Assembly (NCBI GenBank): GCA_002813285.1 | Contig: PHTZ01000001.1 | Location: 2,727,501-2,791,500 of the forward strand | DNA length: 64,000 bases | Source: Flavobacteriaceae bacterium MAR_2009_75 | Lineage (GTDB): Bacteria; Bacteroidota; Bacteroidia; Flavobacteriales; Flavobacteriaceae | Direction: 5' to 3' | Shown here: piece by piece, positions 1 to 64,000 of the stretch | Layout: each line of letters begins with the position of its first letter | Numbering within the stretch: position 1 is the stretch's first letter | Program-made: the position numbers and the translations under genes | Notes under the pieces: model-generated | The model's database searches: none | What the model saw: only the letters and a program-made list of their open reading frames with translations | Told to the model about the DNA's origin: nothing

Positions 1-1803
1 CAAGAAACTTTCTTTGGCGATATTCCAACCTAAGGCAACGGATGGAAAGGTACCCCATCTATTGTTAGAACCAAATCTTGATGATGCATCTCTACGCACA
101 GAAGCGGCAAAAATGTATTTCTGGTCAAAATTGTAATTTAAACGAGCTAAGTACCCGATTCTATTATATTCGAATGATTGAGATTGTAAAAATGACTGTT
201 CGTTCGAAACTTGATCGATGTCGTTGGTAATCGGGTTTTGGCTGTTAGAGTTAAGAAGATCGTCTGTTCTGTCTTGTTTCTCTGCCAACAACAATACGTC
301 AAAATTGTGAACATCATTGAACGTTTTGTTATAGTTCAAGCTGTTGGTCAAAATAATCGATTTTCTTTGAGTCGAATTTTTTGTAATCGCCGCGAAATCT
401 GAGGCATGTGTTGCGCCTTCGCTATCATCGTTATAAGACGGGCGAAAAATATCGGTATTTGCGTTTCTGTATTCTAGACCAACTTGACTTTTAAAGGTCA
501 AGCCTTCGATAATTTCAAACTCGCCAAAAAGGCTTCCGATGATAGCAGATGATTTATTGACATGCGACCCAAGGGTTTGTACTCGAATCGGGTTCTCTGC
601 ATCCTGACCATCTAAACCACTGCTAGGGCCTTGAAAGCCACCAAGATTATTAGAATTATAAATGGGTAGGTATGGTGGTATTTTAATCGCATGTTCCAAC
701 AAGGAGCGAGCTCCTAGATTTCGTTCTGGATTTTGTTTATTGAATGACACCGACATGGTCTCACCGAACTTGAAGCGACCAATGTTAAAGTTGCTATTAG
801 CTCTAAACGAGAAGCGTTCAAAAGCGGTCTCGATAATGGCACCTTCTTGGTCTTGATAGCCCGCTGAAAATCTGAAATCATTATTTTCAGAACCTCCGGA
901 AACTCCCAAATCAACCTTTTGCATAATGCCGGTTCTAAAAAGCGCATCCTGAAAATCGGTGTTGTTATTGGAGCCTGAGAGGGGAGAAGTTGGTGTAATA
1001 CCAAACCCGTCTTGTGCAAATTGACGGTACTGGTCGGCATTTAAGATATCATAGCGCTGATCGGTATATTGAATACCTGTATAAGAATCAAGAGTCATAA
1101 CGGTCTTGCCCGTTCTTCTACCTTTCTTAGTGGTAACCATTACTACACCATTGGATCCCAATGAACCGTATATGGCCGTAGTTGAGGCATCTTTAAGAAC
1201 GTTGATCGATTCAATGTCGTTGGGGTTCAAGTCTCCTAGACCTCCAGCTATAATACCGTCGATCACATAAAGAGGTTCGTTGTTGTTCATAGTGCCAAGC
1301 CCCCTGATTCGAACCACTGGCGCAGTACCTGGTGATCCTGAGTTTAACACAGTAACTCCGGCGGCCCTACCCTGTAGTGCTTGGTCTGCAGTAGCTACGG
1401 GTAGTGCAGCTATTTCTTCAGAACCGACGGTCGTAATCGCCCCGGTTACCTCTGCCCTAGATTGGGTACCGTAACCTACTACAACCACTTCGTCAAGTGC
1501 TTGAAGGTCTTCGGAAAGCGTTATGTTAATGGTTGTTCTTCCGTTTAATGCAACCTCTTGGCTTACATAACCGATGTAACTAAAGGTAAGGGTTGCTCCT
1601 GATGGTACCTCCGACAAGGTATAGTTGCCATCAAAATCGGTTTGGGTACCGTTAGTCGTTCCGGCGACCACTACCGAGGCTCCTGGTAGGGGTGTTCCCG
1701 ATTCGTCGGAAACCACACCGCTCACTGTAGAAGCTTGGGAATAAGCCAAGTGACCCAGCATTGCAAAAATCGCAATGCAAAATAAATTGAGTTTGTTCAT
1801 CAT
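1..1803 (-). CDS. SusC/RagA-family TonB-dependent outer-membrane receptor (3' end outside window)
   Basis: The gene starts at ATG 1803 (or the adjacent ATG 1800) and runs in one unbroken frame off the left edge, so about 600 N-terminal residues are visible. In order there is a Sec signal peptide (hydrophobic stretch ending at AYSQ), a carboxypeptidase-D regulatory-like beta-sandwich (residues ~22-100, with GTPLPGASVVV), the SusC signature EVVVVGYGTQ at ~115, then the plug domain (IRGLGTMNNNEPLYVIDG; NDIESINVLKDASTTAIYG) and the first part of the barrel. SusC proteins import oligosaccharides or other large ligands with a SusD lipoprotein, which would be expected just left of the window. The family is certain but the substrate cannot be told. 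Confidence 0.95.
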   Translation of the reverse strand, partial: MMNKLNLFCIAIFAMLGHLAYSQASTVSGVVSDESGTPLPGASVVVAGTTNGTQTDFDGNYTLSEVPSGATLTFSYIGYVSQEVALNGRTTINITLSEDLQALDEVVVVGYGTQSRAEVTGAITTVGSEEIAALPVATADQALQGRAAGVTVLNSGSPGTAPVVRIRGLGTMNNNEPLYVIDGIIAGGLGDLNPNDIESINVLKDASTTAIYGSLGSNGVVMVTTKKGRRTGKTVMTLDSYTGIQYTDQRYDILNADQYRQFAQDGFGITPTSPLSGSNNNTDFQDALFRTGIMQKVDLGVSGGSENNDFRFSAGYQDQEGAIIETAFERFSFRANSNFNIGRFKFGETMSVSFNKQNPERNLGARSLLEHAIKIPPYLPIYNSNNLGGFQGPSSGLDGQDAENPIRVQTLGSHVNKSSAIIGSLFGEFEIIEGLTFKSQVGLEYRNANTDIFRPSYNDDSEGATHASDFAAITKNSTQRKSIILTNSLNYNKTFNDVHNFDVLLLAEKQDRTDDLLNSNSQNPITNDIDQVSNEQSFLQSQSFEYNRIGYLARLNYNFDQKYIFAASVRRDASSRFGSNNRWGTFPSVALGWNIAKESFL

Positions 1804-2220
1804 GTTGAGTTTATATTAAGTTGAGTGTCAAGAAAATGTTAAATAATTTTCTCTGTAACAAATATATTTTTAGACAGATCTTTTGAATAGAACATCTGAA
1901 GCGTATGTTGCTACATATGTTGCACGGCTCGTTATAATGGTACTTTCAAGCGTGTTTTTTTATGAATATGTTAATTGAGGATGATGTGAAATGGTAGATT
2001 AACAATGTAAGATGTTTGGTGTGCAAATGACTTTAATTTGCGTAGTTTCTACTCCGTTGTAAATTAGGGTTTTACTTAACTGGATTGCTTTTGTTTCGCT
2101 AGAACTAAAGCTAAATATTACCGTACGTCTCTCTTAAGGTAAAATACTACACAAATCGGAAAATTGGGCTGTATCACATCTTATGATGCTGCTTTACCTT
2201 TGCTGTCAAATCTTGTTATT
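1804..2220. other. Intergenic region upstream of the SusC gene
   Basis: This is the 417-base divergent gap between the SusC gene (minus) and the gene at 2221 (plus). It holds a TAnnTTTG-like element for SusC at 1859-1866, a direct repeat TATGTTGC at 1904-1911 and 1916-1923 (12-base period), and a small inverted repeat GCAAAT/ATTTGC at 2023-2041. These could be operator sites for SusC control, but none matches a motif I can name. I see no open frame or RNA gene here. Confidence 0.5.
1859..1866 (-). promoter_or_regulatory. Candidate -7 element (TATATTTG) for the SusC gene
   Basis: Read on the minus strand the bases are TATATTTG, which fits the Bacteroidota consensus TAnnTTTG. It lies about 55 bases upstream of the SusC start. 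No convincing TTTG -33 partner is visible at the usual spacing, so support is moderate at best. Confidence 0.35.
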
Positions 2221-2781
2221 ATGAAAAATTCCCAAATTTATTCTAATGTGTTAATGTCGCACCCTTTTGCGATGGCACAATTTCAAACTGATTTTGAAGG
2301 CAGAAGTATAATAGATATGGTTTTGACCAATGCCTTTGTTTCTGATATGAACATATCTGAAATGAAACTTGCAGTCACCAAGTTTTCTGCTTTTGATGAG
2401 CAAGGCAATGAGCATAACTTGGCCTTTTTTCTTGAAGATACGACCATAGATATACAAGGCTTGCATAAAGGTCTTTTTCTACGGTCAAGAAGTGTGTCCA
2501 CATTGAACCCTGGTAGATACAAATCTTTAAGGTTCTATATCAAAGAGACTAAAAGCACCTTCAAATATCATGATAGAAAAGAAGAAACTGCTCAAGGCTT
2601 TGAGTATTTAGATTTTCAAATAAAGAACGGTTTGTTAATCAACGGAGACCAGTCTCCTGAAGCTATTTTGAGGTTCGATTTTGTACCGGTAAAGTCAAAA
2701 GGTTTTTCCAATACTGTAGGTAAGTTTTTTAGAAGACCCCGTTATATGGCCGGTAAATTGGTGCACAGTTTCGGTCATTAA
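2221..2781 (+). CDS. Hypothetical protein, possibly DUF4382-like
   Basis: This is a 186-residue protein from ATG 2221. The frame is open upstream to a TTG at 2164, but the residues added there look non-coding. It has no clear signal peptide. The pattern is beta-rich: an N-terminal strand region, a central segment with LNPGRYKSLRFYI (~residues 98-110) and a C-terminal LRFDFVP. The order 'G-x-Y-x-x-(L/I)-R-(F/L)' followed by an 'LxFDF' ending recalls DUF4382-type ligand-binding sandwiches of Bacteroidota, but that is pattern resemblance only. It stands alone on its strand and ends at a strong terminator. Confidence 0.7.
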   Translation: MKNSQIYSNVLMSHPFAMAQFQTDFEGRSIIDMVLTNAFVSDMNISEMKLAVTKFSAFDEQGNEHNLAFFLEDTTIDIQGLHKGLFLRSRSVSTLNPGRYKSLRFYIKETKSTFKYHDRKEETAQGFEYLDFQIKNGLLINGDQSPEAILRFDFVPVKSKGFSNTVGKFFRRPRYMAGKLVHSFGH

Positions 2782-2806
2782 TAGTCTGAATCAGTCGTAA
2801 TATACG

Positions 2807-2837
2807 CCCAAGTTTCCTCGGAAACCTGGGTTTTTTT
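2807..2837 (+). terminator. Rho-independent terminator after the 2221 gene
   Basis: An 11-bp stem (2807-2817 with 2820-2830, one G-U pair) is followed by seven T residues. It lies 25 bases past the stop at 2781, in the convergent gap with the minus-strand gene ending at 2840. Confidence 0.85.
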
Positions 2838-2839
2838 AA

Positions 2840-4024
2840 TTAATAATCAAGACCATTGGTATCTGCTAATCGGGCAATGAAGCCCCAACCGTAAAAATAA
2901 TTGGTGAGGCCGATTAAAATTTCATTTTCTCCCTCTTGAAAAGGTATTTCGAATAAAGTGTTGTCTAAAGTAGCTCGGCCGCGGGGTTCTTTCATGCCCG
3001 GCGAACCGAAATAGTTTTCATCTTTATATAAAGGTTGTCCATTAATAAACACCCATACTTCATCGCTAAAACCCAGTTTAAGAAGTTTATCTTGTACGTT
3101 GTCAGAGGTGATAGTGGTCTTCAACCAAATCAAGCGTCTAGGACTTACGCTTTCACCCCCGAATTCTTTGGTCAAGTTAATGAGGGCACGATGGCCGGCT
3201 TCTATCGGTTTCCAAACAGCGGTACTATCTAGGTAGGTAGGGTCAATAGCTACTCCGGGGTTTCTTTGAATGCCTTTTAAGATGTCTTTTCCGAAGGGGA
3301 AGTCTATCGGTTCGGTTATTTGCCAGTTGCGGAGATAATTCGGGTCGTTGTAGGTTGGGTCGTAGCCTGCGGTAACCGGTAAGTTTTCGGTAGCATTGGG
3401 GGTGATTTTCATATTGGCATAAATTACATTGCCCGTAAGACCGATACCGCCAGATTTGGTGATCCCCTCCAATGCCGGAACCCATAAAGCTGCTTTTTCC
3501 ATATCATTGACATACACCTTCATTTGTGTTTCCGATATGACCATTTTTACATGGTTCCATTGATTTTCGTACAGTATTGCCGCAGCTTGATAATCATCGG
3601 TGAGGTCCCATAGGTTTACACCGTCGATAACGGCAGCGTACTGCATGGTTGTTCTTCGCTTAGGGTCAGGTTTGCCAAAATGTCTTAAGTAGAATATCTC
3701 CGAGTTTAATGAATCTTCGCTTACACGGAAGTTGATTCCCGGAAAACCCTGCCCTTTTAATTCTACATCGAACTCGATGATACCGGAGGTAAATACAAAA
3801 TCTTTGAGCATAATTGCTATATCCGATTCGTTCTTACTTCTGGCAACTTTCGTCGATTTGTAAGAGGTAAATTCTACATTATTGCTGACCGTTGCCCAAT
3901 GCTTTTCGGTCATTGGAAAAGCTATTGTTTTCTTTTGAGCGTTTATTTTATGTTGGGCGTGCGATAATAAGGTACAGCCTATCGTCAAACCCAATATAAG
4001 ATGTCTTTTTAGTGTTTTTTTCAT
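2840..4024 (-). CDS. Secreted laminin-G/concanavalin-like domain protein
   Basis: This is a 394-residue exported protein. A Sec signal peptide (MKKTLKRHLILGLTIGCTLL, cleavage near HAQ) precedes a ConA-like jelly roll of about 190 residues, seen in the phrases FTSGIIEFDVELKG, GINFRVSEDS and NHVKMVISETQMKVYVND. This is typical of LamG/DUF1080-like sugar-binding or hydrolase folds. The C-terminal ~170 residues include FSDEVWVFINGQPLY and EGENEILIGLTNYFYGWGF, which look like a second beta-sandwich of the galactose-binding type. No catalytic motif is recognised. The gene diverges from the split regulator-like gene at 4164, whose C-terminal part has a similar LamG-like look, so the two may work on one pathway. 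That link is inference. Confidence 0.8.
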   Translation of the reverse strand: MKKTLKRHLILGLTIGCTLLSHAQHKINAQKKTIAFPMTEKHWATVSNNVEFTSYKSTKVARSKNESDIAIMLKDFVFTSGIIEFDVELKGQGFPGINFRVSEDSLNSEIFYLRHFGKPDPKRRTTMQYAAVIDGVNLWDLTDDYQAAAILYENQWNHVKMVISETQMKVYVNDMEKAALWVPALEGITKSGGIGLTGNVIYANMKITPNATENLPVTAGYDPTYNDPNYLRNWQITEPIDFPFGKDILKGIQRNPGVAIDPTYLDSTAVWKPIEAGHRALINLTKEFGGESVSPRRLIWLKTTITSDNVQDKLLKLGFSDEVWVFINGQPLYKDENYFGSPGMKEPRGRATLDNTLFEIPFQEGENEILIGLTNYFYGWGFIARLADTNGLDY

Positions 4025-4163
4025 TTTTGCTCGATTTATGATTAAAGTCTAAATTTGATTAAGTCAAAAGTAGGTTCCAAAGCATTTTTTCGGCCTGTTC
4101 AAGCTGTTCAATCCTGTTTAATGCTATTCAAACGCCCACGGTTTTATTGCTCTTTTTAGTTTT

Positions 4164-4979
4164 ATGGATAAATCAAAACTATATATGGTCGAACATTTGG
4201 TTTCGAGTATCGAAGCAAAGTTGGGCTGGGGCAATGGCAAGAATTGGAGCAATGGTGATTTTGAAACACTTAGCGAACAGATTTTTGAGGCAACCAAAAA
4301 ACGTTTGAGCGTTACGACGCTAAAACGTATCTGGGGCCGGGCCGAGCGTATTGCCAATCCCAGTGCAGCAACTTTGAACATTCTTTCTCAATTTATGGGT
4401 CATGCCGACTGGCGTGATTTTGTTAACTCTCAGAAGTCTGATACAGATACACCCGCCTTCATTCAAATTCCTTGGCAGAAAATACTGGCCATTATTGGGG
4501 TATTGACCATTGGGGTAGCCCTACTTGCATTAAATTGGGATAATGACAAACAACCCATCATCAAAGAGGTGACTTACCATAAGGCAGACTTTGAATTCAA
4601 AAGCCGAACCATCGCTAAAGGCCTACCTAATTCAGTGGTGTTCGATTATGATGTTTCTGCTGCTGCCGACAATGCCAAAATCGAAATCCAGCAAAGTTGG
4701 GATACCAGTAAACGAATAACCATCAATCGCAATGATAGTGTGGCCACTTGTATTTATCGTCACCCGGGTTTTTTTAATGCCAAATTGGTGGTCAATGGCA
4801 CCATAGTGGCGGCCCATGATGTGTTTATACCGACCCAAGGTTGGTTGGGCCTTATCGAGCGTGATTCCATACCATTGTATTTAGATAATGAAAATGTAGA
4901 GCGTAAAGGAGAACTATCAATAAGCTCTGATGTGCTTTCCGATTACGGACTCGACCCAAAGTTGAAAATACCTCAGTAA
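4164..4979 (+). CDS. Membrane-anchored regulator-like protein, N-terminal part (frame interrupted)
   Basis: This is a 271-codon frame from ATG 4164. Residues 1-90 resemble a helical DNA-binding-like domain common at the N-terminus of Bacteroidota proteins (LSVTTLKRIWGR, then PSAATLNILSQFMGHADW). A single membrane helix follows (IIGVLTIGVALLAL, ~112-126) and then a PKD-like beta domain with DFEFKS and HPGFFNAKLVVNG. The frame stops at TAA 4977, but the coding pattern continues without a gap in the -1 frame up to 5428. A shift at C-CCA-AAG (4955-4961) would give one ~421-residue protein. Either this is a broken gene (one-base indel or sequencing error) or a programmed -1 frameshift. The domain order suggests a sensor with a cytoplasmic DNA-binding head and a periplasmic ligand domain. 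Confidence 0.75.
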   Translation: MDKSKLYMVEHLVSSIEAKLGWGNGKNWSNGDFETLSEQIFEATKKRLSVTTLKRIWGRAERIANPSAATLNILSQFMGHADWRDFVNSQKSDTDTPAFIQIPWQKILAIIGVLTIGVALLALNWDNDKQPIIKEVTYHKADFEFKSRTIAKGLPNSVVFDYDVSAAADNAKIEIQQSWDTSKRITINRNDSVATCIYRHPGFFNAKLVVNGTIVAAHDVFIPTQGWLGLIERDSIPLYLDNENVERKGELSISSDVLSDYGLDPKLKIPQ

Positions 4980-4981
4980 GC

Positions 4982-5428
4982 TTGTATCAAATGCAAGATT
5001 TCGGTGCTATTGACACCTCTGAATTTATTTTCTCCGTACGATTGCAAAATACTTTTGAAAAAAGTGCTAGTGGATGCCGACGGGCTCAGGTTTATCTTAT
5101 TTACGAGGGTGGGGCCATAGGTATTCCGCTGTCGAACAAAGGTTGTGTCGCCACCTTGAACATTATGGCCTTCGGACAATTTATTGATGGAAAAAAAACC
5201 GACCTTTCCGCTTTTGGAGTAGACTTCTCAGATTCGGTACAATTACAGTTGCTTTCGAAAGACGGTGAACTGCAGATTTTTGTTAATGACCATTTGGCCT
5301 ACCAGATGCAAGTACTCGAAACACCAGCAAAAATTAGAGGCATCTCCCTGCATTTTGAAGGTACGGGTAGGGTAGAACAAGTGGAATTAGGTAATGCTAA
5401 AAATCTTGTCTATCAATTATCCGAATAG
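4982..5428 (+). CDS. C-terminal part of the split 4164 gene, in the -1 frame
   Basis: This 148-codon stretch opens at TTG 4982 but is really the continuation of the gene at 4164. Its frame is open back through the slippery site at 4955, adding residues KVENTSVS. The product is a beta-rich LamG-like domain with LYQMQDFGAIDTSEF, a Cys-containing central part (GCRRAQVYLIYEGG, SNKGCVATLNI) and a C-terminal IRGISLHFEGTGRVEQVEL. It has no signal peptide or start region of its own and only two bases separate it from the upstream stop, so independent translation is unlikely unless by reinitiation. Confidence 0.7.
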   Translation: MYQMQDFGAIDTSEFIFSVRLQNTFEKSASGCRRAQVYLIYEGGAIGIPLSNKGCVATLNIMAFGQFIDGKKTDLSAFGVDFSDSVQLQLLSKDGELQIFVNDHLAYQMQVLETPAKIRGISLHFEGTGRVEQVELGNAKNLVYQLSE

Positions 5429-5820
5429 TTGTATTAATCTTCTAAACAGACCAACAGGTTTGTTTTGAGCCGTTCTAAATATTATTGATTGTGAGCCCTC
5501 ATCGATAAATGGTATCACAAATTCTATGAATTTCGGTGTACCGACATTTTCTGTTTAAAAGAAGTTTAGTTGCCGACCAAGTGGTCTGTAAACTTTAATT
5601 TTTGAGAATGTCGTAATGGCTTCTAGAATCCTTAAAATGATGATTCTTACAGAAATAAGTTATCATTACAACAGGTGAGTTACCCAGGTTTCATTCCTCC
5701 GACAAGACTAACTGTAACTCGTTCTAAGGAATAAATCATTTTCGACAAACTTTGAAAGCTAAAAAGAGATATGTAGTTTTAGAAAATCAAAAATAGAAGT
5801 TTAGGATTTATAGAAAAATA
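5429..5820. other. Intergenic, no feature recognised
   Basis: This is a 392-base AT-rich gap between the split regulator-like gene and the DUF2007 gene. I checked both strands for tRNA, hairpin terminators and short open frames with an obvious start, and found nothing I can support. Confidence 0.6.
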
Positions 5821-6234
5821 TTGAACCGGTTCGCTACCATAAAAACTTATATGTTTCCGTACGAAGCCGCTATTGACCGTGCTAGGTTAGAGGCTCATGG
5901 TATGGAATGTTTTACCAGAGATGAGATGACCATACAAGTTCATAATTTCTACTCGCAGGCGTTGGGCGGGGTCAAACTTCAGGTAAGAGCTAATGATTTT
6001 GAAAAAGCAGCAGAGATTTTAGGGGAAAGTGTTGATTTGGAACTGGAAACTATTCGAGATGATTATTTCGAATCTTCAATAAAATGTCCTAATTGTATGT
6101 CTGGCAATGTGACCGTTCTAAGAATAAATAGAATATGGTCATTGGTGGTTCTAATGCTTGTAGCGCTACCCATTCCTTTTCGAATGAGAAAAGTACATTG
6201 CTACAATTGCCAATCTCAATTTAAAATAAAATAA
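5821..6234 (+). CDS. DUF2007 protein with C-terminal zinc ribbon
   Basis: This is a 137-residue protein, best started at TTG 5821 because the DUF2007 fold normally opens with the strand preserved here as FATIKTY; the next ATG at 5851 would cut it. Residues 1-75 are the DUF2007 domain (proposed signal-transducing, PII-like ferredoxin fold) with EAAIDRARLEAHGMECF and LGGVKLQVRANDFEKA. Residues ~88-137 carry two CxxC pairs (CPNC and CYNC) around a hydrophobic segment (IWSLVVLMLVALPIPF), i.e. a zinc ribbon interrupted by a possible membrane helix. It ends 12 bases from the convergent NTF2-like gene with no visible terminator. Confidence 0.8.
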   Translation: MNRFATIKTYMFPYEAAIDRARLEAHGMECFTRDEMTIQVHNFYSQALGGVKLQVRANDFEKAAEILGESVDLELETIRDDYFESSIKCPNCMSGNVTVLRINRIWSLVVLMLVALPIPFRMRKVHCYNCQSQFKIK

Positions 6235-6246
6235 CTTCGGAGGTGC

Positions 6247-6696
6247 TCATTTCACCCCATTCCAAATATCTAAATACATTTTCCAGTCACCATTTTCTTT
6301 GCGCCACACGACAACATATTTGCCTTTCCAACTACTGATTTCGCCATTGGCTTTCTTGGTCTTGCCTTCGTAATAGCCATAATCATAGGCTTCGTTGCCC
6401 CAAACCTTAATTTCTTCGGGTATCAGTTTATGGTGTGTAGTTTCTAGGCCTTCGGGTAAATGCCAATACCCTAAAATGGCCTCTTCCCCGGTCAAAATAT
6501 CTCGATTGTTCGGGAAAATCTTGGCATCTTCGGTGTACGACTTCCCGATCATCTCATAATCGGAGTCCATCACATATTGTGAAAAATTTTTGGCATTTGC
6601 CAGAATCTGGTCGATATCGTCTTGTGGGCCGATATAATTTTGGGCAAAGGAAAATCTTGAAACCAAAAGCAGCATCCCTATAAAAAACAGTCTCAT
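6247..6696 (-). CDS. Exported SnoaL/DUF4440-like (NTF2 fold) protein
   Basis: This is a 149-residue protein with a Sec signal peptide (FFIGMLLLVSRFSFAQ). The rest fits the NTF2-like DUF4440/SnoaL pattern: an N-terminal helix (IDQILANAKNFSQYVMDSDY), a pocket segment SYTEDAKIFPNNRDILTG, and a C-terminal sheet ending VWRKENGDWKMYLDIWN. It lies 12 bases downstream of the molybdenum hydroxylase large subunit on the same strand, so it is probably the last gene of that operon. Its role there, perhaps substrate binding or an isomerase step, is unknown. Confidence 0.85.
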   Translation of the reverse strand: MRLFFIGMLLLVSRFSFAQNYIGPQDDIDQILANAKNFSQYVMDSDYEMIGKSYTEDAKIFPNNRDILTGEEAILGYWHLPEGLETTHHKLIPEEIKVWGNEAYDYGYYEGKTKKANGEISSWKGKYVVVWRKENGDWKMYLDIWNGVK

Positions 6697-6708
6697 TTAG
6701 AACACATT

Positions 6709-8937
6709 TTATCCGACGACCTCTTTTTCTAAAATAAACGGCTGGTTATAGACCCGTTTTCCGGTGGCCTTGTACATCGCATTTGCCAAGGCGCCCACAA
6801 CGGGCGGTAGCGAAGGTTCGCCCAAACCAGTGGGGTCGATGCCGTTATCTACAAAATAAGATTCGATGGCTTTTGGCGCTTCGGTATTTCGTATTAATCG
6901 GTAGTCATCAAAATTTTCTTGCTGTGGCACCCCATTTTCAAAGGTCATTTGAGAATAGGTCGCATGCCCGATACCATCGATGATGCCCCCTTCTATTTGG
7001 TTCTTGGCACTGATCGGGTTAATAACGATACCACAATCTACGGCGCACCATACCTTATCGACCTTGGGCTGATTGTTGTTCATAGTGAGGTCTAACACTT
7101 GGGCTACATAACTATTGTGACAATAATAGGCCGAGACCCCTCTTGCCTTATCTCCGGAATTCGACCAGTTTGATTTTTCTTTGACCAGCTTTAATACCCC
7201 AGCATAACGTTCAGGGTCGTAATCGTTCTTTTCGGGGTCGCCCACCGGATCTTTGATTGCTCTGTCGAAGAGTGCCAAACGGAATTCAATCGGGTCTTTA
7301 CCGGCCAGTTCCGAAACTTCGTCCATAAACGATTGTTCTGCGCCAGCGATAAAATTGGAGCGCGGTGCACGCCAGGCACCGGTAGTTATTTTCGTTTCCA
7401 AGCTGGTTTTTTCAGCCAGGTAATTGTCAACGGCACCGGCAGGAAAACGGTTTTCGAATATTAAATCGTCATTGGTGCCCACGCCTTTTACATACCAAGC
7501 GATCAAGTTGTTTTCGGCATCCAATCCTGCTTTGAACTTCACCTTATAGGCAGGGCGGTACGTACCTTGGGTCATATCGTCTTCACGGCTATAGATCAAT
7601 TTGATGGGCGCCTTCGCTTTTTTGGAAATTACGGCTGCCTCTACCCCGAAAGACCCGTAAAGTCTGCGGCCAAAACCACCGCCCATACGCGTCATATCTA
7701 TCTCGATATTTTCCAAGGGCATATCTAATACCGAAGAAATGGTTTTTTCCAAGAACTCGGGCGTTTGTATCGGTCCGCTCAACAGGGCCTTATCATCGGT
7801 TACATTGGCGTAGAAGTTCATTGGTTCCATCGTATTGTGCGCCAAGAACGGAGCACTGTAGGTACGTTCTATCTTTTTTGCCGCATTCTTGAAAGCTTTA
7901 TTGAAATTGCCATCTTTACGGGCCGGTTCTTTTACCGGCGCATCGAGCAATTTGTTGAGGTCGTCACCATAGCTTGCGGTACTTTCGAGGGTTGAAGGGC
8001 CGTCCCATTCAACTTTCAGGGCTTTTTTTGCCTGCATACATTGCCAAGTACTCTCACCGACAATAGCCACCAATTCAGGAATTCCGCCACCGTCGCTCCA
8101 TTGTTTTTCAGCCCCTTCAGGATAGACATTTACATGAAAAATGTCTTTAATACCCGGCATGCCTTTGGCTTCATCGGCGTTCATTGATTTAAAGGTCAGA
8201 CCAAAAGCAGGAGGATGTACGACCATGGCCGTGAGCATACCTTCTTCATAAGTATCGATACCAAATAAAGGTTTGCCGGTCACTATACTGGGGCCGTCAA
8301 CATTTTTACGATCGGTACCAATGATGGTAAAATCTTTTATATCCTTTAATTCAATTTCTTCGGGAGCTTCAATGGTTTCTGGGGCTTCGTCAGGTTTTTC
8401 AATACCTACGGCTGCAGAGGCCATCTCACCGTAACTTGCTGATTTATTACTGGCCTTGTGATGAAGCATTCCCATAGAGGTTGTAACTTCTTCTTCGGGT
8501 ACTTCCCAGGCTTTAGCGGCCGCTTGTTTCAGCATTTTTCGAGCTGTAGCGCCTGCCATGCGTAAACCTTCCCAGCCGGCACGGATCGATTGGCTGCCAC
8601 CCGCCAATTGGCGTTGAAAGACATCCATATTCAAGGGCGCCTGTTCTACGATAACATCTTTCCAATCGACATCGAGTTCATCGGCCACAATCATGGGCAT
8701 GGCCGTTTTTACGTTTTGCCCTATTTCCGGATTTGGAGACATGATGGTTACCAGTCCGTTATCGGCTATTTTTAGAAATCCGTTGATATCGAACCATTCT
8801 TTGGGTAGGCTGTTAACCTCTTCAGGGGTCATTTTACAGGAGGCCAGCCAACTGAAACCAACCACCATACCACCACCGGCCAGGGCCGAGGTTCTTATAA
8901 ATGAGCGTCTACCTATTTTTGTTTTTACGAATGTCAT
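6709..8937 (-). CDS. Molybdopterin-binding subunit of an exported aldehyde/isoquinoline-type oxidoreductase
   Basis: This 742-residue large subunit is of the xanthine dehydrogenase/aldehyde oxidase family, IorB type. A Tat signal (GRRSFIRTSALAGGG, residues 9-23) predicts folded export with the cofactor inserted. Pterin-binding and active-site motifs are visible: GGGFGRR near residue 420, WRAPRSN near 530 and a GLGEPSLPP loop near residue 700 that holds the catalytic Glu. Length and the IorB-like split fit the two-subunit periplasmic enzymes that pass electrons to a c-type cytochrome and lack a FAD subunit. The 2Fe-2S partner lies 22 bases upstream. The substrate is unknown; aldehydes or N-heteroaromatics are typical. 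Confidence 0.93.
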   Translation of the reverse strand: MTFVKTKIGRRSFIRTSALAGGGMVVGFSWLASCKMTPEEVNSLPKEWFDINGFLKIADNGLVTIMSPNPEIGQNVKTAMPMIVADELDVDWKDVIVEQAPLNMDVFQRQLAGGSQSIRAGWEGLRMAGATARKMLKQAAAKAWEVPEEEVTTSMGMLHHKASNKSASYGEMASAAVGIEKPDEAPETIEAPEEIELKDIKDFTIIGTDRKNVDGPSIVTGKPLFGIDTYEEGMLTAMVVHPPAFGLTFKSMNADEAKGMPGIKDIFHVNVYPEGAEKQWSDGGGIPELVAIVGESTWQCMQAKKALKVEWDGPSTLESTASYGDDLNKLLDAPVKEPARKDGNFNKAFKNAAKKIERTYSAPFLAHNTMEPMNFYANVTDDKALLSGPIQTPEFLEKTISSVLDMPLENIEIDMTRMGGGFGRRLYGSFGVEAAVISKKAKAPIKLIYSREDDMTQGTYRPAYKVKFKAGLDAENNLIAWYVKGVGTNDDLIFENRFPAGAVDNYLAEKTSLETKITTGAWRAPRSNFIAGAEQSFMDEVSELAGKDPIEFRLALFDRAIKDPVGDPEKNDYDPERYAGVLKLVKEKSNWSNSGDKARGVSAYYCHNSYVAQVLDLTMNNNQPKVDKVWCAVDCGIVINPISAKNQIEGGIIDGIGHATYSQMTFENGVPQQENFDDYRLIRNTEAPKAIESYFVDNGIDPTGLGEPSLPPVVGALANAMYKATGKRVYNQPFILEKEVVG

Positions 8938-8959
8938 GAGTGTAGTTTTTGGGTTGTAG

Positions 8960-9424
8960 TTAGGCCTGATCGGAACTGGCGGCTATTTTCACGGCTTTTT
9001 TAATTCTAGTGTAAGTGCCGCAACGACAGATATTACCGTTCATTGCGGTAGAAATCTCATCATCTGACGGATTAGGATTGCTCTTTAAAAAGGCCGATGC
9101 CGTCATAATTTGACCGGCTTGACAGTAGCCGCATTGGGGCACATCAACCTCTAACCACGCTTTCTGTACCGGGTGGTCGCCATTTTCAGATAACCCTTCG
9201 ATGGTTGTAACTGCTTGTTCACCTACCGAAGAAACGGGCAATTGGCACGAGCGCACCGCATTATCGCCCAAATGAATGGTACAGGCGCCACATTGGGCAA
9301 TACCGCAACCAAATTTGGTGCCTACGAGTTTAAAATGGTCGCGTAATACCCAGAGCATGGGAGTATTGGGATCAACCTCAATTTCTTGGGTTTTCCCGTT
9401 AATTTTTAAGTTGTATGTAGCCAT
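8960..9424 (-). CDS. 2Fe-2S subunit of the molybdenum hydroxylase (IorA type)
   Basis: This 154-residue ferredoxin-like subunit binds two 2Fe-2S clusters. The plant-type cluster uses the Cys residues of [15 protein letters not shown] and the Cys of RSCQLP. The second helical cluster uses CGYCQAG and CRCGTY, with the family's NGNICRCG ending. It has no signal peptide, as expected for a subunit exported by hitch-hiking with the Tat-targeted large subunit. It is the first gene of the operon 9424-6247. No FAD subunit or XdhC-like maturation gene is in the window. Confidence 0.94.
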
Positions 9425-9554
9425 GATTGAAAAGGTTTGCTTGAAATTAGTGATTTTTCTTCTCTAATTGTATGTTGTGTGGTTATGCTAAAAGTTAATT
9501 TGTGTTAAATAATAAAGTTGTGAGAGAATTTGAATGGTGAATTCCTATTAATTT

Positions 9555-10916
9555 TTAATAAATGTTTTTGGTCAAATAACCGTTCTTGAACTTGCCTTCG
9601 GAGTCATATTTTTTGGCTAAGGCCACAAAATCTGAATGCTTTTCATAACGGCTTTGTAACGTTTCGGGATCTAAGGTAAATAGTTTGCCCCAATGTGGCT
9701 TGGTATTGAAAGGGGCGAGAGCTTTTTCAAACTTGGGCAGTAATGCCATTACTTCTTTTGGCTTTTGCTTCCAAGTGGTATGAATCGCAATGCAGTCTTG
9801 TTTATAGCAGGGGCTCATCCAAAAATTATCGGCCGCAATGGATCTAATCTCGGAAATGAGAATATGCGGAAAGAGTTCACCTTTCATTTTTTCAATCGCC
9901 AAAAGGGCTTCAACAGCATACTCACGGGGAACAAAATATTCTGATTGTAATTCTTCACCGGCGCTGGGGGTAAAACCCATTTTAAAATGGGGCAGCCGGT
10001 CGTACCACGGCCCGGGAACTCCCATCTGCTCGGTGCAGTTGACAGCGTCTAATTTTACGATGGGATGAATATTCTTTTTGGCAGGTGTGGCTCCATAAAA
10101 ATTTTTACCTAATTCTGCCATTTCTTGTGACACTTTTCGCTTAACCCATACCTCGCTCACTTTGTTGTCTTGCCAATCGGTGAACAGGCTTACACTATAG
10201 CCACTTGACATAATTTCCTCAAAATTCGAAGTAACCGATTCTAAGGGCAAGTTCAAAAAAACATCTTGCTGAACTTCAAACGTATCTTCAAGCATCAGAG
10301 TTACTTTGGTAATAATGCCAAAGGCTCCCAAGCCCACTACTACCGCAGCGAAGTCAGGGTGCTCTCGGTTTAGGGTAGAAAGGCTGCCATCTGATTTTAC
10401 TAACTCGAGCGATAGCACCTGACCCGCTAAATTTTTGTTGTTTACACCTGACCCGTGGGTAGCCGTAGCACAGGCACCCGCAACCGAAATATGAGGCAAT
10501 GATGCCAAGTTGTGCAGTGCAAAACCTTTTTTATCCAACATTTCTGCAAAGTCACCATACCGCGCACCGGCCTCTATCGTCAGGGTTTTATTCGCTTTAT
10601 CAAGCTCGATGACCTTATTTAAGTTTTTAGTGGAAATCTGATTTTTCGGGCTATCGGCGATATCGTTGAAGCAATGAGTAGAACCCAAGGCTTTCTGAAT
10701 ATCTAATTTTTTGACCAGTTGCTGTACTTCCTCAACAGATTTTGGTTCATAAATGGTATCGGCCTTGTAGGTATAGTTACCGGCCCAGTTGGTTCTTTTC
10801 AAGATTTCTTTAGATTTTATGGCCTGTTTGGTGTCCTTTTTACAAGAAACCATCGGTGTCAGCATACTGCCCACAACGGCAGCGGAGGTGGTTTTAATAA
10901 ATTTTTTGCGTTTCAT
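9555..10916 (-). CDS. FAD-dependent sugar-1,4-lactone oxidase-like lipoprotein
   Basis: This is a 453-residue exported flavoprotein. The N-terminus (MKRKKFIKTTSAAVV, then a Cys in PMVSCK) reads as a lipoprotein or Tat-like signal. An FAD-binding type 4 (VAO/PCMH) domain follows with TLTIEAGARYGDF and SVAGACATATHGSG, residues ~85-210. The C-terminal half is the ALO (D-arabinono-1,4-lactone oxidase) domain, ending in the typical KPHWGKLF at ~415 and YEKHSDFVALAKKYD. Family enzymes oxidise aldonolactones or alditols with O2 or another acceptor. It lies 130 bases upstream of the molybdenum hydroxylase operon on the same strand, which hints at related oxidative sugar metabolism outside the cytoplasm. 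Confidence 0.9.
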   Translation of the reverse strand: MKRKKFIKTTSAAVVGSMLTPMVSCKKDTKQAIKSKEILKRTNWAGNYTYKADTIYEPKSVEEVQQLVKKLDIQKALGSTHCFNDIADSPKNQISTKNLNKVIELDKANKTLTIEAGARYGDFAEMLDKKGFALHNLASLPHISVAGACATATHGSGVNNKNLAGQVLSLELVKSDGSLSTLNREHPDFAAVVVGLGAFGIITKVTLMLEDTFEVQQDVFLNLPLESVTSNFEEIMSSGYSVSLFTDWQDNKVSEVWVKRKVSQEMAELGKNFYGATPAKKNIHPIVKLDAVNCTEQMGVPGPWYDRLPHFKMGFTPSAGEELQSEYFVPREYAVEALLAIEKMKGELFPHILISEIRSIAADNFWMSPCYKQDCIAIHTTWKQKPKEVMALLPKFEKALAPFNTKPHWGKLFTLDPETLQSRYEKHSDFVALAKKYDSEGKFKNGYLTKNIY

Positions 10917-11103
10917 AAAGGTGAAATGTAAGTTGATGGAGTGTTAGACAAGTTACTAAACATCACTGAATAATTTTCTTGTATGTTATTGGGTTTGTAA
11001 AAGCATTTGGTTCTATAGTAATAACCGATATGTTATCTTCGTAAAATGTTAGAATTGATATGAAATACACTGAGGAAGGCCAAATAGGATAAATGTTAAC
11101 CAT

Positions 11104-11871
11104 ATGAAAATTAGCAACAAAACGTTTTTGATTACCGGTGGGGCTTCCGGATTGGGATTGGCCACTGCACAAATGGTCATCGAGAATGGAGGAAAAGCCA
11201 TTTTGGCCGATGTGAACGAAGAAACTGGAAAACTGTCAGAAAAAAAATTGGGAGCGAATGCTCTTTTCGTGAAGACCGATGTGACCGATGAGGAAAATGT
11301 AAGGGAAACAATTCAAATGGGACTCGACCATTTCGGGCTTTTGCATGGTGCAATCAACTGCGCCGGTATTGGGCCAGGAGAGCGTATTTTAGGCAGAAAG
11401 GGAGTACACCGACTCTCTTCTTTTAGCAAGGTGATTCAAATCAACTTGATAGGCACTTTTAATGTGATGCGCCTCGCGGCGGAAGCTATGCAGAACAATA
11501 GCCCAGAAGAAAGCGGAGAGCGTGGCTTAATTATAAATACGGCGTCGGTGGCGGCTTACGAAGGCCAGATAGGGCAGGCTGCTTATTCGGCATCAAAGGG
11601 TGGAATTATTTCAATGATGTTACCTGCGGCCAGGGAATTGGCCCGTTTTGGCATACGCGTAATGACCATTGCACCGGGTACTTTTGAGACTCCATTATTA
11701 ATGGGTTTTTCCGAGGAAGTAAAAGAGTCTCTAGGTCAACAGGTGCCATTTCCATCCCGTTTAGGAAAACCTGAAGAGTACGCCCAATTGGCCAAACATA
11801 TTATTGAAAACCAAATGCTGAACGGAGAGACCATTCGTTTAGATGGTGCCATACGTATGGCCGCCAAATAA
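11104..11871 (+). CDS. SDR-family 3-hydroxyacyl-CoA dehydrogenase-like protein
   Basis: This 255-residue classical short-chain dehydrogenase has TGGASGLG for NAD binding (residues 11-18), NCAG at ~82 and a catalytic Ser-Tyr-Lys set ([10 protein letters not shown], then YSASK at ~160). The sequence is closest in style to the HSD17B10/3-hydroxyacyl-CoA dehydrogenase type (insert at [13 protein letters not shown]; ending [17 protein letters not shown]). It overlaps the acyl-CoA ligase gene by 29 bases, so the pair is translationally coupled. It probably oxidises a 3-hydroxyacyl-CoA made from the ligase product; that step is inference from context. Confidence 0.9.
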
Positions 11872-13735
11872 TGAAAATAACCTTTTGGAAACCAATCAAG
11901 ACATATCTTATTTAGAAGTACCCACCGCACCCATCGCCATAACGAAAGAAACCCGTAAAGATGGTAGTATTTTATTGCACTCACAAGTACCATTGGAAAC
12001 CTACCCGAAAACGGTAACTGAGCGCTTAAGGTATTGGGCCGAAATTGCACCCGAAAAAACTATGATTGCCCAACGTGATGTTGATGGCAATTGGATGAAG
12101 CTTTCCTATGCCCAAGTTTGGGAAAAAGTGCAGCGCATCGGTCAATTTTTGCTAAATAGCGATGCCAATGTTGAACGTCCTGTAGCTGTTCTTTCGGGCA
12201 ATAGTTGGCAGCATGCACTTTTGGCGTTGGCAGCCCAGCATGTGGGTATTCCCTTTTCGGCGATTAGTCCTGCGTATTCATTAAAATCCACCGATTTAAA
12301 GAAGTTAAAACACTGTTTGGAAGTGTTGACGCCCGGACTCATATTTGTTCAAGATGGTTTACAATTCAAAAAAATTCTGGAAGCGGTCGATGTTGCCTGT
12401 ACATTGGTTACGGCTAAAAATGAAATCGGAGATAGTATTTCTTTTAAAACGGTATTGAAAACCGAGATAACTTCTGAAGTAGCCGAGGCAAATGCGAAAG
12501 TGGAAGCTTCTACCGTGGCTAAAATTCTTTTTACTTCCGGTTCAACGGGTATGCCCAAAGGCGTAATCAATACACAGGGCAACCTGACCTGCAACCTTCA
12601 GCAGATTACACAAACCTATCCCTTTGTTAAAAATGGTCAATTAACTTTGGTAGATTGGTTGCCCTGGAGTCATACTTTTGGGGGCAACCACAATTTTGGG
12701 TTGGTATTTTTCAATGGAGGAACCTTATATATAGATGATGGAAACCCCTCTCCCGAAGGTACCAAGGTTACCGTGAATAACTTAAAAGAGATAGCCCCCA
12801 CGGTATATTTTAACGTGCCCAAAGGTTTTGAAGAGTTGGTGACTCAGTTGCGGGCAGATGAGGCGCTTTGTAAGCACTTTTTCAGTAAGCTGAAAATGTT
12901 ATTTTTCGGGGGAGCCAGTCTTTCACAATATGTAAGAGATAGTTTAGACGAGCTTGCCATAAAATCGATAGGAAAACGTATTTTGATTTCCTCCGGATAC
13001 GGAATGACCGAGGCTTGCCCTTCTACCATGTTCAATACGCGTTATGACCAACGAGCGGGCAATCTTGGTGTTCCCGTGCCTGGTATTGCAACAAAACTAG
13101 TGCCTTACGATGATACTTTTGAAGTACGATTTAAGGGTCCGAATATAAGTCCCGGATATTGGCGTAACCCCATGCAAACATCTAGTGCTTTTGATGAAGA
13201 GGGCTATTTTAAAAGTGCAGATGGCCTCAAATTTGCCGATAATCTCAACCCGAATGCAGGCTTAATATATGACGGGCGTATTACCGAAAATTTTAAGCTG
13301 AATTCCGGTACTTGGGTGAATGTAGGTATTATGAGAAGCAAGTTGATCGCCGCTTCTCAAGGCATAGTGCGAGATGTAGTCTTGACAGGCCATGATAGAG
13401 ATTTTGTGGGCGCCATACTTTTCTTAGATTTTGCAAATTGTACGGCAGTAGCACAATTGTCACCCAGTTCAACACTACAGGAGATTTGTAAATCTAAAGA
13501 GGTGCAATCAATTATTCAAGAAGCATTGACAGACTTGGCAAGTCAGGGTTCAGGTGCGTCTACTATTATTAGACGGGCAATGATTGCAGATTTTGAACTC
13601 TGTGTTAAAAAAGCTGAAATTACCGACAAGGGTTCCATTAATCAACGTTCCGTTCTTATGAATCGCAAGGCGTTAGTTAATCGCTTATATGAACTTAGTG
13701 AAGTTGATGGAGTTGTCGAAATTGAGCGCTCTTAG
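11843..13735 (+). CDS. Feruloyl-CoA synthetase-like acyl-CoA ligase
   Basis: This 630-residue ANL adenylate-forming enzyme has the ATP-binding P-loop [12 protein letters not shown] (~residue 230), the SSGYGMTEA motif (~390) and [19 protein letters not shown] (~475), the last typical of long feruloyl-CoA synthetases (~620 aa). It would activate a cinnamate-like or other aromatic acid with ATP and CoA. The start is uncertain: GTG 11843 overlaps the SDR gene, and TTG 11882 is the next in-frame option. The enoyl-CoA hydratase/aldolase that usually follows in ferulate catabolism is absent here. Confidence 0.88.
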
Positions 13736-13806
13736 AATATTATATATTCAACTGTTAGGTTGGAATAATGTATTTTAGGCGTGAACATGTTTAATACTTG
13801 TTAGCC

Positions 13807-14526
13807 ATGAAATGTATTGCTGTTTTGTTTGCGTTGATGAGTCTAACGGTTAAGGCCCAAACCGATAATCATAATATGGAACTGAAGGTTAAAGAAATAA
13901 AGTATACCGACAAAATTGATTTGAATGTGGTTTCACGCTTGTTGGAAGAACATGCTGAGAATAACAGGATTGCAACTTTAAATTGGGATTCCTTTTCGTA
14001 TTTGCCCTTGGTTGAATTTCGAATTGCAAGACATGAAAATAATTTGTGGCTCAAGTTCAATGTGAGCGAAGAAAATATATTGGCTCAATTTACCGAGCCT
14101 AATTCTTCTACCCATAAAGACAGTTGTGTAGAGTTTTTTGTTGACCCCCTGCAAAATGGAAACTATTATAATTTTGAATTTAATTGTATCGGTACTACGC
14201 ATTTGGCTTATGGTCCTGATAGGCACGATAGAAAATTTGTAGATCCAAAAATTATTCAAGAGAAAATTCAGGTTAAATCTAGCCTAGGCGACCAGCCATT
14301 TAAAGAAAAAGGAGGGGGGCATAATTGGGAAATGACCATAATTATACCTGCCGATATTTTTGTTTTTTCAGATAAGATCGATTTTTCAGATTTAACGGCA
14401 AAGGCCAATTTCTACAAATGCGGTGATGATACTTCTAAGCAACATTATGTAAGTTGGAATTCGGTTGATACCGACCGGCCCGACTTTCATCGTTCAGAGT
14501 TCTTCGGAACCTTGGTGTTTGATTGA
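13807..14526 (+). CDS. Exported carbohydrate-binding family 9-like protein
   Basis: Started at ATG 13807 (the TTG at 13798 adds only three residues), it encodes 239 residues with a short signal peptide ending near KAQ. The body resembles the CBM9/DOMON-like sandwich often seen alone in Flavobacteriaceae: VEFRIARHENNLWLKFNVSE, then DSCVEFFVDP, YNFEFNCIGT and a terminal FHRSEFFGTLVFD. Such domains bind sugars or haem. There is no catalytic domain. It precedes the sugar dehydrogenase operon by 186 bases on the same strand, so it may assist sugar handling there. Confidence 0.85.
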   Translation: MKCIAVLFALMSLTVKAQTDNHNMELKVKEIKYTDKIDLNVVSRLLEEHAENNRIATLNWDSFSYLPLVEFRIARHENNLWLKFNVSEENILAQFTEPNSSTHKDSCVEFFVDPLQNGNYYNFEFNCIGTTHLAYGPDRHDRKFVDPKIIQEKIQVKSSLGDQPFKEKGGGHNWEMTIIIPADIFVFSDKIDFSDLTAKANFYKCGDDTSKQHYVSWNSVDTDRPDFHRSEFFGTLVFD

Positions 14527-14712
14527 TAAGTAATTATAATTTTTAGCTTTATTGCCCACCTTTTAAGACTACTTCTAGAGCTAATACCGGTTATTTTAAT
14601 GTGTTCGAACACATTTTCTTAAGGTTTGCTTGTACATATAAAAAAAGTGCACTACTTTAAGTGTGTTATTTTGAGGGAAATAGCATACCACTAGCCAAAC
14701 TAACCTGAAATT

Positions 14713-16476
14713 ATGAAGCCTTATTTCACCCCAAAGAATTCCTATTTGGCGCTTTGGGCCATGGCACTGTTAGTGCAATGCAGCCCCGAGGCGAAAGAAG
14801 GAAATCTCTTTTTACCCGACGGTTTTAAATCTACAGTGGTAATTGAAGAAATTGAGGAAACTGTCAGGCATTTGGCGGTAACCGATGACCACATCATTTA
14901 TGCCAAAATGAGAAATGCACAGCCGAATACTGCTGTTATGGCCCTTAGAGATATTGATGGCGACGACTACGCAGATGAAACCTTAAAATTCGGAGGTAGT
15001 GAAAAAGGGTCACGATGGAGCTATTCCACAGCCATGCGTGTATATAATGGGTATATTTATTATAGTTCTGATTTAGTGGTATACCGTCAAAAATTGAAGG
15101 CCGATACAATGTCTCCCGTAGGCGATGTTGAAGTAGTATTGACCGATGACCACGAGCATGGCAAACATGAACATATCGGTAAACCGATAGCCTTTGATAA
15201 TAAAGGTCATATGTATGTACCTTTTGGTGCACCATCGAACGCCTGTCAAGAACCTAAACGTACTCCTGGTGCACCAGGCCTTGACCCTTGCCCCCAATTA
15301 GAAGACCATGCAGGTATTTGGCGTTTTGATGCCAATAAGTTAGGGCAGACCCAAAAAGATGGTTATAAGTATGCTTCAGGCATTCGAAGTCTGGTGGCAA
15401 TGAACTGGAATCCGGTAGATGAAGAGCTTTACGGGGTAGTACATGGGCGAGACGACCTGTTGCGTCTATGGCCAAATATTTACACCCCACAAGAGAGTGC
15501 TTTATTGCCTTCCGAAGAATTTATTCGAATTAAAGAAGGTGCTCATTTTGGTTGGCCTTATTGCTATTACGATCAACTAAAAGATAAAAAAGTATTATCT
15601 CCCGAATATGGAGGAGACGGTGAAATCGTTGGTCGTTGTTCAGATTACGAAGATCCGATTATTGGTTTCCCAGGGCATTGGGCACCGAACGACTTAGTTT
15701 TTTATGAAGGAGAGCAGTTTCCGGAACGTTATAAAAATGGTGCGTTTATCACTTTTCACGGTTCGACCAATAGGGCCCCTTATCCGCAATCCGGATATTT
15801 TGTGGGCTTTGTGCCATTCGAAAATGGAAAACCGAGCGGTGATTTTGAAATATTTGCTGATGGTTTTGCCCAAGTAGATCCTATCATTAATACTAAAGAT
15901 GCCGCACACCGACCAATGGGGCTCGCTATCGGACCCGATGGAGAACTTTACATTTCAGATTCCGTAAAGGGCAAAATATGGAAGGTAGTCTATCAGGGAG
16001 ATAAAGAAAAATTCGGGGAAGACCAGTTATCGGCAATGGAAGAGCGAAAACAACTTTCGCATATTAGAACCCCTGATATCGATAAAGACAACCTCATGCC
16101 AAAGAATTTAGTCGGCGGGGCAAAAATTTATCAGCAGTATTGCAGTGCTTGCCATCAAATGAACGGTAGGGGCGCCTCGGGAAGATTCCCCCCTCTTATG
16201 GAAACCGATTGGGTAACTGGAGACAAAGCACGACTAATCAAGGTATTGTTGAACGGTATGGAGGGTAGCCTGAAGGTAGGTGATGAGGTCTATAATGGTA
16301 TGATGCCACAGCATAGCTTTTTAAAAGATATAGAAATTGCCCAAGTTTTGACTTACATACGCTCAAGTTTTGGTAATGAGGCTTCGGAAATAAAGGAAAA
16401 TGAAGTGGCCAAAATAAGAAATGACCAAGAAAATAGCGGGTCACCCAGTGAACCGATCAAAGTAACAACAGAATAA
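14713..16476 (+). CDS. Sorbosone/PQQ-type sugar dehydrogenase fused to cytochrome c, lipoprotein
   Basis: This is a 587-residue exported protein with a lipobox Cys at residue 23 (ALLVQC). Residues ~30-440 form a six-bladed propeller like the soluble glucose/sorbosone dehydrogenases (GIRSLVAMNWNP; FIRIKEGAHFGWPYCYYD; HWAPNDLVFYEGEQFP; PMGLAIGPDGELYISDS). Residues ~465-560 are a class I cytochrome c with haem motif CSACH (Cys477-His481) and a probable Met ligand in GMMPQHS. Electrons from sugar or polyol oxidation would pass to the attached haem. It heads a six-gene same-strand run with 13-48-base gaps. Confidence 0.9.
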   Translation: MKPYFTPKNSYLALWAMALLVQCSPEAKEGNLFLPDGFKSTVVIEEIEETVRHLAVTDDHIIYAKMRNAQPNTAVMALRDIDGDDYADETLKFGGSEKGSRWSYSTAMRVYNGYIYYSSDLVVYRQKLKADTMSPVGDVEVVLTDDHEHGKHEHIGKPIAFDNKGHMYVPFGAPSNACQEPKRTPGAPGLDPCPQLEDHAGIWRFDANKLGQTQKDGYKYASGIRSLVAMNWNPVDEELYGVVHGRDDLLRLWPNIYTPQESALLPSEEFIRIKEGAHFGWPYCYYDQLKDKKVLSPEYGGDGEIVGRCSDYEDPIIGFPGHWAPNDLVFYEGEQFPERYKNGAFITFHGSTNRAPYPQSGYFVGFVPFENGKPSGDFEIFADGFAQVDPIINTKDAAHRPMGLAIGPDGELYISDSVKGKIWKVVYQGDKEKFGEDQLSAMEERKQLSHIRTPDIDKDNLMPKNLVGGAKIYQQYCSACHQMNGRGASGRFPPLMETDWVTGDKARLIKVLLNGMEGSLKVGDEVYNGMMPQHSFLKDIEIAQVLTYIRSSFGNEASEIKENEVAKIRNDQENSGSPSEPIKVTTE

Positions 16477-16489
16477 TAGATTAACACTT

Positions 16490-17740
16490 ATGACAAACAT
16501 GAACAAAAAAATAAAGCCGCTCATTTGGGTAATTTTATGGTGTACTCTAGGGGCAAATGCCCAAGAATTTGATATACTCATAAAAAATGGGCATGTTTTA
16601 GATGCTAAAAACGGTATCGATAAGGTGATTGATATTGCTATCAAAGGTGATACAATTGCCAAGGTTGGTTCGAATATCTCAAAAAATTCTGCAGGCACGG
16701 TAATCGATGCTGAAGGCTTATACGTCTCTGCCGGACTAATAGACATTCATAGCCATAACTTTCATGGCACTGAACCCAATGCCTATCTAAGTAATAGTTT
16801 TACCGCCCTTCCCCCAGACGGATTTAGTTTTAGAACAGGTGTGACTACCTTGGTGGATGCAGGGGGTGCCGGTTGGCGTAATTTCCAATTGTTCAAAGAT
16901 CAGGTTATAGATAGGTCGAAAACAAGGGTATTATCCTTTATAAATATTGTAGGTTCAGGTATGAAAGGAGGAGCTTTGGAGCAGAACCTTTCTGATATGG
17001 ATGCTAAGCTTACGGCCATGGTCGCAAAGCAAAATAAGGCACATGTGGTTGGGGTAAAACTCGCTCATTATAGTGGCTTTGATTGGACGCCTACAGAAAA
17101 GGCTGTGGAGGCTGGAAAATTAGCTGATATTCCTGTAATGATAGATTTTGGGGGCAGTCAACCCGAATTGTCTTTGGAAACACTTTTTATGGAAAAATTA
17201 AGGCCCGGCGATATTTTTACCCATGCCTATGCTCACGTAAATGGTAGAATGCCGATTGTAGGTGATGATGGTAAAGTAGCCAATTTTGCACGGGAAGCGC
17301 AGAAAAAAGGGATTATTTTTGATGTGGGCCATGGAGGCGGAAGCTTTTTGTTTGCTCAAGCGGTACCTGCAATGAAACAAGGTTTCAAACCAAATACCAT
17401 AAGTACTGACCTGCATACCGGTAGTATGAATGCTGGCATGAAAGATATAATTAATATAATGTCTAAATTTTTGAACATGAACATGCCCGTTTCAGAGGTA
17501 ATTGCAGCTACAACTTGGAATTCTGCCAAGGCCATAAAGAGAGAAGACCTTGGTCATTTAACAGAGGGTGCGGTGGCTGACATTACTTTATTGAAACTCC
17601 GCGAAGGAAATTTCGGATTTATCGATACCCAACAAAAAAGAATGAAAGGTAATAAGAAGCTCGAATGCGAACTGACGATTAGAGCAGGTAAGGTAGTTTA
17701 TGACTTGAACGGTCTCGCCGTTAAAGATTGGAATAAATAA
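16490..17740 (+). CDS. Exported amidohydrolase/deacetylase-family metallohydrolase
   Basis: This 416-residue protein has a signal peptide (IWVILWCTLGANAQ) and a cyclic amidohydrolase TIM barrel. Metal ligands are visible as DIHSHNF (~85), a candidate carboxylated Lys in GVKLAHYSG (~187), His in FTHAYAH (~245) and Asp in STDLHTG (~305). The architecture follows the EF_0837/Atu3266 deacetylase-like group, which hydrolyses N-acyl or cyclic amide bonds. Members are often encoded beside a SelA-like PLP enzyme, exactly as here. The difference is export to the periplasm. The substrate is unknown; an N-acylated amino acid or similar is plausible. Confidence 0.9.
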   Translation: MTNMNKKIKPLIWVILWCTLGANAQEFDILIKNGHVLDAKNGIDKVIDIAIKGDTIAKVGSNISKNSAGTVIDAEGLYVSAGLIDIHSHNFHGTEPNAYLSNSFTALPPDGFSFRTGVTTLVDAGGAGWRNFQLFKDQVIDRSKTRVLSFINIVGSGMKGGALEQNLSDMDAKLTAMVAKQNKAHVVGVKLAHYSGFDWTPTEKAVEAGKLADIPVMIDFGGSQPELSLETLFMEKLRPGDIFTHAYAHVNGRMPIVGDDGKVANFAREAQKKGIIFDVGHGGGSFLFAQAVPAMKQGFKPNTISTDLHTGSMNAGMKDIINIMSKFLNMNMPVSEVIAATTWNSAKAIKREDLGHLTEGAVADITLLKLREGNFGFIDTQQKRMKGNKKLECELTIRAGKVVYDLNGLAVKDWNK

Positions 17741-17772
17741 AGTGATTAATAACTAATTGTAATATTAAAATT

Positions 17773-18261
17773 ATGGATAATAAAACAACAAGAAGGGCCT
17801 CTTTTAAAAAATTAGGTATGGGTTTGGCAGCACTCTTCGGGGTAGGTTCTGTTAATGCCATGTCAAAGAAAATGGGGTCAGACGATGCGCCGGCAAAAAA
17901 AGAAGTAGTGGGAGAAATCGTTACCGATCAAGACATCCCTCTTTTTTCTGGTGCGGTTAGGCATGGTAATACGTTATACATCGCCGGTAAAGGAGCGCAT
18001 ACAGAACCTTACGAAATTAAGGCCCATACTGAAATTGTGCTCCAAGAATTAGAGAAGGGTTTGAAAGCGAACGGTTCATCTATGGATCAGGTCTTAAAAG
18101 TAAATGTTTATCTCGCCGATTTAGGTGATTACCAGGCTATGAACGAGGTGTTTCGAGGTAGGTTCGGTAAGAATCCCCCGGTACGAACTACTGTGGCAAC
18201 CTATGGTGGTGTGCCCGGTAAATCTTTGGTAGAAATGGATTGTATAGCAGCAGTAGAATAA
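17773..18261 (+). CDS. Tat-exported RidA-family protein
   Basis: This 162-residue protein has an N-terminal TTRRASFKKLGMGLAALFG Tat-like signal, then one RidA/YjgF domain (residues ~48-162). The conserved Arg that binds the substrate carboxylate is present (PPVRTTV, Arg138), as is the Glu region (LVEMDCIAAVE). RidA proteins hydrolyse reactive enamine/imine products released by PLP enzymes. The next gene encodes a PLP enzyme with its own Tat signal, 20 bases downstream. This supports a shared extracytoplasmic role, which is unusual because RidA is normally cytosolic. Confidence 0.92.
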   Translation: MDNKTTRRASFKKLGMGLAALFGVGSVNAMSKKMGSDDAPAKKEVVGEIVTDQDIPLFSGAVRHGNTLYIAGKGAHTEPYEIKAHTEIVLQELEKGLKANGSSMDQVLKVNVYLADLGDYQAMNEVFRGRFGKNPPVRTTVATYGGVPGKSLVEMDCIAAVE

Positions 18262-18281
18262 TAACCCTTAATTTAAGAATT

Positions 18282-19496
18282 ATGAGCAGTAGAAGAAACG
18301 CATTGAAATCTATATCGGCCTTACCTTTAGTGGGCGGGCTTTTGGGGCCAAGTTTGGTGTCGGCAAAGACCACGGAAGAAGTTTTTTTAAAACCTGCTGC
18401 TCGCGATTTCTTTAAAGAATTGGGGCTAAGAACTTTTATTAACGCCGCGGGTACCTACACCTCGATGACGGGCTCGTTGATGCATAAAGAGGTTACGGAG
18501 GCCATTAGTTATGGAGCTACTGAATATGTTAACTTAGATGAGTTACATGATAAGGTAGGGGATCGCATTGCTCAATTGTTGGAGTGTGAATATGCAACGG
18601 TTTCTTCCGGGGCATTTGGGGCGATGACCATTGGGTTGGCCGGAGTCATTTGTGGTATGGACGAGAAAAAGGTCAGCCAACTTCCTGACACCACAGGTCT
18701 TAAAAACGAAGTCATCGTTCAAGAGAAGCATGCTATCGGGTATACACATGCCCTAATCAACACAGGGGCTAAAATTGTTGAGGTAAAGAGTACTAAAGAT
18801 CTTGAAAAAGCAATTAATAAGAATACGGCAATGTTATGGTTTTTAAACGCTAATACCGATGCAGGAGAAATTTCCAGGGAAGAATTTGTAGCTCTTGGCA
18901 AAAAGCATAACATTCCCACTTTTATAGATTGTGCTGCCGATGTACCACCTGTAGAAAATCTTTTTAAGTTTACTAAAATGGGTTTTGATCTCGTTGCGTT
19001 TTCCGGAGGAAAGGGCATTCGGGGTCCTCAAAGTGCTGGATTACTTTTGGGAAAACGAAAATTTATTGAGGCCGCCCGATTACATACTCCTCCCAGAGGT
19101 ACCACCATTGCAAGGGGTATGAAAGTTAATAAAGAAGAAGTGCTCGGTATGTTGGTTGCCTTAGAGTTGTATCTCGCAAGAGACCATAAAAAGGAATGGG
19201 AAATGTGGGAAAGTCAGATCAAGTTAATTAGCGATAGTGCAAAATCCGTTAATGGTGTGGAAACTGAAATACATGTTCCCCCGCACGCCAATCATGTGCC
19301 TAGTCTTAAAATTCGTTGGGATGAAAATGTAGTTAAAATTTCAAAGTCCGATATGAGAAAGGCCTTGCGAGACGGTCACCCATCTATAGAGACTGTTGGA
19401 GGTAATGAAGAAGTGGGTATAACTACATGGATGATGGAGCCCGGTCAAGAGCGAATAGTAGCACAAAGGGTCAAAGAGGTGCTTAAGAATGCTTAA
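18282..19496 (+). CDS. Tat-exported SelA-like PLP-dependent lyase/transferase
   Basis: Started at ATG 18282 (the frame is open further back into the RidA gene), it gives 404 residues. The Tat signal SSRRNALKSISALPLVGG is followed by a fold-type I PLP enzyme of the SelA-related, DgaE-like group: AAGTYTSMTGSLM (~56-68), TVSSGAFGAM, FIDCAADVPP (~214-223) and the PLP lysine in AFSGGKGIRGPQ (Lys244). Cytosolic relatives act on D-glucosaminate-6-phosphate or D-amino-acid derivatives by elimination. An exported version probably works on a periplasmic amino acid released by the neighbouring amidohydrolase. PLP would have to be loaded before Tat export, which fits folded export. Confidence 0.9.
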   Translation: MSSRRNALKSISALPLVGGLLGPSLVSAKTTEEVFLKPAARDFFKELGLRTFINAAGTYTSMTGSLMHKEVTEAISYGATEYVNLDELHDKVGDRIAQLLECEYATVSSGAFGAMTIGLAGVICGMDEKKVSQLPDTTGLKNEVIVQEKHAIGYTHALINTGAKIVEVKSTKDLEKAINKNTAMLWFLNANTDAGEISREEFVALGKKHNIPTFIDCAADVPPVENLFKFTKMGFDLVAFSGGKGIRGPQSAGLLLGKRKFIEAARLHTPPRGTTIARGMKVNKEEVLGMLVALELYLARDHKKEWEMWESQIKLISDSAKSVNGVETEIHVPPHANHVPSLKIRWDENVVKISKSDMRKALRDGHPSIETVGGNEEVGITTWMMEPGQERIVAQRVKEVLKNA

Positions 19497-19523
19497 TTTT
19501 TGCTTAAGAAATAATAAACTTTT

Positions 19524-20102
19524 ATGAAATATATAGTAAGCCTACTTGCCTTTATGGTATTATTTTCATGTAATACTTCGGTCGAAAAAGAACAAGCTGC
19601 TCCTGCTGTACCAGCTGAAGAAACTACGCTCGACCCAGATTACAATCCGGAAGCAAAATTGGGGGAATTAGGTATCGAATTGAGTACACCTTCTTCGCCC
19701 ATCGCCAACTATGTAAATGCTGTTCGCGTCGGCAACTTGATTTTTTTATCGGGTAAAGGTCCTTTAAAGCCTGATGGAAAAAACATTACCGGTAAAGTCG
19801 GTGAAGATTTAACCATAGAAGAAGGGTATGAAGCCGCTAGAATTACTGGTATAAACCAGCTTTCAGTGCTTAAAGCTGAATTGGGCAACTTGAATAAAGT
19901 AAAGCGTATAGTAAAGGTAAAGGGCATGGTCAATTGTACTCCAGATTTCGGGGATCAGCCCAAAGTTGTGAATGGTTATTCAGATTTGATGGTTGCTGTA
20001 TTCGGTGAACGTGGTAAGCATGCGCGAGCGGCGGTCGGTATGGGTTCTTTGCCAGGTAATATTGCTATTGAGGTAGATATGGTGGTCGAGGTGAGCGATT
20101 AA
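19524..20102 (+). CDS. RidA-family lipoprotein
   Basis: This 192-residue lipoprotein (lipobox LFSC, Cys16) has a disordered linker rich in Ala, Pro and Glu, then a RidA domain of the longer YjgF-like group (NAVRVGNLIFLSGKGP; ITGINQLSVLKAELG). The conserved Arg (KHARAAVG, Arg168) and Glu (IAIEVDMVV) are kept. It is the second RidA of the operon, clearly diverged from the first and anchored by lipid rather than Tat-exported free. It would deaminate enamine or imine products at the membrane surface. Confidence 0.92.
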   Translation: MKYIVSLLAFMVLFSCNTSVEKEQAAPAVPAEETTLDPDYNPEAKLGELGIELSTPSSPIANYVNAVRVGNLIFLSGKGPLKPDGKNITGKVGEDLTIEEGYEAARITGINQLSVLKAELGNLNKVKRIVKVKGMVNCTPDFGDQPKVVNGYSDLMVAVFGERGKHARAAVGMGSLPGNIAIEVDMVVEVSD

Positions 20103-20150
20103 TAGTAATTCTTTTTCTTTAGTTTCACCTAGGTAAATAGCACTGAAAAA

Positions 20151-20975
20151 ATGAAAAATATCTTCTATCTCATTATTATCTTCTTTTTTTTAGGCAATAT
20201 CACTTTTGCTCAAACGGAGTATGAGCTGAAAGAAAATATACCGTACTATGATGCCAGCTTGCAAAAGACAGATGCCTACCTCAAAGAGCGGTGTAAACTC
20301 GATGTATATTATCCAAAAGACACTACCAATATATCAACGGTAGTATGGTTTCATGGGGGTGGATTAGAAAATGGGAATAAGCACATTCCCGAAGGACTAT
20401 TGGAGAAAGGTGTAGCTGTAGTTACCGTCAATTATCGCATGCACCCCAAAGTGAAACACCCCACTTACATTGAAGACGCAGCAGCAGCAGTCGCTTGGGC
20501 ATTTAAAAATATCGAGAAGTTCAATGGTAATCCAGAGAAGATTTTTGTTTCCGGTCATTCTGCCGGGGGCTATTTGGCAAGTATGGTAGGCCTAGACAAA
20601 AGCTACCTTGAGAAGTTCGACATCGATGCCAATGACATCACTGGGTTAATTCCGTTTAGCGGACATACCATTACACATTTTACAATTCGTAAAGAGATGG
20701 GTATCGAGGGTACGCAACCTATTGTAGACCCATTTGCTCCTTTATTTCATGTGCGTAAAGATGCACCCCCGATGCTTCTGATTACCGGAAACCGGGAACT
20801 TGAGCTCTTGGGGCGCTATGAAGAGGTAGCCTACTTTTATCGTATGATGAAAGTTGTGGGCCATGAAGATGTTGAGTTAATGGAAATGGATGGTTATGGT
20901 CATAATATGGTCTATCCGGCAATTCCACTATTGTTAAATTTCGTTGAAGAGAAATCTGAATTGATTGGAAAGTAA
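20151..20975 (+). CDS. Exported alpha/beta hydrolase (esterase-like)
   Basis: This 274-residue protein has a signal peptide ending near FAQ. It has the HGGG oxyanion motif (WFHGGGLENGN, ~68) and the nucleophile elbow GHSAGGYLAS (~145), typical of the BD-FAE/carboxylesterase family. The catalytic His is probably in MDGYGHNMVYP (~248). Family members remove acetyl or feruloyl esters from polysaccharides or hydrolyse small carboxyl esters. It is the last gene of the operon starting at 14713, 48 bases after the RidA lipoprotein. Confidence 0.88.
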   Translation: MKNIFYLIIIFFFLGNITFAQTEYELKENIPYYDASLQKTDAYLKERCKLDVYYPKDTTNISTVVWFHGGGLENGNKHIPEGLLEKGVAVVTVNYRMHPKVKHPTYIEDAAAAVAWAFKNIEKFNGNPEKIFVSGHSAGGYLASMVGLDKSYLEKFDIDANDITGLIPFSGHTITHFTIRKEMGIEGTQPIVDPFAPLFHVRKDAPPMLLITGNRELELLGRYEEVAYFYRMMKVVGHEDVELMEMDGYGHNMVYPAIPLLLNFVEEKSELIGK

Positions 20976-20980
20976 CGAAT

Positions 20981-21005
20981 TAAAAAGCCCCGATAAATCG
21001 GGGCT
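20981..21005 (-). terminator. Rho-independent terminator for the csbD gene
   Basis: A perfect 8-bp stem (20986-20993 with 20998-21005, loop TAAA) is followed on the minus strand by a T-run. It terminates the minus-strand CsbD gene and may also stop the convergent plus-strand operon, which lacks a T-run of its own. Confidence 0.85.
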
Positions 21006-21025
21006 AACCTTAAATTACAGATAAA

Positions 21026-21211
21026 TTACCAGTTGCTAATTTCCTCCTGTAGCTCTTCTTTGGTTTTACCGGTACGCTCTTGTAAACGACCTAGCATTTC
21101 ATCAAATTTTCCTTCAGCATAAGTGGTATCGTCATCGGTGACCTTGCCATATTTTTGCTTGAAATTACCTTTGATTTGTTTCCACTTACCTTCTAATTGA
21201 TCTTTATTCAT
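21026..21211 (-). CDS. CsbD-family stress protein
   Basis: This 61-residue protein shows the full CsbD pattern: MNKDQLEGKWKQIKGNFK, then a central WGKVTDDD-like turn (here YGKVTDDDT) and the terminal amphipathic helix RTGKTKEELQEEI. It is a small, highly charged cytosolic protein of the general stress type; the molecular role of the family is not known. It is monocistronic, with its own terminator. Confidence 0.92.
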   Translation of the reverse strand: MNKDQLEGKWKQIKGNFKQKYGKVTDDDTTYAEGKFDEMLGRLQERTGKTKEELQEEISNW

Positions 21212-21512
21212 AATTTTTTATTTTAAAATTTATAAAAGTATTCTCCAATAAAAGTAGCCAGACCTTACCTTACTTACTACCACAAAAAAATAGATTACTG
21301 ATGCTATCACGCAATTAACATTTTAATTAGAATTGAGAGATTTCCTCTCCGATTTAAATCACTTTTATACGAAATGTGACAGTTTGTCGATGTGACAATT
21401 CAGAATTATGGTTGAAAGGGTAGGCTTTATCGTTGAACCCACTGGTGAAGTCAATTTGTAAGGATTTCATCGAAAAAATATAAGTAAAAGTGAACCAAGG
21501 TGTGTTTTTGAG

Positions 21513-21520
21513 TAATTTTG
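21513..21520 (+). promoter_or_regulatory. Candidate -7 element (TAATTTTG) for the 21537 micro-ORF
   Basis: The bases match TAnnTTTG exactly and end 16 bases before the ATG of a possible 28-residue membrane peptide. No -33 TTTG was seen at normal spacing, so support rests on position and the -7 match only. Confidence 0.3.
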
Positions 21521-21536
21521 AACAAAACACCTACTT

Positions 21537-21623
21537 ATGGATAACTACATTGTCCTTTTCTGTTTTTTCGCCATCTGTTTTGTAATAGCTTGTCTATTTA
21601 TAGTTTTCTCTACGGGCGAATGA
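21537..21623 (+). CDS. Possible 28-residue single-pass membrane peptide
   Basis: ATG 21537 to TGA 21621 encodes 28 residues: a short polar start (MDNY), about 20 hydrophobic residues rich in Phe, Ile, Val and Cys, and a polar end STGE. That is the shape of a small one-helix membrane protein. A TAnnTTTG match lies just upstream. It sits alone in a 702-base gap. It could equally be chance in AT-rich DNA. Confidence 0.35.
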   Translation: MDNYIVLFCFFAICFVIACLFIVFSTGE

Positions 21624-21913
21624 TATTCTAGCGATTTAAAATTTTCTTTTAGACTGTGGAATATTACTGTCCCTAGGCTAATCTGATTGTCTATTTCGTA
21701 GTCCCTGCACTACAAATGTGACTAATTGTATGGTTTTGGTCAATATTCTTTGGTAATATGATAATTTATAGGGGTAAACTATTCTTATAATTATTAACTT
21801 AGGCCAATCAAGCATTAGGCGAATTTGTGTATTCGATTGCACAGACTGATCAAGAAATAGTGTTGCTTGGGTTTATTTTAATTTCAACTTAACTAAAACC
21901 AAATATATTGAAA

Positions 21914-23251
21914 ATGAAATCATCTAGAAGATCTTTTATCAAGAAAACAGCAGTTGCAGGAACTGGGGTCATTGCCGCTCCTACTATTGTTTCCGCAAAC
22001 GTTTTCGGAGCTAACGATCGTATTAACGCCGCAGTCTTAGGGGTAAATGGTAGGGGTAAATCGCATATCAAAAGTTTAATGGCGCAAGATAATGTTCGAG
22101 TGGCCACCTTATGTGATCCCGATATGAACATCCTTAAAGAGAGACAGAAATCATTTAAAGAAACTTATGATAAGAAAGTATCTCTGGAGCAAGATCTTCG
22201 TAGGGTATTCGATGATAAAGATATCGATGTGGTAAGTATTGCCAGTCCGAACCATTGGCATGCGCTATCGGTAATCTGGGCTTGTCAAGCTGGTAAAGAT
22301 GTTTACGTAGAAAAGCCTGGTTCACATAATATATGGGAGGGACGTAAAATGGTCGAAGCTGCCAATAAATATGACCGTATCGTTCAACACGGGGTACAGC
22401 TTAGAAGTTCACCTGCCATCAATGAGGCCATAGGTTTAATGAGAGATGGCTATATTGGTAGAGTGTACATGTCTCGTGGCCTTGTATTTAGATGGAGGCC
22501 CGATATTGGGGACAAAGGCTTATCACAGGTGCCTGCAGGATTGGATTATGATTTATGGACCGGTCCTGCCCAAAAAGAACCGTTTACTGAAAACTTGGTT
22601 CATTACAACTGGCATTGGCATTGGGATTATGGTAATGGAGATGTAGGTAATCAAGGTATACATGAGACCGACCTTTGTATGTGGGGCTTAGATGTTGGGC
22701 TTCCAACACAAATAACCGCAATGGGCGGCAAGTTTCTTTGGAATGATAGTAAAGAAACTCCCGAGGTACTTACTTCAGTTTACAATTATCCGGAAGAAAA
22801 TAAAATTATACAGTTTGAGGTTCGACCTTGGTGTACAAATGCCGAGGGCGGTGCCACGGTAGGTAATATTTTCTACGGTGATAAGGGTATTCTAGTAGTA
22901 GACGGCTATGATAAATACACCACATATTTAGGTAAAGATAGAACACCTGGTAAATCTGGTGAAGATGGTGGTGAATCTGGTACTGGTATGGATCGAGGCA
23001 ATGGCGGAACAGATGGCCACTTCGCCAATTTTATAGAAGCGGTTCGTAAACATGATAAATCTATACTTAATGGCCCAGTGGAAACAGCTCATTTATCTTC
23101 TGGTTTGGCTCACTTAGGCAATATTGCCTATAGAACGGGTCGTGTGCTTAATTTTGATCCTAAAACAGAGCGTTTTGTAAACGATGCCGAAGCAGATAAA
23201 TATTTGACCCGTGATTATCGTGAAGGGTTTGAGGTTCCTGAAAATGTGTAG
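21914..23251 (+). CDS. Tat-exported Gfo/Idh/MocA-family oxidoreductase
   Basis: Taken from ATG 21914 (a TTG lies two codons upstream), it encodes 445 residues. The Tat signal SSRRSFIKKTAVAGTG is followed by a Rossmann NAD(P) domain (AVLGVNGRGKSHIKSL, ~37-52) and the family's EKPGSHNIWEG motif (~137) with the sugar-binding Lys. The C-terminal sheet domain includes HETDLCMWGLDVGLP. This is the Bacteroidota exported subgroup, which carries tightly bound NAD and often acts on glycosides or glycans in the periplasm. It is alone between a 700-base gap and a strong terminator. Confidence 0.93.
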   Translation: MKSSRRSFIKKTAVAGTGVIAAPTIVSANVFGANDRINAAVLGVNGRGKSHIKSLMAQDNVRVATLCDPDMNILKERQKSFKETYDKKVSLEQDLRRVFDDKDIDVVSIASPNHWHALSVIWACQAGKDVYVEKPGSHNIWEGRKMVEAANKYDRIVQHGVQLRSSPAINEAIGLMRDGYIGRVYMSRGLVFRWRPDIGDKGLSQVPAGLDYDLWTGPAQKEPFTENLVHYNWHWHWDYGNGDVGNQGIHETDLCMWGLDVGLPTQITAMGGKFLWNDSKETPEVLTSVYNYPEENKIIQFEVRPWCTNAEGGATVGNIFYGDKGILVVDGYDKYTTYLGKDRTPGKSGEDGGESGTGMDRGNGGTDGHFANFIEAVRKHDKSILNGPVETAHLSSGLAHLGNIAYRTGRVLNFDPKTERFVNDAEADKYLTRDYREGFEVPENV

Positions 23252-23288
23252 AGAATAATAAGAGGATTGTAAACCTAATTAATCATAG

Positions 23289-23322
23289 AAAGACGTTGAC
23301 AGCTTCTGTTGACGTCTTTTTT
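23289..23322 (+). terminator. Rho-independent terminator after the Gfo/Idh/MocA gene
   Basis: A 14-bp stem with two G-U pairs (23289-23302 with 23306-23319, three-base loop) runs into a T-stretch ending at 23322. It lies 38 bases past the stop at 23251. Confidence 0.85.
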
Positions 23323-23374
23323 ATTTCTGCAAGATTAAAATGGTATCGAATTTTCAAGGAAATTGAAAATATTC

Positions 23375-23382
23375 TACTTTTG
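23375..23382 (+). promoter_or_regulatory. Candidate -7 element (TACTTTTG) for tRNA-Arg
   Basis: This exact TAnnTTTG match lies about 70 bases upstream of the tRNA, after the preceding terminator and with no other gene between. The -33 element is not evident. Confidence 0.4.
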
Positions 23383-23451
23383 CCCTCTTAATACTTTTCT
23401 TCATGCTGCTTTTGGTGGATATGTGGATATCTGCTACCAAGCGTATATTTT

Positions 23452-23523
23452 GGCCCCGTAGTTCAATGGATAGAATAGAAGTTTCCTAAACTTTAGATGC
23501 AAGTTCGATTCTTGCCGGGGCTA
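23452..23523 (+). tRNA. tRNA-Arg (anticodon CCT)
   Basis: A full cloverleaf can be drawn. The acceptor stem is 23452-23458 with 23516-23522 (first pair G-U), the D-arm GTTC/GAAT (23461-23476), and the anticodon stem 23478-23482 with 23490-23494 around loop TTCCTAA (anticodon CCT at 23485-23487). The T-arm stem is 23499-23503 with 23511-23515 around TTCGATT. The discriminator is A23523; CCA is not encoded. It reads AGG codons. Confidence 0.95.
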
Positions 23524-23661
23524 CTATCATTTTGAAAGCTTCTGCAAAGAATTGCAATCGCTCATTGCCTTATTAATTTCATTTCAATCCAGTTCTATTA
23601 TTACTGATTTGATATGCTCTAAATTTTCTGTTTAAGGTATTTTTGCCTGAAACTTTTAGGC

Positions 23662-24702
23662 GTGCGAAATCTTTTCTTTTTTATTGCATTATTGATTGGT
23701 CATACGGCTCTTTTAGGTCAAAACTCTTTTTCTTTTGAAGGGCGTGAGAATAATCCGGGCTCTAAGAACTATTACGAAATTCAAGTTTCAGATGGTAGAG
23801 ACAGTACATTTATTCCAGTAACAGTTTTTCATGGCGCAAAGCCGGGACCTGTATTGGGTATTACTGCTGGCATTCACGGTTATGAATACCCTCCGATACT
23901 GGCCGCCCAAAAAATTATTGAAAATCTAGATGCCAAACAGCTTAGCGGAACGCTAATTTTAGTACAATTAGCAAATATTCCCGCATTTTTAGGGCGTAGT
24001 CCGTTTTTAAATCCGCTTGACGGAAAAAATTTAAATCGATCTTTTCCTGGTGAAGATGAAGGTTCTATCACGTCTCATTTAGCTCATACCATCACTCAAA
24101 AGATAATTGCACGTTCAGACTTTTTTGTCGACATGCATGCGGGTGACTCCCCAGAAGATTTAATGCCCTATAATGCGTGGTACAATTCGGAGGCTTTTCC
24201 TGAAGCATCTAAAAAAGGAAAAGCGATGGCTTTAGCAATGGGTTTTGACTATACGATACGGTTTCAAATTGCAAAAGAAAGGGTTCTTGAACCCAGCATA
24301 TATTGTTCTCAAGAAGCTTTTCACCGACAAATACCAACTGTAGATATCGAATGTGGTAGACTCGGTATGTCGGGGGAACAAGAGACGAATAAAATTGTTT
24401 CTTCGATATTTTCTTTGCTATCACATTTGCAAATGCTGCCCAATGAAAATTCTAACTCGGGGCCGTCGACTATAATTACGCAACGTACAAGCATCAGAAG
24501 TGACCACACAGGAATTTTTTATTCTGAAAAACACGCGGGTGATAGCGTGACCAAGGGTGAAAGCATTGGGTATATCACTAATTTTTTTGGTGAACAAATA
24601 AAGGAAGTAACCGCCAATGCCAGTGGTATTATTCTATATAAAATCGGGACACCTCCTGTAAATAAAGGGGAAACCCTCTTTAATATCGGGCATTTGCCCT
24701 AA
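23662..24702 (+). CDS. Exported succinylglutamate desuccinylase/aspartoacylase-family protein
   Basis: This 346-residue protein starts at GTG 23662 and has a signal peptide (LFFFIALLIGHTALLG). Residues ~60-250 are the AstE/AspA zinc amidohydrolase fold, with metal ligands in GIHGYE (~72-77) and the DMHAGDS His (~157), and substrate Arg/Asn in NLNRSFPG. The C-terminal ~80 residues form a beta-barrel-like domain with GIFYSEKHAGDSVTKGE, as in long members of the family. It would remove an acyl group from an amino acid or similar amide outside the cytoplasm. It is a single gene, convergent with the next. Confidence 0.9.
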   Translation: MRNLFFFIALLIGHTALLGQNSFSFEGRENNPGSKNYYEIQVSDGRDSTFIPVTVFHGAKPGPVLGITAGIHGYEYPPILAAQKIIENLDAKQLSGTLILVQLANIPAFLGRSPFLNPLDGKNLNRSFPGEDEGSITSHLAHTITQKIIARSDFFVDMHAGDSPEDLMPYNAWYNSEAFPEASKKGKAMALAMGFDYTIRFQIAKERVLEPSIYCSQEAFHRQIPTVDIECGRLGMSGEQETNKIVSSIFSLLSHLQMLPNENSNSGPSTIITQRTSIRSDHTGIFYSEKHAGDSVTKGESIGYITNFFGEQIKEVTANASGIILYKIGTPPVNKGETLFNIGHLP

Positions 24703-24744
24703 GTTTAGATTGGGCAACCTTATATTTTGTAAATTATTTGAAGT

Positions 24745-25464
24745 TTATCGCTTTGACCAGATTTCGTACATGGGCTCTCCCTTGCTATTTTTTCCGGTGT
24801 GGTGCCAATCATTTCCTTTTATCTCATATTTGAATTGGAGAGTGGCCCCAACACGTGAGTTGTCTTTAGAGAAATACTCGATTTGCTCGGTATATATGCC
24901 ATCGGAAGAAGTAAAAGAGCCGCCTCCCGTACCATGAAATTTGAAAGTTTCGGTATTGTAGGCTATCCACTGAAATCTGCCGTCAATTAAAAATTTTAAG
25001 GTTTTTCTAGGGTTCTCGTCACCACGACGTTCTTGCCCCTCGTCAGGCCCCCGAGTGGCAAAGAGCCACTGCCCATCTAAGTCTTGCTCCAGATTTTTCG
25101 TTTTGGTAAATGTAAGTGCAGGATCAGTATTCATTATCAATTTATCATCAATCATCTTTAAAGGTACTGACCATTTTTTTGACTTACTAGAATCAAATTC
25201 AGAATCGAATTCTAGCTTTACGGTCAATTCATCGTTTTCATGGGTGAAGTAGCCACCTTCGGTCTTGATGAATTTGGCAGGTGATTGGTCGTATATTGAA
25301 TGAACGATGTAATTGTCCTTGATTTTTAGCTCATGACGTTGTCCTTTTTCCTCAGTCATATATACTCCATTCGATAGCTGTGCATCAACCTGAATAGAGG
25401 TGAGAAATGCTACAAAAGAAATTAACGGTAAAATAATATTGAAAGAGGCTTTGTTCGGTTTCAT
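24745..25464 (-). CDS. Exported lipocalin-like protein (DUF4488-like C-terminus)
   Basis: This 239-residue protein has a signal peptide (ILPLISFVAFLTSIQVDAQ). Two similar beta-rich halves follow: residues ~28-120 starting LSNGVYMTEEKGQRHELK, and residues ~127-239 starting LDGQWLFATRGP with DGRFQWIAYNT, FHGTGGGSFTSSDG and a C-terminal YEIWSKR. The second half fits the DUF4488/lipocalin-like pattern of Bacteroidota secreted proteins (GTWxxV...DG...W...GG.Y...G). No catalytic residues are recognised and the role is unknown. Confidence 0.8.
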   Translation of the reverse strand: MKPNKASFNIILPLISFVAFLTSIQVDAQLSNGVYMTEEKGQRHELKIKDNYIVHSIYDQSPAKFIKTEGGYFTHENDELTVKLEFDSEFDSSKSKKWSVPLKMIDDKLIMNTDPALTFTKTKNLEQDLDGQWLFATRGPDEGQERRGDENPRKTLKFLIDGRFQWIAYNTETFKFHGTGGGSFTSSDGIYTEQIEYFSKDNSRVGATLQFKYEIKGNDWHHTGKNSKGEPMYEIWSKR

Positions 25465-25626
25465 AAAGAATATTTTTCTTGAATAAATTTAAAAATTAAT
25501 TATCTCAATATGAATTTGTTATATTTATTTTTTAGTCAATAGGATAATGAGGAAATCCAGAAATTACAATTTATCGTAATTTCCATCCATTTCCTTGTTT
25601 TTTGAGAAATTTTGTTTTCATTTGTT

Positions 25627-25644
25627 CAAGTGTTTCAACACTTG
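25627..25644. promoter_or_regulatory. 18-bp palindrome upstream of speA
   Basis: CAAGTGTT-TC-AACACTTG forms two perfect 8-base arms with a 2-base centre, 108 bases before the speA start. Such symmetry suits a dimeric repressor operator. It is not followed by a T-run, so it is not a terminator. The factor is unknown. Confidence 0.45.
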
Positions 25645-25752
25645 TTAATCATTGCCTCTTAAACTAGGGATTGAATTATTAATCTTTTTATTTGTGTTAT
25701 TTTTTATCTGTCAATCCCAATATATTCTGTGATCAATGCAATTTTCTTTTAG

Positions 25753-27204
25753 ATGAATACCAAATACATCGATCTTATCGATCAAACTTATTACTTCCCA
25801 CAAGAAGAGTTTACGCTAGAAGACGAGTTTCTTCGTTTTCACGGCATTCCATTAAATGAGTTGGTAGAAAAATATGGTAGCCCGTTGAAGTTTACCTATC
25901 TCCCTAAAATCTCCCAAAATATAAATCTTGCCAAACAATGGTTCGCGAACGCCATTGAAAAGCATAATTATAAAGGCAGGTATCATTATTGCTACTGCAC
26001 CAAAAGTTCACATTTTCAGCATGTACTGAAAGAAGTACTGAACAATGAGGTTCACATTGAAACTTCGTCGGCCTTTGATATTAATATTGTAGAACAGCTT
26101 AAGAAATCAGGCAAGATTAAAGATGACACCTACGTTATCTGTAACGGATTTAAGAGAGAGCAGTATGTCGAAAACATAGCTCGCTTAATAAACCAAGGGC
26201 ATCAGAATTGCATACCCATTATTGATAATTATGAAGAGCTTGATTTGCTCTCTGACGCGATTACAGATGATTTTCAAGTAGGAATTCGTATTGCTTCGGA
26301 AGAAGAACCCAAATTTGAATTCTATACCTCTCGATTGGGCATAGGCTACAAGAATATAGTGCCCTTTTATGAAAATCAGATTAAGGATAATGATAAGGTT
26401 GAGCTAAAAATGCTTCATTTTTTCATTAATACCGGGATCAGGGATAATTCGTACTACTGGAACGAATTGGTGAAATGCTTAAAAGTCTACGTTAGACTCA
26501 AGAAAATTTGCCCAACCCTAGATAGTTTGAACATCGGCGGGGGTTTTCCTATTAAAAACACCTTGGCTTTCGAATACGACTATCAATATATGATTGATGA
26601 AATTATCAATCAGATCAATATTACCTGTCAAGAAGCCAACGTGCCGGTGCCACATATTTTTACCGAGTTCGGTAGTTTCACCGTTGGGGAGAGTGGGGGT
26701 GCCATTTATGAAATTCTGTACCAGAAACAACAGAACGACCGTGAGAAATGGAATATGATAGACTCTTCGTTTATCACGACTTTACCCGATACCTGGGCCA
26801 TTAATAAGCGATTTATTTTACTGCCCATCAACCGATGGAAAGATGAGTACGAACGTGTTCTATTGGGTGGTTTAACCTGTGATAGCGACGATTATTACAA
26901 CAGCGAACAAAATATGAACGCTATTTACTTGCCAAAATTCAAGAGAGACAAGCCACTATATATCGGTTTTTTTAATACGGGGGCCTATCAAGAAACGATT
27001 GGCGGTTTCGGCGGTCTGCAGCACTGTTTAATTCCGCAGCCGAAACATATCTTAATTGATAAAGATGTTAACGGTGATTTTACATATGAGCTTTTTAGTC
27101 AACAGCAGCGAGCCGAAGACCTTCTGTCGATTTTGGGCTACAACGTAAGTAAAGACGATAAGGCTTCAAAAGCCAAAGAAGAAAAGGTTGAGCTTGAGAG
27201 CTAA
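25753..27204 (+). CDS. speA: Biosynthetic arginine decarboxylase (fold III, PLP)
   Basis: This 483-residue PLP enzyme is of the alanine-racemase-fold decarboxylase group, in the shorter form typical of Bacteroidota (E. coli SpeA is ~650). The PLP lysine is in YCYCTKSS (Lys84). A glycine-rich phosphate-binding loop (LNIGGGFP, ~257) and a C-terminal catalytic Cys region (LLGGLTCDSDD, ~372) are visible. It converts arginine to agmatine and CO2 in the cytoplasm. Agmatinase follows 65 bases downstream, so the pair makes putrescine. An 18-bp palindrome lies upstream. Confidence 0.95.
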   Translation: MNTKYIDLIDQTYYFPQEEFTLEDEFLRFHGIPLNELVEKYGSPLKFTYLPKISQNINLAKQWFANAIEKHNYKGRYHYCYCTKSSHFQHVLKEVLNNEVHIETSSAFDINIVEQLKKSGKIKDDTYVICNGFKREQYVENIARLINQGHQNCIPIIDNYEELDLLSDAITDDFQVGIRIASEEEPKFEFYTSRLGIGYKNIVPFYENQIKDNDKVELKMLHFFINTGIRDNSYYWNELVKCLKVYVRLKKICPTLDSLNIGGGFPIKNTLAFEYDYQYMIDEIINQINITCQEANVPVPHIFTEFGSFTVGESGGAIYEILYQKQQNDREKWNMIDSSFITTLPDTWAINKRFILLPINRWKDEYERVLLGGLTCDSDDYYNSEQNMNAIYLPKFKRDKPLYIGFFNTGAYQETIGGFGGLQHCLIPQPKHILIDKDVNGDFTYELFSQQQRAEDLLSILGYNVSKDDKASKAKEEKVELES

Positions 27205-27269
27205 AATGAGTTGATATTTTCTGCGGAAATGTTATAAGAATTAGAACTAATAGATTTAATTATAATAAA

Positions 27270-28211
27270 ATGAGTACAAAAAAGAATTACGCCGGAATTC
27301 CCGACGAATTCGCACAACTTGAAAAGGCAAAAATCATTTTGATTCCTGTGCCTTATGACGGAACAAGCACTTGGGGAAAAGGTTCGGATAAAGGTCCTCA
27401 AGCGTTTTTAGAAGCTTCTGAAAATATGGAGCTTTATGATATTGAAACTGATACCGAGGTCTACGAGCAAGGTATTCATTTAACGGCACCTATTACCGAG
27501 AACAGTTCGGCCGAAGCCATGGTGAATGCCGTACACAAGACAACCAAGGAGTATATTAAACGAAACAAATTCGTGACCTTGGTTGGTGGTGAGCACTCCA
27601 TTTCTATTGGTACCATTAGGGCCTTTAATGAATGCTTCGATAATCTTACGGTTTTGCATATTGATGCCCATGCCGATTTGAGAGAATCGTACGAAGGCAC
27701 AAAGTATAATCATGCTTGCGCCGTTCATGAAGCGAGTCAAACTACTAACCTGGTTCAAGTTGGTATTCGTTCTATGGATGCTATCGAGAAAACCTTTATG
27801 GATGATGAGAAAACATTCTTCGCCCATGATATGGTCAACGATGAATATTGGATCGACAAGGTTATTGAGTCATTGACCGATAATGTGCTGATAACTTTTG
27901 ACTTAGATGTATTGGATCCATCGATAATGCCATCTACTGGAACGCCTGAACCAGGCGGACTTTTCTGGTATGAGACATTAGATTTTCTAAAGCAGGTTTT
28001 TGAAGAAAAAAATGTAGTTGGCTTCGATATGGTAGAGCTGTGCCCGAACGAGCATGACAAGAGTGCAGATTTTCTGGCCGCCAAATTATATTATAAAATG
28101 CTTAGCTATAAATTTATGGGTAAGGCGGCCGATGAAGAATATGATAATACCTACGATGTAGATTATAAAGCGGCTAACGCAAGTTTAAAATATGACGATG
28201 ACGAAGACTAA
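27270..28211 (+). CDS. speB: Agmatinase (ureohydrolase, Mn-dependent)
   Basis: This 313-residue arginase-family enzyme carries all binuclear Mn motifs: GGEHS (~108), DAHADLR (Asp132-His134-Asp136) and FDLDVLDPS (~210-218), followed by GTPEPGG, which favours agmatinase over arginase. It hydrolyses agmatine to putrescine and urea. It overlaps the next gene by 14-20 bases, showing tight coupling with the deoxyhypusine-synthase-like protein. Confidence 0.95.
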   Translation: MSTKKNYAGIPDEFAQLEKAKIILIPVPYDGTSTWGKGSDKGPQAFLEASENMELYDIETDTEVYEQGIHLTAPITENSSAEAMVNAVHKTTKEYIKRNKFVTLVGGEHSISIGTIRAFNECFDNLTVLHIDAHADLRESYEGTKYNHACAVHEASQTTNLVQVGIRSMDAIEKTFMDDEKTFFAHDMVNDEYWIDKVIESLTDNVLITFDLDVLDPSIMPSTGTPEPGGLFWYETLDFLKQVFEEKNVVGFDMVELCPNEHDKSADFLAAKLYYKMLSYKFMGKAADEEYDNTYDVDYKAANASLKYDDDED

Positions 28212-29175
28212 GGGCGAAATTTCAAAATTTATAGAAAAATACTATTTGCACTTCAACGCTGCGGCGCTGGTTGACGCGGCGAAAGGCTACGAAGACCAAT
28301 TAAATGATGGGGCGAAGATGTTGGTTTCTTTGGCCGGGGCGATGAGCACAGCAGAACTGGGCAAGATATTTGCTGAAATCATCAGGCAAGATAAAGTGCA
28401 TATCGTGTCTTGTACGGGTGCCAATTTAGAGGAAGATATCATGAACTTGGTGGCCCATTCCCATTATAAAAGGGTACCCAATTATCGCGATTTGACCCCC
28501 AAAGAGGAGTGGGGTCTTTTAGAAAAAGGCCTTAATCGAGTAACCGATACCTGTATACCCGAAGAAGAGGCTTTTAGAAGGTTGCAAGAGCATATTTTCA
28601 AGATTTGGAAAGATGCCGAAGAGAAAGGCGAACGGTATCTACCTCATGAATTTATGTATAAAATGCTACTTTCAGGAGTGTTGGAAGAGCACTATGAAAT
28701 CGACCTAAAAGACTCGTGGATGTATGCTGCGGCAGAGAAAAATTTACCGATTGTTTGCCCTGGCTGGGAAGACAGTACCATGGGTAATATTTTTGCTTCT
28801 TATGTGTTGAAGGGCGAACTGAAAGCCAGTACCATGAAATCAGGTATCGAATACATGACATTTTTGGCAGACTGGTATACTGATAATTCAGAAAACGGCA
28901 TCGGCTTCTTTCAAATCGGTGGTGGTATTGCCGGTGATTTTCCTATTTGCGTGGTGCCCATGCTCTATCAAGATATGGAGCGCACAGAAACCCCATTCTG
29001 GAGCTATTTCTGCCAAATTAGTGATTCGACCACAAGCTATGGATCCTATTCCGGAGCGGTACCCAATGAAAAGATAACTTGGGGAAAGTTAGATATAGAT
29101 ACCCCTAAATTTATTATTGAAAGCGATGCAACTATTGTTGCCCCATTAATTTTTGCATATCTTCTAGACCTATGA
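28192..29175 (+). CDS. Deoxyhypusine synthase-family protein (catalytic Lys missing)
   Basis: This 327-residue protein (start ATG 28192 or 28198) is of the DHS family: LVSLAGAMSTAELGKI, VSCTGANLEEDI (~85), VCPGWEDSTMGN (~190) and a C-terminal KITWGKL. DHS transfers an aminobutyl group from spermidine through an imine with an active-site Lys in GGG(V)xK. Here the loop reads QIGGGIAGDFP, with Gly at the Lys place. Bacteria lack eIF5A, and the gene sits in a speA-speB operon, so a polyamine reaction is likely. The altered loop means that neither classical DHS nor homospermidine synthase chemistry can be assumed. Confidence 0.9.
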   Translation: MTMTKTKGEISKFIEKYYLHFNAAALVDAAKGYEDQLNDGAKMLVSLAGAMSTAELGKIFAEIIRQDKVHIVSCTGANLEEDIMNLVAHSHYKRVPNYRDLTPKEEWGLLEKGLNRVTDTCIPEEEAFRRLQEHIFKIWKDAEEKGERYLPHEFMYKMLLSGVLEEHYEIDLKDSWMYAAAEKNLPIVCPGWEDSTMGNIFASYVLKGELKASTMKSGIEYMTFLADWYTDNSENGIGFFQIGGGIAGDFPICVVPMLYQDMERTETPFWSYFCQISDSTTSYGSYSGAVPNEKITWGKLDIDTPKFIIESDATIVAPLIFAYLLDL

Positions 29176-29504
29176 GCAATAAAAGAGACCATTCAAATCT
29201 AAAACGTGTTATCGTTGATTTTAAAAAATTGACTCCTGAAGTTCTTAAGCTTCTGGTAGAAAGGTACCCTGATGGTTACGATGACAGAAATATAATATCT
29301 TTCAAAAATGCTCAAGGCGAACGTATCGAGGCTGTAGAAGTTTTGACTGAAGACACCAAATATTTGGTGAAAATTAGCGCCAAGCTTGAGTATACTATGG
29401 AAAATTATGATGAAGATGACTATGAAGATTTTGACGATGATGATCCAGAAGCGGTGGTTGAACCAGACCCCGAAGCGATGGATGACGTTGAAGATGATGA
29501 TTAG
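29172..29504 (+). CDS. Small protein with acidic tail in the polyamine operon
   Basis: This 110-residue protein overlaps the DHS-like gene by ATGA. Residues 1-72 form a compact alpha/beta region (VIVDFKKLTPEVLKLLVERY; FKNAQGERIEAVEVLTEDTKYLVKI). Residues ~75-110 are almost all Asp, Glu and Pro, a disordered acidic tail. I do not recognise the family's function. The acidic tail beside cationic polyamine genes invites the idea of polyamine or ribosome binding, but nothing in the sequence proves it. Confidence 0.8.
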   Translation: MSNKRDHSNLKRVIVDFKKLTPEVLKLLVERYPDGYDDRNIISFKNAQGERIEAVEVLTEDTKYLVKISAKLEYTMENYDEDDYEDFDDDDPEAVVEPDPEAMDDVEDDD

Positions 29505-29576
29505 TTACTCTCGAGTAAATTCCATTAGTTGGGTTTTTAGCCCGAAAATTTAACTTCCTAGGCCTTAAGCCGTTAT

Positions 29577-31106
29577 ATGATTTCGAAAGACATAGAAAAT
29601 GTTGAGCTGAAATTTTTAGACCTGAAAGATTATCAGGAACTGAAAACAGCCATGAAAGAGGTATATAAAAATATACCCGATTCATATTGGGCAGAAAAGC
29701 AGATTAAATCTCTTATTAAACTGTTTCCCCAAGGGCAGGTCGTAATCAAGGTCAACGGTCAATTAGCAGGTTGTTCGCTATCGATTATTGTAGATTACGA
29801 CGAGTTTGAAGACACGCACACATTTCAAGAGATTACGGGTCAAGAAACCTTCAGTACCCATACCGAAGACGGAGACATTCTCTACGGTATAGACGTTTTC
29901 ATTAAACCAGAGTTTCGCGGTCTTCGCTTGGGTCGACGCCTGTACGATTACCGCAAAGAACTTTGTGAAAAGTTGAACCTTAAGGGTATCGCTTTTGGGG
30001 GCAGAATACCTAATTACCATGAGTATGCCAACGAGTTGACTCCTAAGCAGTACATCGACAAGGTAAAATTGAAAGAGATTCATGACCCCGTCTTAAGCTT
30101 TCAAATCAATAACGATTTTCATCCCTCTAAAATTTTGAAAGGGTATTTAGAAGGTGATAAAGCTTCTAAAGAGTTTGCCGTTTTGATGGAGTGGGATAAT
30201 ATTTATTATAAAAAACCCAATAAAAAGGCGGCCACAAAAAAAAGTATCGTCCGTCTAGGCCTAATTCAGTGGCAGATGCGACCATATGATCGCCTTGAAG
30301 AATTATTACAGCAGGCAGAGTTTTTTATTGATTCCGTTTCTGGTTATCGTTCCGACTTTGCGCTCTTTCCAGAGTTTTTTAATGCCCCTTTAATGGCGGA
30401 AAACAATCACCTTTCCGAATCTGACGCTATTCGGGAACTTGCGCAACACACTGAAGCCATAGTACAGAAATTCTCTGAGTTCTCAATATCGTACAATATC
30501 AATATCATTACGGGAAGTATGCCTGAAATGAAGGAAGATGGGTTGTATAATGTGGGCTATTTATGCAAACGAGACGGGTCGGTCGAGCGTTATGAAAAGT
30601 TACATGTGACCCCTGATGAGTCAAAGGTTTGGGGAATGCAAGGTGGTAATCAATTGAAGACTTTCGATACCGATTGTGGTAAAATAGGGGTGCTTATCTG
30701 TTACGATGTCGAATTTCCTGAACTAAGCAGACTATTGGCTGATGAGGGTATGGATATTCTCTTCGTGCCCTTTCTTACCGATACCCAAAACGGCTTCTCG
30801 CGAGTACGAAACTGTGCGCAGGCAAGGGCAATAGAAAACGAGTGTTACGTTGCCATTGCGGGTAGTGTGGGTAATTTACCCAAGGTTCATAATATGGATA
30901 TTCAGTTTGCCCAAAGTATGGTCTTTACACCCTGTGATTTTTCGTTTCCGACCAATGGAATAAAAGCGGAGGCCACTCCAAATGCGGAGATGATCTTAAT
31001 TGCCGATGTTGACATAGACCTATTGAGAGAACTGAACCAATTTGGTGCCGTTAGAAATTTGAAAGATAGAAGAAAAGATATTTTTGAACTTACAAAAAGA
31101 AAGTAA
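29577..31106 (+). CDS. GNAT acetyltransferase-nitrilase fusion protein
   Basis: This 509-residue protein has two enzymes. Residues ~1-205 are a GNAT domain (acetyl-CoA loop near FRGLRLGRRLYDYRKEL, ~118-132). Residues ~222-509 are a carbon-nitrogen hydrolase with the full triad: Glu in LFPEFF (~263), Lys in YEKLHVTPDE (~341) and Cys in GVLICYDVEFPE (~376). Nitrilase relatives include N-carbamoylputrescine amidase and omega-amidase. It follows the polyamine genes by 72 bases on the same strand, so acylated or carbamoylated amines are reasonable substrates, by context only. Confidence 0.92.
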   Translation: MISKDIENVELKFLDLKDYQELKTAMKEVYKNIPDSYWAEKQIKSLIKLFPQGQVVIKVNGQLAGCSLSIIVDYDEFEDTHTFQEITGQETFSTHTEDGDILYGIDVFIKPEFRGLRLGRRLYDYRKELCEKLNLKGIAFGGRIPNYHEYANELTPKQYIDKVKLKEIHDPVLSFQINNDFHPSKILKGYLEGDKASKEFAVLMEWDNIYYKKPNKKAATKKSIVRLGLIQWQMRPYDRLEELLQQAEFFIDSVSGYRSDFALFPEFFNAPLMAENNHLSESDAIRELAQHTEAIVQKFSEFSISYNINIITGSMPEMKEDGLYNVGYLCKRDGSVERYEKLHVTPDESKVWGMQGGNQLKTFDTDCGKIGVLICYDVEFPELSRLLADEGMDILFVPFLTDTQNGFSRVRNCAQARAIENECYVAIAGSVGNLPKVHNMDIQFAQSMVFTPCDFSFPTNGIKAEATPNAEMILIADVDIDLLRELNQFGAVRNLKDRRKDIFELTKRK

Positions 31107-32477
31107 TTGAGTGATTTAAAGATTATAGGTAGTGAAGAGTGGTGTGTATTTGAGAGTCTTGGAATTCCGGCAATAAAGGCCCGGGTTGATTCTGGTGCGA
31201 AAACATCTTCCATTCAGGCTACCAATACCAAAATAGTTATCAGGGGGGTGCAAGAATGGGTAAAATTTGAGGTTAATCCTTTACAGGAAAATCGCAGTAT
31301 TGCTATTCAATGTGAAGCCCAACTGGTAGACCGTCGAATGGTCAAAAGCTCTTCGGGTATATCTGAAGAAAGATTGGTTGTCAAAACGGCCGTAACTATG
31401 GGCGGTGAAACTTTCGATATTGAGCTGACCCTGGCGAATCGCGACACTATGGAGTTTCGAATGTTATTGGGTAGAGAGGCGATAAGCGATAGATTTATGG
31501 TCAACCCAGCTGTAAACTATCAGGTGCAGAGTTTTGAGGATGATGAAATCAATAAAAAGTACGCTCCTTATTTTAAGAAAAAGACCGGTTTGAAAATCGC
31601 CTTATTAGCGAGCAATCCGAATTTGTATAGCAATAAAAGAATCATGGAGGCGGCAGAGGCCCGAGGTCACGAAATTGTTTTTCTGAACGTGGAGCTGGCC
31701 TATATGAAACTTGATGCGCATTCGCCTGAAATAAGATATCGCGGAGGCAATATCTTAAAAGAGTTCGATGCCGTTATACCGAGAATAAAGCCCTCGGTAA
31801 CTTTTTATGGGTGTGCCTTAATACGACAATTCAATAATTTAGGAGTGTATTGCCAGAATGCCGCCGAGGCTATTTCACAATCAAGGGATAAACTTTTCGC
31901 TTCGCAGTTGTTTTCTAAAAACGATATACACATACCGATTACCGGTTTTGCCAAATCACCCGCCGACACCAAAGACCTAATAAAAATGGTGAATGGAGCC
32001 CCCTTAATCATTAAACTTTTGGAAAGTACCCAAGGTAAAGGTGTGGTTTTGGCTGAGACCAATAAGGCTGCTGAGAGTGTAATCAACGCTTTTAAGAGTG
32101 TGAATACTAATATTCTGGTACAAGAGTTTATTAAAGAGGCCAACGGGCAAGATATTCGGTGTTTCGTGGTAAATAATAAAGTAGTGGCGAGTATTCAGCG
32201 TCAGGCCGAGAAAGGTGAGTTCAGGGCGAACATACACCAAGGAGGCAAGGCTTCAATTGTCAAAATTACCTCTGAAGAGCGAAAACTGGCGCAAAAGGCA
32301 GCCAAAGTTCTAAATTTGGCGGTTGCTGGGGTCGATATTATCCGGTCTAACAAAGGGCCACTTTTACTCGAAGTAAATTCATCTCCTGGTCTCGAAGGTA
32401 TAGAAAATGCAACAGGTAAAGACATTGCAAATACAATGATTATGGCAATTGAGCGTAAACTTCGCTTCAATGGCTAA
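31107..32477 (+). CDS. RimB-RimK fusion: retropepsin-like zinc protease plus ATP-grasp glutamate ligase
   Basis: This 456-residue protein starts at TTG 31107, directly after the previous stop (TAATTG). Residues ~1-150 match the RimB/'ATP-dependent zinc protease' retropepsin-like domain ([19 protein letters not shown], ~20-38; [17 protein letters not shown]). Residues ~165-456 are RimK, an ATP-grasp ligase ([61 protein letters not shown]). RimK adds glutamates to ribosomal protein S6 and RimB removes them in other bacteria. Here both activities are in one chain. Confidence 0.92.
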
Positions 32478-32510
32478 TGGAAAAGATTGTGTAGAAGAGT
32501 AATTGAAAAA

Positions 32511-32542
32511 AAGGGGCGGAATGTTAATTTCGCCCCTTTTTT
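32511..32542 (+). terminator. Terminator between the RimB-RimK gene and the PepSY gene
   Basis: An 8-bp stem AAGGGGCG/CGCCCCTT (32511-32518 with 32531-32538) has a 12-base loop, A-run before and T-run after. It therefore works in both directions for the two convergent genes. Confidence 0.85.
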
Positions 32543-32561
32543 CGCACTTGTAAAAAATAAG

Positions 32562-33008
32562 TTAATCGTTGTATTCATTGGTGACGGTACCATTTTTATC
32601 TAAAACGACCGTTTTTTCATCATTCCATCCTTTTTCTAAATCTATCTCGTAAGTAACGGTGTTGTTTTCTTCCGTCGTTTCGATGTCGTCGATTTTATAG
32701 GCCCCATATGTACTGGAAAGAGTTGATTTTATTTGTTCCGGCAAATCATCTTTAGAAATTTCCTGTTCTGATTTTACCACTTTAGCATCTGCATCATACC
32801 AGATTTCATGGTCTCTTTTGTCGATTTCGAATTCGACCTGATACTGATTGCCCTCCATTTCCCATTCAACATCCGAAGCGGTCGGATACGCCTTTTTAAA
32901 CTCATCACTTAAGTTTTTTGGTATATCTTCGATTTTCAAATCTTGTGCGGTAATAGTGGCAGTAAGTAGAAGAGCTGCCAATGATGTTTTTAAATTAAGA
33001 GTATTCAT
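32562..33008 (-). CDS. Exported PepSY-like protein
   Basis: This 148-residue protein has a signal peptide (LKTSLAALLLTATITAQ) and two copies of the small PepSY-like unit: ~25-85 (FKKAYPTASDVEWEMEGNQ, YQVEFEIDKRDHEIWYDAD) and ~88-146 (IKSTLSSTYGAYKIDDIE, YEIDLEKGWNDEKTVVLD). Such periplasmic proteins (BLIP-like fold) are commonly induced by envelope or metal stress. It diverges by 140 bases from a response regulator gene, so it is a likely target of that two-component system. Confidence 0.9.
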   Translation of the reverse strand: MNTLNLKTSLAALLLTATITAQDLKIEDIPKNLSDEFKKAYPTASDVEWEMEGNQYQVEFEIDKRDHEIWYDADAKVVKSEQEISKDDLPEQIKSTLSSTYGAYKIDDIETTEENNTVTYEIDLEKGWNDEKTVVLDKNGTVTNEYND

Positions 33009-33148
33009 GTTTTTTTATTTTGATTTGGTACGAATATATGAGGCAAAACTGTAATGATTTAGGAATAGGGTACAGGCGTTGTTCAAAAGAATTCCTAAAT
33101 GTTTTTAGATTTACTTTATACCTTTTCTACCATACTTAATTACTACAA

Positions 33149-33826
33149 ATGAAAATTCTAATTGTCGAAGATGAACTTCAAATGCTTGAAAACATGCAGC
33201 AAACGTTGCAAAAAGAGCAGTATTTGGTCGAGACCGCCATGAATTATAAATCTGCAATTGATAAAATTGGGGTTTATGACTATGATTGTATATTACTCGA
33301 TATATCATTGCCCGATGGAAGCGGATTTGATTTCTTAAAACAGTTGAAAGAAATAGGTAAGACCGATGGGGTGATCATTGTCTCGGCCAAAGATTCTCTA
33401 GACGATCGTGTTAAGGGGCTTGACCTTGGTGCCGATGATTATCTTTCAAAGCCCTTTCATATGGCCGAATTACATGCAAGGGTAAAGGCGGTGCTACGCC
33501 GAAGAAATTTCGATGGGGTAAAAGATATTGAATTAGGTAATGTAAAACTCTCATTTGAAAATCGCACAGTCTATGTTTCTCAAAAAGAAATTGCCTTGAA
33601 CCGTAAAGAATACGATGTTTTGATGTACTTGGTAACGAATAAATCACGGTTGGTAACAAAATCTGCCTTGGCAGAACATGTTTGGGGTGATCATATAGAT
33701 CAGGTAGATAGTTTTGACTTTATTTATTCCCAAATAAAGAATCTACGTAAAAAACTACATGAAGCGGAGGCCTCTATCGAAATTGAAGCGGTTTATGGGG
33801 TTGGTTATAAGTTAGTTGAGGTATGA
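33149..33826 (+). CDS. OmpR-family response regulator
   Basis: This 225-residue regulator has a receiver domain with phospho-acceptor Asp in CILLDISLPDGSG (~51), Thr/Ser in VSAKD and Lys in LSKPFH (~101). A winged-helix DNA-binding domain follows (LNRKEYDVLMYLVTNKSRLV; VYGVGYKLVEV at the end). It overlaps its kinase gene by ATGA. It probably controls the divergent PepSY gene and its own operon. Confidence 0.95.
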   Translation: MKILIVEDELQMLENMQQTLQKEQYLVETAMNYKSAIDKIGVYDYDCILLDISLPDGSGFDFLKQLKEIGKTDGVIIVSAKDSLDDRVKGLDLGADDYLSKPFHMAELHARVKAVLRRRNFDGVKDIELGNVKLSFENRTVYVSQKEIALNRKEYDVLMYLVTNKSRLVTKSALAEHVWGDHIDQVDSFDFIYSQIKNLRKKLHEAEASIEIEAVYGVGYKLVEV

Positions 33827-35082
33827 AGCTTCTCAATTACACCACTAAATACTTCGCTCTTTTACTCATCGTGCTTATCTCGGTCTGGGCGGTCATATTT
33901 TACTTTGCGATGCTCGATGAAATTTATGACAGCCTAGATGACGGCCTCGACAATCAAAAAACTTTAGTTATACAAAAGGCAAAACGAGATTCTACCATTT
34001 TACAGAAGTCTGAGTTTGAAGATGGCAACTACACTATTGTAAAAATCAATGCCAAAAATATAGGCGACTTTACAGATAGTTATCGCGATACTCTGATGTA
34101 TATGCAAAACGAAGATGAGTTCGAACCTATTCGTGTTTTAGAAACCGTTTTTAGAATAGAAGACTCCTATTATAAGATGAAATTGATTACCTCAATGGTT
34201 GAAGAAGATGATCAAATAGAGAACTTGGTAATCTACATTATTGGTTTGTATTTGATTTTGGTCGCAAGTATCGTATTTCTCAACAATCTTGTACTTAAAA
34301 AAGTATGGAAACCCTTTTACGATATAATCGAAAAACTCAAAAGTTTTAGAATCGAGAAAGATGAGGTTATCAAGGCCGAGCCTACATTCATCGATGAATT
34401 TAAGTTGCTTAATGACAGTGTTGAAAAATTGACTCAGAAATCTCATGCGGCATACCTTGATCAGAAACAGTTTATAGAGAATGCGGCGCATGAACTGCAA
34501 ACACCTTTGGCCATAAGTGCCAATAAATTGGAATTACTTCTAGAAACAGGAGAATTAAGTGACGCACAATCAAAAGAGGTTACCGATGTTCTCAATAATC
34601 TTGGTCATCTGACCAGATTGAATCGCTCATTGTTGTTATTGTCTAAAATAGAGAATCAACAGTACGAAGATGAACAAGTCGATTTTGTCTCACTTATTGA
34701 GGAAGTCAATAATAACTTTGAAGATTTTATCGCGCATAGAGCAATGGAGGTTCAACTTATGAAAAAAGGAAATCCTAAAATTACAATGAACAGGGGTTTA
34801 GCGGTTGTTCTTTTCACAAACCTTCTTAAAAATGCAATAGTTCACGGAGAAGCTCAAGACACAATAATTATCGAGGTGCTAGAAGACGAGGTGCAGGTTA
34901 AAAATTCTGGGGAACATCCTTTGGATCAATCCAAACTTTTCAAACGATTCAAAAACGCAACCGTCAGGCAAAAATCTACGGGATTGGGCCTGTCAATTGC
35001 AAAGGCTATAGCCGACAAATACCAAATGCGACTTTCTTACTCATTTACCAACGCACATATCTTTTCTTTGAAAACTCTATAA
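33823..35082 (+). CDS. Sensor histidine kinase
   Basis: This 419-residue membrane kinase has helix 1 at ~10-30, a periplasmic sensor of ~105 residues, and helix 2 at ~137-157 (LVIYIIGLYLILVASIVFL). There is a HAMP-like linker, then HisKA with phospho-His in ENAAHELQTPLAI (~225), N-box NLLKNAIVHG (~335) and G-box STGLGLSIAKAIADKY (~385). The catalytic domain is on the short side. It pairs with the response regulator by a 4-base overlap. Confidence 0.95.
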   Translation: MKLLNYTTKYFALLLIVLISVWAVIFYFAMLDEIYDSLDDGLDNQKTLVIQKAKRDSTILQKSEFEDGNYTIVKINAKNIGDFTDSYRDTLMYMQNEDEFEPIRVLETVFRIEDSYYKMKLITSMVEEDDQIENLVIYIIGLYLILVASIVFLNNLVLKKVWKPFYDIIEKLKSFRIEKDEVIKAEPTFIDEFKLLNDSVEKLTQKSHAAYLDQKQFIENAAHELQTPLAISANKLELLLETGELSDAQSKEVTDVLNNLGHLTRLNRSLLLLSKIENQQYEDEQVDFVSLIEEVNNNFEDFIAHRAMEVQLMKKGNPKITMNRGLAVVLFTNLLKNAIVHGEAQDTIIIEVLEDEVQVKNSGEHPLDQSKLFKRFKNATVRQKSTGLGLSIAKAIADKYQMRLSYSFTNAHIFSLKTL

Positions 35083-35132
35083 TTCGTTAGTTTCCAAATT
35101 CTTTACAGAATTGAACATTAGTTTTATGCCAA

Positions 35133-36020
35133 ATGAAACTAAATCATTCGGTAATGAACATTGAGCGTATAAAATTATGCACAGTTATAGGTCTTCTCGG
35201 AGGCTTTGTATTGATTTTTCTTGGTTTCGGAAAGGCCAGTACACGTTCTATAAATGCTATGGAATATGAGGTGGCCCAAATTTGGAAATTACCCAAGATT
35301 CTCAAAGAGGTTTCGGGTATCGCTTGGTTAGGAAATGAACAAATTGCCGCTGTTCAAGATGAAGATGGAATCATATTTATCTATGATCTGCAAACCGAGG
35401 AAATAGTTGAGGAGATCAACTTTGCGCAACCTGGAGATTATGAAGGTATTGCGGTTAACTCGGGTGATGCCTATGTATTAAGAAGCGATGGAACAATTCT
35501 AGAGATTATCGATTTTAGGGCCGAGGACAGAGAGGTCAATATTTATGATACATTCTTTACCTCAGATAGCAACATGGAGTCTCTGGAATGGGATACCGGT
35601 ACCAATAGTTTATTACTCGCGCCCAAAGATCATGATGTGAATAGCGACTTCTCAAAAGGAATCTATTCTTTTTCGCTGGCATCAAAAAAACTGCAAGACC
35701 GACCGGTGTACACTATTGATATGACCGATAAGGTTTTAAAGCGATATCGAAACAATGATATCTACAAAACTTTTCGACCTTCCGATCTTGCGATACATCC
35801 AAAAACAAAAGATATTTATATTCTGGAAGGGGTCAAGCCCAAATTATTGGTTTTAGATTCAGATGGCAAAGCGAAAGACGTTCAATTCTTTGACAAGAAA
35901 GCATTTCCTCAACCGGAGGGTATCACTTTTAGCCCAGATGGCGCCCTATATATTGCTACAGAGGCCAAAAAAAACGACAATGGAATGCTCTTCAAACTGA
36001 AGATATCTGATTTGAGATAA
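35133..36020 (+). CDS. SdiA-regulated-like beta-propeller protein
   Basis: This 295-residue protein begins at ATG 35133 or 35154, with an N-terminal membrane/signal helix (VIGLLGGFVLIFLGFG). The rest is an SdiA-regulated (YjiK-type) propeller: LPKILKEVSGIAWLGNEQIAAVQDEDG, GDYEGIAVNSGDAYVLRSDG, PSDLAIHPKTKDIYILEG and QPEGITFSPDGALYIATE. It follows the kinase gene by 50 bases on the same strand and may be part of the same regulon. Ligand and function are unknown. Confidence 0.88.
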   Translation: MKLNHSVMNIERIKLCTVIGLLGGFVLIFLGFGKASTRSINAMEYEVAQIWKLPKILKEVSGIAWLGNEQIAAVQDEDGIIFIYDLQTEEIVEEINFAQPGDYEGIAVNSGDAYVLRSDGTILEIIDFRAEDREVNIYDTFFTSDSNMESLEWDTGTNSLLLAPKDHDVNSDFSKGIYSFSLASKKLQDRPVYTIDMTDKVLKRYRNNDIYKTFRPSDLAIHPKTKDIYILEGVKPKLLVLDSDGKAKDVQFFDKKAFPQPEGITFSPDGALYIATEAKKNDNGMLFKLKISDLR

Positions 36021-36053
36021 ATGTCAACGATTATTGTATGGCATTTCTAAAGC

Positions 36054-36998
36054 TCAATTAGTTGCAAGATTGTTCAACATCTCCTCGGTCGTTTTCTCCA
36101 AGTCGAATTTGGGTATCCAACCCCAATCGTTTTGCGCCTGAGAATCATCAATGCTATTGGGCCATGTGTCCGCTATGGCTTGTCTAAAATCAGGTTCGTA
36201 ATTGATTTCAAAATCTTTGATTTGATTTTTTATACTTTCTGCCATTTGAGCTGGGTTAAAGCTCATTGCCGCCAAGTTATATGAAGACCTGATTTTGATA
36301 TTTTCTGGTTCCGAATTCATGAGTTCAAGGGTTGCGCGAATCGCATCATCCATAAACATCATGGGCAATTCGGTATCGGCCTTTAAAAAGCAAGTGTATT
36401 TTTGCTCTGATAGGGCCTTGTGATAAATTTCAACAGCATAATCGGTAGTGCCGCCACCTGGCATCGTTTTCCAACTGATCAAGCCCGGGTAACGAATACT
36501 TCTTACATCTACTCCGTACTTATTATGGTAATAATTACACCAGCGTTCACCAGATTGCTTGCTTATACCATAAACGGTGGTGGGTTCCATAATTGTGTTT
36601 TGTGGGGTTGAGTTTTCCGGGGTATTAGGCCCGAACACGGCAATACTTGAAGGCCAGAAAACTTTATCGATTTTCTTGTCCTTAGCAAGATTAAGTACAT
36701 TGAACAGGGTGTTCATGTTAAGATTCCATGCGCGCATGGGGAATTTCTCTGCCGTGGCGCTCAACATGGCGGCCATAAGGTAGACCTCATTAATTTCGTA
36801 ATAGGCGATAACTTCTTCAAGGGAATCGTAATCGGTGGCATCAAGAATTTCAAAAGGGCCTGTTTCCATAAGGTTCTCGCTACCTTCTCTAATATCACTT
36901 GCTATGACATGGGCACCACCATGCTTTTGGCGTAAAGCAAGGGTAAGTTCTGTTCCTATTTGGCCGCAAGCACCGATAATCAATATATATTTCTGCAT
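36054..36998 (-). CDS. tdh: SDR-type L-threonine 3-dehydrogenase
   Basis: This 314-residue extended SDR (NAD-dependent epimerase fold) has IGACGQIGTELTLAL (NAD-binding, ~7-21), a catalytic Ser/Tyr-Lys set (PSSIAVFG; TTVYGISKQSGE ~143-154), SIRYPGLISWKTMPGGGTTDYA and a PMMFMDDAIRAT segment. Together they are diagnostic of the short-chain threonine dehydrogenase that makes 2-amino-3-ketobutyrate. No kbl (glycine C-acetyltransferase) gene is adjacent. Confidence 0.93.
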   Translation of the reverse strand: MQKYILIIGACGQIGTELTLALRQKHGGAHVIASDIREGSENLMETGPFEILDATDYDSLEEVIAYYEINEVYLMAAMLSATAEKFPMRAWNLNMNTLFNVLNLAKDKKIDKVFWPSSIAVFGPNTPENSTPQNTIMEPTTVYGISKQSGERWCNYYHNKYGVDVRSIRYPGLISWKTMPGGGTTDYAVEIYHKALSEQKYTCFLKADTELPMMFMDDAIRATLELMNSEPENIKIRSSYNLAAMSFNPAQMAESIKNQIKDFEINYEPDFRQAIADTWPNSIDDSQAQNDWGWIPKFDLEKTTEEMLNNLATN

Positions 36999-37063
36999 TA
37001 AATGGAAGTTAAAAAGGATATGGGAGTAAAGATAACTGTTTACAAAATTTGTACATTCGTTCT

Positions 37064-37558
37064 ATGAAAAGAATGTTTTTTTTTACATTTTTAATACTCT
37101 TTTTCGTTTCCTGTAAAGACCAAAAAGAGATACCGGTCGAAGACGGTTCATCGGAGTATGAGCTTAGTACCGAAAAATGGCCCAAAAAGCTGCCGGTTAA
37201 TTCAAACGCCCAGGCCATATTAAATGATTGGGAAGAATTTAAAGCTTTTGAAACAACTTTCGATGCACTCTATAATGTAGAGAACAAAGACGATTTGGCA
37301 CTTGCAATCGATGATTTGATTGAAAAACAAAAAGATTTGGAGGCTTCTACTTACCCCGAAAAATTCGACATCCCACAAATTAAGAGCCGTCAAAAAATTT
37401 TCAAAACATATATGTTGAAAATAAAGGGTGACTTGCACTATAGACTAGACCCTCAAGAATCGATCTTACAAATGTTTGAGGCTTATAATGCTTTTCGTAA
37501 TCAGTTTAATGTCATTGTGAACAATACTTTGGACACCAATTTGATTTTAGAAGAATAA
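37064..37558 (+). CDS. Lipoprotein of unknown function
   Basis: Started at ATG 37064 (a TTG at 37049 adds five residues), it encodes 164 residues with lipobox FFVSC (Cys16). The mature part is helical and charged (WEEFKAFETTFDALYNVENKDDLALAIDDLIEKQ; KSRQKIFKTYMLKIKGDL), likely a helical bundle. I do not recognise a family. It is divergent from the threonine dehydrogenase gene by 65 bases. Confidence 0.8.
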   Translation: MKRMFFFTFLILFFVSCKDQKEIPVEDGSSEYELSTEKWPKKLPVNSNAQAILNDWEEFKAFETTFDALYNVENKDDLALAIDDLIEKQKDLEASTYPEKFDIPQIKSRQKIFKTYMLKIKGDLHYRLDPQESILQMFEAYNAFRNQFNVIVNNTLDTNLILEE

Positions 37559-37696
37559 AACATTTCAAAGCAGCATTCAATTTTTACAATATTTAAATTG
37601 AATTTGCGTATAAATATTCATTTAATCAACAATGTAACTCGTTGACCGAATGTGAACTCTGGGTTTTATAAGGTAAAGGTTATTGAGGTCCGTTCA

Positions 37697-37725
37697 AAAA
37701 AAAAGAACCCGTTTTGCGGGTTCTT
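37697..37725 (-). terminator. Rho-independent terminator for the TPR gene
   Basis: A 9-bp stem AAGAACCCG/CGGGTTCTT (37103 offset: 37703-37711 with 37717-37725) is followed on the minus strand by nine T residues. Confidence 0.85.
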
Positions 37726-37751
37726 ATAAATGTAATAGTAGTTCGTATGAA

Positions 37752-38465
37752 CTATTCTTTTTTCTCAGGGGCAGGCGCCGCAGCAGGAGGATTTTTTCTA
37801 GCTTCCAAAGCTTGCTTACTTAGGCTTGCCAAATTGAAGTTCGGGTCTAAAGCCAAAGCTTGATTGATCAATGAAATAGCGGCATCTATGTTTTCTTTGT
37901 CCTTGTTATATTCGGTCAAGGCTTTTAGATGAAAGAAAGCAGCCTTAAGTGGTACTTCATAGGGTTGCTGCCTTTCATAAAACGCATACTTCATGTCATC
38001 TTTGGCATTGGCTATACCATAATCGATATTGGTTACTGCACCGGTGTTATCACCGGTTTGAATTTTAAGGTCTGCCAATTCATATGCTAAATAGGGGTTT
38101 TGGTTTCTCTTGAACAATTCTTCAAAATGCTCTAAGGCTCTTTTGGGTTGATTTAGTGCCTTTAGGGAAATGGCTTTTACTTGAACGGCCATATCCGAAT
38201 CACTTGTTTCTTTCTCGACACCTATAGTATTCAAGGCTTGAAGGTGTTGACTATTGTTTGCGTATACAAATGCAAGGGTGTCTTTTCGCTCCTTTGAAGG
38301 TGAAAGTACATTTAGGTGGGTAAGAGCATTGATTACTCCGTTAACATCGCCCTGCAGCCTCATCTCGTTATAGAAATCTTCGTAATGTTTTTGCAACTCG
38401 CTCTTTGTTTGCGCTTGTGCCGTAATGCCAAGGCCCAATAGTAGCAAAAAAAATGTTTTTTTCAT
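37752..38465 (-). CDS. Exported tetratricopeptide-repeat protein
   Basis: Started at ATG 38465, where a clean signal peptide begins (MKKTFFLLLLGLGITAQAQ), although the frame is open 51 codons further upstream. It encodes 237 residues with TPR-like helices (ALEHFEELFKRNQNPYLAYELADLKIQTGDN; AISLINQALALDPNF) and a low-complexity Pro/Ala/Glu tail (PPAAAPAPEKKE). It probably scaffolds periplasmic proteins. It is preceded by the upstream gene's terminator, so it is monocistronic. Confidence 0.88.
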   Translation of the reverse strand: MKKTFFLLLLGLGITAQAQTKSELQKHYEDFYNEMRLQGDVNGVINALTHLNVLSPSKERKDTLAFVYANNSQHLQALNTIGVEKETSDSDMAVQVKAISLKALNQPKRALEHFEELFKRNQNPYLAYELADLKIQTGDNTGAVTNIDYGIANAKDDMKYAFYERQQPYEVPLKAAFFHLKALTEYNKDKENIDAAISLINQALALDPNFNLASLSKQALEARKNPPAAAPAPEKKE

Positions 38466-38570
38466 GAAATTGTGTTTAGTGATTGTAATTCTATCGGTTT
38501 CGGTGCGCAAAAGTAATGATATTATTGCTATTGAGCTGTTAATAAGACGATAATAGAAAGAGGGGCAATC

Positions 38571-38602
38571 AAAAAAAGGACATCCGTAGATATCCTTTTT
38601 TT
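38571..38602 (-). terminator. Terminator after the 38624 gene
   Basis: A hairpin of about 13 bp with one mismatch (38571-38584 with 38589-38602, loop CGTA) ends in a T-run on the minus strand. It lies 22 bases past the stop of the minus-strand gene. Confidence 0.7.
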
Positions 38603-38623
38603 GGTTGGCATGGGCCAAAAGTT

Positions 38624-38995
38624 TTAATTCACAAGGTTTCTTTCGCTACCTTGATAAGACCTTAAAAGGGTGGCATAGAATGCGATACTCTTAGGGTCAT
38701 GATCAATACAAGACTTTAAAAAATCGCACAGGTTTCTAAACCATAGGTTAGTATGTAAGGTAGGCACACAGAGATTCACTTTTTTAGGGTCATAATCACT
38801 GTCGTCCATCACTATGGCCAATTCTACTCGGCGCCTATGGTAATCAATTGAAGCGTCTGCGGCATTATAGTGTTTCTTAAGTAACGCTACATGCAGATTT
38901 TCTAAATTTTGGGGAACTTTTTGCTTAGGTACTTCACGGGCGATCAAATTTTCAATCTCCATCAAAATTCGCCCGCGTAAGGTTGAATTTTCCAT
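38624..38995 (-). CDS. Conserved hypothetical protein
   Basis: This 123-residue cytosolic protein (ATG 38995; the frame extends nine codons upstream to 39022) is mostly helical: LRGRILMEIENLIAREVPKQ, then DYHRRRVELAIVMDDSDYDP, and LWFRNLCDFLKSCIDHDPKSIAFYATLL. No family was recognised and there is no signal or metal motif. It is a single gene with its own terminator. Confidence 0.7.
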   Translation of the reverse strand: MENSTLRGRILMEIENLIAREVPKQKVPQNLENLHVALLKKHYNAADASIDYHRRRVELAIVMDDSDYDPKKVNLCVPTLHTNLWFRNLCDFLKSCIDHDPKSIAFYATLLRSYQGSERNLVN

Positions 38996-39112
38996 GGCAA
39001 ATAGTTTTAAATTATACTTCAAATTTAGAGCATAATCGATGAACTACATACCTTCTTAACAACAATCGCATGACTTTGTTGTGAACCATCAAATACCTGT
39101 GGTGAAAATCAA

Positions 39113-39916
39113 CTATAACGTTGTAGTGAACATAAAGCCTTTAACATTTGTAAGGTTGTATGATTGGACTGTTTTACCTTTTTCTATCGTAATTATTTTA
39201 TAATCAGGAGGTTGTATATTTCTCTTAATTGCTTCAGAAATATAATAATCTTCTTTCTTCGGATGAAACGGATAAACCCCGTTAAAAGTCTCGTTGTACC
39301 AATTTTTGGCGATTATTTCCGATATGAGTTTGATACAATCATTTAGATGAATAAGGTTGATAGGGTGGTGACCATTTTTAAGATTGGTTCTGCCCGATAG
39401 CATAGTCACAGGGTGTCTTTCAGGGCCAATCAATCCTCCAAAACGAATAATGGTAGATTGAATGTTGTTATCATTTCTAAAGATGTTCTCAGAAACCAAC
39501 AATTGCTTGCCAGATTCTGTTGAGGGTTGTGGGTTCGTTTCTTCGCTTACATTGCCTTCGATATCTCCATACACTGAAGTGCTACTTACAAAAATGACCT
39601 TTTTGATTGACGATTCTTGTATAGCTGAGTATAATAATTTCATCTTCATGACATAATTTTCGCCGTTACCACTTCGTAATTTCGGGGGCACATTAATTAT
39701 TAAGACCTCTATATTTTTAAGAAAACTGTCAATATCTCCCTCGATCCTATCTTCTTTTAAACCTATTTGAAACGGGGTAATGCCCAGCTGCTCCAGTTCT
39801 TTTAGTTTATCTTTAGTAGTAGTGCTTCCCTTTACTTGATATCCATTTTTTAAAAAACTTTGTGCCAATGGTAGGCCCAGCCATCCACAGCCTAATACAG
39901 CAATTGTTTTATTCAT
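39113..39916 (-). CDS. YeeZ-like SDR/NAD(P)-binding epimerase-like protein
   Basis: This 267-residue extended SDR has a YeeZ-type N-terminus (VLGCGWLGLPLAQSFLKNGY, ~6-25), FVSSTSVYGD (~110) and IIRFGGLIGPERHP (~155). The Tyr is kept but the usual YxxxK spacing is altered (TESGKQLLVSE), as in YeeZ. The substrate is unknown. It overlaps the M28 peptidase gene by 8 bases, so the two are co-transcribed. Confidence 0.88.
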   Translation of the reverse strand: MNKTIAVLGCGWLGLPLAQSFLKNGYQVKGSTTTKDKLKELEQLGITPFQIGLKEDRIEGDIDSFLKNIEVLIINVPPKLRSGNGENYVMKMKLLYSAIQESSIKKVIFVSSTSVYGDIEGNVSEETNPQPSTESGKQLLVSENIFRNDNNIQSTIIRFGGLIGPERHPVTMLSGRTNLKNGHHPINLIHLNDCIKLISEIIAKNWYNETFNGVYPFHPKKEDYYISEAIKRNIQPPDYKIITIEKGKTVQSYNLTNVKGFMFTTTL

Positions 39917-42194
39917 ATCGTATTTTTTTAACGGTCATTACCGCATCGTTCAGTACAAAAGGCATGGGTATATTGTTTTCTGGTCGCACGGGTATGTCAA
40001 AAAGAGCATGGTTCATTAAATCGTTAGAAGCTTCATATACCGTGAGTTCAAGAATAGAAGCCTTCGTTACGGTCAGCTCTAGTTCAGTAAATTTCTCATC
40101 GCTAACGTAGTGGGTCAGTAATTTACCAGGTCGCCGATTTTTGAGATAATGTTCATCTAAAGCCAAACCATTGGCGGTAGCATGAACAACTTTGGTGTCG
40201 TTGGTAAAGAAATCAAGCCGGTTAATAGGTCGTTGAGGAGATATGCGAATTTTCAAGAGCCGATGCTCTCCGATAATGGAATCTGTTAGGGTTTCTACTT
40301 CTGGAGGAACAATAGACTTGACCGGCGCTACAGACATTTTTGTAAAATGAGTGCCGTACTTGCTACTTATTGTCTTCGTTGATAATTTTTGGGCCAATTC
40401 ATCCAAATCTTGAAAAAAGCCTTTGTTCCAATCGGTCAATACATTGTCATAAGTAGCCCAATGTGCCGAATTGCGGTCAGCATCCAAAATATATACGAGA
40501 CTGTTGGGTCTTTTGTTTTCTTTGTCAAAACCCGATTCAAAATGGGCGTAAACTAGAAAAGCTATGCATACTATAAAACTGATTTTGGCCCATCCCTTCT
40601 TAAAATTATACAATCCGAAAACGGGTAAGGTTAAGAAGAAAGTCAATGAAACCAATAGTGCCGAGGCTACCAGCATTTTGAGCCCAAGGCCTACAGCGAA
40701 CCCTTTGATAAAGGGGGCATAGAGCCAAAGTGCGGGCAGAGCCAGAAAAAGTAATAATAGTGCATGCGGTTCTTTTTGGTTTACACTTACATACCACATC
40801 GTAAGTAAAGCGAAAACAGGCACTATAAAAAAACTTGCACCAGGTAAATAGAGAGCTACACCACCGCAGATAGCCAACCACAATAGTAGTGGCGCGAACA
40901 AAAGATTAGGTATCGTTGCTTTATTAAAAATACGGTATACAAAAAAACAGGTAGTTAATGAAAACATCACCATAGCTACAATATAGATATACCCATTATA
41001 GGTGAAGCCATGTAATATATCTTGGTATTCTGGGTAAACCCATTTCAAAAGTGGCCAAACAAAATAACCTGCAACTGCGTTTATGACCAAGACTGCTAGC
41101 ATTGGTACAAAGCCCATGAGCAATGCTCTCAAATGCAATACTTTCTTCTTAAAACCAAAAGCTAGTATCGCAATAAATAACAGTGATGCTAGAACGAGCA
41201 TTGGCCAGATCCAATCGAAAGGGTAGGCAACCATTTCAAAAAACGGAATATTGAAATAGACATAATCATTAAGACTTTTCAAATTACCCAGGTCGGTAGC
41301 GCTAAAATGATGGAGCAGTGGCATTAAATAACTGCCTTGGTGTGCCAATGTGTTTTTATCTAACCGCGCGTAGGTGTCTTGGGCGGTGTGGTAATCGAAA
41401 TGGTCATCGATAAACGCGAAATTAAACCCTTCAATATCCCTATCTTTTCTAAAAACAGTAAGGTCGGTATCGTTCGGTAAAAGTTTGTAGATACTATAAT
41501 AAAGCGAATTGGCCATTGGGTATTTCGGGTTCGCCTTAATGAATTCACGTATCAGGTTCTGATTGCCTCGATTGGTCTCTATAAAGGCATAACTGGGGCC
41601 CCCACTACCACGTGCCTCAAAATTCAGTACCAGACCCACATCTTTCGCCCAACGATGCTTATTCACGAATAAATCAGCTCCGTTGAGACCAAGTTCTTCA
41701 GCATCTGAAATGAGTATGATAATGTCATTTTTGGGTTTTTTTCCTTCGGATAAAAATGCACGAACTCCTTCTAAAATGGTGGCGACCCCACTTGCGGCAT
41801 CACTGGCGCCTAATGAAGAATGTGGATTGCTATCATAATGGGAAAGAAGTAATAGGGCTTTACCTGAACTCGACCCTTCGATGCGAGCCAAAATATTGCT
41901 GGCCTTGCTCAAGTTCGACCCTCCGCCAATGGTATACCCTTCTTGAATCTCGGTCTGCAGGCCTAATTTCTCTAATTGGGCCAGAATGTACGAGCGCACC
42001 TTCGCATGTGCCGGAAAACCTACCGCATGGGGCTCTGAGGCCATTATTTTCACATGTTGTAATGCCCTGTCGGTTGAAAATTGACTCTTTGCCGCATCTG
42101 AATCTGGCGTATAAATAGGGGTAGCGCTATAAAATACCCAATAAACGGCCAAGGCCATTAAACCGAATAATACTAGAGCTGGAATTTTTTTCAT
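39909..42194 (-). CDS. Multi-pass membrane M28-family peptidase
   Basis: This 761-residue protein has an N-terminal anchor helix (~7-23) and an M28 zinc aminopeptidase domain (~45-300) with metal ligands in LLLSHYDSN (His ~117), GASDAASG (Asp), ISDAEELG (Glu-Glu ~163) and DDHFDYHTAQD (His). There are then about eight membrane helices (~330-560, e.g. LVLASLLFIAILAFGF) and a C-terminal soluble domain (~580-761). The layout matches the ER-type Fxna/Kex-like M28 membrane peptidases. It faces the periplasm; the substrate is unknown. Confidence 0.9.
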   Translation of the reverse strand: MKKIPALVLFGLMALAVYWVFYSATPIYTPDSDAAKSQFSTDRALQHVKIMASEPHAVGFPAHAKVRSYILAQLEKLGLQTEIQEGYTIGGGSNLSKASNILARIEGSSSGKALLLLSHYDSNPHSSLGASDAASGVATILEGVRAFLSEGKKPKNDIIILISDAEELGLNGADLFVNKHRWAKDVGLVLNFEARGSGGPSYAFIETNRGNQNLIREFIKANPKYPMANSLYYSIYKLLPNDTDLTVFRKDRDIEGFNFAFIDDHFDYHTAQDTYARLDKNTLAHQGSYLMPLLHHFSATDLGNLKSLNDYVYFNIPFFEMVAYPFDWIWPMLVLASLLFIAILAFGFKKKVLHLRALLMGFVPMLAVLVINAVAGYFVWPLLKWVYPEYQDILHGFTYNGYIYIVAMVMFSLTTCFFVYRIFNKATIPNLLFAPLLLWLAICGGVALYLPGASFFIVPVFALLTMWYVSVNQKEPHALLLLFLALPALWLYAPFIKGFAVGLGLKMLVASALLVSLTFFLTLPVFGLYNFKKGWAKISFIVCIAFLVYAHFESGFDKENKRPNSLVYILDADRNSAHWATYDNVLTDWNKGFFQDLDELAQKLSTKTISSKYGTHFTKMSVAPVKSIVPPEVETLTDSIIGEHRLLKIRISPQRPINRLDFFTNDTKVVHATANGLALDEHYLKNRRPGKLLTHYVSDEKFTELELTVTKASILELTVYEASNDLMNHALFDIPVRPENNIPMPFVLNDAVMTVKKIRYE

Positions 42195-42406
42195 CAGCGA
42201 GGTAAGCTTAGTCTAAAAGTATAAAATTAGTTTGGTATTCAAAGTTGTAAGAGAATGTATAAGAACTCAATTATTTGCGAATAATTAAGGTTATTGTTAT
42301 GAATTTGTCAATAGGGAACGTAAAAAATAAAGGAATCAATTACTTTTTTTCGTATCTTTAGTAATTAACCTTCTGTAGTTTAGGCAGATATAAAATCCAA
42401 ATCGTT

Positions 42407-42877
42407 ATGGGAATTAAGAGTTTTATGGGCCCGCGGGCCAAGACAGTTTTGAAAAAGGAATATGATGCACCCATCTTGGTATCTGATTACATGACTCAAA
42501 ACCTGATTACTTTTACCACGGATCAGTCTATTTTAGAGGTGATGGAACAGTTTGCCAAGCACAATATTTCAGGTGGGCCGGTATTAGATGATAATGGTTT
42601 TTTGGTGGGTATTATCTCAGAGGCCGATTGTATGAAGCAGATTTCTGAAAGCAAATACTTTAATCAACCTATTTTAGACAAGAGTGTTGAGAAGTTTATG
42701 ACCCGCGAAGTAGAGACCATACCACACGATATCTCTATTTTCGATGCCGCTGGAATATTCGATAAGCATAATCGAAGAAGATTACCCGTTATGAGAGATG
42801 GGTTGCTTGTCGGGCAGATAAGTAGAAAAGATATTGTAATCGCAGCATTAAAACTAAGCGGACAAAACTGGAAATAA
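42407..42877 (+). CDS. CBS-pair domain protein
   Basis: This 156-residue protein has a leader (GIKSFMGPRAKTVLKKEY) and two CBS motifs: ~26-78 (VSDYMTQNLITFTTDQSILEVMEQF; GGPVLDDNGFLVGIISEADC) and ~92-150 (FMTREVETIPHDISIFDAAGIF; RRRLPVMRDGLLVGQISRKDIV). Such pairs bind adenosine nucleotides. It has no enzyme domain attached; it may regulate a partner. A strong terminator follows. Confidence 0.93.
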   Translation: MGIKSFMGPRAKTVLKKEYDAPILVSDYMTQNLITFTTDQSILEVMEQFAKHNISGGPVLDDNGFLVGIISEADCMKQISESKYFNQPILDKSVEKFMTREVETIPHDISIFDAAGIFDKHNRRRLPVMRDGLLVGQISRKDIVIAALKLSGQNWK

Positions 42878-42900
42878 ACCAAATAAAATATGAGTATTGA

Positions 42901-42927
42901 AAAGCGTCTTTTAAGACGCTTTTTTTA
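42901..42927 (+). terminator. Rho-independent terminator after the CBS gene
   Basis: A 10-bp stem AAAGCGTCTT/AAGACGCTTT (42901-42910 with 42913-42922, very tight loop) is followed by a T-run. It also serves the convergent minus gene, which has a shorter T-run on its side. Confidence 0.85.
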
Positions 42928-42942
42928 TGCCTTACCAGAAAG

Positions 42943-43335
42943 TTACTCTCGCTTGACTATCATATAATAATCGTTCTCTAAAGGCAGATAGCCCAAATCG
43001 TAGACAAAGTAATAAATCGTGCCTTTTTTGGTCGTATAAAGGTTGGTGATATGATCAAAATCGAAACCTTTATCTAATAATCGGGTTCGAGAAGTTCTGG
43101 TTTTTCCTTCTTTTAAAGTAAAGCTTTCTAGAATTCTATAGTTCTTTCTCAGTCGATTGTTTATGTTACGTATGAGGTTCTTCGAATCTTTGTTCAGTTT
43201 GTTATGGTAGGCATTACGGCAATAATCTGAGCAGAATTTTTTATCTACCCGACCCATAATCTCGTTACCACATTCCTCACATTTTTTCTTCAAGTCAGAA
43301 TCTTTTAAAGTTAAAGGTAACCTCTTCTTGCGCAT
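42943..43335 (-). CDS. Small protein with N-terminal zinc finger
   Basis: This 130-residue protein, started at ATG 43335 (upstream ATG 43359 lies deeper in the previous gene), has a treble-clef-like zinc finger at ~18-45 (CEECGNEI, then FCSDYCRNAYHNK), as in DUF2116/transcriptional-adaptor type ribbons. A basic helical middle (KNLIRNINNRLRKNYRILE) and a terminal beta part (IYYFVYDLGYLPLENDYYMIV) follow. It is probably nucleic-acid related. It overlaps the DUF6265 gene by 41 bases. Confidence 0.8.
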   Translation of the reverse strand: MRKKRLPLTLKDSDLKKKCEECGNEIMGRVDKKFCSDYCRNAYHNKLNKDSKNLIRNINNRLRKNYRILESFTLKEGKTRTSRTRLLDKGFDFDHITNLYTTKKGTIYYFVYDLGYLPLENDYYMIVKRE

Positions 43336-43786
43336 CACCTTCGTCACCAATAAGGGCATAAATAGCTACCGCGTTCTCATTTAGTTTTTCAAAGGTAAAA
43401 CCCTCAAAATATACTCGGTCGCCGTCAACCTTGACTAGCTTAAAAATCTGTACCTCGTCTTTTTCTTCCCAACCTTTAAGGTCGGCATTAAAATGTTTCA
43501 GCTCGTATACCAAGGTTTCGTTCAGTTCACGAATATGCCCCAGCTCGTAGAAACCAACTTCATTTTCGGTAACCAGTTTAAAAGAAAATAGCATTGAGCC
43601 ACCTAATGGAGGGCTCCATATTTCTTCTGTAATACCACCAAAAGCTTCGCCCCGCCAGTGGCCTTGCATCCAAGAAATAGCTTCTAAAGTAGCCTTTGGT
43701 GAGGTTTCACCTTCTGAAAGTTGAAGCGTGTTCTGTGAAAAGCCTGCTGTTGAATACAACAGAAAAAGAAAGAAAAGGTGTCGCAT
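43295..43786 (-). CDS. Exported DUF6265-family protein
   Basis: This 163-residue protein has a signal peptide (LFFLFLLYSTAGFSQ) and the DUF6265 pattern: ISWMQGHWRGEAFGGITEEIWSPPLGGSMLFSF followed by YELGHIRELNETLVYELKHFN and a C-terminal VTFNFKRF. It has a lipocalin-like beta-barrel look and unknown function. The next gene overlaps its 3' end. Confidence 0.88.
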   Translation of the reverse strand: MRHLFFLFLLYSTAGFSQNTLQLSEGETSPKATLEAISWMQGHWRGEAFGGITEEIWSPPLGGSMLFSFKLVTENEVGFYELGHIRELNETLVYELKHFNADLKGWEEKDEVQIFKLVKVDGDRVYFEGFTFEKLNENAVAIYALIGDEGDAQEEVTFNFKRF

Positions 43787-43853
43787 GTTTATGGTAATTA
43801 GACCAATACAAGATACAAATTATCCGTTTGCAAACACCTTTTTGATAGCAGAG

Positions 43854-44426
43854 CTATTCTATAACAATACGATATTTGGTCAACAGGCCCTCAATACCCT
43901 CTTTGGAGAATTTGGCTTTTGCCAGGCGATTGTTTTCGGGGTCAATAGTGTAGTTGAAGGCAGAGGTAAAATCGGCTTTCTCAATTTGGGTACGTTCGAA
44001 AATAGCCCCATTAAGGTCGCAATTCTTAAAATAACAGCCAATAAGTTCGGCTTCTGAAAAATCTACGTCTACCAGTTTACAATTATCAAAATTTTGTCGG
44101 TTGAGTTTGAGTCCGTAGAATGAGGAAAGGTTCAAAGTGCATTCCTTAAAACTGAAATCCATCAAGAAGGTATTACAGTTTTCAAACTTTAATCCCATCA
44201 TTTTGCAGTACGAAAAACGTACTTCTTTAAATGTGCAGTTGGTGAGGTTGGCGTTACTTAGGTTACAATCTATAAACTCACACTCCATAAAATTTTGGTT
44301 GTCGAGAAACCCCTCAAAGAAATTACAGCCTTCAAAAACGCAGTTTTCATATTCGGCTTGGGCCAATCGATTTTGTGAATAGTCTTCACCTTTATAAGTT
44401 TGGTCGGTGATAAAAGGTTTTTGCAT
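43854..44426 (-). CDS. Pentapeptide-repeat protein
   Basis: This 190-residue protein is almost wholly pentapeptide repeats (centre Phe/Leu every five: FEGCNFFEGFL, FIDCNLSNANLTNCTF, CTLNLSSFYGLKLN, FSEAELIGCYFKNCDLNGAIF), which build a quadrilateral beta-helix. The size and repeat break resemble McbG/Qnr-type DNA mimics that can shield gyrase. Resistance activity is only a possibility. It is a single gene upstream of the ssb region. Confidence 0.92.
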   Translation of the reverse strand: MQKPFITDQTYKGEDYSQNRLAQAEYENCVFEGCNFFEGFLDNQNFMECEFIDCNLSNANLTNCTFKEVRFSYCKMMGLKFENCNTFLMDFSFKECTLNLSSFYGLKLNRQNFDNCKLVDVDFSEAELIGCYFKNCDLNGAIFERTQIEKADFTSAFNYTIDPENNRLAKAKFSKEGIEGLLTKYRIVIE

Positions 44427-44542
44427 GTTGCAATTTAAAAAAATGTCTGATGGGTTTGTAAAATGTGGTTATAGATGGTGGTTAGAATTAAAAAGATGAT
44501 ATTCTGTAAATATATAGTTCCCTGATAATTAAAATTAAAAAA

Positions 44543-44562
44543 GTTTACAAACGTTTACAAAC
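44543..44562. repeat. Tandem repeat 2 x GTTTACAAAC upstream of ssb
   Basis: Two perfect 10-bp copies lie head to tail about 110 bases before the ssb start and 44 bases before its candidate -7 box. The 10-bp period puts both copies on one DNA face, as for a dimeric or cooperative regulator. Confidence 0.5.
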
Positions 44563-44605
44563 GAAAGTAATTATTTTATTACCGACTAAAAGTTAAGGTG
44601 CGTTC

Positions 44606-44613
44606 TATGTTTG
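44606..44613 (+). promoter_or_regulatory. Candidate -7 element (TATGTTTG) for ssb
   Basis: This exact TAnnTTTG match lies 57 bases before the ssb ATG, with no intervening gene. A -33 TTTG is not clear. Confidence 0.45.
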
Positions 44614-44670
44614 CAGTGTCGAGTCGTAAGGGCTTGATAGTATTAACTGTTTAACGTAAAAATTATAATT

Positions 44671-45003
44671 ATGAACGCCTTAAAAAACAAAGTACAGTTG
44701 ATTGGTAACTTGGGTCAAGACCCAGAAATCGTAACTATGGATAATGGCAATAAATTGGCCAAGTTCTCCATCGCTACCAGTGAAACCTATAAGAACGCCC
44801 AAGGGGAGAAAGTCGAAGATGTGCAATGGCACAATGTGGTCGCCTGGGGAAAAACTGCGGAAATCGTAGAGAACTATCTCATGAAAGGGAAACAAGTGGC
44901 CGTAGAGGGTAAACTGACACATCGGTCGTACGAAACCAAAGAAGGAGAAAAAAGATATATTACAGAAGTTCGATGTAATGAGCTTCTGATGCTCGGTAAG
45001 TAA
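44671..45003 (+). CDS. ssb: Short single-stranded DNA-binding protein without acidic tail
   Basis: This 110-residue OB-fold SSB (KVQLIGNLGQDPEI; KFSIATSETYKN; QWHNVVAWGKTAEIVENYLMKGKQVAVEGKL; YITEVRCNELLMLG) is complete as a DNA-binding core. It ends at MLGK, so the usual disordered linker and acidic DDDxPF tip that recruits repair and replication proteins is absent. This is typical of accessory SSBs. The housekeeping SSB is probably elsewhere. It is monocistronic, with a promoter-like box and a terminator. Confidence 0.93.
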   Translation: MNALKNKVQLIGNLGQDPEIVTMDNGNKLAKFSIATSETYKNAQGEKVEDVQWHNVVAWGKTAEIVENYLMKGKQVAVEGKLTHRSYETKEGEKRYITEVRCNELLMLGK

Positions 45004-45028
45004 AATCGAATTACAGCTCCAAGAAATT

Positions 45029-45058
45029 AACCTGCCTGTCTACGGGCAGGTTTTTTTT
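45029..45058 (+). terminator. Rho-independent terminator after ssb
   Basis: An 8-bp stem AACCTGCC/GGCAGGTT (45029-45036 with 45045-45052) is followed by a T-run to 45058. The T-run overlaps the stop region of the convergent C45 gene. Confidence 0.88.
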
Positions 45059-46730
45059 AGTTTAAACTTCGTTCCAGTTTCTTGATGAGTTTTTCTAGCT
45101 TTTCCTTATCTGGTACGGTCGTAACCTCTTTTTTTGCCGCTTCTTGAAAAGCGGTCAAGGCCAAACGGTCATACCCTTTTTCATAATTGTACTTACCGAC
45201 CAAATAGTGGGCTTCCCAAAAATCGGGATTGAGCGCTACCAACTCTGAAAGCTTATTTTGCTCGACTTTCTTTTCCGAAGAAATTGCATCACTAATTTCA
45301 TTTCGTAAATCACGGTAGCGGTTGTAATGCCTAAAAGCCAAAGTTCTAATAAACGGGTCTTTGGCAATGTTATCTTCTTGTTTTGAAATTACACTGGCCG
45401 TAGAATTGGTTTCCGCATGGGCGAATACTTCATTAAGATCATAAGCCACAAACTCACCCAACTGAAAAGGATTGCTAGAAACCCAAACTTTTAAATCTTC
45501 CGGTTGAAAAACGATACCGTGGTGTGCCAATAATTGGTTCAAGGCCTTCTCGTTTCCGTAACCAATTCGTTGGTCGTCTAGCCCTCTTTTGTTGCGAAGT
45601 ATTTCAACCGCCGATTCGGGAGTCACCTTTTCGGTTTCTTCCAAAAGCTCTTCCATACGCTCATAGCGGTACTGTGAATGGCTTTCTAAAATATGCTTTT
45701 GATTTTTTTTATCACCGGCATAGGCGGCAGATTGAAAATGGTTGGAACAAATCAATTGATTGGTATTCTGAACCTCATATACTCCAAAGTTTTTTGGTGA
45801 AACTTCGATGATGGCCGCTTTTTTGTCTTTGGCACTACCCACAAAAATGGACTCCGATACGAATACCTCCCTTTTTTTGGCGATGGCAATGGCCTCTTCT
45901 ATAGTTGAGGCATATTGAAGAATTTCTCGGGTCACCAAAGAAATAGGTGTTTTCGCGACCAACGGAAACTGTGATTTACCCGCGTTTATAGTGACGGTGA
46001 GGCCTTGGTCGTTCATGCCCGAGACCACCCCGATCATTCCGCCCCAAGTGACCGACATAAATTTGTGGCCTATATCTGGATCAACGAAGGCGATAATCTT
46101 GTTCTTGGCGAAATCATCACCGGCATAAAAATCAAAATTACGACCGATAATCAATTTTCCATCGACGGTCTGATTGCCCCAAGCCGCAAAAGATGAGCAG
46201 CCGACCAAGGCCAAATCTTGTAGCGCGTGGCCAATATCGTGTGCGCCATGAAAATACATGACCCTGGGGTAGGGCTCGGCAATATGGTTAAAATCGGGCG
46301 ATGCATATTCAGACATGCCATAGAGCTCGGCTTTGTACTGCTCATCGATGTTGAGGTGCATTTTTCTATTGAACCACGCCAAAAACTTGCGTAGCAGGTT
46401 CTGTTTATTTTTTGAGGGTACGAGTTCATCTATTTTCTTGACGAAAATATGCTCTTGTTCGTTAAAGAGTTCTTGCGTAAGCTTTCCCGTCTTTAAACCA
46501 AGTTCATAGGGGTTTCCGTCTACGTAAAGCTCCCAAAGCCCCTGATGGTTTTTCGTCAGAAAATTGCTGCCTAGGGTATAGGTTGAATCGGTTAGCTGCA
46601 CCCTTTCAGGAATATCGGTCTCATATTGACTCAAATCGGGCATATCTTTCAATGACTTGGCTACCCCACATGAAACCAATTGAAAAGTAAGAAGCAGGTA
46701 ACAAGGTGTTCTGGTGAACAGACGAAGCAT
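45057..46730 (-). CDS. C45-family Ntn-hydrolase/acyltransferase lipoprotein
   Basis: Started at ATG 46730, where a lipoprotein signal begins (LLLTFQLVSC); the frame is open to 46799 with alternative ATGs. It gives 557 residues. The Ntn nucleophile is the Cys in ALVGCSSFAAWG (~178), followed by GRNFDFYAGD and SVTWGGMIGVVSGMNDQGL, as in the acyl-CoA:6-APA acyltransferase/choloylglycine hydrolase superfamily, which self-cleaves before Cys. The C-terminal ~110 residues are TPR-like. It is the last gene of the pigment-type cluster and might trim or transfer an acyl group. Confidence 0.88.
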   Translation of the reverse strand: MLRLFTRTPCYLLLTFQLVSCGVAKSLKDMPDLSQYETDIPERVQLTDSTYTLGSNFLTKNHQGLWELYVDGNPYELGLKTGKLTQELFNEQEHIFVKKIDELVPSKNKQNLLRKFLAWFNRKMHLNIDEQYKAELYGMSEYASPDFNHIAEPYPRVMYFHGAHDIGHALQDLALVGCSSFAAWGNQTVDGKLIIGRNFDFYAGDDFAKNKIIAFVDPDIGHKFMSVTWGGMIGVVSGMNDQGLTVTINAGKSQFPLVAKTPISLVTREILQYASTIEEAIAIAKKREVFVSESIFVGSAKDKKAAIIEVSPKNFGVYEVQNTNQLICSNHFQSAAYAGDKKNQKHILESHSQYRYERMEELLEETEKVTPESAVEILRNKRGLDDQRIGYGNEKALNQLLAHHGIVFQPEDLKVWVSSNPFQLGEFVAYDLNEVFAHAETNSTASVISKQEDNIAKDPFIRTLAFRHYNRYRDLRNEISDAISSEKKVEQNKLSELVALNPDFWEAHYLVGKYNYEKGYDRLALTAFQEAAKKEVTTVPDKEKLEKLIKKLERSLN

Positions 46731-46833
46731 TTTTGGCTGGGCGATATGCCTTTTAAGCCTCATCGATATTATATTCAACCTGTCGTTTTTTGCTGTCATA
46801 AAATGCTTAACGAAAATTTCTTTCGTGCTTTTG

Positions 46834-47715
46834 TCAAGAAAGATTTTTGGACTGTAAATTACGCTCCGTACGTTTAATGGCCCATTTATCTTTATAATCT
46901 AACCATTTTTGACCGGCATATTTTCGCGTAAGATTATCGATATGTCGCATAATCATCACATTGTAGAGCATGTTGGCAAAACGACTTGGTTTGCGCGGTA
47001 GGGCGCGTAAGGTCATTGAAAAACCACCGTTTAAATAACGAATGGAATGCCAATATCCACTTGGCATATACAGTGCGTCACCATGCTTCATTTGAGCTTT
47101 TATGCCTTCCGCATATTTCAGGGCAGGGTACTTTTCAAAATCGGGCCGATCCATATCTATATCTTCGATATTGTGAATGGAGAAAGGTACTTTGTACAAG
47201 TATTGGCTCTGCTCAGGTGAAAACAGGGTAACTACTTTATCACCATCAAAGTGAAAATGCATGCTATCGGGCAAATCGATATCATAGTGCATAAAAACTT
47301 TTGATTTGCCTCCCCCGAAAAATAAAGCAGGTAGCTTTTTAAAAAATTTCAAGCCAATATCTGGGTAGTCAAAATCTTTAATCAATTCGGGCATTTCCTT
47401 TAGAATATTATAAAAGAAAATACGTAGGTCGGTAGGTTCGGTTTTGAGTAACTCTATATAATCGTAGAGTTTCATTTCTTTTACCGGGGCGTAAACGCTC
47501 TGTTTGTCTTTGGCCGGTTCGTTATTGTAAAGCGGTACAATTTGGTCACCAGCTCGCTCTTCAATATAGCTTAGTTTCCATTTTTCGTAGGCGGGCCAAT
47601 CTTTGGTGAGCCCGGTAATAAGTACCGGTTTTTGGGGCTTGTAAAAGTTTTCGATAAAATCTTTTCTCGAGATATTCTCGATGCGTGTAACAGGGCTTAC
47701 CTTAAATGTTTGCAT
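46834..47715 (-). CDS. JmjC-like cupin (Fe/2-oxoglutarate hydroxylase-like)
   Basis: This 293-residue protein is of the cupin_8/JmjC-like group: KPVLITGLTKDWPAYEKW (~29-46), iron ligands in FMHYDIDL (HxD, ~142) and YWHSIRY (His ~222), and the linking strand DGDKVVTLFSP. All three metal ligands are kept, so it is a likely active dioxygenase. Its start shares a base with the stop of the FAD-oxidoreductase gene (TAATG), so it is coupled. A hydroxylation during pigment synthesis is plausible. Confidence 0.9.
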   Translation of the reverse strand: MQTFKVSPVTRIENISRKDFIENFYKPQKPVLITGLTKDWPAYEKWKLSYIEERAGDQIVPLYNNEPAKDKQSVYAPVKEMKLYDYIELLKTEPTDLRIFFYNILKEMPELIKDFDYPDIGLKFFKKLPALFFGGGKSKVFMHYDIDLPDSMHFHFDGDKVVTLFSPEQSQYLYKVPFSIHNIEDIDMDRPDFEKYPALKYAEGIKAQMKHGDALYMPSGYWHSIRYLNGGFSMTLRALPRKPSRFANMLYNVMIMRHIDNLTRKYAGQKWLDYKDKWAIKRTERNLQSKNLS

Positions 47716-49262
47716 TATACACTAATTTTTGAATCGACTTCGCTACCGGGGTTTGTTATTTTATTTAAAAGATATTCGCTGCCCAAAATTTCAGAACACG
47801 TAACTACTCCACTTATGGTTACCCCTAGAATACCGTGCATATTTAGGCTTTGCCCTGTGAGATACAGATTTTTTATTTTTGTTCGAGGGGAAATGAAGGA
47901 TTTTAACGGATTTTCAACATCTTTTACATAGCCGTACATCGAACCTCTATTGCAGCCTATATAATCTCTGTACGATAGAGGAGTAGAAGTATGTGTCGAT
48001 TGAATACATTCCCGAATATTCGGAAATTTTTTCTCCAACTCTGATAAGAAAACTTCGGCCTTGGCATTCTTGAACTCTTCGTAGGTCTGGCCCCTACTGT
48101 TTTTATGGGCGACGGTATTGAACGTTTTCGCCCATGGTTCGACCTCATCGAATCGCATATAGGTAATTGCAGTCAGTTGATCGCCCCATTCACCTTGATT
48201 TTTACGGGCGCCCATCGAGACCATATAGGTGTCGGGCCAACTTTCTTGGGTGTATTCGGGGCCTGTCCACACTTTAGAGGGGTCTCTAAAATGGTAGTAA
48301 TTATGGTTTAAGTATTTAAAAGATTTCGGTTTCAGCACGATATGAATGCTAAATGCCGAAATGGTGCTTTCAATATTTTGTATGCGTCGGTTGTAGGGCT
48401 TCCTGAAATTATGTTCCCCGGCCATTTTTAATGTAGTCTTGGGCTCAATGTTCGAAATAAAAAGGTCTCCCTTTATTTTCTTTCCATTTATTATGGATGC
48501 CGAAATTATTCTCTGGTCTTCCGTTTCGAAGTTGATCACTTCGTGGTGTTTGTATGCCTCGCCTCCGTTTTCCTTTAATTTTCGAATCAGCATTTTGGTA
48601 ATTTGACTGCCGCCATCTGCACAACGGTAGGCACTTTGAATGAAAGAGTTGACCGAGAGGGCGTGAACATAGAATGGGGTCTTTTCAGGGTCACCAGCAT
48701 AGAGTAAGTTTGATCCTGCAAGAACGGCACTAAGTTTTTTATTTTCGGTGAGCGAGTCAATAAATGCTTTGGCAGGAAGCCGAAAGAGGTCGGAGTCTTT
48801 GTGATAAGGCTTGCCTTCTTCCAGTTTATAAAGCGGAAATCGATTGCAAATTTCCCGCAGTTTGCCGCAATAGGTGTTTATGGCTTCTTTTTCTTCGGGA
48901 AATTGTTTTGCTAGTTTTTCTACGAAGTTGGCATACCCCTGTGAATGGGGGTACTCATTGTTGTCATCATCGAAAGTAATTAGATCAAAACCGTCGACAT
49001 CAAGTTTTTTTAGTTCGAGGCCGTCTAAAATATCCAAATATTCGAAATAGCGATAAAGGTTCTGGCCCTTATCCAATCCGCCGATGTAATGAACGCCGGT
49101 ATCAAAGATAGTACGTTCTCGAACAAAGGTTTGAAGGTTGCCGCCGTATTGGTTGTTTTTCTCCAGTACACAGACCGACTTGCCCTCACGTGCCATGATA
49201 TTGGCCGCTACGAGTCCGCCCATTCCACTGCCGATAACCACTACGTCGTAGTATTCCTTCAT
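47715..49262 (-). CDS. Phytoene-desaturase/carotenoid-isomerase-like FAD oxidoreductase
   Basis: This 515-residue flavoprotein has the dinucleotide motif VVVIGSGMGGLVAANIMA (~7-24) and EKNNQYGGNLQTF. Further motifs are GVHYIGGL (~57), a central YRCADGGSQITKMLIRKLKENGG and a C-terminal LYLTGQSLNMHGILGVTISG that closes on FAD. It belongs to the CrtI/retinol-saturase-like group. In a polyene cluster it could desaturate, isomerise or saturate the polyene chain. It starts one base before the stop of the MMPL gene upstream (adjacent, no gap). Confidence 0.92.
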   Translation of the reverse strand: MKEYYDVVVIGSGMGGLVAANIMAREGKSVCVLEKNNQYGGNLQTFVRERTIFDTGVHYIGGLDKGQNLYRYFEYLDILDGLELKKLDVDGFDLITFDDDNNEYPHSQGYANFVEKLAKQFPEEKEAINTYCGKLREICNRFPLYKLEEGKPYHKDSDLFRLPAKAFIDSLTENKKLSAVLAGSNLLYAGDPEKTPFYVHALSVNSFIQSAYRCADGGSQITKMLIRKLKENGGEAYKHHEVINFETEDQRIISASIINGKKIKGDLFISNIEPKTTLKMAGEHNFRKPYNRRIQNIESTISAFSIHIVLKPKSFKYLNHNYYHFRDPSKVWTGPEYTQESWPDTYMVSMGARKNQGEWGDQLTAITYMRFDEVEPWAKTFNTVAHKNSRGQTYEEFKNAKAEVFLSELEKKFPNIRECIQSTHTSTPLSYRDYIGCNRGSMYGYVKDVENPLKSFISPRTKIKNLYLTGQSLNMHGILGVTISGVVTCSEILGSEYLLNKITNPGSEVDSKISV

Positions 49263-52200
49263 CTAGGTATTTCTTTTATACCATATAAAGGTATCATTTT
49301 GAAGTAAGATGGTGAAACTCGAAGGAGGCGTAAACTTTTCACCCTTGTCGAGCACTATTAAATTAGAGATTTCCGATAGTTTCTGATGTATTTCTTCGGA
49401 TGGATGAAATTCACTGTCATCGATAATCAAAGTTTCCGCAGGTACTGTGAAAACACTTTCGAAGGCATCACAAACCGCGATTTTACTATACCGGTGGGTC
49501 AAGTAGTTGTTGGCTAGAATAGCGCGATAATGATCGTTTTTGATGAATGCTGAAATTTTTCTATCGATAGAGTCTAGGGCCAGTAGCAAAGGTAAATGCA
49601 CATTTTGCTGAGAAACGTAAATTATAGAGCCTTTTTCATCCAAGCCGTGCAATAGCTTTTGATAACTTATGGAGTGTACCTTTAAATCATCACGTACTCC
49701 CTTATAAACCAAGGGGCCTTTGTATCTGAAATTTTCCAGCAACGTTTTATGCCAATAGGTTGGGCTTTCAATATTCTTTCGCATCGCCCTGAACTCTTTT
49801 CTGACATAGGCGCCCACCTGTTTGGCACGTTGGGTGTACGTTTCGCCATATCGTTTATCATTGGGCGTGATACGCCCAAGAAACTGTGCGGTAATACTAC
49901 CATCACGTATGATAAAGCTGTCTTTGGGTGATACCTCCGAAGCCCCGTGTATCAGTACGGGTAGAATATCTAAATCAAATTTCTCCGCAAGATAGAAAGC
50001 GCCCTTATGAAAGCGCCCTATTTTATTGTTGATAGAACGTGAACCCTCAGGAAAAGTGATGATAGAAAACCCTTGTGCCAACTTCTGTTTTAAATAGGCT
50101 TCCCCATTTTCTATACCGCCCGATACGGGGTATGCACCCGACAACCGAGCCGCACTGCCAATAGTTTTAGAATTGTAGACATGATCCTTTACCAGATAAA
50201 TCAACTTGGGGTGTAGCATACCCATGACCAAAATGTCTAAAAACGAACTATGGTTAGCAATTAGTAATGCCGGTTTTTGAAATTTTTCGTTGAGCGGATT
50301 GATGATTTTTTTTGTTGTAAACGGATTGGTGTACAACACAGACTTCATAAACTTTGAAGTTACCCGATGTAAGCGATATTGGGGTTTAAGATGCCCTTTG
50401 GGATATAATTTTAAGTAAATCCACGCATAAATACCCAGAACAATACCTCCCAAATCAAAATAACCGAATGAGAAAAGGGAATGAAGCAAAACCCTAGGGC
50501 GAATCGGTCTTTTGGTTCTACCGCCAATGAATAACCTGAAGAGTAAGGGCTGAACAATAAATGCGGTCAACGCAGCACAAAGAATACCGATTAAGGATAC
50601 CGCCGATATAGTATATAATACCGGGTGTTTGGCAAATATCAAAACACCTACACCCGCAATCGTAGTGATAACCGATAAGATAATCGATGTTTTGTGTGTG
50701 GTTAGTGCTTTTTCTCCGGTGCGGTATTCTTTTAAAAGGCCGTTGGTAATAAAAATACTGTAATCTACCCCTAGACCGAAGATGAAACTACAGATGATAA
50801 TGTTAAAGATGTTGAATTCAAGGTGCAGCAACCCCATGATGCCCACCGTCAAAAACCAAGTCAAAAATATGGGTAGAGCAGTAATCATAGTCAGAACAAA
50901 ACTTCGGTAAAAAATGAATAGTATCAAAAGAACCACAATGAGGGAATACCCGAGAAGTTGATTGAAATCATTTTTTAAGTTGCCTAAAAATGTCTCGTTC
51001 ACTTGTTGGCGATCAATTAATAAAGTGTTTGGTGCCTGGTCAAATTGTTCACGAATAATTGCCATCGAAGAACTATCTACCTTAACCAGTGAAGTTGCGG
51101 TATAACCGTTCTCGTCATTAACCAAATAATCGTCTACCGAGAATGATTTAATTTCCTTTAGGCGGTCAATTTCTAGAGGGGTAAAATCTTTTGCCAATAA
51201 GGTATAGAACTGGTTAAAGGTATTTTCTTTAAAACCGAGTTCATTTCCGCTTTGGATCAGGTTTTGTTTTAATTGGCTTATTTTTTCATCGGACCAAAAA
51301 GACTTCCAAGCATCTATTTTTTTATTTTGTGATCGGTTCGATTTGGCAAGGGTTCCTATAGAACCAAAACTAATCACTTGCCCATTTTCTTTAAGCTGTT
51401 CCAGTTTCTTGTAAATGCTGTCATTCTGGTGTAAAACCTGTTGCAAATCTTCTCCGAAAGTTGCCAGATAGATAGATTTTGAGCCCATATCGGTCAATTT
51501 CTCTAAATGTTGTCGGGCTTTTATCAAAGATTCGGTCTCGTAATTGAGCTTGGCAATATCTTTGTTGAAAAGTACTTTTCGATAAGTGAAAATACTGATG
51601 ACAAATACAGCGGCCAATGCCAGAATCGCCCATTTGTTACGATGAAACTGATGAGCGGCCAAGCGATCGAGTAGATTGGACTTTATTTCAGTGGCCGACC
51701 TTGGTTTGTAGACCAGTGGGATGAAAAGCAGAGCGAAAATCGACGCCCCCAGAACACTTATTGCTGCAAATATTCCCAAGTCTTGAAGCGCTTGAGAATC
51801 TAAAAATAAGAGACATAAAAATGCAGATGCAGTAGTCAAACTGCTCATTAAAACAGCCGGTGCAACTTCTTGATAGACACTTTTGATTGAATTGCCTTCT
51901 CGCAAATGTGTTAAAATATGTAAGCCGTAATCTAAGGTCACCCCTAAGAGTACCGAGCCGATACCTAACGAGATGGCCGACATTTTAGTTCGTATTAGGC
52001 ACAGCATAGCTATGGCTAGCAACCCACCAAAAAATGCAGGTGCAAACAATATTAAGGGCAAGGTAATTTTGCGGTAAAAGACTATTAACAGAATAATCAA
52101 TAAGGTCATCGCAATACTTACCGTAAATTGAATGTCGTGCTTTATTTGCTTTGCATTGGAAACCGCGCTAAGTGCGGCACCAAAATATTCACTTTCGACA

Positions 52201-52937
52201 GAACCATTATATTTCTGGTTCAAGTCGTCTTGTATAGCATAAAGGACCTCTGAAAAAGGAAGATTTTTATTGGTTTCGTTAGAGCCGAATTGGGGTGTGA
52301 TGAAGAGTAGTATATTTTGCTCGTCTTTATCGAGAAGAAAACCATTCTTGATTTTGAAACCTTCGCCAAAGCCAAGTTTCTGCAGCTTTTTAAGTCCCAT
52401 AAACGAAATGCCCAGCGGATCTTTTACGATGTTCTTTTTGGCAACAATACCCGCAGGAGATATGAGAGTTCGGTAATTCGATTCCGTGAGCTTGGTAATG
52501 CTATCTTTAGAAAGTTTTTGTTGAATGACCTTATAGTCTTCCGTTTCTAAAAAGAGCGGTAGATGGTTGTAAACCAGGTCAAATGTATTTTGAAGAACGT
52601 CGTCTTCTACCTTTCCCTGAATATTTTTAATATAATTTCCTTGACGATTTTGAATGCTGTCTAAAAATTCTGTCGCATAATCGGTCAGTTCATCGACTGT
52701 GGCATTTTCGGCCTTTTTGATGTTAACGATTATCTTATCGGTGAAGGTAATCGATTTAAGTACTTTCTGAACTTGTTTCGTTTCCTCATTAACAGGAATC
52801 AAAGAGCTGATATCGTCATCGAACTGAATTTGACTCACCATTTTAGCCAAGCCCAAAAGTATTATCAAGAAACCGATAAGGGCAAGCCAACGTTTTTTGG
52901 CTATCCAGCTATATGTGCGAAAAAAAAAGTCACCCAT
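49263..52937 (-). CDS. MMPL/RND exporter fused to PlsC-type acyltransferase
   Basis: This very large protein (1224 residues) has two RND/MMPL halves with periplasmic loops and membrane bundles: helices at ~13-30, ~270-420 and ~435; then ~675-810 (IIVCSFIFGLGVDYSIFITNGLL). A PlsC lysophospholipid acyltransferase domain follows (~900-1080; ANHSSFLDIL = HX4D, FPEGSRSINNKIGRF) and an extra C-terminal ~140 residues. It probably moves an acylated lipid or pigment precursor and esterifies it. Such fusions are characteristic of flexirubin/aryl-polyene clusters. Confidence 0.92.
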   Translation of the reverse strand: MGDFFFRTYSWIAKKRWLALIGFLIILLGLAKMVSQIQFDDDISSLIPVNEETKQVQKVLKSITFTDKIIVNIKKAENATVDELTDYATEFLDSIQNRQGNYIKNIQGKVEDDVLQNTFDLVYNHLPLFLETEDYKVIQQKLSKDSITKLTESNYRTLISPAGIVAKKNIVKDPLGISFMGLKKLQKLGFGEGFKIKNGFLLDKDEQNILLFITPQFGSNETNKNLPFSEVLYAIQDDLNQKYNGSVESEYFGAALSAVSNAKQIKHDIQFTVSIAMTLLIILLIVFYRKITLPLILFAPAFFGGLLAIAMLCLIRTKMSAISLGIGSVLLGVTLDYGLHILTHLREGNSIKSVYQEVAPAVLMSSLTTASAFLCLLFLDSQALQDLGIFAAISVLGASIFALLFIPLVYKPRSATEIKSNLLDRLAAHQFHRNKWAILALAAVFVISIFTYRKVLFNKDIAKLNYETESLIKARQHLEKLTDMGSKSIYLATFGEDLQQVLHQNDSIYKKLEQLKENGQVISFGSIGTLAKSNRSQNKKIDAWKSFWSDEKISQLKQNLIQSGNELGFKENTFNQFYTLLAKDFTPLEIDRLKEIKSFSVDDYLVNDENGYTATSLVKVDSSSMAIIREQFDQAPNTLLIDRQQVNETFLGNLKNDFNQLLGYSLIVVLLILFIFYRSFVLTMITALPIFLTWFLTVGIMGLLHLEFNIFNIIICSFIFGLGVDYSIFITNGLLKEYRTGEKALTTHKTSIILSVITTIAGVGVLIFAKHPVLYTISAVSLIGILCAALTAFIVQPLLFRLFIGGRTKRPIRPRVLLHSLFSFGYFDLGGIVLGIYAWIYLKLYPKGHLKPQYRLHRVTSKFMKSVLYTNPFTTKKIINPLNEKFQKPALLIANHSSFLDILVMGMLHPKLIYLVKDHVYNSKTIGSAARLSGAYPVSGGIENGEAYLKQKLAQGFSIITFPEGSRSINNKIGRFHKGAFYLAEKFDLDILPVLIHGASEVSPKDSFIIRDGSITAQFLGRITPNDKRYGETYTQRAKQVGAYVRKEFRAMRKNIESPTYWHKTLLENFRYKGPLVYKGVRDDLKVHSISYQKLLHGLDEKGSIIYVSQQNVHLPLLLALDSIDRKISAFIKNDHYRAILANNYLTHRYSKIAVCDAFESVFTVPAETLIIDDSEFHPSEEIHQKLSEISNLIVLDKGEKFTPPSSFTILLQNDTFIWYKRNT

Positions 52938-54135
52938 TTTTAAGGGTCATTTTTTTACGTTTCGCCATTTGAGATAAGGTGAAATAACCCATAAATCCAC
53001 CTATAACAGAAACCGTAATCGCTAAAAAGATGCTTCCGACCAGATATGTTTTTATGCCTTTAAGAGCCAAAAGATTGTCGGCTATGTTATCTAGGGCGAA
53101 AAAATGTTCTTCTCCCATAATCCAAGCCCCTATTTGCAATCCACCGTAAAGAATAAACGGAATAAAAGGAGGAAGACTTACGTTCGAAAAAGCAAATGCG
53201 ATAGGTTTATTCAATTTTAATAGAAAAGCACCACCTAGAACGAGTAAAGTATGAAAACCCCAAAACGGACTCAAACCTACGAAGAGGCCCAATGCTATGG
53301 AAAGTGCTTTCTTTTTAGGTGGGTCATCACTGCCCAAAATATCTTCAGTTAAAAATTTCTTGATTCCTTTTTTTCTGATGCGCCTGAAAAAATCTCTTGG
53401 TTTGATGTAAAATAGGGCTATCAAGACCAGAAATGTATTTAAAATACTAATTCGGGTAAAGTCGGGTACTGTTCTGAAATGGGTGACCCTTTCCTTTTCA
53501 TCGTATGAAATTTTTACGGGCAGGTTTTTAACTAAAGTGCCGTTCCAAGAGGCTTTTACGATTACCTCTATTTCAAACTCGAACTTAGGAGTGATAAAAT
53601 TGAGTTTTTTCAGTTCATGAATAGGGTATAATCTAAACCCACATTGAGTATCGGTCAGCCATGTGCCCGTTTCGAACCAAAACCAAAAGTTTGAAAACTT
53701 ATTACCGAAACTGCTTTTTCCCGGCACATCGGCCTGTCGCATGTTGCGAGAACCAATATAAAGTACATTTTTGGTCTCTTCTGCTTTTAGGGCTTCGATG
53801 AAAACAGGAATATCTTCGGGGTAGTGCTGCCCATCGGAATCAATAGTGATAATAAAATCAAAACCTTTTGAAACCGCTTCTCCAAAGCCGACTTTTAATG
53901 CATTACCCTTGCCCTTATTTTCGGGCAGATGAACTTGATGTATACAGGAATATTCTTTGAGAACTTCAGCGGTATTATCAGTTGCGCCATCGTTGACGAC
54001 AATGATATTTTGGGTCTGTAGCAGAATACCGTCCATAACCCTTTTCAACGTCTTACCGTTGTTGTAAGTGGGCACAAGAACACAGCATTTATACTGCTGC
54101 ATCATTTCTTGAAGTTGTGAACGAGAATCTGACAA
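52930..54135 (-). CDS. Glycosyltransferase family 2 with C-terminal DUF2062
   Basis: This 401-residue protein has a GT-A domain (CCVLVPTYNNGKTLKRVMD ~17; DSDGQHYPEDIPVF with DxD ~99; DTQCGFRLYP ~162), a membrane helix at ~230-248 (ISILNTFLVLIALFYI), and then a DUF2062 membrane domain (ALGLFVGLSPFWGFHTLLVL). It probably glycosylates or processes a lipid-linked precursor. It overlaps the MMPL gene by 8 bases. Confidence 0.92.
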   Translation of the reverse strand: MSDSRSQLQEMMQQYKCCVLVPTYNNGKTLKRVMDGILLQTQNIIVVNDGATDNTAEVLKEYSCIHQVHLPENKGKGNALKVGFGEAVSKGFDFIITIDSDGQHYPEDIPVFIEALKAEETKNVLYIGSRNMRQADVPGKSSFGNKFSNFWFWFETGTWLTDTQCGFRLYPIHELKKLNFITPKFEFEIEVIVKASWNGTLVKNLPVKISYDEKERVTHFRTVPDFTRISILNTFLVLIALFYIKPRDFFRRIRKKGIKKFLTEDILGSDDPPKKKALSIALGLFVGLSPFWGFHTLLVLGGAFLLKLNKPIAFAFSNVSLPPFIPFILYGGLQIGAWIMGEEHFFALDNIADNLLALKGIKTYLVGSIFLAITVSVIGGFMGYFTLSQMAKRKKMTLKNG

Positions 54136-54286
54136 TTTAGCCTGTTTAAAACGAATTGTCGAAAAAATTTGGAGCTTTACTAGGGTGCAGACTCAACATG
54201 TTAAAGCAAATTATAGCCTTTTTGCCTAGACGGGAACAAACTTCGACTCGTACGTTTATTCTCCCCAAAGATAAGGATTCAAAACC

Positions 54287-54781
54287 CTAAAACAACTGCT
54301 TTTGTTCGTCTGAAAAACTATCTGATTGGGCCACAAATCCTTTGACGAAATCTTTTGCAGCTTTGTCTTTCATTGAACTGTAGTTGTCGATAATAAACTG
54401 CTTGTCAGTTTCAATATCTTTATGGTAACCCAGTATTCTAGGCGCATTTTCTTGCACACTCAATCGAATACATCTGATTTCAACGTTCGAGGCCTGGGCT
54501 TCTACAGCATATTCTAAAAGCTCTTTTCCATCATTAAAAAAAGTTCTTTTGTCTTTAATGCCACTGGCGAATTTGGCCATCATGGTCGTGGCGGCACCTT
54601 TATAGGCTACTAAATTGGCTTCGTCATTTTTTGCGACTGAGGTTAGCGATTTGTATAAGTCTTTAATCGAGTCTTCGTTGTCTTGAATACTTCGATAGGT
54701 TTGTCTAATATCTTCAATATTAACGGAAATATTTACACCAAGAAAACACAGGGTGAAAAATAGTGCGGTAGCTAATTTCAT
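54287..54781 (-). CDS. Exported helical protein of unknown function (pigment cluster)
   Basis: This 164-residue protein has a signal peptide (KLATALFFTLCFLGVNISV) and an all-helical mature part with repeated heptad-like spacing (IRQTYRSIQDNEDSIKDLYKSL; GKELLEYAVEAQASNVEIRCIRLSVQENAPRILGYHKD). I do not recognise its function. It sits four bases from the dehydratase gene, so it is in the same transcript. It may be a periplasmic helper of the LolA/MMPL transport route. Confidence 0.75.
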   Translation of the reverse strand: MKLATALFFTLCFLGVNISVNIEDIRQTYRSIQDNEDSIKDLYKSLTSVAKNDEANLVAYKGAATTMMAKFASGIKDKRTFFNDGKELLEYAVEAQASNVEIRCIRLSVQENAPRILGYHKDIETDKQFIIDNYSSMKDKAAKDFVKGFVAQSDSFSDEQKQLF

Positions 54782-54785
54782 ATGT

Positions 54786-55154
54786 CTAAGCTAAGATTTT
54801 AAACGTACCGTTCAATTTTAATGCCAAGGTTTCTTCAAAGCTCACCGTTGTCTTTACCTTGATACATTCATCAACTTCTGTTATCGTGAGATTGAGATCG
54901 ATGGTATTATTTTCTTCGGGGTTGATGATGGCCATAAACTTGACGTTCGATGCAACCGATAGAAATAGCTCTTTGTTCAATTCTTTCTCCGTAAGTTCTT
55001 TGATCATTTGGATCATACAAACCCCCGGCATTATTGGATTACCCGGAAAATGCCCTTTAAAAACCTCATGTTCTTTATTTAGTTTTACGGTAACGGAAAG
55101 AGTGTTCTCTATTTTTTCAAAAGCTAAAATGGAATATAATCCCTCAATCAACAT
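54786..55154 (-). CDS. FabZ-like hotdog dehydratase with altered catalytic Glu
   Basis: This 122-residue single hotdog domain is of the FabZ/FabA-like 3-hydroxyacyl-ACP dehydratase type. The catalytic His is present (KGHFPGNPIMPGV, His35), but the second catalytic acid, at +14 in FabZ, is Gln49 (VCMIQMIKEL). It could remove water from the growing polyene chain on the ACP, or be a non-classical variant. It sits between the exported helical protein and the OMP gene, co-directional with small gaps. Confidence 0.85.
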   Translation of the reverse strand: MLIEGLYSILAFEKIENTLSVTVKLNKEHEVFKGHFPGNPIMPGVCMIQMIKELTEKELNKELFLSVASNVKFMAIINPEENNTIDLNLTITEVDECIKVKTTVSFEETLALKLNGTFKILA

Positions 55155-55159
55155 GGTGT

Positions 55160-55750
55160 CTATAGTTTAAATTTATATGCAGCGCCAATTTGAAAACCGC
55201 CATTGAGATTGCTGCCAGATTCTTCATAAAGGTTATCCGATCCTAAAAAGTCGACACTTACCGTACCTTGCTTATATCGTGCTTCTAAGGTAAGACCAAA
55301 TGGAAATTCATAGCCAATGCCTCCAAAAGCTACTACGTCGATAGGCGATATTTCGTCGTCAATATCAAAATTTGACAGGCTTACAAAGTTATTCTTCAAA
55401 TTAATATCAAGGCCGAGACCAAGTATAAAATGAAAGTTATTCTTCTGGGTGACATAAAATTTATTGGGAATACCGATAGAAAGGTAGTGAATATCGACAT
55501 CTCCATATTCGGTCGAGCTAGATTTGCCCCCTTGATTAGAATATAAAACTTCAGGCTGCAACGTATAGTAATCTGATATAGGTATTTTAACAAAAGCGCC
55601 AACGTAAAGACCGGTCTTGGTGTCTAATTTAGTTTTGCTGATATTAGAATTATTGATGCCCATCTTCACTCCGGGTCTTACTTGTGCATGTAGAAAGCCC
55701 GCGAATAACAATGTAGCAATCAAGAATATAGATTGTATTCTACTCATCAA
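55160..55750 (-). CDS. Outer-membrane beta-barrel protein (PorT/OMP_b-brl_2-like)
   Basis: This 196-residue protein has a signal peptide (SIFLIATLLFAGFLHAQ) and alternating strands typical of small Bacteroidota barrels (VRPGVKMGINNSNISK; YTLQPEVLYSNQGGKS; FILGLGLDINLKNN; GTVSVDFLG; ending QIGAAYKFKL with a C-terminal aromatic/Leu). It probably holds or passes the pigment-lipid at the outer membrane. Its ATG overlaps the previous stop by ATGA. Confidence 0.85.
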   Translation of the reverse strand: MMSRIQSIFLIATLLFAGFLHAQVRPGVKMGINNSNISKTKLDTKTGLYVGAFVKIPISDYYTLQPEVLYSNQGGKSSSTEYGDVDIHYLSIGIPNKFYVTQKNNFHFILGLGLDINLKNNFVSLSNFDIDDEISPIDVVAFGGIGYEFPFGLTLEARYKQGTVSVDFLGSDNLYEESGSNLNGGFQIGAAYKFKL

Positions 55751-56361
55751 ATAGCGCTTAATGAAATTTTAAGTTTAATGTTTTGGTGCGTAATGTCCAC
55801 ATTCTTAACCTGACTTTTTTCAATATTATCGAACTCAAGGGTTACATTGGGCTTCCCATTTTTTACCCTGACAATTTTTTGCAATTGCTTATCTTGAAGG
55901 TAAAAATAATGTTTTTTAGATAGGATTTCAGACTTCACCACAACCTTATCTTCAACGCTATAAGTTTCTGTTATGAACGGGTTTTCAATTATCAAGGCCT
56001 GTAAATCTCGCTTTAGAATAGTAATCAAGATTTTTTTATCCATCTCTTTCAAAATTCGGTTGACCTTGAATTCGCCCTGCTGAAAGCTGAAATCAAAAAT
56101 AGTGTTTCCCATTTCTGTTGAGAAGACCACCCGATGATGGTTTAGATCTATTTTTTTGATGATAAAAAGACCACCAAAGGTTTTGTCAAACGCCTCTATT
56201 TTAGCTTTATAAACATAATCTTTAGTGGTGTCTGAAAAATAGGGGTTAAGGTGTTTCTGCTGATGAACAGGACTATTAAGAGCTTTAAAATTATTTCTTT
56301 TTGGGTAAGATGCGCATCCTGTTAAGAAAAACAGAATAAGGCTAGTGAGTAAAATCCGCAT
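55747..56361 (-). CDS. LolB-like outer-membrane lipoprotein (putative)
   Basis: Started at ATG 56361 (the frame is open upstream to 56400 in the LolA gene), it encodes 204 residues with lipobox LTGC (~Cys16). The mature part is beta-rich (YVYKAKIEAFDKTFGGLFIIKKI; HRVVFSTEMGNTIFDFSFQQG; KHYFYLQDKQLQKIVRVKNG), resembling the half-barrel of DUF4292/LolB-like proteins. It follows LolA directly (20-base overlap), which supports a LolA-LolB style partner pair dedicated to the cluster product. Confidence 0.75.
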   Translation of the reverse strand: MRILLTSLILFFLTGCASYPKRNNFKALNSPVHQQKHLNPYFSDTTKDYVYKAKIEAFDKTFGGLFIIKKIDLNHHRVVFSTEMGNTIFDFSFQQGEFKVNRILKEMDKKILITILKRDLQALIIENPFITETYSVEDKVVVKSEILSKKHYFYLQDKQLQKIVRVKNGKPNVTLEFDNIEKSQVKNVDITHQNIKLKISLSAI

Positions 56362-57031
56362 CAGAAAGGGGTTGATTTGTTTTTCTATTATTGAAAACAA
56401 TTTGAGTGTAATCTCCCGATGGTTCTATCATTTTCACCTCTTCCACTTCACCAATCTCGTTAAATTTAATGTGAAAGGCATTTATAAACTCAGCAAATTT
56501 TGGGTCTTTCGGCATAAAATGAACCAAGCTTTGCCCGTTTTCCTTAAAAAATGAAATATCAAATTTCTCGTCATCGAACATATCGCCACGAATACTAGAC
56601 GCTATAAGGTGATTGAGTTGCTCGAATAATTTATTGCCGCCCACATCGATATTACTTTTGTTGCCGCCATCATTAATGAAAATGGTCTTGTCTTTAAAGA
56701 TTATAGCGTAGGCGAAAGGGGCGATATACTCCCATTTGACCAGATTGGGTGCCATGAAGGCCAGCTTACCGCTCGATTCAATATCGTTCGAAAGAAAGTC
56801 TAAATGTTTGTATTGTGTAAAATCACTGGTAATGGTTTCAGTTTTATCGGCAAGTGACTTCACTGTCGTCTTCAAAGTATTGGCCTCTGTGGTAGACATT
56901 TTAGTCTGACTTAGACCGATTACCGCCCAAAGCGAAAAAACCAAACAAAAAATAGGTTGACTAATCTTTTTTAGAAGGGAAGTGTAGTGCTCATAATTCC
57001 AGCACATTAAAGAAAAAATTGGTTTAAACAT
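56342..57031 (-). CDS. LolA-family outer-membrane lipoprotein carrier
   Basis: Started at ATG 57031 (ATG 57007 is the alternative nearer the signal peptide SQPIFCLVFSLWAVIGLSQ; the frame is open to 57157). The mature part shows the LolA half-barrel: ITSDFTQYKHLDFLSNDIESSGKLAFMAPNLVKWEY, YAIIFKDKTIFIND and KMIEPSGDYTQIVFNNRKTN. LolA ferries lipoproteins or acylated molecules over the periplasm. The cluster copy probably carries the acylated pigment precursor from the MMPL exporter. It overlaps the polysaccharide deacetylase stop by 8 bases. Confidence 0.88.
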   Translation of the reverse strand: MFKPIFSLMCWNYEHYTSLLKKISQPIFCLVFSLWAVIGLSQTKMSTTEANTLKTTVKSLADKTETITSDFTQYKHLDFLSNDIESSGKLAFMAPNLVKWEYIAPFAYAIIFKDKTIFINDGGNKSNIDVGGNKLFEQLNHLIASSIRGDMFDDEKFDISFFKENGQSLVHFMPKDPKFAEFINAFHIKFNEIGEVEEVKMIEPSGDYTQIVFNNRKTNQPLSDADFTH

Positions 57032-57812
57032 AAGCTTTGATTCCCAACAATCGGTCGGCTGTGACCGATTGAAGATTTTTCTCTCGCAAAAATACCAATA
57101 ACCGTTCCAAAACGGCCACAGATTTTGCACTGGTATCATGCAAAAGAATAATATCACCTTTTGAAACCTTAGAAGTAATTCTTTTGAGTACCATATCTTC
57201 GGTGCGCACGGTGGTATCTAAAGACCTCACATTCCAACCGATCGATTGTACATTTAATTGGTTGACCGCTTTCTCTATGGATGGGTTGGTTACGCCAAAA
57301 GCGGGGCGATATAAGTCCATTGTCAGGCCGGTAAGATCCTTCACTACCTTCTTGGCCTTTTCAAGCTCTGCTATTACATCTTTCACTCCATAAAAACCGA
57401 ACGATCGAGAATGGCTATACGTGTGATTACCTATGGTATGCCCTTCTTCGAGAAATCTCTTAAGTATGTCAGGATGCTCTTCTATTTTCTGGCCGATACA
57501 AAAAAATGTAGCCTTGGCGTTGTACTTTTTTAAGAGATTCAGAACTTGAGGCGTGAATTCGGCATTTGGGCCATCGTCAAATGTAATCGATACCCAGTTT
57601 TGTTCTATTTTCTTGTTGGAATGCCGAGATTTCATATGAAAATCCCATCCTATAAAAAAAGAACCACAAAATGTTATGAGAAACCATGCGAGAACCACGA
57701 GCGTATAAACATACCATGGCACATCAAAAAAAAATTCGAGTATGATTAGTATGATGAGCAAGGCTACAGTGGTGGAGTAGACCACTCTGCGTGATACGAG
57801 CTGGCCTAACAT
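57024..57812 (-). CDS. Polysaccharide deacetylase-like (NodB) membrane protein
   Basis: This 262-residue protein has two N-terminal helices (~11-55) and then a NodB domain with metal and catalytic motifs SITFDDGPNAEFTP (Asp-Asp ~77), NHTYSHS (His-His ~127) and YRPAFGVTNP (~170). The C-terminal His is in DIILLHDTS. Its place in pigment clusters is known but its role is not; it could remove an acyl or formyl group from a carrier-bound intermediate. Confidence 0.9.
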   Translation of the reverse strand: MLGQLVSRRVVYSTTVALLIILIILEFFFDVPWYVYTLVVLAWFLITFCGSFFIGWDFHMKSRHSNKKIEQNWVSITFDDGPNAEFTPQVLNLLKKYNAKATFFCIGQKIEEHPDILKRFLEEGHTIGNHTYSHSRSFGFYGVKDVIAELEKAKKVVKDLTGLTMDLYRPAFGVTNPSIEKAVNQLNVQSIGWNVRSLDTTVRTEDMVLKRITSKVSKGDIILLHDTSAKSVAVLERLLVFLREKNLQSVTADRLLGIKAYV

Positions 57813-58876
57813 TTTTTCAGAAGCGTGAGGCTATGGTTCTCCCCTCTATACTGGTTGTAGATTAAAATAGTTTGCACGCTTTCGGCCTTTTTTTCGTTCA
57901 ATTGAACAGATGCCGGCACCTTGCCCTGTTTCAATATCATGTTGGCCAACCAAAAACCAAACCCAGATGCCGTATCAAACTCCCCCGACAAATGTTTAAA
58001 ATAAGCTTGAGGCACTTTTTTTAAAGCCCCCTCTGACAACGAATCGTAATATCTATCAAAATCTTTATCGCCATTGTTGCCCATAATAATCAAGTCAACG
58101 GACTCTTCGGTCAAACCTTGTTCCATCAAGAAATTGCTTGTTTCATCGCTTACTTGTGATTCGCTTAGCACGTTAAATGTTTTCAAGGCAACCAATTCTG
58201 AATAACAAGATGATTTCTTTTCGTTGGAAAGCACAAAAAAGTGGGCCCCCTCGGAAAAAACGGCTCCTGAAGTACCTGATTTTAAAACAGACATGGTTTC
58301 AATCGCCTCTTTCTTGATATGCCCGATGAGGCGATGGGTGCTTATGTGATGGTCTACCAATTCATCAACGCCACCCACTAAGATGGTTCGAGCTTCATTT
58401 TCTTCAATCTGCATTTTAGCATCTAATACTGCAGATTCAAATGATATGGCGGAATGCACATAGGTGAAATTATGACCTTTACACCCTATTCCCAAAGCGA
58501 TTTGACCTGCAACGGTATTGTGCGACGATTGTATGAATCGGGTAGGGGTCAAAAACTGTTCATTGTTGTCAATGATATCACTCACGAATTTTTCGGAGTC
58601 TCCTATGCAACCCAATCCGGTGCCTACAATAATGGCATCGATTTCATCTTCTGATACCTCGGCTTCTTGCATGGCATTTTTAGCACTTACGGTACTCATC
58701 TTAATGCCTTTTGCCATTCGGCGCGCGGCCGCTGGCGGAATGTATTCTTTATAATTCGGTGCGATTACGTTTATTACGGTATCATTATGCAAAACAACAT
58801 CATCAAGAAAACTATTGTCAAAAGTTTTCTGGGCAGAAACAGAACCAACGCTATTGATGTAGACCGACTGTTTCAT
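57806..58876 (-). CDS. Ketosynthase-like protein without active-site Cys (chain-length-factor-like)
   Basis: Started at ATG 58876 (ATGA overlap with the KS upstream), it encodes 356 residues of thiolase/KS fold. The segment where FabF has the nucleophilic Cys reads YVHSAISFESAV, with no Cys. The first catalytic His loop is replaced (IIMGNNGDKDFD), while the second His remains (FKHLSGEFDTASGFG). This is the pattern of chain length factors that pair with the KS upstream to set the polyene length. A Cys elsewhere is not in the motif. Confidence 0.85.
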   Translation of the reverse strand: MKQSVYINSVGSVSAQKTFDNSFLDDVVLHNDTVINVIAPNYKEYIPPAAARRMAKGIKMSTVSAKNAMQEAEVSEDEIDAIIVGTGLGCIGDSEKFVSDIIDNNEQFLTPTRFIQSSHNTVAGQIALGIGCKGHNFTYVHSAISFESAVLDAKMQIEENEARTILVGGVDELVDHHISTHRLIGHIKKEAIETMSVLKSGTSGAVFSEGAHFFVLSNEKKSSCYSELVALKTFNVLSESQVSDETSNFLMEQGLTEESVDLIIMGNNGDKDFDRYYDSLSEGALKKVPQAYFKHLSGEFDTASGFGFWLANMILKQGKVPASVQLNEKKAESVQTILIYNQYRGENHSLTLLKKC

Positions 58877-60072
58877 GCTTCTTTTGAGAATATAAGTGTC
58901 GAACAATTGCCCCCAAAACCGAAAGAGTTCGAAAGAACGGTACGAAGTTCTTTCTTTTTTGCTTCTGTAATCGGATTCAGATCAAACTCCTTCATAGGAG
59001 TTTTAAAGTTCAGATTCGGAAAAATTAAATTGTTTTGCAGCGCCAAAACAGAATAAACGGCTTCTACACCACCGGCCGCAGCTAAGGTGTGGCCTGTAAA
59101 TGCCTTGGTAGAACTGAACTCAGGCACTTTATTGTCGAATACTCGAATAAGAGCTCGGCCTTCGGATAAGTCGTTATTAGGGGTCGCTGTACCATGTGCA
59201 TTTACATAGTCTATAGCTTCAGGTTTCATACCTGCAACCCGTAGGGCTTTTTTCATGGCGAGAACCGCACCGTCACCATTTTCGGAAGAGGCCGTTTGAT
59301 GAAAAGCATCATTGGCATTGCCGTAGCCTTTCACGTAGCCCAATACTTTTTTATTATTTTTCTCCACCATACTATCCGATTCTAAAACCAGATACGCGGC
59401 AGCTTCACCTAAGTTGAGCCCCTTTCGATTATCGTCAAATGGAGTGCTGTAGGTATCGGATAAGATCATCAGTGTTTTGAAACCATTGATGGTAAACTTT
59501 GAAAGACTGTCGGTGCCGCCGACTACCACTCGGTCTAACTGGCCCGATTTGATCATTCTTGCCCCAAGCATAATGGCATTGGCAGCGGAAGAACAGGCTG
59601 TACTGATGGTGGTTACAAAGCTTTTTTCAAGACCAAGATGTTTGGCAATTTTATTGGTCGAATCACCAGCATGAAGGCCGGTTATATGTTGGTGAACTTC
59701 CGGTCTGTCTCCATATTCATAGAAGTATTGTTCCGACTTGTCCATGCCGCCTACAGTTGTACCTGAAATAAAGCCGGTTCTAGCTTCGTTTACATCTGAT
59801 ATGCCTGAATTGGCCAAGGCTTCTTGAGCTGCAATGGTGCCAATCAGAACGGTACGTGACCATTCGTTTTCTTGAATACCAAGCTTTTTTTCTAAAATAG
59901 GATTGGTGTTATCGATTTCTCCGACCATGATATCATTCTTGTGAATGGTGTCGATTTGAGAAATTTCGGAAATACCTATATTATTGGTGGTAAGAGACAG
60001 GTAGTTTTCCGCAACATTGTTTCCAATGGCGGAAATGATGCCCATTCCGGTTATTGCTACCCCTTTACCCAT
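58873..60072 (-). CDS. Beta-ketoacyl-ACP synthase (KAS II/FabF-like)
   Basis: This 399-residue KS has a complete triad: Cys in TISTACSSAANA (~163), His in YVNAHGTATPNND (~296) and His in KAFTGHTLAAAGG (~331). It condenses malonyl-ACP with the growing chain on the adjacent ACP. It forms the likely KS-CLF heterodimer with the downstream Cys-less protein (4-base overlap). Confidence 0.94.
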   Translation of the reverse strand: MGKGVAITGMGIISAIGNNVAENYLSLTTNNIGISEISQIDTIHKNDIMVGEIDNTNPILEKKLGIQENEWSRTVLIGTIAAQEALANSGISDVNEARTGFISGTTVGGMDKSEQYFYEYGDRPEVHQHITGLHAGDSTNKIAKHLGLEKSFVTTISTACSSAANAIMLGARMIKSGQLDRVVVGGTDSLSKFTINGFKTLMILSDTYSTPFDDNRKGLNLGEAAAYLVLESDSMVEKNNKKVLGYVKGYGNANDAFHQTASSENGDGAVLAMKKALRVAGMKPEAIDYVNAHGTATPNNDLSEGRALIRVFDNKVPEFSSTKAFTGHTLAAAGGVEAVYSVLALQNNLIFPNLNFKTPMKEFDLNPITEAKKKELRTVLSNSFGFGGNCSTLIFSKEA

Positions 60073-60109
60073 TGCTGTTTTTTACTGAACTCGAAACCGT
60101 GAAAGAATA

Positions 60110-60367
60110 CTATCGGCTTCTGTTTTCTTCGATATACTTCGCCATAGTCTGAACCGACTCGAAAATTTTTCTACCCTCTTTAGGGTCGGCAAGTTTGATA
60201 CCGTAATCTTTATCGAGCATAACAATCAGTTCTAGAGCATCGATAGAATCTAGCCCTAAACCTTCGCCAAAGAGCGGGTCATTGTCTTGAATCTCATCTA
60301 CGGCAACATCTTCTAGGTTCAATTGCTCTATGATTTTCTCTTTCAACTCTTGTTTTAACTCACTCAT
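60110..60367 (-). CDS. Acyl carrier protein
   Basis: This 85-residue ACP has the phosphopantetheine Ser in GLGLDSIDALEL (~40). Four-helix pattern and acidic face are as usual (LKEKIIEQLNLEDVAVDEI; KIFESVQTMAKYIEEN). It carries the polyene intermediate for the ketosynthases on both sides. Its start overlaps the stop of the half-KS gene (ATGA). Confidence 0.94.
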   Translation of the reverse strand: MSELKQELKEKIIEQLNLEDVAVDEIQDNDPLFGEGLGLDSIDALELIVMLDKDYGIKLADPKEGRKIFESVQTMAKYIEENRSR

Positions 60368-60984
60368 TTGGTCAAATATAATCTGGTTATTTCTTCTTTA
60401 TTGTGTTCGTAGCTGCCTTTCGAGCTCACTACATATAAAAATGCTTCGTACTTATCTTGATCAACATCGACCCACCCGCACAAAACAGAATCGGCCTTGT
60501 AAGTGTTCAAAAGACTATTGCTGTAGTGCCATAAATGGTCGGCATTGAATTGGTCAAAGATAAAAAAACTATTTTCAGAATGGAGTTTATGTCTGATGCT
60601 AATTTCCCCGATGCAAATATTGGGTAGCGTGTATACAAAAACTGCCGGACTGGGGTAATAATTATCTTGTTCGTTTATAGATTCTTGATGTTTTCGGTCG
60701 GTGTCAAGACTAGAGGCACGGTTCGATAGTACCACAGCCATATTCTGAGCCTCTTCTATTGTATGTTGTCCATTTTTTAAAAGAACATCGGCAGTGATGA
60801 ATGCCAATTTACTCAGCCGATCCATCTTAAAAAATTTGGGATAATCGGTATTAAAATGTTGATAGGCCGATTTAATGAAAGCATTGAAATCGGTAGACTC
60901 TTGGGTGAACAATTGTGTTCCGTTAATCAAAACGGAATTGTTTTTTATATGGCAGTAGTCCTGTATGAAGTAGTCTTTTTTCAA
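60364..60984 (-). CDS. Half-length ketosynthase-like protein
   Basis: About 206 residues from TTG 60984, four bases past the methyltransferase stop; ATG 61032 would add 16 residues and overlap 44 bases. It resembles the N-terminal half of a KS fold (DYFIQDYCHIKNNSV; MDRLSKLAFITADVLL; NRASSLDTDRKHQ; SPAVFVYTLPNICIGEISIR) but stops before the region that holds the active-site His residues, and has no Cys in the nucleophile place (~150). It is found in this form in pigment clusters, so it is probably a structural partner rather than a decayed gene. Confidence 0.8.
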   Translation of the reverse strand: MKKDYFIQDYCHIKNNSVLINGTQLFTQESTDFNAFIKSAYQHFNTDYPKFFKMDRLSKLAFITADVLLKNGQHTIEEAQNMAVVLSNRASSLDTDRKHQESINEQDNYYPSPAVFVYTLPNICIGEISIRHKLHSENSFFIFDQFNADHLWHYSNSLLNTYKADSVLCGWVDVDQDKYEAFLYVVSSKGSYEHNKEEITRLYLTK

Positions 60985-60988
60985 ATGA

Positions 60989-62053
60989 TCATTGACTTTT
61001 TCGGCAAACCAACATGGTGTGAAATTCGCCAATGGCCAAATCTTCTTTCACGGTGAGCCCAGCTTCCGTAGCTAAATCTATAAACTCCGATGCTTTGTAC
61101 ATTTTACTGTTTCCGTTCGCCATTGCCGTAAAGTAAAGTGATGTCGCCTCTAAGGTAAAACGGGCATTTTCGAATTTTTGCCGATCTGTAAAGGTTTCGA
61201 TAATAATCAATTCGGTGGTATCACTCATCGAATTGACACAGGTCGTTAGAATTTTTAGAATTTCCTCTTTTGAGAAGCAATCTAAAAATTGGCTCATCCA
61301 AATGGTGTCTGCACCTTCTGTAATCTCAGGTTTTTGAGATAGCCAATCGATTTCCTGCCCCTTGATACGGTTTTCAAGTCCGTTCTTCTTTGCGTTTTCA
61401 AGCGCTTTTGCCAATTGCCCTGGTAAATCGAAAATTTTAATGTTTACTTCAGGGTTATATTTGGCGCAGAGAATGGCAAACTTGCCCGTATTACCACCTA
61501 TATCATATAGCGTTTTAGGCTGATGACGGAACACTATGGGTAAGGCTTCTTCAAAAATTTCATCAGAATAAAAATGATCAAAAGAAAACCATGAATTCTG
61601 TACTTTGCTAGGTAATTGTGAAAGCCCTTCATAAACTGTGGGCCAAGGGCCAAGTTCTTTCAAGCCTGCCGGTTTACCCGTTTCTATCGCTTCGTTCAAG
61701 TGGTAGAGGCCTTGATAGCAGACATCTTGAGTAAAGTTGAGGTTGGCTTCTGTCATTTTATTGTAATTCAAAAAGTATCCGATTTTTGTCAACTCATAGT
61801 TGCCTTCTTCATCTTGACTAACGATATCGGAACTTTCAGCTATTTCCAATAGAACACTAAGCCCATATTCGGTAATGTCGAGAGCCTCGGAAAGTTGTTT
61901 CTGAGAGGTAACGCCATCTCGGCTATTTTCAAAAATATAGTCCAAAATACCGAGCTTCCGTAGAGAGATGGTCGTTTGAAACACAAATGGGGCGAAAGCA
62001 ATCTTCTGGGCTTCTTCTAGCGCCTCGATAGCCTTAATCGGTTTTTTGGCCAT
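60989..62053 (-). CDS. SAM-dependent O-methyltransferase-like protein
   Basis: This 354-residue protein has an N-terminal winged-helix dimerisation domain (~10-95, LRKLGILDYIFENSRDGVT; QLSEALDITEYGLSVLLEIAE) and a C-terminal Rossmann MT domain with motif I DIGGNTGKFAILCAKYNP (~190), WMSQFLDCFSKEEIL and a final FHTMLVCRKSQ. It fits plant-type O-methyltransferases, which would methylate a phenolic ring hydroxyl. A candidate promoter lies upstream. Confidence 0.92.
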   Translation of the reverse strand: MAKKPIKAIEALEEAQKIAFAPFVFQTTISLRKLGILDYIFENSRDGVTSQKQLSEALDITEYGLSVLLEIAESSDIVSQDEEGNYELTKIGYFLNYNKMTEANLNFTQDVCYQGLYHLNEAIETGKPAGLKELGPWPTVYEGLSQLPSKVQNSWFSFDHFYSDEIFEEALPIVFRHQPKTLYDIGGNTGKFAILCAKYNPEVNIKIFDLPGQLAKALENAKKNGLENRIKGQEIDWLSQKPEITEGADTIWMSQFLDCFSKEEILKILTTCVNSMSDTTELIIIETFTDRQKFENARFTLEATSLYFTAMANGNSKMYKASEFIDLATEAGLTVKEDLAIGEFHTMLVCRKSQ

Positions 62054-62081
62054 TATTTTAGTCTGTAAATATGTTGGTAGT

Positions 62082-62089
62082 CAAATTTA
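62082..62089 (-). promoter_or_regulatory. Candidate internal -7 element (TAAATTTG)
   Basis: On the minus strand this reads TAAATTTG, an exact TAnnTTTG. It lies 29 bases before the methyltransferase ATG, in an 88-base gap. It may be an internal promoter for the genes from 62053 leftward. No -33 box is seen. Confidence 0.4.
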
Positions 62090-62140
62090 GGTATATGATC
62101 TTAATTAGAAAACTCTTGTTAAATTATTAGTTCTAAGTCT

Positions 62141-63289
62141 CTATTTATATATCTTTCTGAAAATTGCCGCGGTGTTCGAACCCCCAAAACCAGAAGCAGT
62201 TTTTAAAAAAATATTACTGTTTTTTGGGGTGGTTTTACGAATGATATTTAATGGATGGGAAACTCCAAGTTCTTGAAACCCTAACGATGCAAACAGTTGG
62301 TTTTGATGTAAAGAATGCATTCCGATTATAGTTTCTAAAAGTCCGGAAGCTCCAAGCGTGTGGCCGAAATAACCTTTAAGGCTATTAAGGGGAGTTTCTG
62401 CCAAGCCTGCTCTGTTGAAGGCAATTGATTCCATTTCATCATTATACGGGGTAGCTGTACCATGTGCGGAAATATAATCAATATCAGTAGCCTCTAGATT
62501 AGCCTCTTTCATTGCAGCGATTACACTTCGGTAGAGCCCCTCGCCCGTTCTTGAAGGGCCAGAAATGTGGTTGGCATCATTGCAAGAAGCATCGCCTATA
62601 ATCTCAACGGATTCATCGACTAATGTATCAGGATTTTTTGTGACCAAAACACTTGCGGCCACTTCACCGATATTAATACCGGTTCTCGTTTTGCAATAGG
62701 GGCGACAGCGTTCATCGCTTAAGGCCTGAAACGCATTAAAGCCAGAAATTATAAATTTGGTGACCATATCTCCTGCAACTATAAAAACATGGTCATACTT
62801 TTTTTCATTGATCAATCGTTTGGCAATAGAAACGGCCATTACGCCCGAAACACAGGCGTTAGATAAAACGATAGGGTCATCTTTAAAATTAAAAAACTCT
62901 TTGATTTCATAAGCTAGGGCTCCTAAATAGGCCCGTTCTTTGGTGAACATCTCTTGATTTTCCAATATATCAATGTTGCCTTTTGTAGTGGAGATAATAA
63001 GGCCAACTCTTTCGGTCAATTCAAGTTTTGAATCCTTAATGATTTGATGTAGCGATAACAACATCATTTTCTCTAGCCGGGTATATTTTTTTTTCGGAAT
63101 CAGTTTTTCGAATGCTTTCTCTAAAACCATAGGATCAAGCATTGAAGTATAAAAAGGTCTTGCCAGAATATCCTTATCGTCTACCGAATTGAGCCCTGAT
63201 ACTTCGGCAGAAACTTTCTCAACAACAGTTTTGCTGTCAAAACCTAGTGAAGAAATAATATTATTGTATGACAAAAACGGATTATTCAT
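62141..63289 (-). CDS. Beta-ketoacyl-ACP synthase
   Basis: This 382-residue KS with intact triad has Cys in VLSNACVSGVMA (~150), His in YISAHGTATPYND (~278) and His in LKGYFGHTLGASG (~313). It is the second complete KS of the cluster and may extend a different chain or catalyse the first condensation. It overlaps the thioesterase gene by 8 bases. Confidence 0.94.
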   Translation of the reverse strand: MNNPFLSYNNIISSLGFDSKTVVEKVSAEVSGLNSVDDKDILARPFYTSMLDPMVLEKAFEKLIPKKKYTRLEKMMLLSLHQIIKDSKLELTERVGLIISTTKGNIDILENQEMFTKERAYLGALAYEIKEFFNFKDDPIVLSNACVSGVMAVSIAKRLINEKKYDHVFIVAGDMVTKFIISGFNAFQALSDERCRPYCKTRTGINIGEVAASVLVTKNPDTLVDESVEIIGDASCNDANHISGPSRTGEGLYRSVIAAMKEANLEATDIDYISAHGTATPYNDEMESIAFNRAGLAETPLNSLKGYFGHTLGASGLLETIIGMHSLHQNQLFASLGFQELGVSHPLNIIRKTTPKNSNIFLKTASGFGGSNTAAIFRKIYK

Positions 63290-63719
63290 CTAACAGGCCT
63301 GTTTTTAGTTTCCATTTCTTGAAAAACTCTGGCAATGCAAGCGATAGACCACCGCCCAACTCTACAAAAACTTGAACAGTCTCACCGATACAAACGATTT
63401 TACCTTCCGGGTTCAAGATTTCATATTTGAAAATCATTTTTGCCGCCGCTGAATCAATGTAGGTGGTTCTTACGGTTGCGATATCACCATAGGCCAAGGG
63501 CAGCTTGTGCTCACATTTTGAAGATACGATGGGGCTTGAAAAATTATTGGCTTTCTGGTCAAGATACGAGATGCCATGATGTCGGCCGAAGGCTTCTCGG
63601 GCATCTTCAAAATACTGGATATAATTACCATGCCAGACAATACCCAAGGGGTCACATTCAGAAAATCTGACCCTTATCTCACTTGTAAAACTTAGCTCTT
63701 TTAAATTTTTAGACGGCAT
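63282..63719 (-). CDS. 4HBT-family acyl-CoA/ACP thioesterase
   Basis: This 145-residue hotdog thioesterase of the YbgC/4-hydroxybenzoyl-CoA type has the Asp motif FSECDPLGIVWHGNYIQYFEDARE (in segments: CDPLGIVWHGN ~22-32). It probably releases the acyl chain from ACP or CoA at the end of synthesis. Its start overlaps the ABC permease stop by 11 bases. Confidence 0.92.
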   Translation of the reverse strand: MPSKNLKELSFTSEIRVRFSECDPLGIVWHGNYIQYFEDAREAFGRHHGISYLDQKANNFSSPIVSSKCEHKLPLAYGDIATVRTTYIDSAAAKMIFKYEILNPEGKIVCIGETVQVFVELGGGLSLALPEFFKKWKLKTGLLDE

Positions 63720-64000
63720 TTTTTCGCTCGTTATAAATGATGGAAATTGCAGTGGTTACCAAAAAGAACAAAAATAACAAAGCTATCTCGGGCAGTAGGT
63801 TGACTAGGCCAACATTTCTTAAAAACACATCGTAAAATGCATTCAAACCCCAATTCATGGGTGATATGCTTGAGAGTGCCTGCATAAATTTGGGCATGGC
63901 AAAAACGGGAACCCAAACCCCGCCAAGCGCAGCTAGAATGACCACGAAGGTTGCACCGAAAGGCGCAGATTGTTCTTGTGATTTGGCAATGGTTCCTAAT
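63709..64000 (-). CDS. ABC-2 type transporter permease, C-terminal part (start outside window)
   Basis: About 97 C-terminal residues are visible and the gene runs off the right edge. Two membrane helices are present: one around GATFVVILAALGGVWVPVF and one near LPEIALLFLFFLVTTAISII. The intervening loop (ISPMNWGLNAFYDVFLRNVG) is typical of ABC-2 permeases of the YhhJ/NatB type. It is likely the exporter partner of the cluster. Confidence 0.85.
   Translation of the reverse strand, partial: LGTIAKSQEQSAPFGATFVVILAALGGVWVPVFAMPKFMQALSSISPMNWGLNAFYDVFLRNVGLVNLLPEIALLFLFFLVTTAISIIYNERKNAV

Follow-up and report, generated by a model that had tools for sequence, protein, structure and literature searches.

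A RimB-RimK fusion protein in Flavobacteriaceae bacterium MAR_2009_75, whose ribosomal protein S6 lacks an acidic tail

The window analysed here, a stretch of 64,000 nucleotides from Flavobacteriaceae bacterium MAR_2009_75, carries an apparently intact RimBK hybrid gene, in which a RimB-type protease domain and a RimK-type ligase domain both look complete from the translated sequence. The fusion itself is not new, and the window protein belongs to a published hybrid family. S6 is unlikely to be the target of RimBK; since S6 is without the expected tail, the likely product of the fusion is free glutamate chains, unless it modifies another target. Our preferred reading, held tentatively and with somewhat less than even confidence, is that RimBK is a self-contained poly-α-L-glutamate synthase and trimmer and not an S6 modifier. 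The gene, its parts and its upstream neighbours are as follows.

25753-29504, + strand: polyamine cluster with genes for an arginine-decarboxylase-like protein, agmatinase, a deoxyhypusine-synthase homologue and a small acidic protein (Pfam, NCBIfam; local context)
29577-31106, + strand: upstream neighbour, a 509-aa fusion of a GNAT domain with a carbon-nitrogen hydrolase (Pfam); its stop abuts the rimBK start
31107-32477, + strand: rimBK gene from its TTG start through the stop codon, encoding 456 aa (ORF list and translation)
31122-31520, + strand: RimB-type retropepsin domain PF05618 (Zn_protease), aa 6-138 (Pfam E 1.8e-30)
31188-31190, + strand: predicted catalytic Asp codon, D28, at which the motif DSGAKTSS starts
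31521-31589, + strand: linker between the Pfam domains, aa 139-161 (pLDDT <50 at 157-159)
31590-31874, + strand: RimK preATP-grasp domain (Rimk_N), aa 162-256 (Pfam E 8.9e-35)
31608-31613, + strand: A168-S169, replacing S7-R8 of the P. aeruginosa RimK glutamate-chain site (residue alignment)
31788-31793, + strand: K228-P229, replacing G66 and the next residue (residue alignment)
31884-32450, + strand: RimK ATP-grasp domain, aa 260-448 (Pfam E 4e-63)

The initial annotation had described a RimB-like protease and a RimK ligase joined in one chain, and this is borne out by a single frame with PF05618 at aa 6-138 and RimK at aa 162-448. It had named loss of the protease Asp as evidence against the proposal; the residue is retained as D28 in DSGAKTSS, by motif the equivalent of RimB D31 (PMC11957791; this and the other articles are cited from excerpts). 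The catalytic Asp of the D[S/T]GA motif is present in every hybrid examined, with one variant, DTGAQNS. The rimBK protein scored 384 bits with the NCBIfam S6--L-glutamate ligase model NF007764 (cut-off 331) and 110 bits with the RimB equivalog NF052261, under its cut-off of 200. An AlphaFold2 model had a mean pLDDT of 87.3 and a pTM of 0.64, with its minimum at linker residues 157-159, and in a structure search the RimK half matched P. aeruginosa RimK (7qyr) with a TM-score of 0.97 on the target. All 50 structure matches listed were ATP-grasp enzymes, so that the RimB fold assignment rests on sequence, with the PDB entries 9g58, 9g59 and 2pma as sequence matches of this domain. The chains 9g58 and 9g59 are probably RloA retropepsins. 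Pseudomonas RloA proteins share the PF05618 family and the active-site motif with the window domain, but they are separate proteins with signal peptides, whereas the window domain precedes RimK (PMC12239564).

The gene had also been said to abut its upstream stop, and indeed the TAA of the 29577-31106 gene is followed at once by TTG (TAATTG). An aligned TTG is found in all four genomes with the window gene order, abutting as TAATTG in three and lying one base past TAG in the fourth (G002). Read-through from the upstream gene was considered and rejected: by coordinates the two genes share a frame in 3/4 genomes, and in G002 the frame is different and the stop is TAG. A promoter scan gave 21 sites against 22.5 expected.

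Little et al. (2025) had already published the fusion under the name RimBK; of their 2226 accessions with rim genes, 12% carried it, most of them from Flavobacteriales and Rhodobacterales (PMC11957791). The term RimBK also appears in PMC7343187, PMC10092738 and PMC4741518, and can mean two separate genes together, so that the four papers do not amount to as many reports of the hybrid. We found one-frame hybrids in 8 of 60 relatives (window genome included), in 19 of 296 genomes of the phylum and in 73 of 80 loci from a named-genome scan, which used a Thioclava (alphaproteobacterial) hybrid as query and kept the best 80 of 538; this recurrence in relatives, phylum and scan makes the fusion more than chance. 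G286, with a frame of 354 aa, was counted as having separate genes. The initial annotation had set the fusion against separate RimB and RimK proteins in Proteobacteria, a contrast that did not hold, since the hybrid is published and, going by record titles, Alphaproteobacteria account for 62 of the 75 hybrid loci (among the best 80 of 538 in a scan led by an alphaproteobacterial query). No conserved neighbour of the hybrids was found in these 75 loci, where the commonest other family occurs in 24 (best 80 of 538), and the neighbouring families nameable by eye resembled what we take to be housekeeping genes.

In a quick tree of 79 RimK domains, where the window RimBK is represented by its 99.6% identical counterpart from G001, 45 hybrid rows group together with an SH-aLRT of 87 (not starred; 26 open forks). 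A branch of length 0.76 and support 100 leads to the Bacteroidota-type hybrid lineage, in which two gammaproteobacterial rows are included. The tree is compatible with one fusion or two. The RimBK proteins of L241, L243 and L244, MAGs labelled Sulfopaludibacter or Acidobacteria, group with Hyphomonas; in L241 and L244, where S6 was read, it too resembles that of Hyphomonas, and the labels or bins of these MAGs may be wrong. The window genome has a second, standalone RimK-like ligase at L003 (G000:C1:2429517-2433083), 302 aa long and 44% identical, next to a gene that by eye is succinylglutamate desuccinylase/aspartoacylase-like; such a neighbour is annotated on a Vibrio plasmid. No second RimB was found in this genome.

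The initial annotation had taken S6 as the target of RimBK, naming an S6 without an acidic C-terminal target as evidence against this. The sole S6 of the window genome, 112 aa long, ends KRRTRLKAKA and has no acidic C-terminus, which speaks against the claim. For comparison, S6 ends were read in 123 genomes, and a tail was called acidic at a net charge of -2 or lower over the last 15 residues; left out of this set were 25 of the 57 matched relatives (5 of the 13 with separate PF05618 among them), 39 of the 64 non-hybrid phylum positives and 31 of the 80 named-genome scan loci. An acidic tail was present in 4 of the 69 hybrid genomes and missing from the other 65, with counts of 0/30 in Bacteroidota, 1/34 in Alphaproteobacteria, 3/3 in Gammaproteobacteria and 0/2 in MAGs labelled Acidobacteriota. 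Genomes with separate RimB and RimK had such a tail in 19 of 38 cases, comprising 11/11 in the Bacteroidota family f37, 5/11 in other Bacteroidota, 0/11 in Flavobacteriales and 3/5 in Proteobacteria, and none of the 16 relatives without PF05618 had one. The difference between 4/69 and 19/38 corresponds to a Fisher p of 2e-7, which overstates the case because the test treats related genomes as independent; kinship explains much of the S6-tail pattern. All that we take from these counts is that RimBK persists in clades whose S6 offers no acidic tail. The f37 loci (L138-L142, L144, L145, L149, L151, L152 and L162) combine separate RimB and RimK with an acidic S6, a Pseudomonas-like arrangement outside Proteobacteria. 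Our literature search, which left subscription papers mostly outside its scope, found no paper that dealt with how S6 ends in genomes carrying the hybrid, or with a changed glutamate-chain site.

The RimK residues K141, R189, D248, E260 and N262 (E. coli numbering), which have catalytic or metal-binding roles, are kept in the window protein as K303, R351, D410, E422 and N424. In P. aeruginosa RimK, a bound glutamate chain contacts S7, R8, S14, R64, S68, R189 and N262 (PMC10092738). Five of these seven contacts are kept in the window RimBK, while S7 is replaced by A168 and R8 by S169, and G66 has become K228. The set A7-S8-[K/R]66-P67 is shared by all 29 Flavobacteriaceae hybrids, both Persicobacteraceae hybrids and 2 of the 5 gammaproteobacterial hybrids. 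It occurs in none of 34 non-hybrid RimKs, all of which have S7 and G66 and 31 of which have R8, and alphaproteobacterial hybrids keep R8 in 57 of 61 cases and G66 in 60 of 61. The basic residue at position 66 may substitute for R8; the changed residues could also lower ligase activity instead of redirecting it. The excerpts of PMC11957791 make no mention of a changed glutamate-chain site in the Bacteroidota lineage.

The synthase and trimmer reading is preferred because of the behaviour of the P. fluorescens enzymes, with which free polyglutamate was detected only when RimK and RimB were together, while ATPase activity rose fourfold and glutamylation of RpsF was in effect prevented (PMC11957791). 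The window protein agrees with it in having both domains complete and part of the chain site changed with the catalytic residues kept, next to a non-acidic S6 end. RimK forms tetramers (PMC10092738) and RimB acts as a dimer (PMC11957791), which would allow the protease domains of a RimBK tetramer to sit together as active pairs. We envisage that the RimB domain tied to RimK would hold the ligase in a polymer-making state, that RimK tetramers would unite the RimB domains as active retropepsin pairs, and that chain length would be governed by the balance of ligation and cutting. Counting against this reading, RimB lowers the ATPase activity of P. aeruginosa RimK (PMC10092738), and the literature searched contained no report of polymer synthesis by any RimBK. 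In addition, most hybrids belong to one or other of two large clades where S6 often has no tail in any case, and the changed-site gammaproteobacterial hybrids L261 and L267 do have acidic S6 tails. A more specific proposal, that the Bacteroidota RimBK is a dedicated poly-α-L-glutamate synthase for which the ribosome is no longer the target, fusion and a rebuilt chain site having given a single protein that makes the polymer and controls its length, is possible but on the doubtful side.

Among the known systems, D. psychrophila DP2392 RimBK, compared by its published description, also has RimB N-terminal to RimK in one chain; polyglutamylated RpsF was cut by the whole protein and by its RimB part, but no glutamylation of P. 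fluorescens RpsF was seen, and it may lack the activity or have another (PMC11957791). P. fluorescens RimABK has the same two domains; there, RimB cleaves polyglutamate and promotes the making of polymer by RimK. In contrast to the window protein, its RimB and RimK are separate, and its RpsF ends DNADE where the window S6 ends KAKA (PMC11957791). R8 and G66 of RimK are changed in the window RimBK. E. coli RimK belongs to the same ligase family and is about 56% identical to the window protein over the RimK part, but it has no RimB partner, and the E. coli S6 ends GDSEE (PMC11957791).

Two alternatives would have RimBK act on a protein. The main rival to our reading, conceivable though we would not expect it, is that RimBK attaches glutamates to some other protein with an acidic C-terminal end and trims them there. 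The candidate acceptors are a DUF5606 protein (139 aa, ending GASEEE), a DUF4494 protein (ending AMATEEE) and the small acidic protein of the polyamine cluster (ending DDVEDDD), and five proteins of at least 100 aa with an ATG and an end in [DE]EE are found in the window genome, two of them in conserved DUF families (matched on joined fragments). However, [DE]EE before a stop gave 15 matches and the reversed control also 15, and such ends were rejected as a sign of acceptors. The DUF5606 protein appears from its sequence to be the most S6-like candidate, and its last residue is E in 6 of 7 hybrid genomes. Nevertheless, the same holds for 10 of 13 genomes with separate PF05618 and 14 of 30 without it (which is not the same as without RimK), 11 of 17 within the family (p 0.46 and 0.10; ends read in 50 of 52 matching genomes). 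With no clear difference between the genome groups, a tie of the DUF5606 tail to rimBK was discarded. At L319:1501-1920 the GASEEE end of this protein is close to the E. coli S6 end, and a final E is present in 30 of 50 relatives, with or without PF05618. The small acidic protein was likewise dismissed as a general RimBK substrate, because it occurs in 42 of 60 relatives against 8 of 60 for rimBK and its ends do not track rimBK.

Modification of S6 after all, with glutamates placed onto a basic end, seems to us improbable. The NCBIfam S6--L-glutamate ligase match is above cut-off, and S6 could serve as target in the four hybrid genomes where its tail is acidic (L242, L250, L261 and L267). RimB also cuts tails placed after K-R, albeit more slowly (PMC11957791), and the basic end therefore does not prove that S6 is no target. 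Against it stand the S6 of the window genome and of 30/30 Bacteroidota hybrid genomes, which have no acidic or Glu end, and the D. psychrophila hybrid, with which RpsF glutamylation was not seen (PMC11957791). Moreover, in family f37, where separate RimB and RimK coexist with a tailed S6 (11/11), RimK keeps S7, R8 and G66.

A service of RimBK to polyamine metabolism, such as glutamylating a polyamine or coupling translation to the polyamine state, is very improbable. In three genera rimBK is the last gene after the polyamine cluster and the GNAT-nitrilase, with TTG at the upstream stop. Yet among the 60 relatives rimBK adjoins the cluster in only 4 of the 8 hybrid genomes, and the cluster is found without adjoining rimBK in G031, G022, G003 and G025, as well as in G042, where agmatinase is absent. 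G031, G022 and G003 contain both cluster and rimBK, far apart, and the hybrid relative G036 lacks the small acidic gene, the only gene of the cluster looked for there. A search for the four genes preceding the GNAT-nitrilase found none of them at 75 named-genome hybrid loci (flanks of up to 6 kb; among the best 80 of 538) or at 21 additional hybrid loci from Bacteroidota, 17 of which had 1.5 kb flanks, and the GNAT-nitrilase itself occurs at one of all these loci, L265. A few neighbours may have been missed, as ORF calling picked up even the hybrid frame in 65 of the 75 named-genome loci and not in all. The polyamine link of rimBK is local only, and the general coupling put forward in the initial annotation was therefore abandoned. 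Its phrase "self-contained writer and eraser" remains a fair anatomical description, while the S6 target and the general polyamine link that came with it are unsupported.

The polyamine neighbourhood has features of its own. The GNAT-nitrilase at 29577-31106 has N-carbamoylputrescine amidase as its best NCBIfam match, far under the cut-off. The bacterial deoxyhypusine-synthase homologue (28192-29175) is above the Pfam cut-off and under all NCBIfam cut-offs, the homospermidine and bis-guanidino-azanonane models included. The small acidic protein (29172-29504; 110 aa), two genes upstream of rimBK, has no Pfam or NCBIfam match, and its gene lies directly 3' of the deoxyhypusine-synthase homologue in the window and in all 8 fetched loci with both. 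A second copy of this protein in the same genome (L100:6929-7258) is about 41% identical, and no other gene of the window operon was labelled within the fetched 14 kb.

The activity of RimBK was left open in PMC11957791, where no S6 glutamylation by the hybrid was seen, and the S6 ends offer a reason: among the hybrid genomes read, an acidic S6 tail is absent from those of Flavobacteriaceae and from almost all of those of Alphaproteobacteria. They predict free polyglutamate or another acceptor as the product or target of these proteins, and they caution against the automatic name S6--L-glutamate ligase (NCBIfam; database records), which is probably wrong for the window protein. If the more specific proposal for the Bacteroidota RimBK is true, fusion and a rebuilt chain site would have turned a ribosome-modifying pair into a polymer maker.
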